A DNA stretch of 38,292 nt, taken from a virus. The stretch spans positions 1 to 38,292 of IMG/VR virus record IMGVR_UViG_3300046530_000032; one strand, given 5' to 3'. How positions within the stretch are numbered: position 1 is the stretch's first letter; each line of letters starts with the position of its first letter. The position numbers and the translations under genes are program-made. Below are positions 1-38,292 of this stretch, piece after piece. The notes under the pieces were generated by a model. That model was given only the letters and a program-made list of their open reading frames with translations. It was not told the origin of the DNA and ran no database searches.

Positions 1-127
1 GCCCGGGCCGACCGGTTACGACATGCGATAGGTGATGAAGGTGTCCGCCGCAGTCTTGCGAGTGCGGAAGTTACCCGAGGTCACAGTCACCACGGCAGCA
101 ACACCGACGATGGTGTGGCCAGTAGCA
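1..127. repeat. Terminal overlap, left copy
   Basis: These 127 bases are identical to the last 127 of the window. They cover the 3-prime end of the minus-strand surface-protein gene at 16-618 and its downstream hairpin arm. An exact 127-base overlap ending inside an ORF fits a circular assembly cut at an arbitrary point; 127 is also a common maximum assembly k-mer. Confidence 0.97.
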
Positions 128-618
128 GCAGTCACGGTGAAGGTGTTGCCGCCAGTGTTGATCACCGACCAGTCGAACGAGTCACCGATAGCCATCTGCG
201 CGGCCAGATCCATTACCGAGCCAGCAGGCAGGGTGCCGGCCACAGCCGCAGCGGTGGTAGACGTGACGATACCGCCCTGGATCGCAGCAGCAGTGATCGC
301 GCCAGTTGCGTTCAGCGCTACAGGGTCACCCTGGATCTGAGACTGTTTGGTTTCTAAGATCACAGGAGCAACGCCGACCGCGAACAGAGTCTCACCAGCG
401 CCGCCGACGACGTTAACTGTCGCAGCAGTGGTGAAAGGGCCGAAGGTGGTCGTACCGTTAACGACAGTACCCAGCAGCGAGCGGGTAGGCGGCTGATTCG
501 GGTACAGGCCGAGCTGCCATACCTGGGCTTGGTCCAGGGTGTAGACGACGATGCTCTCGCCAGCAGGGATAGCTACGTTGACGGCTGAGCCGTAGTCATA
601 AATAACGCTTGAAGTCAT
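16..618 (-). CDS. Head surface/decoration-like protein, paralog A
   Basis: A 200-residue protein of small and beta-forming residues, without signal peptide or membrane segment. Its C-terminal half aligns clearly with the protein at 37546-38127: both have a FDW.VI segment, a TGHTIVG segment and an FRTRKT..T..TYR.S ending. On the circle the two genes are adjacent, so they are a tandem duplication. It follows the coat gene directly, which suggests a virion component such as a decoration or head-fibre protein; that role is inferred from position and composition. The start at 618 has a GAGG ribosome site 8 bases upstream. The gene ends in the terminal overlap. Confidence 0.85.
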   Translation of the reverse strand: MTSSVIYDYGSAVNVAIPAGESIVVYTLDQAQVWQLGLYPNQPPTRSLLGTVVNGTTTFGPFTTAATVNVVGGAGETLFAVGVAPVILETKQSQIQGDPVALNATGAITAAAIQGGIVTSTTAAAVAGTLPAGSVMDLAAQMAIGDSFDWSVINTGGNTFTVTAATGHTIVGVAAVVTVTSGNFRTRKTAADTFITYRMS

Positions 619-645
619 GACGCATTCCTCTATTCAGTTAAAATA

Positions 646-665
646 GCGGGGCCGCTAAGCCCCGC
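646..665 (-). terminator. GC-rich hairpin after the coat gene
   Basis: Inverted arms at 646-652 and 659-665 (gcggggc/gccccgc) around a 6-base loop. On the minus strand the stem is followed by TATTTTAA, a weak U-tract. It sits between the coat gene and paralog A and could be a partial terminator or an RNA end protecting the coat message. Confidence 0.5.
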
Positions 666-681
666 CGATTCGTGCGCCAGA

Positions 682-1950
682 TTAGGTCTGACTAAAGAGC
701 ATGATCCCGCACATCTCTTCGTTTGTCATAACTGTGCCGAAGAGTGTATCCACCCGGTATTTGACGTTGCCGGTATTGATGTCGGCGAACTTCTGCATCA
801 CCAGTTCGAAGCCCTGATCGGTGGTGCCGCGCATTACAGCTACGCCTGCATCCGAAGGGGTTGCGATACGACCTGGCAGGATCTCGATTGCATCTTTCTG
901 CCAGAAGCAGTTCACATCAGCAGCAACGGTGTTCAGGAACACGATTGCAGCGGTTGCCGAAGGGGTTACAACCACGTTCTGATACTGAAGTTCAGCATCC
1001 GAACCGCCTTGAGCCGAGATGATCGGTGGGCTGATGGTCATGGTGGTGGCCGAGTCAACCGAGATCACTCGGAAGGTCTTCAGTTGGCCAGTGTCGCCCT
1101 TGGTGATGTGGTGCACCGCGTTCACGCCAGCGATGGTGAAGGCGTCGCCGGCAGCCACGTTGGTGGTGCTGGAGATGGTCACGCGCTGATAACGGTTATC
1201 GACGTTGCTGGTTTCGCCGGTCACTGCTACGGATGTGGCTTTCGGCACCCAGTAGTTAGCCGCGCCAACCAGAGTGGATACGGTCAGACCGCCACCGCCG
1301 GCTGCTGCTGCCAAGCGATTCGCATAGTCCAGTTTGTAGGTGTTGAACGATGCAACCGGGCCAACGAAGGCGCGCTCATAAGCCTTGTCGGACTTTCCGC
1401 CATTGAACGAGCGGGAAGCTACTTGCAGGTTGTTCGCCATACCGTTGTAGCTGCGAGTCGACAGAGCCAAGTAGCGCTCGTAGGACGGAACGCCCTGTTC
1501 GTTCATGATCGCATCGATCTGAGCAACGTCATCGAAGCCGGATGCGGCCGAGGTGCGCTTCACAACCAGAGTGCCCTGACTCGATGCGGTGTTCATCAGT
1601 GCAACGTTGATGTCGCTGGCAAGCTTCTGTTTGGCAGCTTCACCGAGACGACCCTCTTGCAGTTGGTCGCGCAGTTCTAGGTCAGTCAGGATCCATGGCG
1701 CGGATCGACGGATGTTGATCGACGACGGAACAGACAACTGAGTGTTGTTCTGAAAGTTCGCGGTCTGGTCTGCGCCAGAGAAGGTGTTGGCGATGTATGG
1801 GCGAGGACGCCAGATTACATCGTTGGAACGCTCCATCGAACGCTGGTCAGTCGTGTACTTGCGCACGTTGCGCGATAGAACCAGTTGATCGTCGAAACCT
1901 TCGAGGATGTCTTCGAACGCTACCCGTTCTTCTTTGGAAAAGCTGGACAT
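682..1950 (-). CDS. 5: Major capsid (coat) protein, P22 gp5-like
   Basis: A 422-residue protein close to the length of P22 coat gp5 (430). The N-terminus has the family pattern of an early amphipathic region followed by RNVRKYTTDQ and a proline-rich RPRPYIANTF loop; the middle carries a Ser/Thr/Val-rich beta insertion (about residues 220-345), where P22 has its I-domain. It would form the HK97-fold shell with the scaffold and portal. Position after scaffold and before gp4/gp10 agrees with P22 order. The start at 1950 follows AAGGTG. A 212-base noncoding gap upstream may carry its own promoter. Confidence 0.93.
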   Translation of the reverse strand: MSSFSKEERVAFEDILEGFDDQLVLSRNVRKYTTDQRSMERSNDVIWRPRPYIANTFSGADQTANFQNNTQLSVPSSINIRRSAPWILTDLELRDQLQEGRLGEAAKQKLASDINVALMNTASSQGTLVVKRTSAASGFDDVAQIDAIMNEQGVPSYERYLALSTRSYNGMANNLQVASRSFNGGKSDKAYERAFVGPVASFNTYKLDYANRLAAAAGGGGLTVSTLVGAANYWVPKATSVAVTGETSNVDNRYQRVTISSTTNVAAGDAFTIAGVNAVHHITKGDTGQLKTFRVISVDSATTMTISPPIISAQGGSDAELQYQNVVVTPSATAAIVFLNTVAADVNCFWQKDAIEILPGRIATPSDAGVAVMRGTTDQGFELVMQKFADINTGNVKYRVDTLFGTVMTNEEMCGIMLFSQT

Positions 1951-2162
1951 TTTGAGTCACCTTATGGAATGAGAAATTGAGTGCGAAATGCACTTTCTTA
2001 ACTCACCCATAAAGCTGGGCGGGGGCATTCTTTGTTGCGCTGCCGGTTTGCTGGCGAGGCGTTTAGGCGTGGCTCAGGGCTTCTCCCTTCCTGATTTAAA
2101 GCCGGATCTGGTTCTCGCGGCTACCACCTTTACAGCATACAGATAGTTGACAAATATTCAAA
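1951..2162. other. Noncoding gap between scaffold and coat genes
   Basis: This is the largest gap inside the structural genes, and neither strand holds a convincing ORF. On the minus strand it contains a possible promoter (2134-2161), a distant inverted repeat (2090-2167) and a small AGTGC/GCACT hairpin about 40 bases before the coat ribosome site. It may boost or uncouple coat synthesis from scaffold synthesis. Confidence 0.6.
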
Positions 2163-2167
2163 TCAGG
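2090..2167. repeat. Inverted repeat around the scaffold stop codon
   Basis: CCTGATTT (2090-2097) is repeated as its complement AAATCAGG (2160-2167), 62 bases apart. The right arm includes the scaffold stop codon. As RNA this could fold into a loose long-loop hairpin at the end of the scaffold gene; function is not evident. Confidence 0.45.
2134..2161 (-). promoter_or_regulatory. Possible promoter for the coat gene
   Basis: On the minus strand TTGAAT (2156-2161) and TATGCT (2134-2139) are 16 bases apart, each matching four of six consensus bases of a sigma-70 promoter. The strength is modest and the call rests only on sequence likeness and on the unusual gap. Confidence 0.3.
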
Positions 2168-3095
2168 CTTTCTGCTTCTCGCGCTGCTGCTTGCGGTACT
2201 GAGTTACCTTGCTGTAGTCGCCGGTCTTCTCGGCCTCTGCGCGCAGTCGCTCGAGATTGTAGTCGACAGAGCCTGAGATTGCTGCACCGCCACCACGGAT
2301 CTTGCCCTCTGGTGCCGGCGCCGACTTGCTCTTTGCTTGAACTTTCAATTGAGTCTCCAGTTTCGCGATGGCGAAGGCGAATTTAACCGCATCAGTGATT
2401 CCGGCCAGTTCTTTTGCCTTGGCCGGGTTCTTGCCGAGCGCGTAGACGACCAATGCAGAGTTGTCGGCGCCCTGAACGATGATGCCTTGCTGGGTGACGC
2501 TGAGCGTGCTGAGCACAGTGCCCTCTGCATCGTCGAAGTCGCGTACCTTCAGGCCTTCTTTGGCCTTGGCGTAGGTGGTCAGGCGACCTTGCCACTCTTG
2601 CTTCTGCGCTTCTTCCTGCTCGACGAGCTTCTGCTTCTCCTGCTCAACCTGGCGCTTGCGGTCATGCCACGCGGTCAGCTTCTGTTCGAAGTCGTCAGCA
2701 TCCCAGTCGGAGTCTTCCAGGGTAGGCTTTGGGCCAAGCTCTGGCACCTTTGGAGATGCGACAACCTTGGTCGCCTCGCGCTCCTGCTCAAGCTCACGAA
2801 TGCGCTTCGCCTGCTCCTTGGTCTGCTTGCGGAGATCCTTCACCCACTTAGGCGCGGCCTTCTCTTCTTCGTCTTCGACAGGAGGCTTCTCGTCGCCGAT
2901 GGTTACGACAACGCTGTCGTCGTCATCTTCATCGCCTTCACCCTGGTCATCATCATCACCAGCGTCGCCACCTTCACCTTGATCATCGTCATCCTGATCG
3001 CCGGCGTCATCTGACGAGCCACCAAGATCGGAACCATCACCATCAGCCTCATTCATGTAGTAGTGGCCGAGAACGCGATGCACAAAGTTATTCAT
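2163..3095 (-). CDS. 8: Scaffolding protein, P22 gp8-like
   Basis: 310 residues, almost the length of P22 gp8 (303). Residues 17-60 are extremely acidic (runs of Asp and Gly), the middle is charged helix and coiled coil (about 75-190), and the C-terminus is a basic helical segment ending in RKQQREKQKA, the type of end that binds coat protein in P22. It would guide procapsid assembly and leave before packaging. I chose the ATG at 3095 over the in-frame one at 3107 because GGAG lies 6 bases before it. The gene is between the zinc-ribbon gene and coat. Confidence 0.88.
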   Translation of the reverse strand: MNNFVHRVLGHYYMNEADGDGSDLGGSSDDAGDQDDDDQGEGGDAGDDDDQGEGDEDDDDSVVVTIGDEKPPVEDEEEKAAPKWVKDLRKQTKEQAKRIRELEQEREATKVVASPKVPELGPKPTLEDSDWDADDFEQKLTAWHDRKRQVEQEKQKLVEQEEAQKQEWQGRLTTYAKAKEGLKVRDFDDAEGTVLSTLSVTQQGIIVQGADNSALVVYALGKNPAKAKELAGITDAVKFAFAIAKLETQLKVQAKSKSAPAPEGKIRGGGAAISGSVDYNLERLRAEAEKTGDYSKVTQYRKQQREKQKA

Positions 3096-3143
3096 TCGAA
3101 ACTCCATTTGCTCGCCCGGTTAATCGGCCCGGGCGGTTGCCGT

Positions 3144-3443
3144 TTATTTGAACCATCCAGTCACTTCAGACCCGCAGCCTCGGCAGTGGACTTCGCCATT
3201 CGCGAAACCAGATCGCCGAAATATGAAGAAGTCCTGACTTCCGCAATTGCATTGATACGTTTCGCTGCCCTCTGGCGCCCCAAATGGCCACTTGAAAACA
3301 CCTCGGTGCGAACTACATTCCGGGCATTCTAGGCATATCTGGCCAATCGGAGCCACTGCAACCCATTCATGCTTGCAGTGAGTGCATATAGCCTCTCCTG
3401 AAGCATGAGGATCTTCTCTCGGCTTGAACTCAACTACATTCAT
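3144..3443 (-). CDS. Small zinc-ribbon protein
   Basis: 99 residues with four cysteine pairs: CTHC near residue 21, CLECPEC near 37, CNC in the middle and CRGC near the end. This spacing indicates two zinc ribbons. Proteins of this kind occur between portal and scaffold genes in other phages; their role is not known to me. The gene sits 8 bases after the portal stop with an AGGGG ribosome site. It could bind nucleic acid or stabilise an assembly intermediate, but nothing in the sequence decides this. Confidence 0.8.
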   Translation of the reverse strand: MNVVEFKPREDPHASGEAICTHCKHEWVAVAPIGQICLECPECSSHRGVFKWPFGAPEGSETYQCNCGSQDFFIFRRSGFANGEVHCRGCGSEVTGWFK

Positions 3444-3451
3444 GAAGGCCC

Positions 3452-5533
3452 CTATGGTCGCGGCGCGCTTGGATCTACCGCGACTACGGTTAAATCAGTT
3501 GGTTGCGGCGGCTGCATGCCTTGCTCAAACTTGTCGATCAGCGCGAAAGCCTGGTCTTGCTGATCCATATCGATCTCTTGCGCGATCTTGAGCGTTTCAG
3601 CTTTGGTCTTCTCGGCATCTGCAATGGTGCTGATGGTATCGGCGCGAGCCTTGACTGCCTTCGCCTCAGCCTCTTGCGCTGCTGCCTGCAAGTATAAGGT
3701 ATTCGGGTCAGGCTGTGCATTGGCTGCTTGAGCTTCGAGCTCGGCGCGCTCTTCTTCGGTTGGCTCAACTACGCCCATACCTACCAGCTTCTTGCGGAAG
3801 AACCCACGAACATCCTCGATGCCTTCGCCTTCCATGTTCATCATGGCCATCGCGCCGAGCACCTGAAGGGTCTCCGGATCCTGGGTGATGGTCATCATGC
3901 CAGTCAGCGCGCGAACGGTCGCAGAGCGCTTAGTGCTGGACGACGGGCCTACATCCACGGCCACATCGAAGTTGGCGCGGGAAAGATCGTTCTCGAGCTC
4001 CCTACCTTTGTCGGTCATGACAGGCTTCAGCAGCTCAATCGTGCCAGCGTCACCCTGGTAGGAGATGGTCTTCATCTTGCGACCTTCTTCCACGAACACA
4101 TCCTTGCCCATGCTCAGGAAGACTTCACCGGATCGTCGCATAGCCTTGGCCATGTTCGACATGTAGATGAAGGTCTGCATGTCCAGGCGGGACTGGATCA
4201 GTTCCACGGCCTTGCCAGACATGTTCGGCAGCAGCTGTTCACCAGCCTGCTGGTTGCCGAGCAGGTCTTGCATATCCGTCTCTGTGATCTGGAGCAGTGC
4301 AGCCAGGGCTGGCGGGATCTCCGGCGCCTTGGTGTAGCCGATAGGCGCGGCTGGCATTGAGTTGCCGGTTGCATCTGTAATCGGGTTAAGCAGCAGATAT
4401 GGATAGTTCTTGATGTTGTCCTCAGACCACATGACCTGATGGCCTGCGATCTGCTCAGGAGTGACGATAGGCTTCTCGACCGATCCGAGCGCGCTGATCT
4501 CTCCAAGTTTTGATAGCTGCATGTTCTTCAGACGCTGAGCATCTTTGGCCAGGCGCACATGACCCATGCAGCGCTCTACGTTGTCCACGAACCAGCGCTT
4601 GCCATACATTGGGATAATCGGGATGCACTTGCCGGCGATGTAGCCACAGTCCTCTAGGACTTTGCCGCCCGACATGATGTATTTGCGGACCTTGCGTACC
4701 TTGATCGGCTTCTCACGCACCAGTTTGCTACCGATGGCGTTCAGGGTATCTAGAAGTTCTTCATCTTCATCAAAGTCGGATGCGCGATAGATGGTTTCCT
4801 CACCATCCAGTCCGCGCCAGATCTGCGCCTTCTCCTTCTTGTCCTCAACTCGGTAGTACTCAGCCACGAACACGACATCTGGCGTGCACCAGTCGAACTC
4901 TGACTGATGGATCGCCTTAGGCCAGGATGCTGGATCATCTCCCCACTCATGCTTGTATGCGCTCGGAGACATAGCGGTCAGCACATAGCATGATCGCGCG
5001 TCGGCCTTGTCCTGGCGCTTGGCGTTCAGGTCGAAGAACACGGAACTATCAGCGTCGAAGATTGGCTCAATGCAGATCCGCTGGCGCTCGTTCTCCGGGT
5101 CTTCGTCGTCCTCATACTCAGCACGCAGGCGCCAGGCACCAAAACCACCGCCGACAGCCTCTTCGAAGGCGTTGTCGTAGGCTTCTTCGGCCACACTGTC
5201 TTGCTCTGCCGCCCGGTACAGGCCATCGCATGTGTCGGCTAGCTTGTCGTTCTCACTGCCATCCTTGCTCACGAAGTCGACCGTGATCCGATTGTTGCGA
5301 TATTCGTTAATAATCCGAATTACAGAAAGGTGAATCTTGTTCACCTCGAAGCGCGGCTTGTTGGCGAATTGAGTCTCTAGCGGGCCTTCCCACTGGGCGC
5401 CAGCTATAGAGTAGAAGCGACGGTCTGAGAGAGCCTGCAAGCGCTCGTCCCGAACCGCCGACTGAATCGTGTCGAATTCGGCCATCGCCTCTTGGTGGAT
5501 AGTCGCCAGCCGCTGCTCTTTGGTGATTGACAT
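3452..5533 (-). CDS. 1: Portal protein, P22 gp1-like
   Basis: 693 residues, near P22 gp1 (725). The N-terminus has the early RRFYSIAGAQW segment, then EVNKI..S and EYRNNR typical of this portal family, and the C-terminal 120 residues are Ala/Glu/Gln-rich helix of the barrel type (NTLYLQAAAQEAEAKAVKAR region). It would form the dodecameric DNA channel at one capsid vertex and sense head filling. It lies 2 bases after the large terminase gene, as in headful-packaging phages. AGGAAA precedes the start. Confidence 0.94.
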   Translation of the reverse strand: MSITKEQRLATIHQEAMAEFDTIQSAVRDERLQALSDRRFYSIAGAQWEGPLETQFANKPRFEVNKIHLSVIRIINEYRNNRITVDFVSKDGSENDKLADTCDGLYRAAEQDSVAEEAYDNAFEEAVGGGFGAWRLRAEYEDDEDPENERQRICIEPIFDADSSVFFDLNAKRQDKADARSCYVLTAMSPSAYKHEWGDDPASWPKAIHQSEFDWCTPDVVFVAEYYRVEDKKEKAQIWRGLDGEETIYRASDFDEDEELLDTLNAIGSKLVREKPIKVRKVRKYIMSGGKVLEDCGYIAGKCIPIIPMYGKRWFVDNVERCMGHVRLAKDAQRLKNMQLSKLGEISALGSVEKPIVTPEQIAGHQVMWSEDNIKNYPYLLLNPITDATGNSMPAAPIGYTKAPEIPPALAALLQITETDMQDLLGNQQAGEQLLPNMSGKAVELIQSRLDMQTFIYMSNMAKAMRRSGEVFLSMGKDVFVEEGRKMKTISYQGDAGTIELLKPVMTDKGRELENDLSRANFDVAVDVGPSSSTKRSATVRALTGMMTITQDPETLQVLGAMAMMNMEGEGIEDVRGFFRKKLVGMGVVEPTEEERAELEAQAANAQPDPNTLYLQAAAQEAEAKAVKARADTISTIADAEKTKAETLKIAQEIDMDQQDQAFALIDKFEQGMQPPQPTDLTVVAVDPSAPRP

Positions 5534-5535
5534 TG

Positions 5536-7008
5536 CTATTTCCTGTTGAAGTGGCTGACGGATGGGATCGGCGCGAAATTGATTGCTTTGTTCAGTGCCG
5601 GCGCCGCCTGAACCATCTTGATTGCGTCAAACATTGGGTCGAGCTGGTCGTCGTGCGCGCCGCCCGGGAACGATGAGGCCTCGGCCAATAGATCGGACAG
5701 CCAGGGCGCATCGATCGGCAGGAGTACATTACCACTTTCAATGAATGGTGATGCATCATGTGCACGACTGATCTTGTCGTTGTTTCGTTGGACTGGTACG
5801 ACTGCCACACCTTCTCGGCGCAGGGTTTGTATCAGTCCGGTACCGGAAACCTTGTCCTCGACCTGCATGGATCTCAGTGCAGCCGGATCGGAGTTCAAAT
5901 GCTTGATCCAGAATGCCCGGGCCTGGACAAGAAGCTCAGGCGCCTCCCATTTGCCACGGATCTGGTCGAGCATCACAGCCTCGCCAGTCATTGATCGGCC
6001 CCAGCATTGGAAGACTGAGTAGTCGTTCTGCTCGGCGGTCTTCTGCGCGGTGTCGACGTGTATGGTGCGGAACTCAAGCTTTGGCCGGTGCGCGTAATAC
6101 TTGAACCATTCTTCCTTGATGATGCCGCCGCCGCGTGGCGCTGGCCGCTGCTGTAGCTGACCTGCTGCGCCATATGAGCCGAGTGTCGCTTCTAGTTCGC
6201 TAACCTGGGCCTCGCCAAAGCGCTCAGGGAACATCAACTCACCTTCCTCGGTTCGCGGATCAGAGTATCCGATCGAGGTCGTGCAGCGATTGGTAGGATC
6301 GAAACGCATCGGGATGAACAGATGCTCATAAGGCAGCTTCATGTCGAGGATGACACCTGACACATCCTTCTCATGAAGGCGCTGCATGATTACGACGATT
6401 GCCGACTTATCGGAGTTCACCCGGGTCGGAAGTGTCTCGGTGAATGCCAGACGCGCAGCCTCAAGCTTGGCCTCGGAGTTGGCAGAGTCGGCGCTGATCG
6501 GGTCATCAAGGATCACTCTGTCACCACGAACACCAGTCATGCTGGTGAACGATCGGGCCTGACGAATACCCTTGTGCACGTTCCCGAACTCGCGCTTGCC
6601 GTCGAGATCCCGGGCAAGCTCAAGTGGCCATAGTTTCTGATACCACTCCGACTTGATCAGATCTCGGCACTTTCGGCTGTCACGGATGGAAAGGGTCTCT
6701 TCGTGCGCGGTACCGACATAGCGCATCTCTGGCAGACCTTTTGGGCCCCACTCCCATGCCGGCCAGATCACTCCGGTCAGCAGCGACTTCATCGACCCGG
6801 GCGGAACGTTCATCAGGAGGCGAGTAATGCGCCCATCAGTGACAGCTTCAAGGTGCTCACAAATAGCATCAAGAGCCCATCCCCACCGAAGTTCGGCAGC
6901 AGGCTCCAAGACATGCCAGGCGCGGCGAGCGAAGTGCGCAAGAGACCGGCGGCAAAGTTCCCGCTCAACATTCTCAAGGTCGACCTCAGTTAGAAGCATC
7001 TTTGGCAC
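5536..7008 (-). CDS. 2: Terminase large subunit
   Basis: About 490 residues. The ATPase half has a Walker A motif NVPPGSMKS (67-75) and Walker B VILDDP (165-170); the nuclease half has an acidic HVDTA (318-322) and GGAHDDQLD (449-457). It pumps DNA into the procapsid and cuts it, probably by headful. The frame opens with GTG at 7008, overlapping the small subunit by 23 bases; an ATG at 6999 is equally possible, and neither has a strong ribosome site. Translation is probably coupled to the small subunit. Confidence 0.96.
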   Translation of the reverse strand: MPKMLLTEVDLENVERELCRRSLAHFARRAWHVLEPAAELRWGWALDAICEHLEAVTDGRITRLLMNVPPGSMKSLLTGVIWPAWEWGPKGLPEMRYVGTAHEETLSIRDSRKCRDLIKSEWYQKLWPLELARDLDGKREFGNVHKGIRQARSFTSMTGVRGDRVILDDPISADSANSEAKLEAARLAFTETLPTRVNSDKSAIVVIMQRLHEKDVSGVILDMKLPYEHLFIPMRFDPTNRCTTSIGYSDPRTEEGELMFPERFGEAQVSELEATLGSYGAAGQLQQRPAPRGGGIIKEEWFKYYAHRPKLEFRTIHVDTAQKTAEQNDYSVFQCWGRSMTGEAVMLDQIRGKWEAPELLVQARAFWIKHLNSDPAALRSMQVEDKVSGTGLIQTLRREGVAVVPVQRNNDKISRAHDASPFIESGNVLLPIDAPWLSDLLAEASSFPGGAHDDQLDPMFDAIKMVQAAPALNKAINFAPIPSVSHFNRK

Positions 7009-7585
7009 TCATGATTTCAGCCAGGGCGGTAGTTGATAGCTTGGTGATGTCGATGGTGGACTTCGTTTCGATCGCCCCGCCATTGGCACCGGTCACCTCA
7101 TGCTTGGCGGCAGACTCCCACCCTTCCATCTTGGCGAGCTGCTGAATGGCCTGAAGCTGACTGTGCGTCTTTATCTTCACGCCATCGCGACCAGTGGACA
7201 GTTCAGCGATCAGTTCCATCTTCTTAGGGTCTTGCGCTACCGAGTCCTTGATATGCCACCCGGTCTGCCGAACAGCATCGCCATCCTCATCCTCTCCAAT
7301 CGTCGCTGTGCGCCATTCGATCAAATCAGAAAGAGAGGTTCGCCCAATACGAGTAAGCCTCTCCAGCGCTTCCTGGCGAGTCATTATCGAGTCAGATTGC
7401 GCACGAACCTTTAGCGCGCTAACCCTTTGCTGGATATTAGGGTCGGCAAGGAGTTTGCATGCGCTTACGTTGATGCTGCTCGGCTTGGAGTTTTTGCAGT
7501 TATACGACCGGCGATAGGCCTCACTGGCATTGCCAGTCTCAATGTAGGCCAGGCAGAAGGCTTCCTGTTTCGCCGTTAATGCCAT
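6986..7585 (-). CDS. 3: Terminase small subunit
   Basis: 199 residues. The first 55 have the helix-turn-helix signature of the Terminase_2 family (FCLAYIETGNASEAYR, then a NVSACKLLADPNIQQRV segment); the middle is helical and probably oligomerises. It recognises the packaging start site and feeds DNA to the large subunit, whose gene overlaps its end. The start forms TAATG with the gene upstream. In P22 the pac site lies inside this gene; I cannot identify one here. Confidence 0.92.
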   Translation of the reverse strand: MALTAKQEAFCLAYIETGNASEAYRRSYNCKNSKPSSINVSACKLLADPNIQQRVSALKVRAQSDSIMTRQEALERLTRIGRTSLSDLIEWRTATIGEDEDGDAVRQTGWHIKDSVAQDPKKMELIAELSTGRDGVKIKTHSQLQAIQQLAKMEGWESAAKHEVTGANGGAIETKSTIDITKLSTTALAEIMSAKDASN

Positions 7586-7803
7586 TACAAGTCATTCCCT
7601 ATCTGCTTCTGCTCACCGATGACTTCAAACTCGCCCTCGATTACAGTTCCATTGGATGCGCGATTCGCCATGATGGAGTCATATTCATCCTGCATACGCT
7701 TCCTATCGTGCTCAGCTTTTGCGTTAGCGGCGCACTGTGCGGCAGCAGCGGCTTGCATTGAAGCCACAGCGGAAACAACGCCTGGCCAGATAGGAACAAA
7801 CAT
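7585..7803 (-). CDS. Small helical protein before the terminase
   Basis: 72 residues: a short hydrophobic N-terminus (MFVPIWPGVVSAVASM), an Ala-rich helix, a charged helix and an acidic C-terminus. Not recognised. The ATG at 7803 has GGAGA 8 bases upstream; a TTG further out at 7821 is less likely. It overlaps the small terminase start by one base. Confidence 0.7.
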   Translation of the reverse strand: MFVPIWPGVVSAVASMQAAAAAQCAANAKAEHDRKRMQDEYDSIMANRASNGTVIEGEFEVIGEQKQIGNDL

Positions 7804-7817
7804 ATTGGATTCTCCGA

Positions 7818-8093
7818 TCAATACCGCTCGTATGCTGCGTTGAACTCGTCCTTACTCATGACAGAGAGGACATCTGAGTCTTTGACGACCATCTGGCCCA
7901 CTTCGACATTGAGCAGCTTGGGCTCGCCATCCTCAACAGGGATTCGGAACTCGGCGGCACCGGTCTTGTTGTCGACCTTGGTTGACTCTGCGCCTACCAA
8001 GGTAGCGATGGTCAGCAGCGCATCATTCACGTCATCGAATGGCGCAGCTTCAACGGATGGCGGGCGCAGCTTGTATTTCCCGACTTCTGACAT
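7818..8093 (-). CDS. Hypothetical protein
   Basis: 91 soluble residues with an acidic middle and no membrane segment or metal motif. It lies between the holin-like gene and the small pre-terminase gene, with AGGGA before its ATG. I do not recognise it; a structural or packaging accessory role would be guesswork from position. Confidence 0.75.
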   Translation of the reverse strand: MSEVGKYKLRPPSVEAAPFDDVNDALLTIATLVGAESTKVDNKTGAAEFRIPVEDGEPKLLNVEVGQMVVKDSDVLSVMSKDEFNAAYERY

Positions 8094-8102
8094 GGTAATC
8101 CC

Positions 8103-8297
8103 TTACTTCACGAGTTTTGGCTGGAGGATGATTCGGGCGAGGCCTACTAGAGCGAACAGGATTGCGTATGCGCCTGGAGGAATGACTGCCTGTAGTGTTG
8201 GAAGCCACTGGTCTGCAATGGCCAGTGCTGCACCTGCACCGGCGATCTGGACACTGGACATCTTGAGTGCGTCTTTGGCGTTACTGATGAGTTGCAT
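8103..8297 (-). CDS. Putative holin
   Basis: 64 residues with two hydrophobic stretches (about 16-28 and 39-57) joined by a short proline-containing turn, a basic amphipathic N-terminus and a basic C-terminus (LQPKLVK). This resembles small phage holins annotated next to head genes in Pseudomonas phages (the DUF7940-type pattern: SVQ..GAGAAL, then a PPG.YA hairpin). A holin would open the inner membrane so that the cytosolic lysozyme encoded at 25836-26252 reaches the wall. It follows the XhlA-like gene by 12 bases. Confidence 0.65.
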   Translation of the reverse strand: MQLISNAKDALKMSSVQIAGAGAALAIADQWLPTLQAVIPPGAYAILFALVGLARIILQPKLVK

Positions 8298-8309
8298 GAT
8301 TTGTGCCTC

Positions 8310-8630
8310 TTACGATCCGATGAATTTCGACCAGTCTACACCGCCAGCGCCAATTGCGATGATTGCGCCGATGATTGTCATCCACATCTTGTTGTTCATG
8401 GCCTTGGCGATGTCGAGGATTGGCTTGTTCAGGGCTCCATCCAACTGAAGCTGGCGTACCTCCTGCTCAATCTTGAGAACCCGATCATCAACGATCTTGT
8501 AATTCTGCTGGGTGTGCCGAAGCTCTACCACCAGCTCCCTCACCTGACCGCACAACTCTGACAGCTTCGACATAAGAGCTGCCTGGTTGGTGCGCATCTC
8601 CCTCATCTCTTCCAGGCTGTAATCGCTCAT
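8310..8630 (-). CDS. Coiled-coil protein with C-terminal anchor, XhlA-like
   Basis: 106 residues: a helical, heptad-rich region from about residue 5 to 75 and one C-terminal membrane segment (MWMTIIGAIIAIGAGGV) followed by a short tail. This topology matches haemolysin XhlA-type lysis accessory proteins that associate with holins. The ATG at 8630 has GAGG 7 bases upstream. It lies between two other membrane-protein genes, supporting a lysis cassette. Alternatively it is a membrane-anchored assembly factor. Confidence 0.65.
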   Translation of the reverse strand: MSDYSLEEMREMRTNQAALMSKLSELCGQVRELVVELRHTQQNYKIVDDRVLKIEQEVRQLQLDGALNKPILDIAKAMNNKMWMTIIGAIIAIGAGGVDWSKFIGS

Positions 8631-8730
8631 CTTTGAACCTCTTGATCTTCACGCCGTCTCGGATCTGCAAGACGACCAATAGGGTTATTCCGGTAAGTGT
8701 TACTAGTGACCATATTTTCCATGCGTCCAA
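8488..8730 (-). CDS. Possible TTG-started small membrane protein overlapping the XhlA-like gene
   Basis: The reading frame begins with TTG at 8730, preceded by a good AAGGGAG 7 bases away, and overlaps the end of the gene upstream by 28 bases. Its first 33 residues lie mostly outside other genes and form one membrane segment (WSLVTLTGITLLVVLQI) plus a basic stretch. The remaining residues, read out of frame through the XhlA-like gene, are rich in Gly, Arg and Ala and look like shadow coding. An inner-membrane lysis partner such as a spanin or antiholin is conceivable. Without it, 8631-8702 would be a plain spacer. Confidence 0.45.
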   Translation of the reverse strand: MDAWKIWSLVTLTGITLLVVLQIRDGVKIKRFKDERLQPGRDEGDAHQPGSSYVEAVRVVRSGEGAGGRASAHPAELQDR

Positions 8731-9077
8731 ACTCTGTACTCCCTTACCAAGCCCAAGACAATGGCCGCATTCACGGCGACGGAGATGTATGTGACATGGT
8801 TTAGGAGCCAGTCGTGGTTCGTCATGGATTCAACGCTGAGTGCTGCCCCGGCGATTGCGCTGAGCAGCAATGAGAAACGACCGGTATGCGCCGCTATGAG
8901 CGCGTCGGCGGATGCCAGGAAGGCAAACACCATTGTGAGAAGGGATGCGTCAAATGACTCGTGGCCGATCATGGCTGCGTTCACGACGGCGAATATCGCG
9001 AAGTGCAAGGCGACACCCTTTGACACCGGGTAGGCAGCGAACCCAAGCACGATGCACATGATCAGCTCGATGGTCAT
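8703..9077 (-). CDS. Multi-span membrane protein
   Basis: 124 residues with about four hydrophobic segments (roughly 4-20, 22-40, 45-82 as one or two, and 94-112), short loops and a polar C-terminus. The gene is first of a run of three membrane-protein genes, so a holin or antiholin role is plausible. It could also be an exclusion protein. Its start is fused as TAATG to the stop of the small basic protein upstream. Confidence 0.65.
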   Translation of the reverse strand: MTIELIMCIVLGFAAYPVSKGVALHFAIFAVVNAAMIGHESFDASLLTMVFAFLASADALIAAHTGRFSLLLSAIAGAALSVESMTNHDWLLNHVTYISVAVNAAIVLGLVREYRVWTHGKYGH

Positions 9078-9193
9078 TAGTAGCTACCGAGTCCGTTGCG
9101 CTTGGTACTTTTGATTTTTGGAAAGAACCCCGGCGAATCATTTTTCTTAGCTGCGGGCTTCTTACTTGCGGGCTTCTTCTTCGTGGCGGCCAT
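9077..9193 (-). CDS. Very small Lys-rich basic protein
   Basis: 38 residues. The first half is a run of Lys, Ala and Pro like a histone H1 tail (MAATKKKPASKKPAAKKN), the second ends in GLGSY. It would bind nucleic acid or acidic surfaces non-specifically. It overlaps the next start by one base (TAATG) and has a GGA motif upstream. Confidence 0.6.
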   Translation of the reverse strand: MAATKKKPASKKPAAKKNDSPGFFPKIKSTKRNGLGSY

Positions 9194-9255
9194 CGGGGAA
9201 TCCTTGTGGTGGCGATTTAATTCTTTCCAGTGTATCAAACGCGCATGAAAAATCG

Positions 9256-9750
9256 CTATCCCCGGAAAGAGACGTCGAATTCGCCATGGATCCTTCTGCG
9301 CTGCTCGACAGCAACCATTGATGCCTCTTCGAGAGTCTCGTACTCGGCAAGGAACCGAACCTTAAAGCTCTCTGTTATGCGGACCCTGTATTTCCCTGTC
9401 GTTTTTAGGAAGAACACGTTTTTTGGTGTCTTCTTCCCAGTTATCGCTTTTTTGTTCCAATTCTGCTGGCATCTATTCGCATCTCGAAGGTTCTCAAGAC
9501 GGTTATCACTGGGGATTCCGTTTCGATGGTCTATTTGATGCTCTGGCCATACCCCGTGGACGTACAACCAAGCCAGCCTTTGTAGGTGGTATGTCCTTCC
9601 ATCAATTGTTACTTGGAGATACCCTTTCTTTTCAGGCTTGCCGAATGGCATCCCTATTTTGTACCGTTTCCCTCGGTTAACTATCCCCTCAAACAATCCG
9701 GTCTCTGGATCGTATGTGCAGATTTCTTTCAATCGTTCTTGAGTGATCAT
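9256..9750 (-). CDS. HNH homing-type endonuclease
   Basis: 164 residues. The core HQIDHRNG..SDNRLENLR (about residues 75-95) is the HNH_3 nuclease motif; the C-terminus resembles an AP2-like DNA-binding domain. Such genes are free-standing selfish elements in phages. I chose the ATG at 9750 because GGAG lies 6 bases before it; the longer frame to 9801 lacks this. It sits alone between a terminator and the putative lysis cassette, at the junction of early and late genes, which fits insertion at a module border. Confidence 0.88.
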   Translation of the reverse strand: MITQERLKEICTYDPETGLFEGIVNRGKRYKIGMPFGKPEKKGYLQVTIDGRTYHLQRLAWLYVHGVWPEHQIDHRNGIPSDNRLENLRDANRCQQNWNKKAITGKKTPKNVFFLKTTGKYRVRITESFKVRFLAEYETLEEASMVAVEQRRRIHGEFDVSFRG

Positions 9751-9836
9751 GAGGCGCTCCAGTCTAGAGGCTGTCGAAGGATTTGCGGAAGGCAGTGACA
9801 AGCTGCTCTTCGGATGGCCGTCCTATCCGCTCTTAA

Positions 9837-9845
9837 ATTATCCCA
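9837..9845 (-). promoter_or_regulatory. Possible extended -10 promoter for late genes
   Basis: On the minus strand TGGGATAAT gives an extended -10 (TG, one base, GATAAT) starting directly after the U-tract of the terminator at 9846-9870. No good -35 is seen; the hairpin occupies that position. A promoter just past a terminator would restart transcription into the HNH, lysis and head genes. Confidence 0.35.
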
Positions 9846-9870
9846 TAAAAAAACCCTCCGAAGAGGGTTT
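9846..9870 (-). terminator. Rho-independent terminator
   Basis: On the minus strand AAACCCTC, loop TTCG, GAGGGTTT followed by a run of T. The stem is 9851-9858 with 9863-9870. The TTCG tetraloop and U-run make it a convincing terminator at the end of the nin-like genes. Confidence 0.88.
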
Positions 9871-9990
9871 GTGTGCAGGCCCGGGACTTATTTTCAGATG
9901 TGCCCGGCCATCTTTGCAACCAACCACCGGAGACGTCGACCAATAACGCATCGGTGGCTTGATTCTATCCGCATTGCCGGCGGCGTTCAA
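9871..9990. other. Noncoding stretch after the last nin-region gene
   Basis: About 120 bases with no supported ORF. It holds partial inverted repeats (CCACCG with CGGTGG, and GGCCGGG with CCCGGGCC in minus-strand order) just before the terminator. It could be a leader, an antitermination site or a small RNA; nothing decides. Confidence 0.5.
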
Positions 9991-10218
9991 TCATCCCCAT
10001 AACTTATATGCGGATGATGGCTGATCAACAATTTTCTGCGCCATGCCTGGGTCGATTTCCCTCTCTACGACGCCTCTCCCGAATTGCAGGCTTGCATAAA
10101 CTGCCATTTTCCGGCCAGAAACAGAATGCGTGAACAGCTTAAGATCCCCGCAAATCCCAACATCGCATTGGCCAGTAAGGATCCATTCTCCGAAGAAATA
10201 TTCAACGACAGCAATCAT
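9991..10218 (-). CDS. Hypothetical protein at the Q-gene position
   Basis: 75 residues, mixed hydrophobic and charged, with a short N-terminal hydrophobic patch (MIAVVEYFFGEWILTG). The ATG overlaps the NinG stop as ATGA. In lambda-type phages the genes after ninG lead to the late antiterminator Q; this protein is too short and does not look like Q. It is the last gene before the terminator at 9846-9870. Function unknown. Confidence 0.7.
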   Translation of the reverse strand: MIAVVEYFFGEWILTGQCDVGICGDLKLFTHSVSGRKMAVYASLQFGRGVVEREIDPGMAQKIVDQPSSAYKLWG

Positions 10219-10808
10219 GAAGACATCTCCTGCGCGACCGATTCGAATGCTTTCTTCAGATCTCGAGTCTTTGCTCTGTATTCCGTCTTGATGGCCTTCA
10301 GGTCGTCAATTGTGTATTTGCGCGGATCTTGGTCAGCCTCGAGTAATTCGACTGCCTCGAGTCCAATTCGCTCGATCAGGCCAATCCTGTAGTCGACTGC
10401 ATTCCCAGATAGGAACCGGTTATCCATCTTGCTTTGCGCGTGGCAATTTCGCTCATCGAAGCGGAGGTGCGGCGATGATCCGGTGCTGCGATAGTGTCCC
10501 GCATCTACGGCGTTCCCGCTCCAATCCAGCGGCCTACCACTCGAGATGCACCGGTGGCCAGCCAATCTATCGCGCCACCTGATGAAATCGTTGAAAGCCT
10601 GCTGGCATTCCCGCATGTGCTCACCTCGAGTCTTAACCTTCTCCTTCGCCTGGCGATGCTCTCTGCGCTCCCTGACCTCCTTATCCCTGCGCGCCTTCTC
10701 CTTGCCTGCATTGGTCAGCGATATGGCGCATTGAACGCCACAGGCTGATTGGAGAGGGCGAGAGGGAGTGAATGGCTCCCGGCAGGATTTGCAGCGCTTG
10801 GCTTTCAT
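10215..10808 (-). CDS. ninG: NinG-family recombination protein
   Basis: 197 residues, the usual length of NinG (Rap). It has the N-terminal CKSC and CGVQC cysteine pairs (6-9, 23-27), a long basic helix (about 35-75) and a C-terminal half with the conserved DAGHYRSTGSSPHLRFDE..CH region. In lambda this protein is a structure-specific nuclease acting on Holliday and D-loop junctions. Genes upstream and downstream are coupled by ATGA overlaps. Its place at the end of a string of small genes after the helicase is the nin-region position. Confidence 0.93.
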   Translation of the reverse strand: MKAKRCKSCREPFTPSRPLQSACGVQCAISLTNAGKEKARRDKEVRERREHRQAKEKVKTRGEHMRECQQAFNDFIRWRDRLAGHRCISSGRPLDWSGNAVDAGHYRSTGSSPHLRFDERNCHAQSKMDNRFLSGNAVDYRIGLIERIGLEAVELLEADQDPRKYTIDDLKAIKTEYRAKTRDLKKAFESVAQEMSS

Positions 10809-11149
10809 TTTGATTTGGCCATTGCTGCGTCAATGACTTCGTCCAGACGATCACGGCTTGGGCAATCAGAACCTAGCTTTGCTTGTTCTTTAGGGTTTCT
10901 AATCGCGCAAACCGGGCTATCCCACCAATCCGCCATGCGCAGCCACCGATACCGCTCGGCGTCCTTGCGCAGCGCCTCGTTCTCGGCTATCAGCTGGTCC
11001 CTGTCTCTAACGGCTTGCCTGAACTCGCTCCGAAGCCGTTCAAGCCATACGCTGCTGACAGGCTCAGTCTCGCGACACCCGCCAAATGGAGAGCACATCC
11101 CCGGCGTATTGCAGCGATAGCCGGTGTTCTTGCATATCAAGTCGCTCAT
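10805..11149 (-). CDS. Cys-rich, coiled-coil hypothetical protein
   Basis: 114 residues: a Cys-rich N-terminus with four cysteines in the first 25 residues, a heptad-rich helix (35-70) ending in the DAERYRWLR motif common in small phage proteins, and a C-terminal helix with DEVIDAAM. The N-terminus may bind metal. Function unknown. The gene starts just past the long hairpin at 11164-11245 and overlaps NinG by ATGA. Confidence 0.75.
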   Translation of the reverse strand: MSDLICKNTGYRCNTPGMCSPFGGCRETEPVSSVWLERLRSEFRQAVRDRDQLIAENEALRKDAERYRWLRMADWWDSPVCAIRNPKEQAKLGSDCPSRDRLDEVIDAAMAKSK

Positions 11150-11163
11150 TTCTTACCTTCCAT

Positions 11164-11245
11164 AAAAAAGGCTTCACCTGCGCCATCCCCCAGCGGGGTT
11201 TGGAATAACGGGAATCAATAAACCCGCCATGGCGCATGTGAAGCC
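11164..11245 (-). terminator. Long-stem hairpin with U-tract inside the early minus operon
   Basis: 17-base arms at 11170-11186 and 11229-11245 pair with one mismatch. Read on the minus strand, the stem ends in six T (11164-11169), so it has terminator form. Inside the 42-base loop a second pairing (gcggggttt at 11193-11201 with aaacccgc at 11220-11227) makes a nested stem. It separates the genes above from the NinG group. A stem this long with internal structure suggests attenuation or an RNA-processing site. Confidence 0.75.
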
Positions 11246-11285
11246 CTACTGATTTTGTTATCGGATTCCAAGCCGATAATTGATT

Positions 11286-11603
11286 CTACCTTGAATTCTT
11301 GCAGGCAATCAACGAATCACACTCGCGCCACTTAGGCGAAAAAGCACCGCACGCTTGGCAGGATGATCGCGGATATGGCTTGCCTGCTGCGACGAGCCGC
11401 TGGCGGCATTGCAGTGGTGCCACCTCTTCCACCGAAGCCATCGACTCCTGCCCTTCCGAATCCAGCGCCAGGTTCCAAAATCTCCAGCACTTGGCTATGA
11501 GTGGCAGCCTGTAAGTATCCCCCATCCGGTACTGGGAGAATGTTTCTATGGGTAGGTCGTGGGCTTGCGCGTACGACCGTTCGAATGCTTCTTGGCGTGT
11601 CAT
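11286..11603 (-). CDS. Hypothetical protein with C-terminal cysteines
   Basis: 105 residues; the C-terminus has CQACGAF...C and another Cys, perhaps a zinc site. The ATG at 11603 has GAGG 7 bases upstream; a TTG two codons earlier is less likely. It is the last gene before the long hairpin. Not recognised. Confidence 0.68.
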   Translation of the reverse strand: MTRQEAFERSYAQAHDLPIETFSQYRMGDTYRLPLIAKCWRFWNLALDSEGQESMASVEEVAPLQCRQRLVAAGKPYPRSSCQACGAFSPKWRECDSLIACKNSR

Positions 11604-11612
11604 GATCAATCC

Positions 11613-11990
11613 TCAGAATGGTATGCAGCACAGGCAAGAGATGTCGGAAATCCCGCACTTAGGGCACGGCTCATCCTTGAACTGAAGCTCTTGAGGCTCA
11701 TGCGACATGCTCATCCACTCAGGCTTTTCGAATGAAACCTCTGTCAGCTCCCATCCTGGCGAGATCTCGCAGCGGCCCATATCATCGTATTGGCCGTCAT
11801 CGTATACGGCCTCATAGGTGTATTCGCCGGGACCACTGCTGAACTCATGCTCACCTTTCAGCTCATCCTCGATTTCGGCCAGTTTGTCGACGACAATCTC
11901 GCCATTCACCGCGAAGATGTATGCATCATCGTCATCTCCGCCATTGAAAACCTTGATGATTAAATCCTTCCTCGATCTGAACAGGCTCAT
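11613..11990 (-). CDS. Acidic protein with C-terminal zinc-binding motif
   Basis: 125 residues, strongly acidic in the middle, ending in CPKCGISDISCLCC, a likely zinc site. The ATG at 11990 overlaps the stop of the gene upstream as ATGA; a longer frame to 12164 is a shadow of that gene. Function unknown; an acidic, DNA-mimic-like body with a zinc knuckle is of interest for interaction with host proteins. Confidence 0.75.
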   Translation of the reverse strand: MSLFRSRKDLIIKVFNGGDDDDAYIFAVNGEIVVDKLAEIEDELKGEHEFSSGPGEYTYEAVYDDGQYDDMGRCEISPGWELTEVSFEKPEWMSMSHEPQELQFKDEPCPKCGISDISCLCCIPF

Positions 11991-12637
11991 TTCCCCACCC
12001 CGCAAAAAGTGCACTTCATCTTGTCGTCGCCGATCGCGAAGAAGCTGTGCATGCAGGTGGCCGGCTTCTCGATTGCTTCCAGCGCGGCAAAGACTTCTGG
12101 CCTGGCGAGAATCCCCGAGATCTTGAGCATGGACTTCTTGGCTCGGCGTCCGGTCATTGCCCAAGCGTCAGAAATCTTGCGAATGTCTTCGGCTGCGCCC
12201 TGAATTGCAGTCGCATTGGCCTCTGTAGCTTCGCAGGAGACGCGATCTCCCGAATCCTTCACCGGTATCGCCATTCGCTCCTGTTGCGTCTTGTAGGCGT
12301 GATCTACGGCGTGCAGGCGAAGCTGGATCGCGTCGCGCTCTTCGGTCATCCTGGCGAGGCGATAGCTGAGCTCATTCGTTCCGCCGGCGCCTTCGATGAT
12401 TTCTCGCTGCGCATTGTTCTTCATCTCAAGCGCCTGAATATCATCAAACCGCTTCCTAGCAGTTCCGTGCAGGGCTTCGTGGTCTTGGCGCAGGAGTTCG
12501 AGGTAGGACTCAAGGCTATCCTCGAATACCTTCCCGGTGTTTTTAGCCCCAGTCTCAGAGCAATCCTTTAGCCCGTCTTTCATCCAAGACAGCCATGTGT
12601 ACATCTCGCGCTTAGCCTGTTCGATTGCGTTGGTCAT
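11987..12637 (-). CDS. Coiled-coil protein with C-terminal Cys pair
   Basis: 216 residues, mostly charged helix with heptads (about 10-130), and a C-terminus with C.H...KCTFCGVGK, a possible zinc finger. No known family comes to mind. It lies in the nin-like region between a DUF551 gene and the acidic zinc protein. AAGGA precedes the ATG. Confidence 0.72.
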   Translation of the reverse strand: MTNAIEQAKREMYTWLSWMKDGLKDCSETGAKNTGKVFEDSLESYLELLRQDHEALHGTARKRFDDIQALEMKNNAQREIIEGAGGTNELSYRLARMTEERDAIQLRLHAVDHAYKTQQERMAIPVKDSGDRVSCEATEANATAIQGAAEDIRKISDAWAMTGRRAKKSMLKISGILARPEVFAALEAIEKPATCMHSFFAIGDDKMKCTFCGVGK

Positions 12638-12656
12638 GGTCTCGTTCCTTCGGTGG

Positions 12657-12887
12657 TTATTTGGCTGGCGGCGCAGGGAGTGGCATCCAGTGGGTTGCGT
12701 TTATTTCAATCGGGTAGTAGTCCGAACCTGAGCAGCGAGGCCATTTGAACATCTTCAGTTCTGTGCGATTTTCTTTTGGGTAGTAATATCTACCGCAAAA
12801 GCCTTCCCCTACAGAATCCCCATCGTAGGTCAGGACTGTTTTGTTTTCCTCTGGCATCCGATCTTCGCATTTGATCCACTCATTCAT
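12657..12887 (-). CDS. DUF551 family protein
   Basis: 76 residues with the hallmarks of DUF551: N-terminal EWIKCEDRMPEENKTVLTYD and a C-terminal THWMPLP.PP. The family is widespread in phages and prophages, small and of unknown role. The start overlaps the gene upstream as ATGA. Confidence 0.87.
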   Translation of the reverse strand: MNEWIKCEDRMPEENKTVLTYDGDSVGEGFCGRYYYPKENRTELKMFKWPRCSGSDYYPIEINATHWMPLPAPPAK

Positions 12888-13093
12888 TTCAAAATCTCCG
12901 CTGCGAGGCGCTGTATCCGCGCCCAGGTTTCCGATGATGGGCGATTGTCGTAGTCGCGCAGGAGCTTGGCTATCTGCCGAGCCATGTACACGTCGCCGGC
13001 CGCGATCTCATCTGCCGTCGGCACATGCAGCCCAACCTGATGATCCACAACCGTAGCAAGCTCCAATTGGCCGGGGAGTTTTATGGCGGTCAT
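12884..13093 (-). CDS. Small hypothetical protein
   Basis: 69 residues: a polar N-terminus, then two helices (ARQIAKLLRDYDN and TWARIQRLAAEILK). The ATG at 13093 overlaps the preceding stop as ATGA, which decides the start over a longer frame to 13153. Not recognised. Confidence 0.7.
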   Translation of the reverse strand: MTAIKLPGQLELATVVDHQVGLHVPTADEIAAGDVYMARQIAKLLRDYDNRPSSETWARIQRLAAEILK

Positions 13094-13281
13094 TTCTTCG
13101 CCCTCGACATGTTCTCTTGCAGAGGCTCCGTCACCGCCCGGTCGATATCCCAACCATTCTTTGTGACACGGCTCAATGCGGTCTTTGGCGAAACTACCCC
13201 GAAATGCTTTGCCAGATCAGAGATAGTTCCGCGCACGCCATTAACGGTATGCCGCAGATAACGAGTATTCCAAGTGCTCAT
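13090..13281 (-). CDS. Small HTH-like protein
   Basis: 63 residues. The centre (GTISDLAKHFGVVSPKTALS) reads as a helix-turn-helix, followed by NGWDIDRAVTEP, a linker often seen in small phage DNA-binding modules and beside HNH nucleases. It may bind DNA. ATGA overlaps on both sides. Confidence 0.68.
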   Translation of the reverse strand: MSTWNTRYLRHTVNGVRGTISDLAKHFGVVSPKTALSRVTKNGWDIDRAVTEPLQENMSRAKK

Positions 13282-13445
13282 CCCTTCGCCCTCATAATCA
13301 CATGGTTAGCCCGCTTGGTAGTTCCGTCCTTCCTGACCAGCCTAGCGTCAGCGCCTTTGGTCAGGCGAACTATGTCTCCGTGTCTTTGTACGACCTGGAA
13401 GCCCACGGCGACTAGATCGGATACTGCTTTGTCTTGTGGATTCAT
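13278..13445 (-). CDS. Small basic hypothetical protein
   Basis: 55 residues beginning MNPQDKAVSDLVAVGFQVVQ and ending in a Lys/Arg-rich stretch (VRKDGTTKRANHVIMRAKG). The start overlaps the helicase stop by one base (TGATG) and the stop overlaps the next start as ATGA, so it is part of the coupled chain. Function unknown. Confidence 0.7.
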   Translation of the reverse strand: MNPQDKAVSDLVAVGFQVVQRHGDIVRLTKGADARLVRKDGTTKRANHVIMRAKG

Positions 13446-14827
13446 CAGTCAAACCCTGGCTTGTACTGGCGAGCCTTGAGCGGCGCCTTCGTTTGGCTTT
13501 CATGGTGAGCGATCATGTCCATCGGAGCTGCAGACACAAACCGCTGGAAATTACCTTGGAACTGCAGAACACATGAGCCAGGGCTTGCATGGCGAACTTT
13601 GGCCACGTCCCACGTCGTTATCCCGCTGCGCCCGCGCTCGTCATCTGCCCTGCTGCCGAGTATCACAATGTCGGCGTCCTGTTCGATCTCGCCAGAGTCG
13701 CGAAGGTCGGTCATGCGTGGCTTGGATTCGCCTGCAGCTCGAGACTCTGAAGCGCGGTTGAACTGAGCCAGAACCACGATCGGCAGGTTCAATTCCTTGG
13801 CCAGCGCCTTGAAGCCCCGGGTGAACGAGCCGATCTCCTGGCTGCGGGTCCCGAACCGATCGTCTTTGTCGGCGCGGATCAGCGTTAGGTAGTCGACAAC
13901 GATCAGATGCAGCGGCTTGGCGCGGTGCTGGAATCTGGCGATGTTGCATATCCGACTGAAGGTAAGCGAGCCTTTGTCGCAGATCCGTACGTCGGAGCGC
14001 TTCAAGGTCTCCACAGCCGTTGTGAGCGCCGGCCAGTACTGGTCAGACTCTGATCCGCCCGTATCAATCCAGCCTTTGTCCACGCCGCCAGCAGCGGCCA
14101 GCGCGCGCTTCACCAGCTCAGCACCTGGCATCTCAAGTGAGAAGATCAGCGATGACTTCCCTTCCTTGCTCGAGATCCGGTCAGCCAAGTTGGTCCCTAG
14201 CACGGTCTTGCCTGTACCGGGCCGGCCCGCCACGATCACTAAGTTACCCGGGCGAAGGCCCTTCACAATCCCGTCAAGGTCAGCCAGACCGAAGTCGAGA
14301 CCAATCTCAAGGCGACCATTCAACCGATCGTCCATCTCGTCAATAACGCCTTCCAGCATGTCCTTGTAGTGACGAACATCCGGCACATCCTCGTTTACGG
14401 ACAGGTCAAACAAGGACTGCTGCGCCTCGGCAACCTGAGAAGGAAGCGAGCCTTTGCTACAGGCAAGCTCCATGATTCTCTGGCCTGCCATGTACAGCCG
14501 GCGGGCAACCGATCGCTCAACAACGATCTTGGCGTACGGGATGGCATTCGCCGCGCTTGGGATGTTCCGGCTGATGGTTGCGGCCATGATGATCGTTTGA
14601 TCGCCACTCGGCATAACCTCGAGAACCTCTGACAGCGTGATCGGGTCAGGTCGAATTCCTTTCGCATGGGTCGACAGGATCAGCGTGTACATCATGGCCG
14701 TATCGTCATCACTGAAATCAGATGCGCTCAGGAACGCGCCGATCTCTTCACACAAATCAGGCCTGATCATCAGCGCGCCCAGCACGCCGTGTTCCGCTTC
14801 GGTTGATACAAGGTCACGCTGGCTCAT
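13445..14827 (-). CDS. dnaB: Replicative DNA helicase, DnaB-like
   Basis: 460 residues, full length for DnaB. The N-terminal domain (about 8-105) starts with EAEHGVLGALM; the RecA-like domain has Walker A GRPGTGKT (201-208), Walker B IVVDYLTL (about 309-316) and the VVLAQFNR motif (351-358), with a GEIEQDADIV segment after it. It unwinds DNA at the fork and would be loaded by the initiator encoded just upstream. The ATG at 14827 has GGAG 9 bases away; it overlaps the initiator gene by 14 bases. Confidence 0.96.
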   Translation of the reverse strand: MSQRDLVSTEAEHGVLGALMIRPDLCEEIGAFLSASDFSDDDTAMMYTLILSTHAKGIRPDPITLSEVLEVMPSGDQTIIMAATISRNIPSAANAIPYAKIVVERSVARRLYMAGQRIMELACSKGSLPSQVAEAQQSLFDLSVNEDVPDVRHYKDMLEGVIDEMDDRLNGRLEIGLDFGLADLDGIVKGLRPGNLVIVAGRPGTGKTVLGTNLADRISSKEGKSSLIFSLEMPGAELVKRALAAAGGVDKGWIDTGGSESDQYWPALTTAVETLKRSDVRICDKGSLTFSRICNIARFQHRAKPLHLIVVDYLTLIRADKDDRFGTRSQEIGSFTRGFKALAKELNLPIVVLAQFNRASESRAAGESKPRMTDLRDSGEIEQDADIVILGSRADDERGRSGITTWDVAKVRHASPGSCVLQFQGNFQRFVSAAPMDMIAHHESQTKAPLKARQYKPGFD

Positions 14828-15617
14828 TCGCAAAAACTCCTTCTAAAGTCATTTCGTCAATCAATCTGTCAACAATGTCTGGACGAGTTACAAACTCGAG
14901 AGTCGCCTTCCAAGTCTTCCCTGGCTCTCCGCACCAGTGAGCGTCTCTCAGGCACCATGTGAAGTAATCAGTCCAGAAGTCTCCACTCCTGAATACATGC
15001 TTCCCTTCGACCTTCCTGTTCCAGCATTTCGTTATGTTCTTCTTCCGTGCATCCGTTAGCAGTGCTGCGCCTTTGAAGGTTTTCCCGCAGATCTTTTGAT
15101 ACATCCCAAGGATTCGATCAAACGGGATTTTCCTATCCGATTCCTGCTCTCTCGTTGCCGAAGGCGACAAGTGTTTTTGATCTTGATCTTCTATTGGTGA
15201 AGGTGAAGGTGAAGGGCATTCCTCAAGCATGTGCTCAGGCATTGCTTGAGGAATGCTTGGAGCATCAATACTGATCTTGTTCCAGCGAGCAGCTGCAGCA
15301 TTAGCCGCTTTCTGCGAGGCCTGCGCCTTCTTTTGCCCTGCAGACTGCATTTCCTTCTCAACACGCTTGCTTACCCACTTACCCTCTTGTGATACATCGA
15401 AGAAATTCTCAAGCACTGCTCGAGCATTGCTCCAAGCATCAATTGGCATTCTGCAGATCGCAGCCAATTGCGCATCGCTTGCCGGCAAAGCCCCGCCGTT
15501 CTTCCAGTACGCCATGATCAGCAGCAGATACGCCCCGTGCTGCTCCGTGGTCAGGTGCATGGTGTCCGACAGGTAGTCGCCGATATAGAGCGGCATCCAC
15601 ACGTCAGGCTTGGCCAT
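14814..15617 (-). CDS. Replication initiation protein, DUF1376 type
   Basis: 267 residues. Residues 5-95 are a DUF1376 domain (MPLYIGDYLSDTMHLTTEQH, then AYLLLIMAYW), a winged-helix module of phage replication proteins. The middle is a Ser/Pro linker (about 120-150), and the C-terminus (about 165-260) has a Trp-rich region. It occupies the O position before the helicase gene, so it probably binds the origin and recruits helicase. The coding sequence for residues 60-134 holds repeats that may be that origin. ATG is 1 base past the preceding stop. Confidence 0.85.
   Translation of the reverse strand: MAKPDVWMPLYIGDYLSDTMHLTTEQHGAYLLLIMAYWKNGGALPASDAQLAAICRMPIDAWSNARAVLENFFDVSQEGKWVSKRVEKEMQSAGQKKAQASQKAANAAAARWNKISIDAPSIPQAMPEHMLEECPSPSPSPIEDQDQKHLSPSATREQESDRKIPFDRILGMYQKICGKTFKGAALLTDARKKNITKCWNRKVEGKHVFRSGDFWTDYFTWCLRDAHWCGEPGKTWKATLEFVTRPDIVDRLIDEMTLEGVFANEPA
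15216..15438. other. Candidate replication origin: iteron-like repeats in the initiator gene
   Basis: A perfect 14-base inverted repeat lies at 15216-15229 and 15243-15256 with a 13-base spacer. Related 10-11 base units of the form TGCT..AGCA follow: TGCTTGGAGCA at 15254-15264, TGCTCGAGCA at 15417-15426 and TGCTCCAAGCA at 15428-15438. A GGTGAA triplicate (15196-15213) and GATCTT repeats lie just outside. Lambda has its origin iterons in the same place, inside O. Function here is inferred. Confidence 0.5.
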
Positions 15618-15618
15618 A

Positions 15619-15774
15619 TCAGAGCCCCATATCCTTTGTCAGCGATCGGACAAACTGATGAAACCGCTGCTCGTCGAAAGGCTGATTCTCGGCTACCCAC
15701 TCATCACAAATCCGGTGGTATATGACCCAGCGAGCGCGATCGGACATTCCCTTGTACTTATTGAGCATGCTCAT
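15619..15774 (-). CDS. Small protein coupled to the Cro-like gene
   Basis: 51 residues, charged and aromatic (MSMLNKYKGMSDRARWVIYH at the start), predicted helical. It begins as ATGA on the Cro-like stop and ends one base before the initiator ATG, so it is a true member of the chain. Not recognised; a regulator or replication accessory is possible. Confidence 0.65.
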   Translation of the reverse strand: MSMLNKYKGMSDRARWVIYHRICDEWVAENQPFDEQRFHQFVRSLTKDMGL

Positions 15775-15971
15775 TCCTCTCCAAGCTTGATGAATTCGCT
15801 AACCGGCATTCCGAATACCTCAGCCAGTTTCCGAACTGTTTCTAGCTGAGCTGATCCCCGCGTGATGAATGCGTGGACAGCTTGATTTGACGTCCCAAGA
15901 GCCTTTGCCAGGGCGGTGCGGTTCATATCCTTTTTGGCCATTGCGATATTGATTGATCTTCCGAGGTTCAT
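15771..15971 (-). CDS. XRE-family regulator in cro position
   Basis: 66 residues, essentially one helix-turn-helix domain: RTALAKALGTSNQAVHAFIT (about 18-37), followed by LETVRKLAEVFGMPVSEFI. It is the first gene of the minus-strand unit that contains the replication genes, exactly where lambda has cro. It should bind operators in the divergent region 15972-16184 and set the balance between the two units. AAGGAG lies 5 bases before the ATG. No dimerisation or peptidase domain follows, so it is not a full CI. Confidence 0.87.
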   Translation of the reverse strand: MNLGRSINIAMAKKDMNRTALAKALGTSNQAVHAFITRGSAQLETVRKLAEVFGMPVSEFIKLGEE

Positions 15972-16005
15972 GCCTGCTCCTTAGTGATTAACGATTTGCA
16001 GGCAC

Positions 16006-16034
16006 ACAATAACAATCTGATTCATACGATGCAA
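16006..16034 (-). promoter_or_regulatory. Probable promoter of the replication operon
   Basis: On the minus strand TTGCAT (16029-16034) and TATTGT (16006-16011) are separated by 17 bases, about 40 bases before the Cro-like start codon. The match is moderate, but this is the only reasonable pair in the gap. It is the equivalent of lambda pR. Confidence 0.5.
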
Positions 16035-16045
16035 CAACCGTGTTG
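16032..16045. promoter_or_regulatory. Candidate operator in the first divergent region
   Basis: CAACA, 4-base centre, TGTTG: an inverted repeat overlapping the -35 end of the promoter at 16006-16034. A dimeric HTH protein could bind here and block that promoter. Only one clear copy is seen. Confidence 0.35.
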
Positions 16046-16184
16046 ATATTTTCCTCGACGAACGGGATGGCATAAACTTGACGCATAGCAGCACCTGTAC
16101 CATCCTCAGGTTCCCGAGGAGCACCGGGACAACCCAACCAAGCCTTACAAGGAAGCGGCACACAGACCAAACAGGTAATTCGTC

Positions 16185-16724
16185 ATGACCAATGATCTCG
16201 CCAAGATTTTCACGAACATCGAACACGCAGCCGCTCAGGTAGAAGAGCTGGCAAGTCAGATCCTCGACGCAATCAAGGAGGCCCAGGCGGATACGCTCGC
16301 GGACTTCGAAGAGATGGTCGGGGATGCTTACGATGCGAATGGATGGAATCGACAGGCAGGGAGGCCCGCAGATGGGGCTACGTTGTTGCCGGCGCCTATG
16401 ACGGTGCGGAACTACGTTTCATGGGTCAGGAGGGCTTACAAGGTGGGCCTGGCGGTTCCTGAGTTCGAGACCCTTGGAGAGCTGCGCCGGGCGGTGAAGG
16501 AGTCGAAGGTGAAGCCTGAGCCAGTCCAGCATGATGAGCTTGCCGCACTGCGCGGCGTGAAGATGTCCAAGGATGCCGAACTGATCGGCGCAGTGGTGCA
16601 CGACATCGGCGTTGTCCTTACCCATCTCGACCAGGCCGACCAATATGAGTTCGAGCAGCGCCTACAGAAGCTGATCAAGCAGTTCTCCAAGAAGGCGCAC
16701 ATCGAGGTTGCAGCGGCGGCCTAA
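16185..16724 (+). CDS. Unrecognised protein at the cI locus
   Basis: 179 residues, acidic, mostly helical. The first 50 residues are a coiled-coil-like helix (VEELASQILDAIKEAQADTL), the middle has GWNRQAGRPADGATLLPAPM and then a basic helix pair (TVRNYVSWVRRAYKVGL, ELRRAVKES) that might bind DNA, and the C-terminus is helical again. It is transcribed divergently from the Cro-like gene and alone before a strong terminator, the exact place of cI in lambda. I see no CI domain or LexA-type peptidase. The ribosome site is weak (AGGT), fitting low expression. Confidence 0.8.
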   Translation: MTNDLAKIFTNIEHAAAQVEELASQILDAIKEAQADTLADFEEMVGDAYDANGWNRQAGRPADGATLLPAPMTVRNYVSWVRRAYKVGLAVPEFETLGELRRAVKESKVKPEPVQHDELAALRGVKMSKDAELIGAVVHDIGVVLTHLDQADQYEFEQRLQKLIKQFSKKAHIEVAAAA

Positions 16725-16740
16725 TAACCCAGACAAAACT

Positions 16741-16765
16741 AAGGCGCCTCATGGGCGCCTTTTTT
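16741..16765 (+). terminator. Rho-independent terminator after the cI-locus gene
   Basis: AAGGCGCC (16741-16748), 5-base loop, GGCGCCTT (16754-16761) followed by T residues. On the other strand the stem is followed by AGTTTTG, so it may also stop the convergent small regulator gene at 16777-16965. Confidence 0.9.
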
Positions 16766-16776
16766 GTGCTTGCGAT

Positions 16777-16965
16777 TTACGCTCGCTTCTTCTTCGCCTC
16801 CTTGGATCGCGCCATTTCCTCAAGCTTCATCGCCATTTCTACGGTCTTCAGTCGGCTGGACGGGACATCGTCGCCCCATTGAGACACCGCTTGGCTGGAG
16901 ATCCCCAGCGCCGCACCGGCTTTGCCCGTCCCGCCAAAGAATTCGATCACGTCTTGAGTCTTCAT
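16777..16965 (-). CDS. P22 Cro-like regulator
   Basis: 62 residues of the P22 Cro type: MKTQDVIEFFGG at the start, then AGAALGISSQAVSQWGDDVP (helix-turn-helix and following turn, about 16-37) and a basic tail (KEAKKKRA). It faces the cI-locus gene and diverges from the plus-strand early operon. It should bind the palindrome at 17003-17015 and control the promoters around it. The ATG at 16965 is supported by AGG 6 bases upstream and by homology of the MKTQDVI start; a longer frame to 16998 is unlikely. Confidence 0.88.
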   Translation of the reverse strand: MKTQDVIEFFGGTGKAGAALGISSQAVSQWGDDVPSSRLKTVEMAMKLEEMARSKEAKKKRA

Positions 16966-16993
16966 AAAGCACCTGCCTGTTGTGGATGTCCTG

Positions 16994-17002
16994 ATCATAC
17001 CA
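16994..17002 (-). promoter_or_regulatory. Extended -10 promoter of the P22 Cro-like gene
   Basis: On the minus strand TGGTATGAT gives an extended -10 (TG, one base, TATGAT; 16994-16999 plus 17000-17002). The -35 region is weak, and the palindrome at 17003-17015 lies where the spacer is, so a bound regulator would block polymerase. Confidence 0.5.
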
Positions 17003-17015
17003 GAAAGATTCTTTC
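17003..17015. promoter_or_regulatory. Operator-like palindrome between divergent promoters
   Basis: GAAAGA, one central base, TCTTTC: a perfect 13-base palindrome placed between the extended -10 on the minus strand and the -35 at 17026 on the plus strand. It is the best operator candidate in the window. Confidence 0.55.
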
Positions 17016-17025
17016 ACAAAAGGTG

Positions 17026-17054
17026 TTGACGCGAATGTAATTTGCTTTCATAGT
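17026..17054 (+). promoter_or_regulatory. Promoter of the plus-strand early operon
   Basis: TTGACG (17026-17031), 17-base spacer, CATAGT (17049-17054). Five of six and four of six consensus bases with ideal spacing. This is the equivalent of lambda pL, giving a leader of about 60 bases before the first gene. Confidence 0.65.
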
Positions 17055-17122
17055 TCATCCCACCAAGTCACAACGACTCGGCCAACCACAGACCACAGCA
17101 GCGAACAACGGAGCAAGACAAG

Positions 17123-17320
17123 ATGAAATTCCAATACCGCAATGAGAAAGGCCAATTCATCAGCGAAACCGAAGCAGTTATCGCAGACCTCACCTTCTTC
17201 ATCTCGGAATGGAAGCGTTGGGCAATCCAAGCGCTCCGCAAGGTCGACCGCGCTGAGGCTCTTCGCTGCAAAGCCGAAATGGATGACTGCCGAAGCAAGC
17301 TGAATGCTCTTCAGGCATGA
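17123..17320 (+). CDS. First small protein of the plus early operon
   Basis: 65 residues, helical and charged, with two cysteines in the C-terminal half. GGAG lies 9 bases before the ATG. It stands alone between the promoter and a weak terminator-like hairpin (17339-17358), the position of lambda N, but shows no arginine-rich RNA-binding motif. Function unknown. Confidence 0.7.
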   Translation: MKFQYRNEKGQFISETEAVIADLTFFISEWKRWAIQALRKVDRAEALRCKAEMDDCRSKLNALQA

Positions 17321-17338
17321 AACACATAACTGAATATC

Positions 17339-17358
17339 AAGCCCCTTAACTGGGGCTT
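17339..17358 (+). terminator. Weak terminator or attenuator
   Basis: AAGCCCC, loop TTAACT, GGGGCTT followed by only three T in all. It lies between the first and second early genes and could be a read-through terminator like lambda tL1. Confidence 0.45.
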
Positions 17359-17389
17359 TGCCAGTAACAACACCACCGAGACACAGACC

Positions 17390-17665
17390 ATGATCCCCAA
17401 AGCCTGCCGCGAACTTCTAGACTTGTGCCTGGATGTAGCGAACAAAACCGAAAACGAGCAATTAGCTCAGGTTCACATCGAGCGGGCGACCGGGATGGTT
17501 AACTGCTTGCTGACCTGCGGGCATATCACTCCTCTGGAGCATGCAAGCGAAATGGCATGGGTTGACCTTGCTCGCGCAGTTCGCCGTTCTCCGACTCGTA
17601 CAGAGAACACTGTCGATATGACGATTGACGAATGGATCAAACGATCGGACTCGCCACAAGACTGA
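17390..17665 (+). CDS. Hypothetical early protein
   Basis: 91 residues, helical, with cysteines at three places and an acidic bias. Weak ribosome site. Its last 34 bases overlap a possible 34-residue membrane peptide. Not recognised. Confidence 0.68.
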   Translation: MIPKACRELLDLCLDVANKTENEQLAQVHIERATGMVNCLLTCGHITPLEHASEMAWVDLARAVRRSPTRTENTVDMTIDEWIKRSDSPQD

Positions 17666-17736
17666 CGGCCTACATAGTGATCGCCGCGCATGTTGTGTCG
17701 GCGGTTATCGCGGTTTATCTGGAAGGAGTTTTGTGA
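17632..17736 (+). CDS. Possible 34-residue membrane peptide
   Basis: A short frame with one hydrophobic span (AYIVIAAHVVSAVIAVYLEG). It overlaps the end of the gene before and its stop shares a base with the next ATG (TGATG), consistent with coupling. The ribosome site is poor. Without it 17666-17735 is a spacer. Confidence 0.42.
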   Translation: MDQTIGLATRLTAYIVIAAHVVSAVIAVYLEGVL

Positions 17737-17915
17737 TGATTCTTGCAACTAAATCAGGCTGGTTGATTTCTGTAAAGGTTATTCGAGAAACACCGAAAGG
17801 CTATGTAATTCGAGATTGCGAAAAAGGTGCGAGAGAGCGCCGAATCTCAAAATCAGATCTCTCTCGCAAATTATTCGAAAGCACAGACGAAGCGCTTGAA
17901 TGGATGGAGGAATAA
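17736..17915 (+). CDS. Small basic early protein
   Basis: 59 residues, with a beta-like N-terminus (ILATKSGWLISVKVIRE) and a helical acidic C-terminus (STDEALEWMEE). AAGGAG lies 7 bases before the ATG, which decides the start. Unknown role; it is small enough to be a host-takeover peptide. Confidence 0.72.
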   Translation: MILATKSGWLISVKVIRETPKGYVIRDCEKGARERRISKSDLSRKLFESTDEALEWMEE

Positions 17916-17917
17916 CA

Positions 17918-18064
17918 ATGAACATCCCAATCATCGCCAGCAGCTTTGCAGGGATCGCTGATGCGGTCGTGGCTATGGGTTACTCGCTGTCGGGCGCAAT
18001 CGCCTGGAATCGCGATCCAGTTCGCATCAATGGGGTTTGGCATGCAGAGGTGCGCCATGGATAG
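17918..18064 (+). CDS. Small early protein
   Basis: 48 residues. GGAGGAATAAC just before the ATG is one of the strongest ribosome sites of the window. The N-terminal half is Ala/Ile-rich (IIASSFAGIADAVVAMGYSL) and weakly hydrophobic, the C-terminus polar. Not recognised. Confidence 0.65.
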   Translation: MNIPIIASSFAGIADAVVAMGYSLSGAIAWNRDPVRINGVWHAEVRHG

Positions 18065-18149
18065 AGGTCGAATCACCAAGGCGGATCTGGCTTGGTCAGC
18101 GGCATGCTTGATCCTGATATTTCTTATGAGTTGGGCAGGGAAATTGTAA
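18057..18149 (+). CDS. 30-residue membrane peptide
   Basis: A charged N-terminus (MDRGRITKADLAW) and one membrane span (SAACLILIFLMSWAG). GAGG lies 6 bases upstream of the ATG, and the stop shares a base with the next start (TAATG). The coupling on both sides supports it despite its size. It may act on the host membrane. Confidence 0.58.
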   Translation: MDRGRITKADLAWSAACLILIFLMSWAGKL

Positions 18150-18409
18150 TGGGCGACATGGGCGAGATTTTCAATGGCATGGCCGAAGAGTCGAAACGCC
18201 GCCGAGCCGATAACCGCGAGAACAGCGCGAAGATCCTTTCGGAAAACGGTATCAGTTTCGAATCGAAGAATATGGCAGCGCACCTGATCGTTCACGGTCA
18301 TGCGATCACCGTCGACTTCTGGCCAGGAACCGGCAAGTGGATTGTACGCGGCGGCAAGACCGGGCGCGGGGTGTTCAATCTGATGAAACTTGTAGGGCTA
18401 AAGCCATGA
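18149..18409 (+). CDS. Hypothetical protein
   Basis: 86 residues: a charged helical N-terminus and a C-terminal beta-rich part (AHLIVHGHAITVDFWPGTGK, then a Gly-rich VRGGKTGRG). The latter recurs in small phage proteins of unknown role. Start at 18149 by TAATG coupling and AGGGA upstream; the stop overlaps the next ATG. Confidence 0.72.
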   Translation: MGDMGEIFNGMAEESKRRRADNRENSAKILSENGISFESKNMAAHLIVHGHAITVDFWPGTGKWIVRGGKTGRGVFNLMKLVGLKP

Positions 18410-18540
18410 CCCCGCACGACCGCTGGCTTGAACCAGATGAAGACGACGAACCAGAAGACGGCCTGACCGACGCCGAGCGCCGGCAGAAAGAGTTCGACGA
18501 CTTTGATCCGCCGGACAATGACTTCGGCGAACCGCTGTAA
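18406..18540 (+). CDS. Small very acidic protein
   Basis: 44 residues, over a third Asp or Glu, with no hydrophobic core. Start coupled as ATGA. Such acidic micro-proteins can mimic DNA and bind DNA-binding host proteins; here this is only a compositional remark. Confidence 0.62.
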   Translation: MTPHDRWLEPDEDDEPEDGLTDAERRQKEFDDFDPPDNDFGEPL

Positions 18541-18575
18541 CCAGGCACACCTCATAAACGGCAAGGAGTTTTGGA

Positions 18576-19313
18576 ATGAGTGAATTACCGAGATATCTGA
18601 TTAATTGGAGCATGCAGCAGGCGTACCAGTATCAAACGGGAGACTGGGTGAAGTTCGAAGATGCCGAAGTTATCGAAACAGATGCCAGAGAACTTCGCGA
18701 ATGCCTGAATGCTTCAATGATCCGAGAAGACGCTGCCCAGTCCGAGCTGGTTGAGCTGCGCAATGAAATCGGTCAAGTCAAGGGCGAGTACGACCGCGCC
18801 GTCAACAAGGTGGATGCTTTGCGGGAAGAGCTGGAAATTGCAAGAAGTGTTATGGCTTCTCAAGGCGAAACTATTAGCCGCGTGGTCTCAGAGCGTGATG
18901 GCGCACAAGCTGAGCTGGACAAGTTCGACGGTGCAATGCGCGCCTTGGCCTGCAATCTTGGCGCCGGAGGATACAACGCAGAATCCCTGACTGCCAACCA
19001 GTTGGCGAGCAAGGTCCAATGGGGAATAGACAACCTTCTAAAGGTCGAGCAGCAGCGCCTGACAGTCGCCGAGCAGCGGAACTCGGAGCTACGGCAAGAG
19101 CTGGCGACTATGCATGCCATCAAGGAAGTTCCCGGAGAAAACGTTCTGTGGGACGTGCTGAACGCTACGGTCGGAGTTATCACCCGTCGCGCATATCCGC
19201 ATGCACTGGAAAGCGAAGCCCACAACGCGGGCGCTAAGGTGATCCTTGATCGTCGTGCAGGTCTGACGGCAACGCACCTCACACAACCCACCGAATCGGG
19301 AGCAAGCGAATGA
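18576..19313 (+). CDS. Long coiled-coil protein
   Basis: 245 residues. Residues 36-115 and 145-190 are heptad-rich helix (for example EIGQVKGEYDRAVNKVDALR), separated by a Gly/Ala-rich turn. AAGGAG precedes the ATG. Its stop region contains the 17-base repeat that forms the start of the next gene. No enzymatic motif is visible. Confidence 0.75.
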   Translation: MSELPRYLINWSMQQAYQYQTGDWVKFEDAEVIETDARELRECLNASMIREDAAQSELVELRNEIGQVKGEYDRAVNKVDALREELEIARSVMASQGETISRVVSERDGAQAELDKFDGAMRALACNLGAGGYNAESLTANQLASKVQWGIDNLLKVEQQRLTVAEQRNSELRQELATMHAIKEVPGENVLWDVLNATVGVITRRAYPHALESEAHNAGAKVILDRRAGLTATHLTQPTESGASE

Positions 19314-19315
19314 GC
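19299..19315 (+). repeat. 17-base junction repeat, copy 1
   Basis: GGAGCAAGCGAATGAGC is identical at 19688-19704. Each copy holds the GASE-coding end of one gene, the ribosome site and the ATG of the next gene, so it is a repeated translational junction. Confidence 0.85.
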
Positions 19316-19702
19316 AATGATGATCTGAAGCGCGCATTCTACGGGCGAGGCTCTGAGAGTGACTTAGTACCTACCAAGACGCAGAGCAAGCCGAAACCGA
19401 ACAATGCGCCGACTTACATGTGCCTTTACCCTGGGCTTGCCTCCATCGCTCGCGCGCATGGCTATGCCTTAGCTGTACACGGGTCGCTCGCACGAGATAT
19501 GGATTTAATAGCTGTGCCGTGGGTTGAGTCGCCATCTGCGCCAGAAATGGTTATCTCTGCAATCGAATCTGAATTTGCAATTGCGCGGATCGGAGAATTA
19601 ACAACTGCGCCGCACGGCCGGATGGTCCAGACGATAGGCATCAAGTTTGGGGAGTGCTTTATTGATCTGAGCTTCATTCCAATTTCAGGAGCAAGCGAAT
19701 GA
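19310..19702 (+). CDS. Nucleotidyltransferase-like protein
   Basis: 130 residues. VHGSLARDMDLIAVPW (56-71) has the GS...D.D core of the polymerase-beta-type nucleotidyltransferase fold; the two aspartates (63, 65) would bind metal, and an IDLSFIP strand at the end may supply the third acidic residue. Proteins of this type move nucleotides onto RNA, proteins or small molecules, and some act in toxin-antitoxin pairs. No HEPN partner is beside it. Substrate unknown. Confidence 0.72.
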   Translation: MSNDDLKRAFYGRGSESDLVPTKTQSKPKPNNAPTYMCLYPGLASIARAHGYALAVHGSLARDMDLIAVPWVESPSAPEMVISAIESEFAIARIGELTTAPHGRMVQTIGIKFGECFIDLSFIPISGASE

Positions 19703-19704
19703 GC
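19688..19704 (+). repeat. 17-base junction repeat, copy 2
   Basis: Second copy of the junction at 19299-19315, here joining the NTase-like gene to the 53-residue gene. Recombination between copies would delete or duplicate the NTase-like gene in frame. Confidence 0.85.
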
Positions 19705-19860
19705 CATGTCATCGACGTAAAGCAAAATCCTGACAAATCATGGACTGCTACCGGTGGGACAAGCTTTACCGTAGTGAGCGTTACATGCACTACTCGCCAT
19801 AAGGCCGTGACAAATCTTGACGCTGCATTGACGGCAATAGCTTCGAAGGTGAAACCATGA
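19699..19860 (+). CDS. Small hypothetical protein
   Basis: 53 residues, beta-like with alternating Thr/Val (TSFTVVSVTC) and an Ala-rich C-terminal helix. Ribosome site GGAG in the repeat; start and stop coupled as ATGA to both neighbours. Not recognised. Confidence 0.65.
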   Translation: MSHVIDVKQNPDKSWTATGGTSFTVVSVTCTTRHKAVTNLDAALTAIASKVKP

Positions 19861-20273
19861 GCGGGAAAATTGAGATTTCGCGGGATAAGGCCGAGCGCAT
19901 GCAAGCCTGTCTTGAGGCGCATAAATATACTGAAAGTACAAAGCTGGCAAAGGAGCTGAGCGCAATCCTAGCCGCCCCAGTCGTCGAGCGCCAACCGGAC
20001 GCCTACATGACTGTAAATCCGAATGGGATGAAAGCGCTTTTCTTTCCATCGAAAAACATAGAGCCAAGCCCGCTCGACCGGCCGCTCTACACCTCGCCGC
20101 CCGCGCCGGTAGCGTTGGTGCTGCCTGAGCGAAAACCCAGACCGGTAGAGGATTTTCACGGGTCTATCTGGGTAAATGAGGGCGACTGTATGTGGGTCGA
20201 TGGTTGGAATACTTGTATCGACGAAGCAGGGCGCATGGGCTGCCTCGACAAGGTCAAGGAGCTGAATCAATGA
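19857..20273 (+). CDS. Conserved phage hypothetical protein
   Basis: 138 residues. A helical N-terminus, a middle with PLYTSPPAP, typical of a widespread family of small phage proteins without known function, and a Trp/Asp-rich C-terminus (NEGDCMWVDGWN). Coupled by ATGA on both sides; AAGGTG ribosome site. Confidence 0.75.
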   Translation: MSGKIEISRDKAERMQACLEAHKYTESTKLAKELSAILAAPVVERQPDAYMTVNPNGMKALFFPSKNIEPSPLDRPLYTSPPAPVALVLPERKPRPVEDFHGSIWVNEGDCMWVDGWNTCIDEAGRMGCLDKVKELNQ

Positions 20274-20779
20274 GCGGCGTGCGCATCGTGGAAGCGCGAT
20301 GGGGTATCGAATTCTGGCAGTTGGTATCTGACTTTGTTGAGCAAGGCCTGAACCGCTTCGATACAGCCAGGGCGCTTGGATATTCACCGCAGGGGTTTTG
20401 CCATCTGCTGTCACGAAATCCGGCAAAGGATCCATTTGAGCCTTCGTCCCGGTCGCTCGCATACCTGAAGGACACTGGCGAGAACCTTCGCCAAGCGCTT
20501 GAGAGAATGGCGGCAGAGGGGCGAAGCTGGGGATACGCAGCGCGAACTATCGGATATTCAGACGGTCATGCGCTGAAGAAGGCAGCCAAGCATCGAGGAA
20601 TACTGGTAGAGATGAATTCAAAGCATCCAGGGCGTCCACGGATACATCCGGTTCCACAGAAGCGTGGCGATCTGACGTTGAACTGGCCATCCTGGCAGAA
20701 GGTTTACGAGATCGGCGGCGGTCATATACCTCAGCAGCGGAGAATCAAGAAGTGTACGAACCAACAGAAGAGCATATAG
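20270..20779 (+). CDS. Putative DNA-binding protein with two HTH-like segments
   Basis: 169 residues. Segments RFDTARALGYSPQGFCHLLS (about 30-49) and WGYAARTIGYSDGHALKKAA (about 85-104) each read as a helix-turn-helix, and the C-terminus is basic. AGGAG and ATGA coupling support the start at 20270. The end overlaps the next HTH gene by 28 bases, suggesting a pair of regulators made together. Target unknown. Confidence 0.72.
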   Translation: MSGVRIVEARWGIEFWQLVSDFVEQGLNRFDTARALGYSPQGFCHLLSRNPAKDPFEPSSRSLAYLKDTGENLRQALERMAAEGRSWGYAARTIGYSDGHALKKAAKHRGILVEMNSKHPGRPRIHPVPQKRGDLTLNWPSWQKVYEIGGGHIPQQRRIKKCTNQQKSI

Positions 20780-21021
20780 CCATGTGGCGCCGGGGCTGGT
20801 CATGCAAGCGTATCGCTGAATCGGCTGGCGTATGTAGGGCGACCGTTTGCCGTGGCATGAGTCGGAAAGGGTTAGACCTGGCAAACAGGCCTAACCCGAC
20901 AGTTGACGAGTCGATCAAGGAATGTCAAAGGCTCCGAGCAGAAGGCGTAGCCATGAATGACATCGCAGACATCGTCGGCTGGTCAAGGCGACAAGTTCAG
21001 CGCTGGCTGAATCCGAAATAG
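20752..21021 (+). CDS. Double helix-turn-helix regulator
   Basis: 89 residues with two tandem HTH units: SCKRIAESAGVCRATVCRGM (about 17-36) and MNDIADIVGWSRRQVQRWL (about 68-86). The first resembles Hin/IS30-type resolvase HTH. The start is GTG at 20752 with GGAG 9 bases away; an ATG at 20782 is an alternative. It lies before the antirepressor gene, so a role in early regulation is plausible. Confidence 0.75.
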   Translation: MYEPTEEHIAMWRRGWSCKRIAESAGVCRATVCRGMSRKGLDLANRPNPTVDESIKECQRLRAEGVAMNDIADIVGWSRRQVQRWLNPK

Positions 21022-21065
21022 CCAGAGGATGAGCGTGGCGGAAATGAAGATTCAAGCGGTTGATC

Positions 21066-21116
21066 TGCATTTCATAATGCACTACCCTGACATTGTTCTT
21101 TATTCGGAGTAGTGCA
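21066..21116 (+). promoter_or_regulatory. Overlapping alternative hairpins before the rha start
   Basis: TGCATT/AATGCA (21066-21071 with 21076-21081) and TGCACTAC/GTAGTGCA (21078-21085 with 21109-21116) share bases 21078-21081, so they exclude each other. The second reaches to the base before the ATG and overlaps the ribosome site GGAGTAG. CATAAT at 21073-21078 could also be a -10. Confidence 0.4.
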
Positions 21117-21620
21117 ATGGAAATCGAAATCGCAAAGCATGAAGGCTCGATGGTCGTACGATCCACAGAGATAGCGGCCCACTTTGGCAGGCGACATGAC
21201 AATGTCATGCAGGATATAGAGCGGCTCCTGCGCGGGTTCATCGAACAACCCAACATTTGTAGGAGTGCGTTTTTCTTCGAGAGCAAATTCACGAATGACA
21301 GGAATCGTGAATATCGTGAATACCTGATGAGCCGAGACGGCTTTGCCCTTCTAGCAATGGGATTCACTGGCGCGAAGGCTTTGCAGTGGAAGCTCAAGTA
21401 CATCGATGCTTTCAATCAGATGGAGAAGGCGGCCATACCGACTCAGCGCAGTGCCATGGATCACTACGGAGAGGTCTTAGCTCTCATGGAATCCGACAAA
21501 GAGAAGGCGAGCATCCACGGCAAGGCGTTATCTGAATGGCGCAAGGCCAGGAAGCAGCACATCGAGGATGTGACTATCGCCCATAGCAAGGCCCAACTAC
21601 TACTCAACTTCAAGGCGTAG
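21117..21620 (+). CDS. rha: Rha-family antirepressor-like protein
   Basis: 167 residues. The N-terminal domain (about 10-105) carries the Rha signature: VVRSTEIAAHFGRRHDNVMQ, then EYLMSRDGFALLAMGFTGAK and a WKLKYIDAFNQME end. Such proteins (P22 Ant-like, phi80 Rha) interfere with repressors or host regulators. GGAG lies 7 bases before the ATG at 21117. It stands as its own unit before the recombination genes. Its presence hints at a temperate ancestor. Confidence 0.9.
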   Translation: MEIEIAKHEGSMVVRSTEIAAHFGRRHDNVMQDIERLLRGFIEQPNICRSAFFFESKFTNDRNREYREYLMSRDGFALLAMGFTGAKALQWKLKYIDAFNQMEKAAIPTQRSAMDHYGEVLALMESDKEKASIHGKALSEWRKARKQHIEDVTIAHSKAQLLLNFKA

Positions 21621-21624
21621 ACCA

Positions 21625-22359
21625 ATGAACGAAGTAATCGAACACACTCAGCAGTTGCCACAGGCGGCCAAGCAAGACACCAGCATCATGGCCGTAATCA
21701 GCCGAGCTGCTGCAGATCCATCCTGCGATATCGACAAGATGGAGCGCCTTTTGCAAATGCACGAGCGCATGCAGGATAAGGCCGCTGCAGCTGAATTCAA
21801 CGCCGCCATGGCCCGCATGCAGTGTGAGATGCCTACGGTCTTCGAAGGCGCCACCAACACCCATACGAAGAACACCTACGCCACGCTGGACGACATCAAC
21901 CGGGCGGTAAAGTCGGTGATGCAGGCCCATGGGTTTGCGGTGACCTTCAAGGTTGTTCACGTAGCGGCTGGCGTTAGCGTGACCGGGATCCTGATGCACA
22001 GCGCCGGCCACCGAGAGGAAACAACTCTGCTGCTTCCAGTCGACACTGGCCCTGGCCGTAGCACCGTCCAAGCTGTCGGATCTTCCGTGACCTACGGCAA
22101 GCGCTACGTCATGTGCGCTCTGCTGAACATCACTACTGGCGACGCCGTAGACGATGATGGCGCTGGCGCTAAGCAGGAACCTCTGGTAACCGAACTCCAG
22201 GCGAAGCAGATCAATGCGCTATTGGCGAAGTGCAGCGAACGCACAAAGGCCGGCTTCGAGAAGATGTACGCGACTGCCGATCAGGTGCCAAAGATCAACT
22301 TTGACGGCGTGATCGCCGGCCTGAACAACTCCATCAGCAAATCCAAGGACGCCGAATAA
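21625..22359 (+). CDS. erf: ERF-family single-strand annealing protein
   Basis: 244 residues. The ERF core runs from about 40 to 185: AAAAEFNAAMARMQCEMP, then the TKNTYATLDDI segment and the TYGKRYVMCALLNI end, which are the family hallmarks. P22 Erf binds single strands and promotes circularisation and recombination of the phage genome. The C-terminus is variable helix. Its stop overlaps the exonuclease start by one base, a common annealing protein plus exonuclease pair. Confidence 0.94.
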   Translation: MNEVIEHTQQLPQAAKQDTSIMAVISRAAADPSCDIDKMERLLQMHERMQDKAAAAEFNAAMARMQCEMPTVFEGATNTHTKNTYATLDDINRAVKSVMQAHGFAVTFKVVHVAAGVSVTGILMHSAGHREETTLLLPVDTGPGRSTVQAVGSSVTYGKRYVMCALLNITTGDAVDDDGAGAKQEPLVTELQAKQINALLAKCSERTKAGFEKMYATADQVPKINFDGVIAGLNNSISKSKDAE

Positions 22360-22970
22360 TGCAAATCATCACAGATCTTGAGCAGGGAAGCCCTGAGTGG
22401 CTTGGTATTCGGATGGGCATCGTGACCATGTCGAACATTGGCGCGCTACTGGTGAATGGGAAAGGCGAGTCTGGATTCGGCGCCGAGGCCTTCAGCTACA
22501 TGAACACTTTGATCGGTGAGCGAATCACTCAAGAGATCGCTGACCCGTTCACAGGGAATCGACATACCGAAAGAGGCCATGAGCTTGAGCCTAAGGCCCG
22601 GGCCCTATACGAAGCGCAGACAGACCTTTCGTGCCAACAAGTGGCGATCATCCTCAACCACGGCTGCGGATACAGCCCTGATTCACTAGTCGGGGACCTG
22701 GGCCTAAACGAGATCAAGACGAAGCTCCCGAAGTATCAGGTCGAGGTGATCCTGGCTGACGAGGTCCCGAAGGAGCACATCCCTCAATGCCAAGGCGGCC
22801 TCTGGCTTGCCGAGCGCGAGTGGATCGACTTCATCAGCTTCTGGCCAGGCATGCCGCTTTTCGTAAAGCGCATGTATCGCGACGAGAAGCTGATAGAGAA
22901 GATGGCCGAGCGCGTCTCGACCTTCTACGAGATCCTAGAGGATCGAATGAATCGCGTTCTGGGGATCTAA
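22359..22970 (+). CDS. YqaJ-type recombination exonuclease
   Basis: 203 residues. The lambda-exonuclease fold motifs are in order: SPEWLGIRMG (11-20), GHELEPKAR (73-81), SPDSLVGDLGLNEIKTK (106-122) with the acidic residues and Lys, and PQCQGGLWLA (142-151). It would degrade one strand from double-strand ends to give the substrate for ERF. TAATG coupling with ERF. Confidence 0.93.
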   Translation: MQIITDLEQGSPEWLGIRMGIVTMSNIGALLVNGKGESGFGAEAFSYMNTLIGERITQEIADPFTGNRHTERGHELEPKARALYEAQTDLSCQQVAIILNHGCGYSPDSLVGDLGLNEIKTKLPKYQVEVILADEVPKEHIPQCQGGLWLAEREWIDFISFWPGMPLFVKRMYRDEKLIEKMAERVSTFYEILEDRMNRVLGI

Positions 22971-22971
22971 C

Positions 22972-23430
22972 ATGGCCGAGAAGATCCGCCTGAACCAGAT
23001 TAGCGATTTATCAGAGCTTCAGGCGGCGATTCGCAAGAAGGGATTCCCCTGCAATGTGACGATTGCAGGCGCCGGCCGGAGTCTTCCCCAGAACGCCCTT
23101 TTCCATAAGTGGTGTGAGTGCGCGGCACAGTTCTTCGTGTCGATGGGGAAGACGACCTTCTCCACCGGCGCGCCGATGAACATGGAGAACATGAAGCGAA
23201 ACCTGAAGCTGACATTCCTGGGGGAGGAGGTGATCAAGGATGTGAACCTGAAGACAGGTGCGATCACGGAGCGCTATGAGCTGCGCAGCACCAGCCAGCT
23301 AGACAAGGGTGACATGCACGCTTTCATGACCTGTATCGACGTGTGGGCGGCTGAGCATGGGATCTATCTGCCTCATCCTGAGGACTCTGTTTATATGCAG
23401 ATGCGCTGCAATATGGGGGAGGCCGTCTGA
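22972..23430 (+). CDS. ninB: NinB/Orf-like recombination mediator
   Basis: 152 residues. The RSLPQNALFHKWCECAAQF segment (about 36-54) matches the RS..QN motif near the middle of NinB (lambda Orf), followed by KRNLKLTFLG and a TSQLDKGDMHAFM segment. In lambda Orf binds single-stranded DNA and SSB and loads annealing protein, so its place after ERF and exonuclease makes a complete module. A terminator follows. Confidence 0.82.
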   Translation: MAEKIRLNQISDLSELQAAIRKKGFPCNVTIAGAGRSLPQNALFHKWCECAAQFFVSMGKTTFSTGAPMNMENMKRNLKLTFLGEEVIKDVNLKTGAITERYELRSTSQLDKGDMHAFMTCIDVWAAEHGIYLPHPEDSVYMQMRCNMGEAV

Positions 23431-23450
23431 CGTTGACGGAACTGAACACA

Positions 23451-23473
23451 GCCTGGCATACGCCGGGCTTTTT
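23451..23473 (+). terminator. Rho-independent terminator after recombination genes
   Basis: GCCTGGC (23451-23457), loop ATAC, GCCGGGC (23462-23468) with one G-T pair, followed by five T. Confidence 0.8.
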
Positions 23474-23478
23474 AATGC

Positions 23479-23507
23479 TTGCAATCCTAGCGGATAAACA
23501 CTACATT
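23479..23507 (+). promoter_or_regulatory. Possible promoter after the terminator
   Basis: TTGCAA (23479-23484), 17-base spacer, TACATT (23502-23507). Four of six bases match in each box. It would serve the MerR-like gene and the small genes to 25803. Confidence 0.4.
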
Positions 23508-23558
23508 TCGTTCGTGGCCGCGACTTCTTCGAACTGGTCAAGACAGATAGGAATGAAG

Positions 23559-23720
23559 ATGGAAGACCTGATAAAAGCAAAAGACCTGGCGAAAGCCTTG
23601 AGCGTGAACGTCGAGACGGTTCGGCGCTGGACTCGATCCGGAACCCTTCCTCATGTGGTGATCGGCCAGTCCAAGCGCTACAGCTTGCCGCAAGTTCTCG
23701 CCGCACTGAAAGCAAAATAA
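23559..23720 (+). CDS. MerR/excisionase-like HTH protein
   Basis: 53 residues: KAKDLAKALSVNVETVRRWT is a winged-helix HTH, followed by SGTLPHVVIGQSKRYSL, the usual wing of HTH_17 and excisionase-like proteins. The ATG at 23559 has AGGA at good distance; an ATG two codons earlier (23553) also exists. Without an integrase in the genome it more likely regulates transcription than excision. Confidence 0.82.
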   Translation: MEDLIKAKDLAKALSVNVETVRRWTRSGTLPHVVIGQSKRYSLPQVLAALKAK

Positions 23721-23748
23721 CCAACCCAACGACCGAAGGAAAAGACCA

Positions 23749-24072
23749 ATGAGCACATTTACTCCTGGACCATGGTTCGGAATTGTTGATGGCCGATACG
23801 CAGATACAGAATGGAATGCTGAAAATGACATGGCGCAAGTATCGACAGTGGCGCCAATAAGTGACGCATCTGGAAAGACATTGGCTCTTGTCGTAAGTGA
23901 GGGATGGGATGACTCTGAGCTTGATGCCAATGCTCGACTAATCGCCGCCGCGCCGGATCTGCTTGAGGCCTGCGAGAGCGCAAGGGATGTACTGCATGCG
24001 CTTGGACAGAATTTCGGCGGATCGTTTGAACAGATAGAGCGCGCCATCGCCAAAGCCAGAGGTGAAGCATGA
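23749..24072 (+). CDS. Conserved phage hypothetical protein
   Basis: 107 residues with two motifs common in small phage proteins: TPGPW at the N-terminus and ANARLIAAAPDLLEAC near residue 61. Family function unknown. GAAGGAA is upstream; the stop overlaps the next ATG. Confidence 0.83.
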   Translation: MSTFTPGPWFGIVDGRYADTEWNAENDMAQVSTVAPISDASGKTLALVVSEGWDDSELDANARLIAAAPDLLEACESARDVLHALGQNFGGSFEQIERAIAKARGEA

Positions 24073-24314
24073 TCATCGACAACTACAACATCCGCCTGGG
24101 CATGGCCTACGCCCGCGAGCTGATCGAATCGTCCCCGGCGAACATCAGCGCAGAGCCGATCATCGAGAACTTGCAGCGGTCGCTGGTGAATAAGCCACTG
24201 GCGCAGCGCGTGGGGATCATGATTGTGATCAAGCGCTTGAAGGCTGATCAGAAACAGGAAATTCAGGACAAGTGGCCAGAGTCGTTTGGCGATCTGATGG
24301 GGGTGACGGCATGA
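24069..24314 (+). CDS. Small helical hypothetical protein
   Basis: 81 residues, helical, basic in the second half (IVIKRLKADQKQE). AGAGGTG before the ATG; ATGA overlaps both neighbours. Not recognised. Confidence 0.7.
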   Translation: MIIDNYNIRLGMAYARELIESSPANISAEPIIENLQRSLVNKPLAQRVGIMIVIKRLKADQKQEIQDKWPESFGDLMGVTA

Positions 24315-24775
24315 GCATTTATGTGTTCCGAGATGGTGATTGCCATGTCTACGACTTCGCTCCTGGTATCGACAGGCTTACTCTGCCTGAAGGGTTCATT
24401 ATTGACGCTTCAGACATCAGGAATATTCGAGTAATTCAGGACCCATCGGCATCCGTCTTGGAAACTCTTCCAAAGCCTGGAGACATCGTAGAGGTTCGAC
24501 GCAAGGGAACATCGAATCGGTACTGGTGCAAGGGAACCATCAGATACATGAGCCGAGAGGCTTTCGTGATCGAGACTGATACATGCCAGACGGGGCACAA
24601 CGTTCAGGATTATGAGGTTCGCAAGATTGTCACCGAGCGAACGCCAGAGCAGATCGCGTCGGAAGAGCGGGAGAAGGCCATCAACGAAATGGCTGAGTAC
24701 CTGACGCACAAAGGATCGTTCTACGACGACGCTGAGATCCTCTATAACGCAGGCTATCGAAAGGTGACCCCATGA
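24311..24775 (+). CDS. Hypothetical protein
   Basis: 154 residues. The N-terminal 75 are beta-rich (IYVFRDGDCHVYDF), the middle has PGDIVEVRRKG..NRYWCKGTI that looks like a small barrel such as SH3 or Tudor, and the C-terminus is helical. Start fixed by ATGA coupling. Function unknown; a barrel that reads as nucleic-acid or protein binding. Confidence 0.7.
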   Translation: MSIYVFRDGDCHVYDFAPGIDRLTLPEGFIIDASDIRNIRVIQDPSASVLETLPKPGDIVEVRRKGTSNRYWCKGTIRYMSREAFVIETDTCQTGHNVQDYEVRKIVTERTPEQIASEEREKAINEMAEYLTHKGSFYDDAEILYNAGYRKVTP

Positions 24776-24828
24776 TCCTCGCCACGCTGTTCATGCTCCA
24801 GCACATCTATCGGGGGCCTTGGAAATGA
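24772..24828 (+). CDS. Possible 18-residue leader peptide
   Basis: MILATLFMLQHIYRGPWK with AAAGGTG before its ATG and ATGA overlaps on both sides. The next gene has only a poor ribosome site of its own, so translation of this peptide may bring ribosomes to it. Confidence 0.38.
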   Translation: MILATLFMLQHIYRGPWK

Positions 24829-25157
24829 CTGATCTTGAACTTCTGCAGATGGCGGCGAAAGCACTCGGCGGTGTTTATGAGGTAAGCCACTTCGGCACGC
24901 CTGTTGTTCGATATGGTCCGCCTGGTAGCAATTCGTTCTCTGTCGAAGAGAATGGATGGCGCCCGCTTGAAAACGATGGGGATGCGTTCCGCCTCATGGT
25001 CAAGCTGCGCATGTGGGAAGACTGCGACGATGGCATCTGCTGCGTTGAAAAGACCGAAGATCATGGCGGTGATGTATATGCAGCTACCCGGCGCGCAATA
25101 GTCCGTGGCGCTGCTGAGTTCGGGAAGGCCAAACAGATTATCGAGGATCAATCATGA
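24825..25157 (+). CDS. Conserved phage hypothetical protein
   Basis: 110 residues. The WRPLENDGDAFRLMVKLRMW segment (about 43-62) is a familiar motif of small phage and prophage proteins without known function; the C-terminus has YAATRRAIVRGAAEFG. ATG at 24825 chosen because it overlaps the preceding stop; a TTG at 24819 is the other option. Confidence 0.75.
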   Translation: MTDLELLQMAAKALGGVYEVSHFGTPVVRYGPPGSNSFSVEENGWRPLENDGDAFRLMVKLRMWEDCDDGICCVEKTEDHGGDVYAATRRAIVRGAAEFGKAKQIIEDQS

Positions 25158-25462
25158 GCGGAGTAATCGTAAAGCTTGAGAAAAACGTGTTCTTGGGGAG
25201 GAATCCAGACGGATCTATCCCATTCACATTCAGCGGTGATGGGTTTATTCAGAATATTGATTCGTTAACTCTTATTGGATGGATGTGCTACGGACCACTT
25301 GGGCCTGAAGGGCGCCCATGGAAAACAATCACTGATGAGCAGATCATCGATGCAATGCGAAAGGATATAAATGCAGCAGACGGCGGCTACATAATTGATA
25401 CATCGCCTGAACTTGCAATCGCGGCTGGCCGCGCTGTGTTGGCGTTGAGGAAATGGCAATGA
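25154..25462 (+). CDS. Hypothetical protein
   Basis: 102 residues with a beta-like N-terminus (FTFSGDGFIQNIDSLTLIGW) and a helical C-terminus (ELAIAAGRAVLALRKW). Shares a GRNPDGSIPF phrase in style with ADGSIPF of the protein at 25573-25803, so the two may be distant relatives. GAGG before the ATG. Unknown role. Confidence 0.7.
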   Translation: MSGVIVKLEKNVFLGRNPDGSIPFTFSGDGFIQNIDSLTLIGWMCYGPLGPEGRPWKTITDEQIIDAMRKDINAADGGYIIDTSPELAIAAGRAVLALRKWQ

Positions 25463-25566
25463 AGCAACCGTACGGATTCAAACAGCTAATGCGCATCCTC
25501 ACCGACAAGCGCTGCTTCGTCATGAAGGAAGGCGATCGGTATTTCTTTGCGACGATTGTGAGGTGA
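25459..25566 (+). CDS. 35-residue basic protein
   Basis: Starts MKQPYGFKQLMRILTDKRC; compact, basic and without membrane span. GAGG ribosome site, ATGA coupling with the gene before it. Not recognised. Confidence 0.6.
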   Translation: MKQPYGFKQLMRILTDKRCFVMKEGDRYFFATIVR

Positions 25567-25572
25567 ATTCAG

Positions 25573-25803
25573 ATGGATGATGAGATAGAAGACTTCAACA
25601 ACACGTCCAGATTAACTACGCTTCGATTCTGGCTTATCAAGCTGCTGGCCGGCAGATCTGTGATCATGATGAACGCCCATATCGATATAATTTTCGCCGA
25701 TGGGTCAATCCCATTTAAATCGGATTGGATTGATGGTGGGTATTTTAATAACTGCTCGTTTCCACAGAAGGGCATGCGGATATTGAAGATAGACCAACAA
25801 TGA
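25573..25803 (+). CDS. Last gene of the plus operon, hypothetical
   Basis: 76 residues, with a moderately hydrophobic N-terminal helix (LRFWLIKLLAG) and a beta-like C-terminus. It ends two bases before the terminator stem. Not recognised. Confidence 0.65.
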   Translation: MDDEIEDFNNTSRLTTLRFWLIKLLAGRSVIMMNAHIDIIFADGSIPFKSDWIDGGYFNNCSFPQKGMRILKIDQQ

Positions 25804-25804
25804 A

Positions 25805-25829
25805 AAAGGCCGGCGCAATGCCGGCCTTT
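25805..25829. terminator. Bidirectional terminator between the two units
   Basis: AAAGGCCGGC (25805-25814), 5-base loop, GCCGGCCTTT (25820-25829): a 10-base perfect stem. Minus-strand transcripts end in a TTTTT run; plus-strand transcripts in TTTCCTATTT. It separates the convergent ends of the early plus and late minus units. Confidence 0.93.
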
Positions 25830-25835
25830 CCTATT

Positions 25836-26252
25836 TCACCATGAGCCGGTGCGCATGGCCTTGGAGAGTCGTTGAGCCCGGGCGCCAACCTGGTGCGCCC
25901 ACTTCGAATCCAGCATCTCTATGGATGCTTCTGCGAACTCGCTGGCATTCACAGCAGCCAGGAACTTCTTGAAGCCGGCGAGGCGCGTGTATCCGAGATT
26001 GAACGCCATGTTGCAGATCACTTCCGCCCTGGCATCACCAAGATGGTCAAAGCCCGGGACAAGCGCTCTGGCGTCCTTCTCGGCCAGCTTGATGTCATTG
26101 GCCAGCATTAGCTGGATCTCGTCCTCACTGAAGGTCCGGTCGCTCAGGTTGCGCCCGACGCCAGCAGTCCACTTGCCAACAGTGTCCTGATACATTTTCG
26201 GACGCTTACCCTCATCGATCTCAAGCTGCTTTGCCAGCCTTACCCTGTTCAT
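25836..26252 (-). CDS. Endolysin, T4-type lysozyme (GH24)
   Basis: 138 residues. The catalytic triad of T4 lysozyme is seen as Glu14, Asp23 and Thr29 in EGKRPKMYQDTVGKWTAGVG; the second lobe has FNLGYTRLAGF and a C-terminal helix. It cuts the peptidoglycan glycan strand. There is no signal peptide or signal-anchor, so it depends on a holin. It is the very last gene of the late unit, coupled to the tailspike by ATGA, and far from the putative holin. Confidence 0.95.
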   Translation of the reverse strand: MNRVRLAKQLEIDEGKRPKMYQDTVGKWTAGVGRNLSDRTFSEDEIQLMLANDIKLAEKDARALVPGFDHLGDARAEVICNMAFNLGYTRLAGFKKFLAAVNASEFAEASIEMLDSKWAHQVGARAQRLSKAMRTGSW

Positions 26253-28051
26253 GGCAGAACTCCATAGATGGCCCGGATATGCTGCACGTCAGCCAGAATG
26301 TTGAAGGATGTCAGGCTGGCCACGTCGCCAGTGATCACGCCGCCGACTGTCTGGATGACAACCTTGTCGGATGTTGTCCAGCGCCCACGCGCGAATGGAC
26401 GCAGGAGATGGGACTGGAAGGTGTAGCCGCCTACCTGGCCAGTGGTTACTTCCAGATGCTCATAGAAGTTGATGTTGTCGGCCAGGGTGATAGTAACCGG
26501 AGCGATCGCATCACCAGAGAAAAGCAGTGTGCGTCCGTTGAGGTTGGTAAGTGTGCCGCCATCCGAAACCATGCCGCCAGCGACGAAGCTGGATCCTCCC
26601 TTCGCGCCAGTAGTGTTTACGGTGTTCTTAGTGCCAGATGCGATCCCGACAGGATATGCATAGCTGTTTGCATAGCCGGTGTTGTCGATGATGTTACCGG
26701 ACACGAAGTTCTCATCACCCTGCAGGCGAATCGCTGAATGCAGGCCGTTAGCCGAGGTGCTGGCGCCGAGAATGATGTTCCCGGTAACGATGTTCTTGTT
26801 GCCAGTAAGGACGTTGATCGCTTCCTGGCCAATGTTGATGAACAGGTTCCCTGTGATCTTAGAATTGTTCCAGCCCTGAGCACGGACGGCGCGACCGCCA
26901 ATGTCTTGGAACGTGTTGTTCAGGACTTGAATGTTTGTGTGAACCTCAGCGCCAACTGGGACAGAGTGAGAAGATACGCCGCCTTGCACGTTCCTGAACG
27001 TGTTATTGCGGACGATGATGTTCATGTCCGGGGTGTTGTCCCACTCGCCCCAGCCAGGGAAGCCTGCTGCGTTGGCATAGTCGATGTTGATCGCTTCGAA
27101 GGACTGAGTGATGTTGTCGTAAGCCTGGTCTTGGAATACGTTTTCAGCGATCACAGCATCAGCGTTGGCGTTGATCTCGATGTTGTGGCTGTTATAGCCA
27201 TTCTTGAAGATGTTCCCGATTATCTTTAAGCCGCGAGAGTGACCCAGTACCAGCGCGGCAGCCGTGCGAACGCCAACGATTCCGTTTAGGTCGAAGGTGT
27301 TGCCGATGATGCGGATGTTGCTGTCGCCGTTATAGGCGGTAGCGTAGTTAGCGTCACCAATCACGCCATTTACGAACATCCATGACTCGGTGGTACCAAG
27401 ACGCCGGATCACTACGCCGGGGTCTGAAACGATCTCTGTGTTGGCCAGGATGCGCGTTGGCGTGCTTTTGCCGTAGATGCCGCCAGCGGCAGTCATGACA
27501 AACCTGATTCGCCGCCCTGCGCCAGCCGTTACAAAGGCCTGTATCTGGGCCTGCTCATCAGAGCCGTCTCCGAGAAGTCCGAAGTCAGCAGATGATAGCT
27601 CTTCAGCGTTCTTATCGTGCTGCGTTCGCCCAACCGCCCCGGTGTATGGCTGCTTAACACCAATCAGCGCATCACCCTTCGCCGGGTCAGTCGTATCTGC
27701 AAAGGTGGCCACAGCAGCGGCAAGATCAGCAGTTGTCGCAGCCTGCCCGCTACCGACCATCTGGAAGTCAGGCACATAGAAGACGAGCCGGTTGTTCTTG
27801 TCTTCCACACGAACGCTGTAGTTCCCGTTCACATAGAGGAATGTCGGAGATCCGTTGCGATAGACGTAGCCGCTCCGAGTGCGCAAAGGCATAGGGGCCG
27901 GAATAGTCAGCGATGAATCATAGTAAATCGCCACAGGATATTGGCGAGGGTCAAGATTCGCCTGGCCAATCCAGATATAGCCAGCGTCCAGAGGATCTCC
28001 CTGCGTATCAGCGAAGAAATCGAACGGGTTGATTTGCATGGTGATCGACAT
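26249..28051 (-). CDS. 9: Tailspike with P22 head-binding domain
   Basis: 600 residues. Residues 6-100 are the P22 tailspike head-binding domain (FDFFADTQGDPLDAGYIWIG, then IPAPMPLRTRSGYVYRNGSP). From about 150 to 500 are repeated N-rich turns (IIGNTF, ITGNLF, VTGNII, VSGNII), the rungs of a right-handed beta-helix; the rest is beta and probably trimerises. In P22 this trimer binds and cleaves O-antigen. The substrate cannot be read from the sequence. ATG at 28051 with GGAG 7 bases upstream. Confidence 0.95.
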   Translation of the reverse strand: MSITMQINPFDFFADTQGDPLDAGYIWIGQANLDPRQYPVAIYYDSSLTIPAPMPLRTRSGYVYRNGSPTFLYVNGNYSVRVEDKNNRLVFYVPDFQMVGSGQAATTADLAAAVATFADTTDPAKGDALIGVKQPYTGAVGRTQHDKNAEELSSADFGLLGDGSDEQAQIQAFVTAGAGRRIRFVMTAAGGIYGKSTPTRILANTEIVSDPGVVIRRLGTTESWMFVNGVIGDANYATAYNGDSNIRIIGNTFDLNGIVGVRTAAALVLGHSRGLKIIGNIFKNGYNSHNIEINANADAVIAENVFQDQAYDNITQSFEAINIDYANAAGFPGWGEWDNTPDMNIIVRNNTFRNVQGGVSSHSVPVGAEVHTNIQVLNNTFQDIGGRAVRAQGWNNSKITGNLFINIGQEAINVLTGNKNIVTGNIILGASTSANGLHSAIRLQGDENFVSGNIIDNTGYANSYAYPVGIASGTKNTVNTTGAKGGSSFVAGGMVSDGGTLTNLNGRTLLFSGDAIAPVTITLADNINFYEHLEVTTGQVGGYTFQSHLLRPFARGRWTTSDKVVIQTVGGVITGDVASLTSFNILADVQHIRAIYGVLP

Positions 28052-28067
28052 TAACTATCTCCACTTC

Positions 28068-30014
28068 TCAGAAGGAGCCTGAAGGCTTTGGTTTTATGTT
28101 CAAGGCATCGTTGATCTTCGCCTTCATCTTGGAGCTTTTGATCGCGTTGCTGATTGCTTTCAGGCCGCTTAGGACTGGCACAGGAAGGCCAGTGAGAGCC
28201 CCTGTAGTGCCCGCCTCGGCCATTGCCGCTAGCAGCATGCCAGTCGTTCCGCTGTTGTTGATTAGCGTCCCTGGCGGCACCGTCATGATGTATTTGGTTA
28301 CGTCGTTGAGGTCGCGAACGATCCTCGCGTTTTCTTTTCCGAGCACGATATCGAGTCGATCATTCTTATCGAGAGCCGATACAGCCTGATTGAGCTTCGC
28401 AGCAGATACCAGCGGACGGTTCTGCGAATCAAGGCCGACACCCTTTGTCGCCTCATCGCGAATATGGTTTAGCAGCGCGCCCTGAAGATCCTTCCAAGCC
28501 TGCTTGCCATCATCACCACTGGAGTTCATGACACGCTTCAGGAACGTCACCTCTTCAGGCGAAGCGTTCAGGATCGACTTGTTGAATACCTGATCGGCCG
28601 CGACCTTCGGATCATCCATCCCCTTGCGATTCGTGATTAGGCGAGCAATGACTGCCCGATTCTCGAACTTGCGAGCCTGCTTCGTTCTCAGCGCGCGGGC
28701 TTCCTTCGCCAGCGGACCGGCGACCGGCTCAGTCTGGGCATCGATCAGCTTCTTAAGGATGGTTTCGTCGCGGATCTGCGTGTTATTTGTGCGATCAGCG
28801 ACGCCACTGAGCTCACTGCGCAGCTTCTCCATCTGGCCAACAGAGATCTCTTTCCCTTTGACCGGAACAAGATTGCCATCAGCATCCTCTGTCGCCAGGC
28901 CAAGCTTCTTGATGTACTGCCGCGCGGAGTCAGTCACGGCAGACGATGGAACGCCAACCGGCTTGCTGTTCACATAGTCCATGACCGACATGTCGAGTTT
29001 GTTCTCGCCGGATCCGATCGATACAGGCTTGAACGGATCGACTGGCGCGTTGTACTCGTCAGACTTCCTGAACTTCGAATAGGCGACGTTAGTTTCGTTC
29101 TTGGCCGCCTGCCAGCCCTTACTCAGCGCGTCGATCACCTTGTTGCCAGTGGTCGGAAGGTCAGCAGATTGCGCGCCTGATCTGTCGTACAGCTCTTCGA
29201 AGTTGTTCATAACCTCGACGTTGTTCTCTTCAGCCCGGTTGCGCAGCGGGCCGCCAAGCTCACTTTTCATCTGCTCCTTTTCGAATGCGAGCTGATTCGG
29301 TTCGCGAGTCTCGGCGCCCTTTGTCAGATTGACCGGGACCGGCAGGCCTTGAGACTGCTCGCGGCGGAGATCTGCCTTGGCAACTTCAGCCGCGCCAACA
29401 GTGCTCCCGGCCGGCGCCTCTGCCTTTGCGCCCGGGATGATGTTTTTCGCCACCTGCTGGACTCGCTGAGCCGCGCCTTGGAGTGGTGCGGCTGCTCGTT
29501 CTGCGGTGGCCACGGCGGCAGGCATGGCAGCGCGAGTTCCTTGAGCTATAGCGCTGAGCTCACCAGTCAGCGGTGCTACTCCCGCCAGAGGTGCCAGAGT
29601 TTCGCCTACGGCCTTAGTCTGTTCTTGGCCTGCCTGCGTGCGCGGCGCATAGGTAAGCGCCTCTGCGCCCTGTGTGGCGGCCTGTTCGACAGCATTGGCT
29701 GCGTCCTGAGTGCCGAAGTTGCCAGACAGGATTTGCTCCGCAAGACCTTTCAAGGTTCCTCCAATCATCCCGAGCGCGCCACTGGTCGCACCGGTACCTA
29801 AGGCCAATGCCGTCTCGCCAGCGCCGACAATATCCTGGCCGATGGTTGTTTCTTCTGGGCGCTGGATAGTCTCCTGAACATCATTCCCGGGGATCTGATT
29901 TGCCTGGTCCTGCCGTGCGCGCTGGATCACCGCCGCGAGCTGACGAGCCGCATCCTGATCGCCGGCCGCATCAGCATTTACCAGTGCCGTTTCGAGCTGC
30001 TGGAGAGTCGCCAT
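28068..30014 (-). CDS. 16: DNA ejection protein, gp16-like
   Basis: 648 residues, near P22 gp16 (609). A helical N-terminus (LQQLETALVNADAAGDQDAA), a Gly/Ala-rich stretch (about 60-95) that might insert in membranes, an Ala-rich region to 200 and a long charged helical rest with a basic C-terminus. It is carried in the head and released into the host to help DNA pass the envelope. Third of the three ejection genes; starts one base within the end of the gene before it. Confidence 0.85.
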   Translation of the reverse strand: MATLQQLETALVNADAAGDQDAARQLAAVIQRARQDQANQIPGNDVQETIQRPEETTIGQDIVGAGETALALGTGATSGALGMIGGTLKGLAEQILSGNFGTQDAANAVEQAATQGAEALTYAPRTQAGQEQTKAVGETLAPLAGVAPLTGELSAIAQGTRAAMPAAVATAERAAAPLQGAAQRVQQVAKNIIPGAKAEAPAGSTVGAAEVAKADLRREQSQGLPVPVNLTKGAETREPNQLAFEKEQMKSELGGPLRNRAEENNVEVMNNFEELYDRSGAQSADLPTTGNKVIDALSKGWQAAKNETNVAYSKFRKSDEYNAPVDPFKPVSIGSGENKLDMSVMDYVNSKPVGVPSSAVTDSARQYIKKLGLATEDADGNLVPVKGKEISVGQMEKLRSELSGVADRTNNTQIRDETILKKLIDAQTEPVAGPLAKEARALRTKQARKFENRAVIARLITNRKGMDDPKVAADQVFNKSILNASPEEVTFLKRVMNSSGDDGKQAWKDLQGALLNHIRDEATKGVGLDSQNRPLVSAAKLNQAVSALDKNDRLDIVLGKENARIVRDLNDVTKYIMTVPPGTLINNSGTTGMLLAAMAEAGTTGALTGLPVPVLSGLKAISNAIKSSKMKAKINDALNIKPKPSGSF

Positions 30015-31264
30015 TATTGCGCGCCCCCGTATTTCTGAAGCAGAGCGTCGATTCCGGTAGGAGTTGGAGCGGCAGCCGGGGTATCAGGAGTCACATCGGG
30101 TACGCCATATCGATCAGACAGCGTCGAGCGAGCCTTCAGCATAAGTCGCTGAGCCTCTTTTACGTTCTCGATCAGCTTCTCTGGCGACTGGCGAAGGCTA
30201 AGATTGGCGAGGGCCGATTCAAGCTTCTTGCCTTCCGCCTCCGTCAGCGCGCCAAGGCCCTTCATGCTCGGAACCTGCGACAGAAACGCCTGAGAACCAA
30301 GCGTCTTCAAAGTCTCTTCGAAGTCGGCAACATCCTGATCGACAGTCGGCAGACGAGACGAGATTGTTCCGGTCGCGGAGCTGACAACGCCGGCCGGAGT
30401 ATTGACGACCTTGTCTGCCGTGTTCAGGAAGTTGTCGATGGTCGCCCGGCCAGACTGAACAGTTGAAACCTTCTCGTTGATCGCAGCGTCGCGTTTTTCG
30501 ATCTTCTCCTGAAGCTTTAACTGCATCTCTTGCTTCTTGATCGAATTCCCTTCACGCGCGGTAGCGGCATTCATCGCAGCGATCTGTGCGTTCTGTCGAG
30601 AAATACCGATGTCATTCGCCAGCTTCTGTATCTCCCATCCGCCTTTAGCAAGGTCTTGCACAGCGGCCGACTCGGCGAATTTGGCATCAGTAGCAGCCTT
30701 GGCGGCCTTGGCTTCGGCAAGAGATTGCTCAGCCGGCGCCTTGGCTGCATCGCGCATCTCGCCTGCAACTTTTCCCCACTCTTCTGGCTTAAGGGCCGAC
30801 ATTGTAAGAGCTAAACCAGATGCTACGGCCTTAGGATCGCTATCCAAATGCTTTCTTAGGTCGATCAGATCTTTTGCATCCTGACCTGAGTTCTCTGCTG
30901 CTGCGATCCGATCATCAAGGATCTGCTTAGCAGCTTCAGGTTTTCCGTTCTGGATTGCGCTATATGCCTGAGTTCCCGCCTTGAAAATGTCGTCTTTCTG
31001 ACTTTTGTCGTAAATATCGAAGCTGGCCGATAGCGATTTCTGGAACTCGGGATACTTTGCGATCATCGCCGATGCATTTCTAGCAGATGGTGCAGACAAG
31101 TAGTTTTGCAGGTCAGCAGTATATTGCTGCTGCTTTGCAATGGCCGCATCTCTCGACTCAAGTGCGTTCTGGTTTGCCTGAAGATTTTGCCCCGCCTGAA
31201 TGCCGCCAAGAATTGATCCTGCGATATTCGGCTGCTGTACTGTGTAATCAAATGGTCCGGCCAT
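30014..31264 (-). CDS. 20: DNA ejection protein, gp20-like
   Basis: 416 residues, near P22 gp20 (471). Low-complexity helical sequence rich in Ala, Gln, Asn and Asp; N-terminal AGSILGGIQAGQNLQANQNA is typical of this class. It is probably stored in the head and ejected with gp7 and gp16. Shares a boundary of one base with the gene after it, and starts directly at the end of the gp7 gene. Confidence 0.85.
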   Translation of the reverse strand: MAGPFDYTVQQPNIAGSILGGIQAGQNLQANQNALESRDAAIAKQQQYTADLQNYLSAPSARNASAMIAKYPEFQKSLSASFDIYDKSQKDDIFKAGTQAYSAIQNGKPEAAKQILDDRIAAAENSGQDAKDLIDLRKHLDSDPKAVASGLALTMSALKPEEWGKVAGEMRDAAKAPAEQSLAEAKAAKAATDAKFAESAAVQDLAKGGWEIQKLANDIGISRQNAQIAAMNAATAREGNSIKKQEMQLKLQEKIEKRDAAINEKVSTVQSGRATIDNFLNTADKVVNTPAGVVSSATGTISSRLPTVDQDVADFEETLKTLGSQAFLSQVPSMKGLGALTEAEGKKLESALANLSLRQSPEKLIENVKEAQRLMLKARSTLSDRYGVPDVTPDTPAAAPTPTGIDALLQKYGGAQ

Positions 31265-31894
31265 TTAGAAAGCTCCTGATCCGATAGCTAGGCCGCCAAG
31301 CTGAGTAAGATTGCCTATCAGCTGATTCTGCGCATTCTGCGCGCCGATAATTCCGCCAGCCTGGGCCGCGCCACTTTGAGCAAGCAAATTCCCAATGTTA
31401 TTGGCAGATTGCATTCCTGCGTTACCAGTCTGAGCGGCAGAGTTCTGGCCTAGCGATGTGATTCCGCCAAGATTCTGATATTGCTGCTGGACAAGCTGAT
31501 TAAGTAACCCCGGCCTGAATTGAGCTAATGCACCCTGAGTGTTACCTCCGCGCAGTCCTCCAGTAGCTGACGCGTTCTGAAGGATTGCATTTTCGCCCTG
31601 TTTTGCTGTCGCCTGGAAATACGGAGACTTCTCGATTGCTGAAATGGCCTTCTGCTGAGCGGCATCACCCTTCAGACCTAGAATGTTCTGCTGAGCAGTA
31701 AGCGAGCCAGTACCGGCTTTTGTGTATGGGGAAAGAAGCTTAACCATCTCATCATATTGACGTCGTTGCTCAGCTACTCCTGCAGCAGAAGCATCAGATT
31801 GTGCATCTGCCGCATTTTTTGAAGCCTTTGCGCTTTTGTTTGCGCTATAGATTGAGCCGGCAATTGCTACCCCGGCCACTGCTGCTGCTGGCAT
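31265..31894 (-). CDS. 7: DNA ejection protein, gp7-like
   Basis: 209 residues, near P22 gp7 (229). An Ala/Gly N-terminus (AAVAGVAIAGSIYSA), then helices with many Gln, and a Gly-rich C-terminus (GGIIGAQNAQNQLIGNL). First of three ejection genes, in P22 order. In P22 the protein is trimmed at the N-terminus during assembly. Confidence 0.87.
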   Translation of the reverse strand: MPAAAVAGVAIAGSIYSANKSAKASKNAADAQSDASAAGVAEQRRQYDEMVKLLSPYTKAGTGSLTAQQNILGLKGDAAQQKAISAIEKSPYFQATAKQGENAILQNASATGGLRGGNTQGALAQFRPGLLNQLVQQQYQNLGGITSLGQNSAAQTGNAGMQSANNIGNLLAQSGAAQAGGIIGAQNAQNQLIGNLTQLGGLAIGSGAF

Positions 31895-31896
31895 GG

Positions 31897-32355
31897 TTAC
31901 TCCTTGCTGATTCCCAGCATGAATTGATCAATGGCGATTCCATTTTTCAGGAAACTGCTTGGATTTATTCCGAATTCACGCATACCGACAGATAATGCCA
32001 GGCGACGAGCAAGCGGATTGCCTTTTGGGATATTGGTAATTAGCCGAAGACATGGCGTGTGGCTAAAGACCCAGTCTACGCACTCTGATGCAAATCGAGT
32101 CGCGCGACCCCATGCGATGGGCAATAGGCATGTGTGGACTTCCCAGCAGATATGATTATGCGGATGGAGCATGAACAGACCATGAAACCTATCATGCACA
32201 AACATCCCCAGATAGACGACATGCCCATCAAGACATGGCTGGAACAGCTCAGGCGCCGGGCTTGAGTCGTCGGAAATACTCGGCCATACGCGAGGGTTTC
32301 GCATGGCTTCAGTGATCAACTCAATATCATGGATTGGTCGTGCGACAATATCCAT
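31897..32355 (-). CDS. 14: GNAT-like head protein, P22 gp14-like (DUF2824)
   Basis: 152 residues. IELITEAM near the start, FHGLFMLHPHN, VHTCLLPIAWGRATRFAS and a C-terminal NPLARRLALSVGMREFG arrange like a GNAT acetyltransferase fold; the last is the usual end of that fold. It takes the position of P22 gp14 between needle and gp7. Whether it binds acetyl-CoA is unknown. The ATG at 32355 is preferred over 32367 because GGAG is 6 bases before it. Confidence 0.8.
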   Translation of the reverse strand: MDIVARPIHDIELITEAMRNPRVWPSISDDSSPAPELFQPCLDGHVVYLGMFVHDRFHGLFMLHPHNHICWEVHTCLLPIAWGRATRFASECVDWVFSHTPCLRLITNIPKGNPLARRLALSVGMREFGINPSSFLKNGIAIDQFMLGISKE

Positions 32356-32387
32356 GCGGCTCTCCATTTCTGGGGTTTGTGAGCCGC
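32356..32387 (-). promoter_or_regulatory. Hairpin abutting the gp14 start codon
   Basis: GCGGCTC and GAGCCGC (32381-32387 and 32356-32362) pair perfectly around an 18-base loop. The stem ends at the base before the ATG and takes in part of the GGAG ribosome site, so it could reduce translation of the gp14-like protein. Confidence 0.45.
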
Positions 32388-32438
32388 TGGGCGCCCTGGT
32401 TCTCAGCTGGGTTGAAGCAATGTGATGATATTACACTA

Positions 32439-32774
32439 TCAGACGATCTCGCGACCTGATACGCGAAGTGTCAGCGATGTTGCTGCGCCGGCAATTGTCG
32501 ACAGGAAGTCACCAGCCTCAAGTGTTTGCCCAATCAGTTCTGGAAGCGCATACGTTTCCTTTGGCGCGATAGATCGCAGGTTTACGACAAGGTTGCTTGC
32601 CCCGGCCGTCCCCGCTGAGGTCACCACGTTGGCCGAGAACGTAACGTTGCCTGCAGTCGTGTTGGTCACGGTCGCTTTGTCGATGATTGTTTTGCAGTTC
32701 ACCGCCGTGTATTGCGTTGTTTGGGCGCTCTCTGCTTGTTTCGAAGGCACAAGAACCTTGACTGTAACTGTCAT
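32439..32774 (-). CDS. Small virion-associated hypothetical protein
   Basis: 111 residues, Thr/Val/Ala-rich and beta (MTVTVKVLVPSKQAESAQTT at the start, LTLRVSGREIV at the end). A longer frame to 32852 is a shadow of the gene before. It lies between the needle-position gene and gp14, absent from P22 itself. Possibly a small structural partner of the needle. GGAG is 10 bases upstream. Confidence 0.75.
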   Translation of the reverse strand: MTVTVKVLVPSKQAESAQTTQYTAVNCKTIIDKATVTNTTAGNVTFSANVVTSAGTAGASNLVVNLRSIAPKETYALPELIGQTLEAGDFLSTIAGAATSLTLRVSGREIV

Positions 32775-32775
32775 A

Positions 32776-34392
32776 TCATTGTTGCTCCTGGTTGCATGTA
32801 AGGATTGCTGCTGGGGCCGCCGGAGCGAACGCAGTCGCAGCGATGTTATCAAGAGCGCAGTTTACGCTATCCGATGCCCACATGAGTTCCATGTAGTCGC
32901 CGGCCAGCATTGAGAAAAACAGGCTTCTTGATGGAGTTCGGATTGCCGTCCCGCTGTCGAGCGACGTAATCATGGCAGTGTTGGCGATATCGACCCCATT
33001 CTTCCTGAACCAGAACCAGACGTTCTTCACGCTGGCGCTGCTGGATGTTAGCTGGAACGATGCGCTGAACTTGTATAGGCCGGCATTGGCGATGACAATT
33101 CTGGACGTTGGCGCGCCAATCGTGATCCCGTTGGCGATCAATGAGCTATCCCACGTGATCGCATTGGCGGTGTTCGTCAAGGTAGGAACTTGGTCTGTTG
33201 TCTTCACAAACGAGCCATAGAACAACTGCTGCTCAATAGTCGGCCTGATTGCAAGTTGCCCGGTAGTTGCGTGCACCGTAACCACTTGGGCAATTGGCAT
33301 GCTCAGGTTCGGCGCGGTCGGCTTGACGTTAGTGAAACCGCCGGCGACGGTAGGAGACACATACAGGATCTGGCCGGCGACCCATACCTGTCCGAATGGC
33401 GTACCGGTGGTGTCGATATCACGCACTCGACCCCAAACCGTGATTCGCCCGTTCGTTCCGTTCGGGATAGCCTGGGTGGTCACGCCAACGATCGTGATAG
33501 GCGACAGAGTTCCGTTGGCAGTGAACAGAACATAGGAGTTCGTGGCCGGGTTGATCCCGAGGCATGACCCGTTCGGGATTGTCGAACCTGTGTTGTTCAG
33601 GATTCTCCCGTAAAGCTCCTGCCCCATCTGCTGGGTCACGCCGTCACTGTGATGCAGGTTCAGGGTGTCGTCAGACGTATTCCAGGCCATGCGCGCCGTT
33701 TGGGCGAAGTAGGCCGGACTCTGATCCCAGTCAACATAATCAAACGCGAATGTGCGAGGAAGGTTGAACTGTGGGTTGGTGGTAGCGACCTCTACGGATC
33801 TGACTTGATTCGCTAGCGAGTCGCTAACCTGATTCGTCCGGGCTAATGCATTGCCGCCGTCAGTCTCAATGTTTCTGCCAAGCAGCACCAGCGCATCCGC
33901 GACCTGATTGGCCTTTGCAATAGCCAGTCCGGGCTCTATTTCCAAAGAGCGCGCGAGAGCCAGAAGGGAATCGCTGAGTTGGTTGCATCTTGCCAATGCA
34001 GTGCCAGGATCCACCTCAAGCATTCTGCCAAGTTCGGCGATGGAACTGATCGACTGATTGGCCTTGGCGTTTATAGTTCCGGTGAACTCATCCAGTGCGC
34101 GAACGACAACCGAAAGAGTGTCTACCACCGAAGGATCATAGGCAGGCGCCGATACCAGCAGGTCGACGATCTGGGAAAGGTAACTGACAGAGCTGTTCGC
34201 CTGGTTGGACTTCCCTTCTGTCGTTCCTATCAGGATCGAAAGCTCTTCAAGAAGCCTGAAGATGATCGTGATATTCGCCGGGATGGTATCGCCAGCGGCC
34301 ACGAACATCTTTTCGAATCGTCTAATGATCTCGTGATCTTTGCCTACAGCTTCCGCTAGCTGATCACGCGATAATGGTTTGAAATCTGCCAT
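32776..34392 (-). CDS. 26: Tail-needle-position fibre with C1q/TNF-like knob
   Basis: 538 residues, against 233 for P22 gp26. It occupies the gp26 place between gp10 and gp14. Residues 1-55 are helical. Residues 60-205 are helix with 25-residue repeats: Asn-Gln pairs at 112, 137, 162 and 187, each followed by a hydrophobic helix and LE.DPG. Residues 210-390 are a beta domain found in phage fibres. Residues 395-530 (TWDSSLIANGI, AGLYKFSASFQL, NVWFWFRKNG, LAGDYMELMW) read as a C1q/TNF-like trimeric knob. It should plug the portal vertex and touch the host surface. Confidence 0.8.
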   Translation of the reverse strand: MADFKPLSRDQLAEAVGKDHEIIRRFEKMFVAAGDTIPANITIIFRLLEELSILIGTTEGKSNQANSSVSYLSQIVDLLVSAPAYDPSVVDTLSVVVRALDEFTGTINAKANQSISSIAELGRMLEVDPGTALARCNQLSDSLLALARSLEIEPGLAIAKANQVADALVLLGRNIETDGGNALARTNQVSDSLANQVRSVEVATTNPQFNLPRTFAFDYVDWDQSPAYFAQTARMAWNTSDDTLNLHHSDGVTQQMGQELYGRILNNTGSTIPNGSCLGINPATNSYVLFTANGTLSPITIVGVTTQAIPNGTNGRITVWGRVRDIDTTGTPFGQVWVAGQILYVSPTVAGGFTNVKPTAPNLSMPIAQVVTVHATTGQLAIRPTIEQQLFYGSFVKTTDQVPTLTNTANAITWDSSLIANGITIGAPTSRIVIANAGLYKFSASFQLTSSSASVKNVWFWFRKNGVDIANTAMITSLDSGTAIRTPSRSLFFSMLAGDYMELMWASDSVNCALDNIAATAFAPAAPAAILTCNQEQQ

Positions 34393-34393
34393 G

Positions 34394-35797
34394 TCAGGAC
34401 GCCAGCGGCTCTAGTTGAGCCTCCAGTCTAGCAATGGATATGTGCGAATCGCTATTGCCTTTGAATCGCTGGATACGCCAGTTGCGCATGTGGCCTTGCT
34501 GGAACCAGACAATGCGCTTTGTGCTGTTCCCGATGGATCCTACGTTGATGAACTTCTCCTGGCTCCAGTTCTCACCATCAATCGAATACGATGTGCTGAT
34601 GGTCGGATCAATGCCAAGTGCCACGCGTCCGGTCAGACAGACAAGCTCAAGCTGATGGAAGATCGCGCCCATGCTCTCGTTGTAGACGATGGTTGTTCCG
34701 AACTCCCACCTGGCTTTATCGCCATACTGGGTGGACAGACTGACATCCAGATACCCAAATTTTGTACTGGTCGGATCAGCACACATCCACTTTTCATGGA
34801 CCCAAACAAGATTCTTCGCACGGTACTGAGAAAACCCATCAAGTCCACTTGTGAGCGTGAACCATAGTGGCTGCTGTACTGCAGATGAACCAGCCAAGTC
34901 ATAGACCAGAGTCCTATCAGGTAGGCTAACCCACAGATGCTGATGACCCTTGTCGATACGAGACTCGAGGACTGACAGCGCCAGTTCGGCCTCTGTGTAT
35001 TGCAGCAGGATCTGATCAATCTCCCGGGTGGAGATCTTGGTGGCGGTGCTATTTGTGCCTATGTAGATGCCTGGCGCCTCATTGCGCCCGCTGCCAAGGA
35101 AGGCGATCGCGTCAACGAACTCACAGCAGGCATGCGTCCCGACCGGACCCTTCTGGATCTGCGCGCCTTCGATCCGCTGAAACGGGAAGAGGTCGCCGCC
35201 AATGTTGTCGAATACTTCGATGGTGTTCCTGTTCAGTGCATAGACTTCGTTCTTCAGCTTGATCAGTGCGACGATCGGATCAGGATCAGCCTCAGAGCTA
35301 CCGTACTTCAGAGGATTGACAGTGAATGGGTCTCCAAGCTCAGTGACGACAAGAAACTCGCCATCCGTGGTCATGAAGTAGCCATCGACCCAAATCACGT
35401 CCAGCACTACTCCGATAAGCGCCGTGGTCACCTTAGACAAGGTCGTACCTGTCAGATAATAAAGGCTGCCCCCTGATGCAATAGCCAGCCTGTCGAACGA
35501 GTAGTCGAATGAAACCTCGCCAGTACCGCCTACGTCGCCGAGATCAGACACGACGCCAGCAGACGAGATACTGACTAGCCGTGTCCCCATCACCCGATAG
35601 TGCGTACCCATCCAGTTTATGCCGCCACGATCTATGCCGGGGCCGACGCCTTGCTGGACGACACCATCTGCCGGGCGCAGATATCCTTTCGAGATCCCCT
35701 CGTCTTTTGGGACTGGAATCAAATTTACTGGGTAGGACGATCTGAAGTCGCCAGCCGAGTCAGTATAGATTCCAGAGAGGATGCCGATTTGGCTCAT
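34394..35797 (-). CDS. 10: Packaged DNA stabilisation protein, gp10-like
   Basis: 467 residues, near P22 gp10 (472). N-terminal GIYTDSAGDFRSSYPVNLIP and the following repeated beta segments (blade-like LVVTELGDPF, YALNRNTIEVF, LWVSLPDRTLVY) fit the family, a hub of beta-propeller form that closes the portal channel and holds needle and tailspikes. It follows gp4 with two additional genes between, as in other relatives. Start in TAATG overlap. Confidence 0.93.
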   Translation of the reverse strand: MSQIGILSGIYTDSAGDFRSSYPVNLIPVPKDEGISKGYLRPADGVVQQGVGPGIDRGGINWMGTHYRVMGTRLVSISSAGVVSDLGDVGGTGEVSFDYSFDRLAIASGGSLYYLTGTTLSKVTTALIGVVLDVIWVDGYFMTTDGEFLVVTELGDPFTVNPLKYGSSEADPDPIVALIKLKNEVYALNRNTIEVFDNIGGDLFPFQRIEGAQIQKGPVGTHACCEFVDAIAFLGSGRNEAPGIYIGTNSTATKISTREIDQILLQYTEAELALSVLESRIDKGHQHLWVSLPDRTLVYDLAGSSAVQQPLWFTLTSGLDGFSQYRAKNLVWVHEKWMCADPTSTKFGYLDVSLSTQYGDKARWEFGTTIVYNESMGAIFHQLELVCLTGRVALGIDPTISTSYSIDGENWSQEKFINVGSIGNSTKRIVWFQQGHMRNWRIQRFKGNSDSHISIARLEAQLEPLAS

Positions 35798-36099
35798 TAG
35801 ATCCCACCTTCGCCAGTCTGGACATGAAGAGCCGCGCCAGCAGCAGAGATGTACGCGAGGGTATTCTCACCATCACCTTTGGTAACGATGATCTCGCTGT
35901 TCGGACGAACTGGCATGTCGGCAGTTGTCGCAGTCTGCGCGCCAGTACCAATGCGAATATGTGCGACGTTGGCCGCGTCCACATTCACGATGCGTACGGA
36001 CTTAGCCGATGCATCCAGAGTGATCGAGGCAGACGCGGCACCAGCGGTTACAGGCTGGTTTGCGCCACGGCGCGGATTATAGGGTGCATTAACGGCCAT
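35797..36099 (-). CDS. Small virion-associated protein
   Basis: 100 residues, Ala/Thr/Val-rich and beta, with no charged helix; the pattern (ITLDASAKSVRIVNVDAANV) fits a small sandwich domain of decoration or connector kind. Neighbours gp4 and gp10 are connector proteins. Function not recognised. Confidence 0.72.
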   Translation of the reverse strand: MAVNAPYNPRRGANQPVTAGAASASITLDASAKSVRIVNVDAANVAHIRIGTGAQTATTADMPVRPNSEIIVTKGDGENTLAYISAAGAALHVQTGEGGI

Positions 36100-36115
36100 T
36101 CTGTAACTCCTTTGA

Positions 36116-36574
36116 TCAACCTACCCGATACCACACATTGGACAGGAGGTCGTATTTGAGGCGGAAGAAGGCATTCGCTGCCAGGGTGGTTGGTGCTCCA
36201 GTCACAGTCGCGCCATTACCGTTGATTGTCAGGGTCGTCACGGCCTGGGTGCAGTTCAGCAGGAACTCTTGCTTGTCGATCAGGTTCGTCGATGCAGGCA
36301 GCAAGATGGTGCCTGCAGCGAATGCGCCAGTAGGCGTCAGGATCAGGTGAACATTGGCCGAGCTATTCAGAATCGAAACACTGAATCCTGTAGACGATGG
36401 AGAGCCGTACTGAGTCGTGAACTCTTCAGTCTGGAAATTCAGGTTCTCTTGCAGATACTCCTGAAGAACAGAGATCGCCGCGCCGCGCGGGTCGCCATCG
36501 TTCTGAACGAACACTGCGAGAATGTCACCAGCGCTTACCGTATCCGTTCGCGTCAGTTGGTTGAATCTAGGCAT
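36116..36574 (-). CDS. Fibre-like structural protein
   Basis: 152 residues. The N-terminus (FNQLTRTDTVSAGDILAVFV, then a YLQENLNF helix) is a small attachment-like module seen in podophage structural proteins. The rest is beta and ends in ANAFFRLKYDLLSNVWYRVG, similar in style to the TYR.S ends of the surface paralogs at 16-618 and 37546-38127. ATG at 36574 chosen because GAGG is 6 bases away; a longer frame to 36667 is a shadow. Confidence 0.75.
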   Translation of the reverse strand: MPRFNQLTRTDTVSAGDILAVFVQNDGDPRGAAISVLQEYLQENLNFQTEEFTTQYGSPSSTGFSVSILNSSANVHLILTPTGAFAAGTILLPASTNLIDKQEFLLNCTQAVTTLTINGNGATVTGAPTTLAANAFFRLKYDLLSNVWYRVG

Positions 36575-36582
36575 CATGCACC

Positions 36583-37065
36583 TCAGTTGAATTCTAGCGG
36601 GCCGTCGCCGCCGGTCAGTAATGGCTCGCACGGGCCGCGCAAAAATGGTTCGTCCTGCACGCGCCAAGGCTTGTTGCCTGCGCCTGCCGGCATGGTGTTC
36701 GGGAACTGCCGCTCCATTGGGAGTGCGGCCAGAGCCAGAAGCTGGTCATAGGCCTGCTTGGCGAAGAATGCCACGCTTGGCGATACTGTCTTGCCGTAGT
36801 CAGGCGCAATACGCACGCCGAGGCTGTAGTAGATCGCCTCATTGGCTGCATCAGGAACGCTCGTTTCTTGATCAAGGTCGCTGTTATCTGGATCGGACGG
36901 CATTGGATAGCCCAATCGAATCCCCTTAGCGTTCCAGGCGGCCATCATGGAATCTAGGTCACGCAGAGCGTCCTGCAACTGCTCAGGCTGGAGATCGAAG
37001 ACGTACGATGCCAGGCCTATCTTGCCGAAAGCCTTCTCGACAAAGTTTCTCTTCGTCCAGCCCAT
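36583..37065 (-). CDS. 4: Head-to-tail adaptor, gp4-like
   Basis: 160 residues, near P22 gp4 (166). KAFGKIGLASYVFDLQPEQL and LRDLDSMMAAWNAKGIRLGY near the start are the P22 tail accessory factor pattern, with a flexible C-terminus. It binds the bottom of the portal after packaging and is the base for gp10. Confidence 0.93.
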   Translation of the reverse strand: MGWTKRNFVEKAFGKIGLASYVFDLQPEQLQDALRDLDSMMAAWNAKGIRLGYPMPSDPDNSDLDQETSVPDAANEAIYYSLGVRIAPDYGKTVSPSVAFFAKQAYDQLLALAALPMERQFPNTMPAGAGNKPWRVQDEPFLRGPCEPLLTGGDGPLEFN

Positions 37066-37067
37066 GG

Positions 37068-37367
37068 TTATTCACTCCGCTCAGCAAGCGCTGCGTCGAT
37101 CTTCTCGGCAAGAGCCTTGTCGGTCGTGCGGCCATCGAACTTGATGCCCAGCTCAGCCGCCTTGATGGCCATCTCTTCGCGAGTCGGCGCCGAGTCGTCT
37201 TCTGATTCATTCGCCACGCCGGCAATCGCCTCAGGAAGAGTCAGGAACCATCCGCTAGACAGAGCCAGAACCAGCCCAGCAGAATCGCTAACGCCAACAT
37301 AATCATACGTGCCTCCAGCCCGGTGGTGATTTCCTGGGCATTTGTAAACGATGGTCGGGAAACTCAT
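37068..37367 (-). CDS. Hypothetical protein with HeH/LEM-like C-terminus
   Basis: 99 residues. An N-terminal beta part with CPGNHHRAGGTYDYVGVSDS and a C-terminal helix-extension-helix (PTREEMAIKAAELGIKFDGR, then DKALAEKIDAAL), a module of phage proteins that may bind nucleic acid. Related small proteins lie between coat and gp4 in other podophages. Coupled by ATGA to the basic protein before it. Confidence 0.78.
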   Translation of the reverse strand: MSFPTIVYKCPGNHHRAGGTYDYVGVSDSAGLVLALSSGWFLTLPEAIAGVANESEDDSAPTREEMAIKAAELGIKFDGRTTDKALAEKIDAALAERSE

Positions 37368-37537
37368 TTTGCACCTTTCTTCTTTGGCGCCTTGGATGGC
37401 TTGCCGGCCTTCTTAGCTGCCTCGCGCGCAGTGTTCAGTGCGATAGCCACGGCCTGGTCTTTCTTTTTCCCGCTGGCAATCTCTTTGCCGATGTTTTCGC
37501 CAATGGTTTTTTTGCTATAGCCTTTTTTCAATGGCAT
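37364..37537 (-). CDS. Small Lys-rich protein, DUF6496-like
   Basis: 57 residues: MPLKKGYSKKTIGENIGKEI, a middle KKDQAVAIALNTAREAAKKA and a Lys-rich end. This is a frequent small phage protein, probably binding DNA or capsid interior. A longer frame to 37699 is a shadow. Start just after the paralog B stop. Confidence 0.8.
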   Translation of the reverse strand: MPLKKGYSKKTIGENIGKEIASGKKKDQAVAIALNTAREAAKKAGKPSKAPKKKGAK

Positions 37538-37545
37538 CTCACACC

Positions 37546-38127
37546 TCAACTTATGCGATAGGTAACGTAGGTTGCTGGACCGGTCTTGCGCGTCCTGAAA
37601 TACCCAGCGGTACCAGATCCAATACCAGGCGCGCCAACGATAGTATGGCCTGTCGAGGCTGTGACTGTGAAGCCAAATAGCCCGGCGGCGATAACGCACC
37701 AGTCGAATGCGTCATTCATTCTGAAATCGCTCATGGCATCAACCTGCGCTCCTGTCGGAAGCGAGCAGCTAATACCAAGCAATGAGTTTGACGTGATGAT
37801 CCCATTGGCCAGCGCGCGCGGTGGGATGGCGCCAGCGACATCGATCGCTACTGGCGCTCTCTGGATCATGCTAGTAATCGTCTGCCGCAGGATTGGAACC
37901 GAGCCAACGGAATACATCGCTGACATCGCCCCAGCATCAATGGTGATCATTGCACCAGATGCGAACGGGCCAAAGGTCTGTGAAGCTCCAGTGACGGTGC
38001 CTATTTGCGTAGGAACTCCAGCCACGTCCTGAGACACGACTGCGGAATCTTGGGTGAATACGGTGATGCTCTCTGCCGAACCGACAGAAATCCTTGCACT
38101 CGACCTAGCCATAACGATATCAGGCAT
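37546..38127 (-). CDS. Head surface/decoration-like protein, paralog B
   Basis: 193 residues, homologous to paralog A at 16-618 over the C-terminal half (FDWCVIAAG, TGHTIVG, FRTRKTGPATYVTYRIS) and more loosely over the rest (VTGASQTFGPFASGAM against VNGTTTFGPFTTAA). The two have diverged widely, so the duplication is old. On the circle it follows paralog A directly. AAGGAG lies 8 bases before the ATG. A virion surface function is inferred from position. Confidence 0.83.
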   Translation of the reverse strand: MPDIVMARSSARISVGSAESITVFTQDSAVVSQDVAGVPTQIGTVTGASQTFGPFASGAMITIDAGAMSAMYSVGSVPILRQTITSMIQRAPVAIDVAGAIPPRALANGIITSNSLLGISCSLPTGAQVDAMSDFRMNDAFDWCVIAAGLFGFTVTASTGHTIVGAPGIGSGTAGYFRTRKTGPATYVTYRIS

Positions 38128-38149
38128 TGGGCTAGCTCCTTGAACGGAA

Positions 38150-38174
38150 GGCCCGGGCCAATCTAGCCCGGGCC
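38150..38174. repeat. GC-rich hairpin between the two surface-protein genes
   Basis: GGCCCGGG (38150-38157) and CCCGGGCC (38167-38174) pair around a 9-base loop. No U-run follows on either strand, so it is not a typical terminator. It lies between paralogs A and B, on the spot where the assembled circle was opened. Confidence 0.7.
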
Positions 38175-38292
38175 GACCGGTTACGACATGCGATAGGTGA
38201 TGAAGGTGTCCGCCGCAGTCTTGCGAGTGCGGAAGTTACCCGAGGTCACAGTCACCACGGCAGCAACACCGACGATGGTGTGGCCAGTAGCA
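38166..38292. repeat. Terminal overlap, right copy
   Basis: Exact copy of bases 1-127. Joining at 38165/1 restores a continuous minus-strand gene order (paralog A at 618-16, hairpin, then paralog B at 38127), which shows that the genome is circular or circularly permuted. Confidence 0.97.

Follow-up and report, generated by a model that had tools for sequence, protein, structure and literature searches.

The immunity regions of phages lambda and P22, which carry cI or c2 together with cro, are the described systems closest to the locus reported here. In each of them, as in this locus, the replication operon begins with a small Cro-type helix-turn-helix (HTH) gene, from which a plus-strand gene diverges, and the recombination arm runs in the opposite direction. 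Cro reduces the expression of the arm headed by its own gene. Unlike lambda and P22, the phage studied here has neither CI nor integrase, and the place of cI is held by an unrelated gene, encoding a 179-residue protein, which is missing in relatives. A second Cro-type gene heads the recombination arm and has no counterpart in the lambda immunity region.

Pseudomonas phage PfAn1 and the phage of IMG/VR record G001 (L108) are also P22-like and have neither integrase nor S24-type CI. They contain a Cro-type gene which heads a DUF1376 replication module and is directly divergent from the early arm. In contrast to the phage studied here, this is their single Cro, and they carry neither the gene for the 179-residue protein nor the P22_Cro gene. 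Thus an early control region of lambdoid type that lacks CI and integrase is found with one Cro in the simplest relatives, and with two Cro-type genes and an inserted gene in others. No description of the 179-residue family or of the two-Cro arrangement was found in the literature.

Genome of the phage

The window, that is, the whole stretch of DNA analysed, comprises positions 1 to 38,292 of IMG/VR record IMGVR_UViG_3300046530_000032. Bases 1-127 are identical to bases 38166-38292, so that a 127-bp end repeat encloses about 38,165 unique bases, and the genes at both window ends adjoin each other in the relative L020. The window is therefore a complete genome. Its genes for the portal, the coat, head closure and tail accessories resemble those of P22, and according to its relatives the host is probably a Pseudomonas.

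A search for tyrosine integrases (PF00589) found none in the complete genome or in 11 relatives. No S24-type repressor was detected in the window or in 15 other records (16 in total), and nothing in the window genome matched PF00717 (S24/LexA-like peptidase). A complete genome that lacks both integrase and CI points to a phage without ordinary lysogeny. Two further genes were observed on the plus strand. One encodes a Rha-type regulatory protein (21093-21620, PF09669, E 1.6e-28) and lies immediately upstream of the Erf gene; the other encodes an excisionase-like HTH_17 protein (23433-23720), though integrase was undetected in the window. Both are possible marks of temperate ancestry.

Two Cro-type genes and the early arms

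A preliminary description of the region had reported two minus-strand Cro-type genes flanking a plus-strand gene for a 179-residue protein, and profile searches confirmed this arrangement. XRE1 (15771-15971, minus strand), a Cro-type repressor of 66 amino acids whose gene leads the replication operon, is a member of HTH_3 (PF01381) with an E value of 1.2e-6 and a score of 28.9 bits (curated gathering cut-off 23). P22_Cro (16777-16965, minus strand), the second Cro-type repressor, has 62 amino acids, is divergent from the rightward early arm and belongs to PF14549 (E 2.4e-13, 50 bits, cut-off 30.2) and PHROG 409.

The boundary between XRE1 and the replication genes is occupied by a 51-residue frame (15619..15774, minus strand), taken from the ORF list, for which neither Pfam nor PHROGs gave a significant family and which has a counterpart at the equivalent place in G001 (L108 4050-4199). 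It is followed on the same strand by a DUF1376 replication or primosomal protein (14814..15617; Pfam DUF1376, E 5.6e-24; PHROG 3992, primosomal protein) and by a DnaB-like replicative helicase (13445..14833; DnaB_C, E 2.7e-66; PHROG 19), the last replication gene behind XRE1. The replication genes in this position are DnaB and DUF1376 in the window, DnaC-like in L007 and other initiators in L008 and L009.

The segment at 15990..16077 separates the two divergent start regions and likely contains the XRE1 operators, as its divergence suggests. Across phages it shows 50-63% identity, against 86-100% in the gene, and it diverges together with the helix-turn-helix of XRE1. No significant palindromic operator was found between XRE1 and the 179-residue gene in any of four phages.

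The rightward early arm starts with a gene of unknown product (17123..17320, plus strand; ORF list, Pfam and PHROGs) and continues with small genes, then Rha, Erf, exonuclease and NinB. Upstream of it are the palindrome GAAAGATTCTTTC at 17003..17015 (p about 0.1 alone), a candidate P22_Cro operator, and a promoter-like site, TTGACG-17-CATAGT at 17026..17054 (plus strand), both of which are kept in L008; the promoter search of this arm found one site, against 0.8 expected in shuffled sequences. At the rightward promoter of L009, beside the P22_Cro gene, two long palindromes, TTTGCAAGCAGCTTGCAAA and TGCAAAGCTCTTTGCA, are adjacent to each other (7677-7705, p 0.0025) and are a good candidate for Cro operators.

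According to family and position, XRE1 would turn down the leftward replication operon and itself as infection proceeds, and P22_Cro would turn down the rightward recombination operon and itself. Cro-type repression of the arms is supported because the XRE1 helix-turn-helix and the segment 15990-16077 diverge jointly, and because the L009 palindromes face the second Cro. The preliminary description had regarded the region as the best candidate for an undescribed control circuit. Its interpretation is supported in part: this is the early control region, each early arm is headed by a Cro-type gene, and the 179-residue protein represents an undescribed family, but a replacement of cI is not supported.

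The 179-residue gene

The gene for the 179-residue protein is located at 16185-16724 on the plus strand. It is convergent with P22_Cro and divergent from XRE1, the latter as originally described. Compared with the close relatives L007 and L008 its dN/dS is 0.07-0.12, indicating purifying selection; because of this ratio and the existence of a 17-member family, the frame is a real gene.

A likely promoter read from the sequence, TTGACG-17-CATCCT, is located at 16078..16106 (plus strand). It occurs with equal spacing in L007 and L008 (CATCCT), and L009 has TTGACA-17-CATAGT (p 0.007). Over the whole family, a promoter-like site lies 37-121 nt upstream of the gene in many members, its support ranging from p 0.003 to none, and several have no promoter scoring above chance. 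No structured 5′ leader was detected on the 179-residue gene (z -0.27). The terminator at which the gene had been said to end was found at 16741..16761; it is bidirectional, readable on either strand, and common to the 179-residue gene and P22_Cro, and shuffled sequences hold comparable terminator-like sites no more rarely. L008 retains this site; in L007 and L009 another hairpin and T run stand in its place.

Empty sites and exchange among relatives

G001 is 81% identical to the window at the nucleotide level over the replication genes. The two are alignable at window positions 13494-15788 and then at 17050-17095, and the intervening part of G001 is about 310 bp with the remainder of XRE1 and the promoter region. 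No homologue of the 179-residue gene was found elsewhere in the G001 or PfAn1 genomes, nor any S24-type CI. The site being empty in these two phages, the 179-residue gene therefore resembles an addition to a CI-less region. The best reading of these alignments is that the gene and the second Cro form an optional cassette, added to a region that already lacked CI. Formally, both genes could instead have been lost from G001 and PfAn1.

The order XRE1, 179-residue gene, second Cro-type gene was found in all four P22-like carriers (the window, L007, L008 and L009), and in L009 the arrangement is kept at 48-49% protein identity. The 179-residue protein of L007 is 97% identical to that of the window, but L007 has an XRE protein of another family as its second repressor. 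The block conserved between the window and L007 extends from the likely promoter of the gene to the terminator, beyond which the second repressor differs. This pattern is that of a unit exchangeable among close relatives. Presence in four phages and absence in two at the same site (G001 and PfAn1) is also one mark of a moron-like unit. As regards the promoter and terminator such a unit has of its own, the terminator was found, and the promoter is kept in three relatives with uneven scores.

In L009 an inserted C-5 cytosine methylase frame (PF00145; 6559-7455, minus strand) separates the 179-like gene from the second Cro. This site seems to be an insertion spot.

Distribution of the family

The family alignment contains 17 members, of which the others are 34-97% identical to the protein of the window. 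Homologues outside the P22-like carriers are 33-40% identical and can be aligned almost from end to end. Those with names come from phages PPpW-3 (ORF-59), Torfinnsbu, DDSR119 (gp35), MR5 (gp06) and pphageBV72. Unlike the window protein, they are encoded on unrelated backbones without adjacent XRE1 or P22_Cro, and they are more basic. The label "guanosine nucleotide pyrophosphohydrolase" on DDSR119 gp35 (L004 4941-5546) was unsupported by our searches; gp35 is a member of the 179-residue family.

The 16 annotated phage records with homologues all belong to phages of Pseudomonas, which represent several unrelated kinds; searching with two other family members gave the same 16 records. Further contigs with family members were found in IMG/VR. 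Most members have no XRE or Cro gene beside them. In the T7-like Krylovirinae carriers, which are phages of Pseudomonas syringae and P. savastanoi, the gene lies within the first 2.5 kb. Early genes of phiKMV-like phages are transcribed by the host RNA polymerase (PMC7552054). The carrier pphageB1 (MT354570.1) was described as lytic and without integrase (PMC8537276). PPpW-3 has an integrase, and therefore the carriers are not all lytic. An integrase match in pphageBV72, on an 817-residue frame and below the cut-off, was taken as spurious. Carriage by Pseudomonas prophages was assessed through scans of species genomes: searches with short peptide patterns, which can miss divergent copies, found no member of the family in the genomes of 84,980 prokaryotic species. 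Plasmids likewise gave none.

The pI is 5.3-5.8 in members located between two Cro-type genes and 7.1-9.9 elsewhere. The former constitute a supported clade, and the acidic shift is one evolutionary event. The acidic pI argues against simple DNA binding by the window protein and leaves room for a protein partner from host or phage.

Fold and function searches

Neither Pfam nor PHROGs yielded a significant family for the 179-residue protein, and the family as a whole gave only chance-level matches to profiles of Pfam, PHROGs, NCBIfam, PADLOC and the PDB. Matches to AFOR_C, HMG_box and holin_NGO1622 were below the cut-off and were rejected. No HTH family of Pfam or NCBIfam was found in any of the 17 members, PHROG matches being sub-threshold only. 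Of the features of a CI repressor, namely an N-terminal HTH, an S24/LexA-like domain and an integrating phage, none was found. Antirepressor families (Ant, Rha, KilA) were not matched either, with 8 members scanned against PHROGs and 17 against Pfam; the Rha homologue of the window phage (21093-21620) is a gene distinct from the 179-residue gene.

AlphaFold2 predicted a mostly helical protein, fairly confident over residues 1-107 and poor around 110-122. Two AlphaFold2 models gave nothing in a Foldseek search against the PDB (best E 2.7 and 1.5). In BFVD, the matches were the PPpW-3 homologue (E 5e-12) and the unnamed viral protein A0A2I7QQ18 (E 9e-4), and no function was indicated. The profile searches and the structure search thus returned no regulatory family or fold, and a regulatory role of the protein is not supported by such a match.

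Role of the 179-residue protein

On balance we favour, at somewhat better than an even chance, the reading that the two-Cro early-lytic control region of a P22-like phage without CI and integrase contains an early accessory gene which is self-contained and whose product probably targets a factor of the Pseudomonas host. Such a gene would have its own likely sigma-70 promoter and the shared terminator, and phages could acquire, lose or swap it as one unit. The product would most likely be made early by the host RNA polymerase and would serve takeover or counter-defence by acting on a host factor rather than on the phage's own switch. The family is undescribed and recurs across Pseudomonas phages of unrelated structure, lytic ones included, as expected of a factor aimed at a feature common to Pseudomonas cells; screens for host takeover or counter-defence could reasonably include it. 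Against the accessory reading, four of four P22-like carriers keep the gene beside XRE1 and a second Cro-type gene, and this constant Cro-flanked position, together with the acidic shift in the P22-like clade, could mean a role in the switch. These same two observations speak for an antirepressor or modulator which binds XRE1 or P22_Cro and so times the two early arms. We consider this unlikely, since most family members occur in phages without an adjoining XRE or Cro gene, the second repressor of L007 is of another family yet its 179-residue protein is 97% identical, a Rha homologue is already present in the phage, and no antirepressor family was matched. It is likewise a rather unlikely idea that the family is a new class of phage regulators which in the P22-like clade became a third component, linking two independent Cro repressors so that a switch without CI times the replication arm against the recombination arm.

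The preliminary description had proposed that the protein replaced cI as a repressor or an antirepressor, and this proposal found no support: the site is empty in G001 and PfAn1, homologues lie away from Cro genes, and there is no integrase. A repressor of a new kind in the place of cI would imply a lysogenic, plasmid-like or carrier state, or superinfection immunity. Its place and direction relative to XRE1 are those of cI, Rha and the excisionase-like HTH protein hint at temperate ancestry, and the carrier PPpW-3 has an integrase. However, the complete genome has no integrase, no other CI is present in the relatives that lack the gene, homologues occur in lytic T7-like phages, no copy was detected in species genomes, and the protein is acidic with no HTH or repressor family match; we regard such a repressor as improbable. 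An accessory of DNA metabolism, helping replication or recombination without a host target or regulatory role, would agree with the lack of any functional match and with the DNA-metabolism genes among the neighbours in several carriers. Nevertheless, the replication genes of the carriers are mutually unrelated, and the T7-like carriers hold the gene in their first 2.5 kb, away from the replication genes, so that this role too appears unlikely.

A conserved intergenic hairpin

A hairpin, AAGCCCC-TTAACT-GGGGCTT, is located in an intergenic position at 17339-17366 (plus strand) of the window and is followed by TGCCAGTA. It usually has TAACCAACCCCGCCCACCTC upstream, and an ATG is present 14-45 nt downstream at 41 of 43 sites. 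The stem and the 3′ tail are constant, as the search pattern required, and the loop varies (TTAACT, TTAATT, GAAA or TCAC). The hairpin was also found twice in L009 (7893-7919 and 8148-8174) and in L004, L011, L015, L016, L123 and L124-L169. The Pseudomonas phages that have it are unrelated to each other, and 46 stretches of IMG/VR phage contigs, about 6-106 kb in length, contain it. No Rfam family matched it and no paper on it was found. This conserved hairpin may be a more unusual feature than the region of the 179-residue gene.
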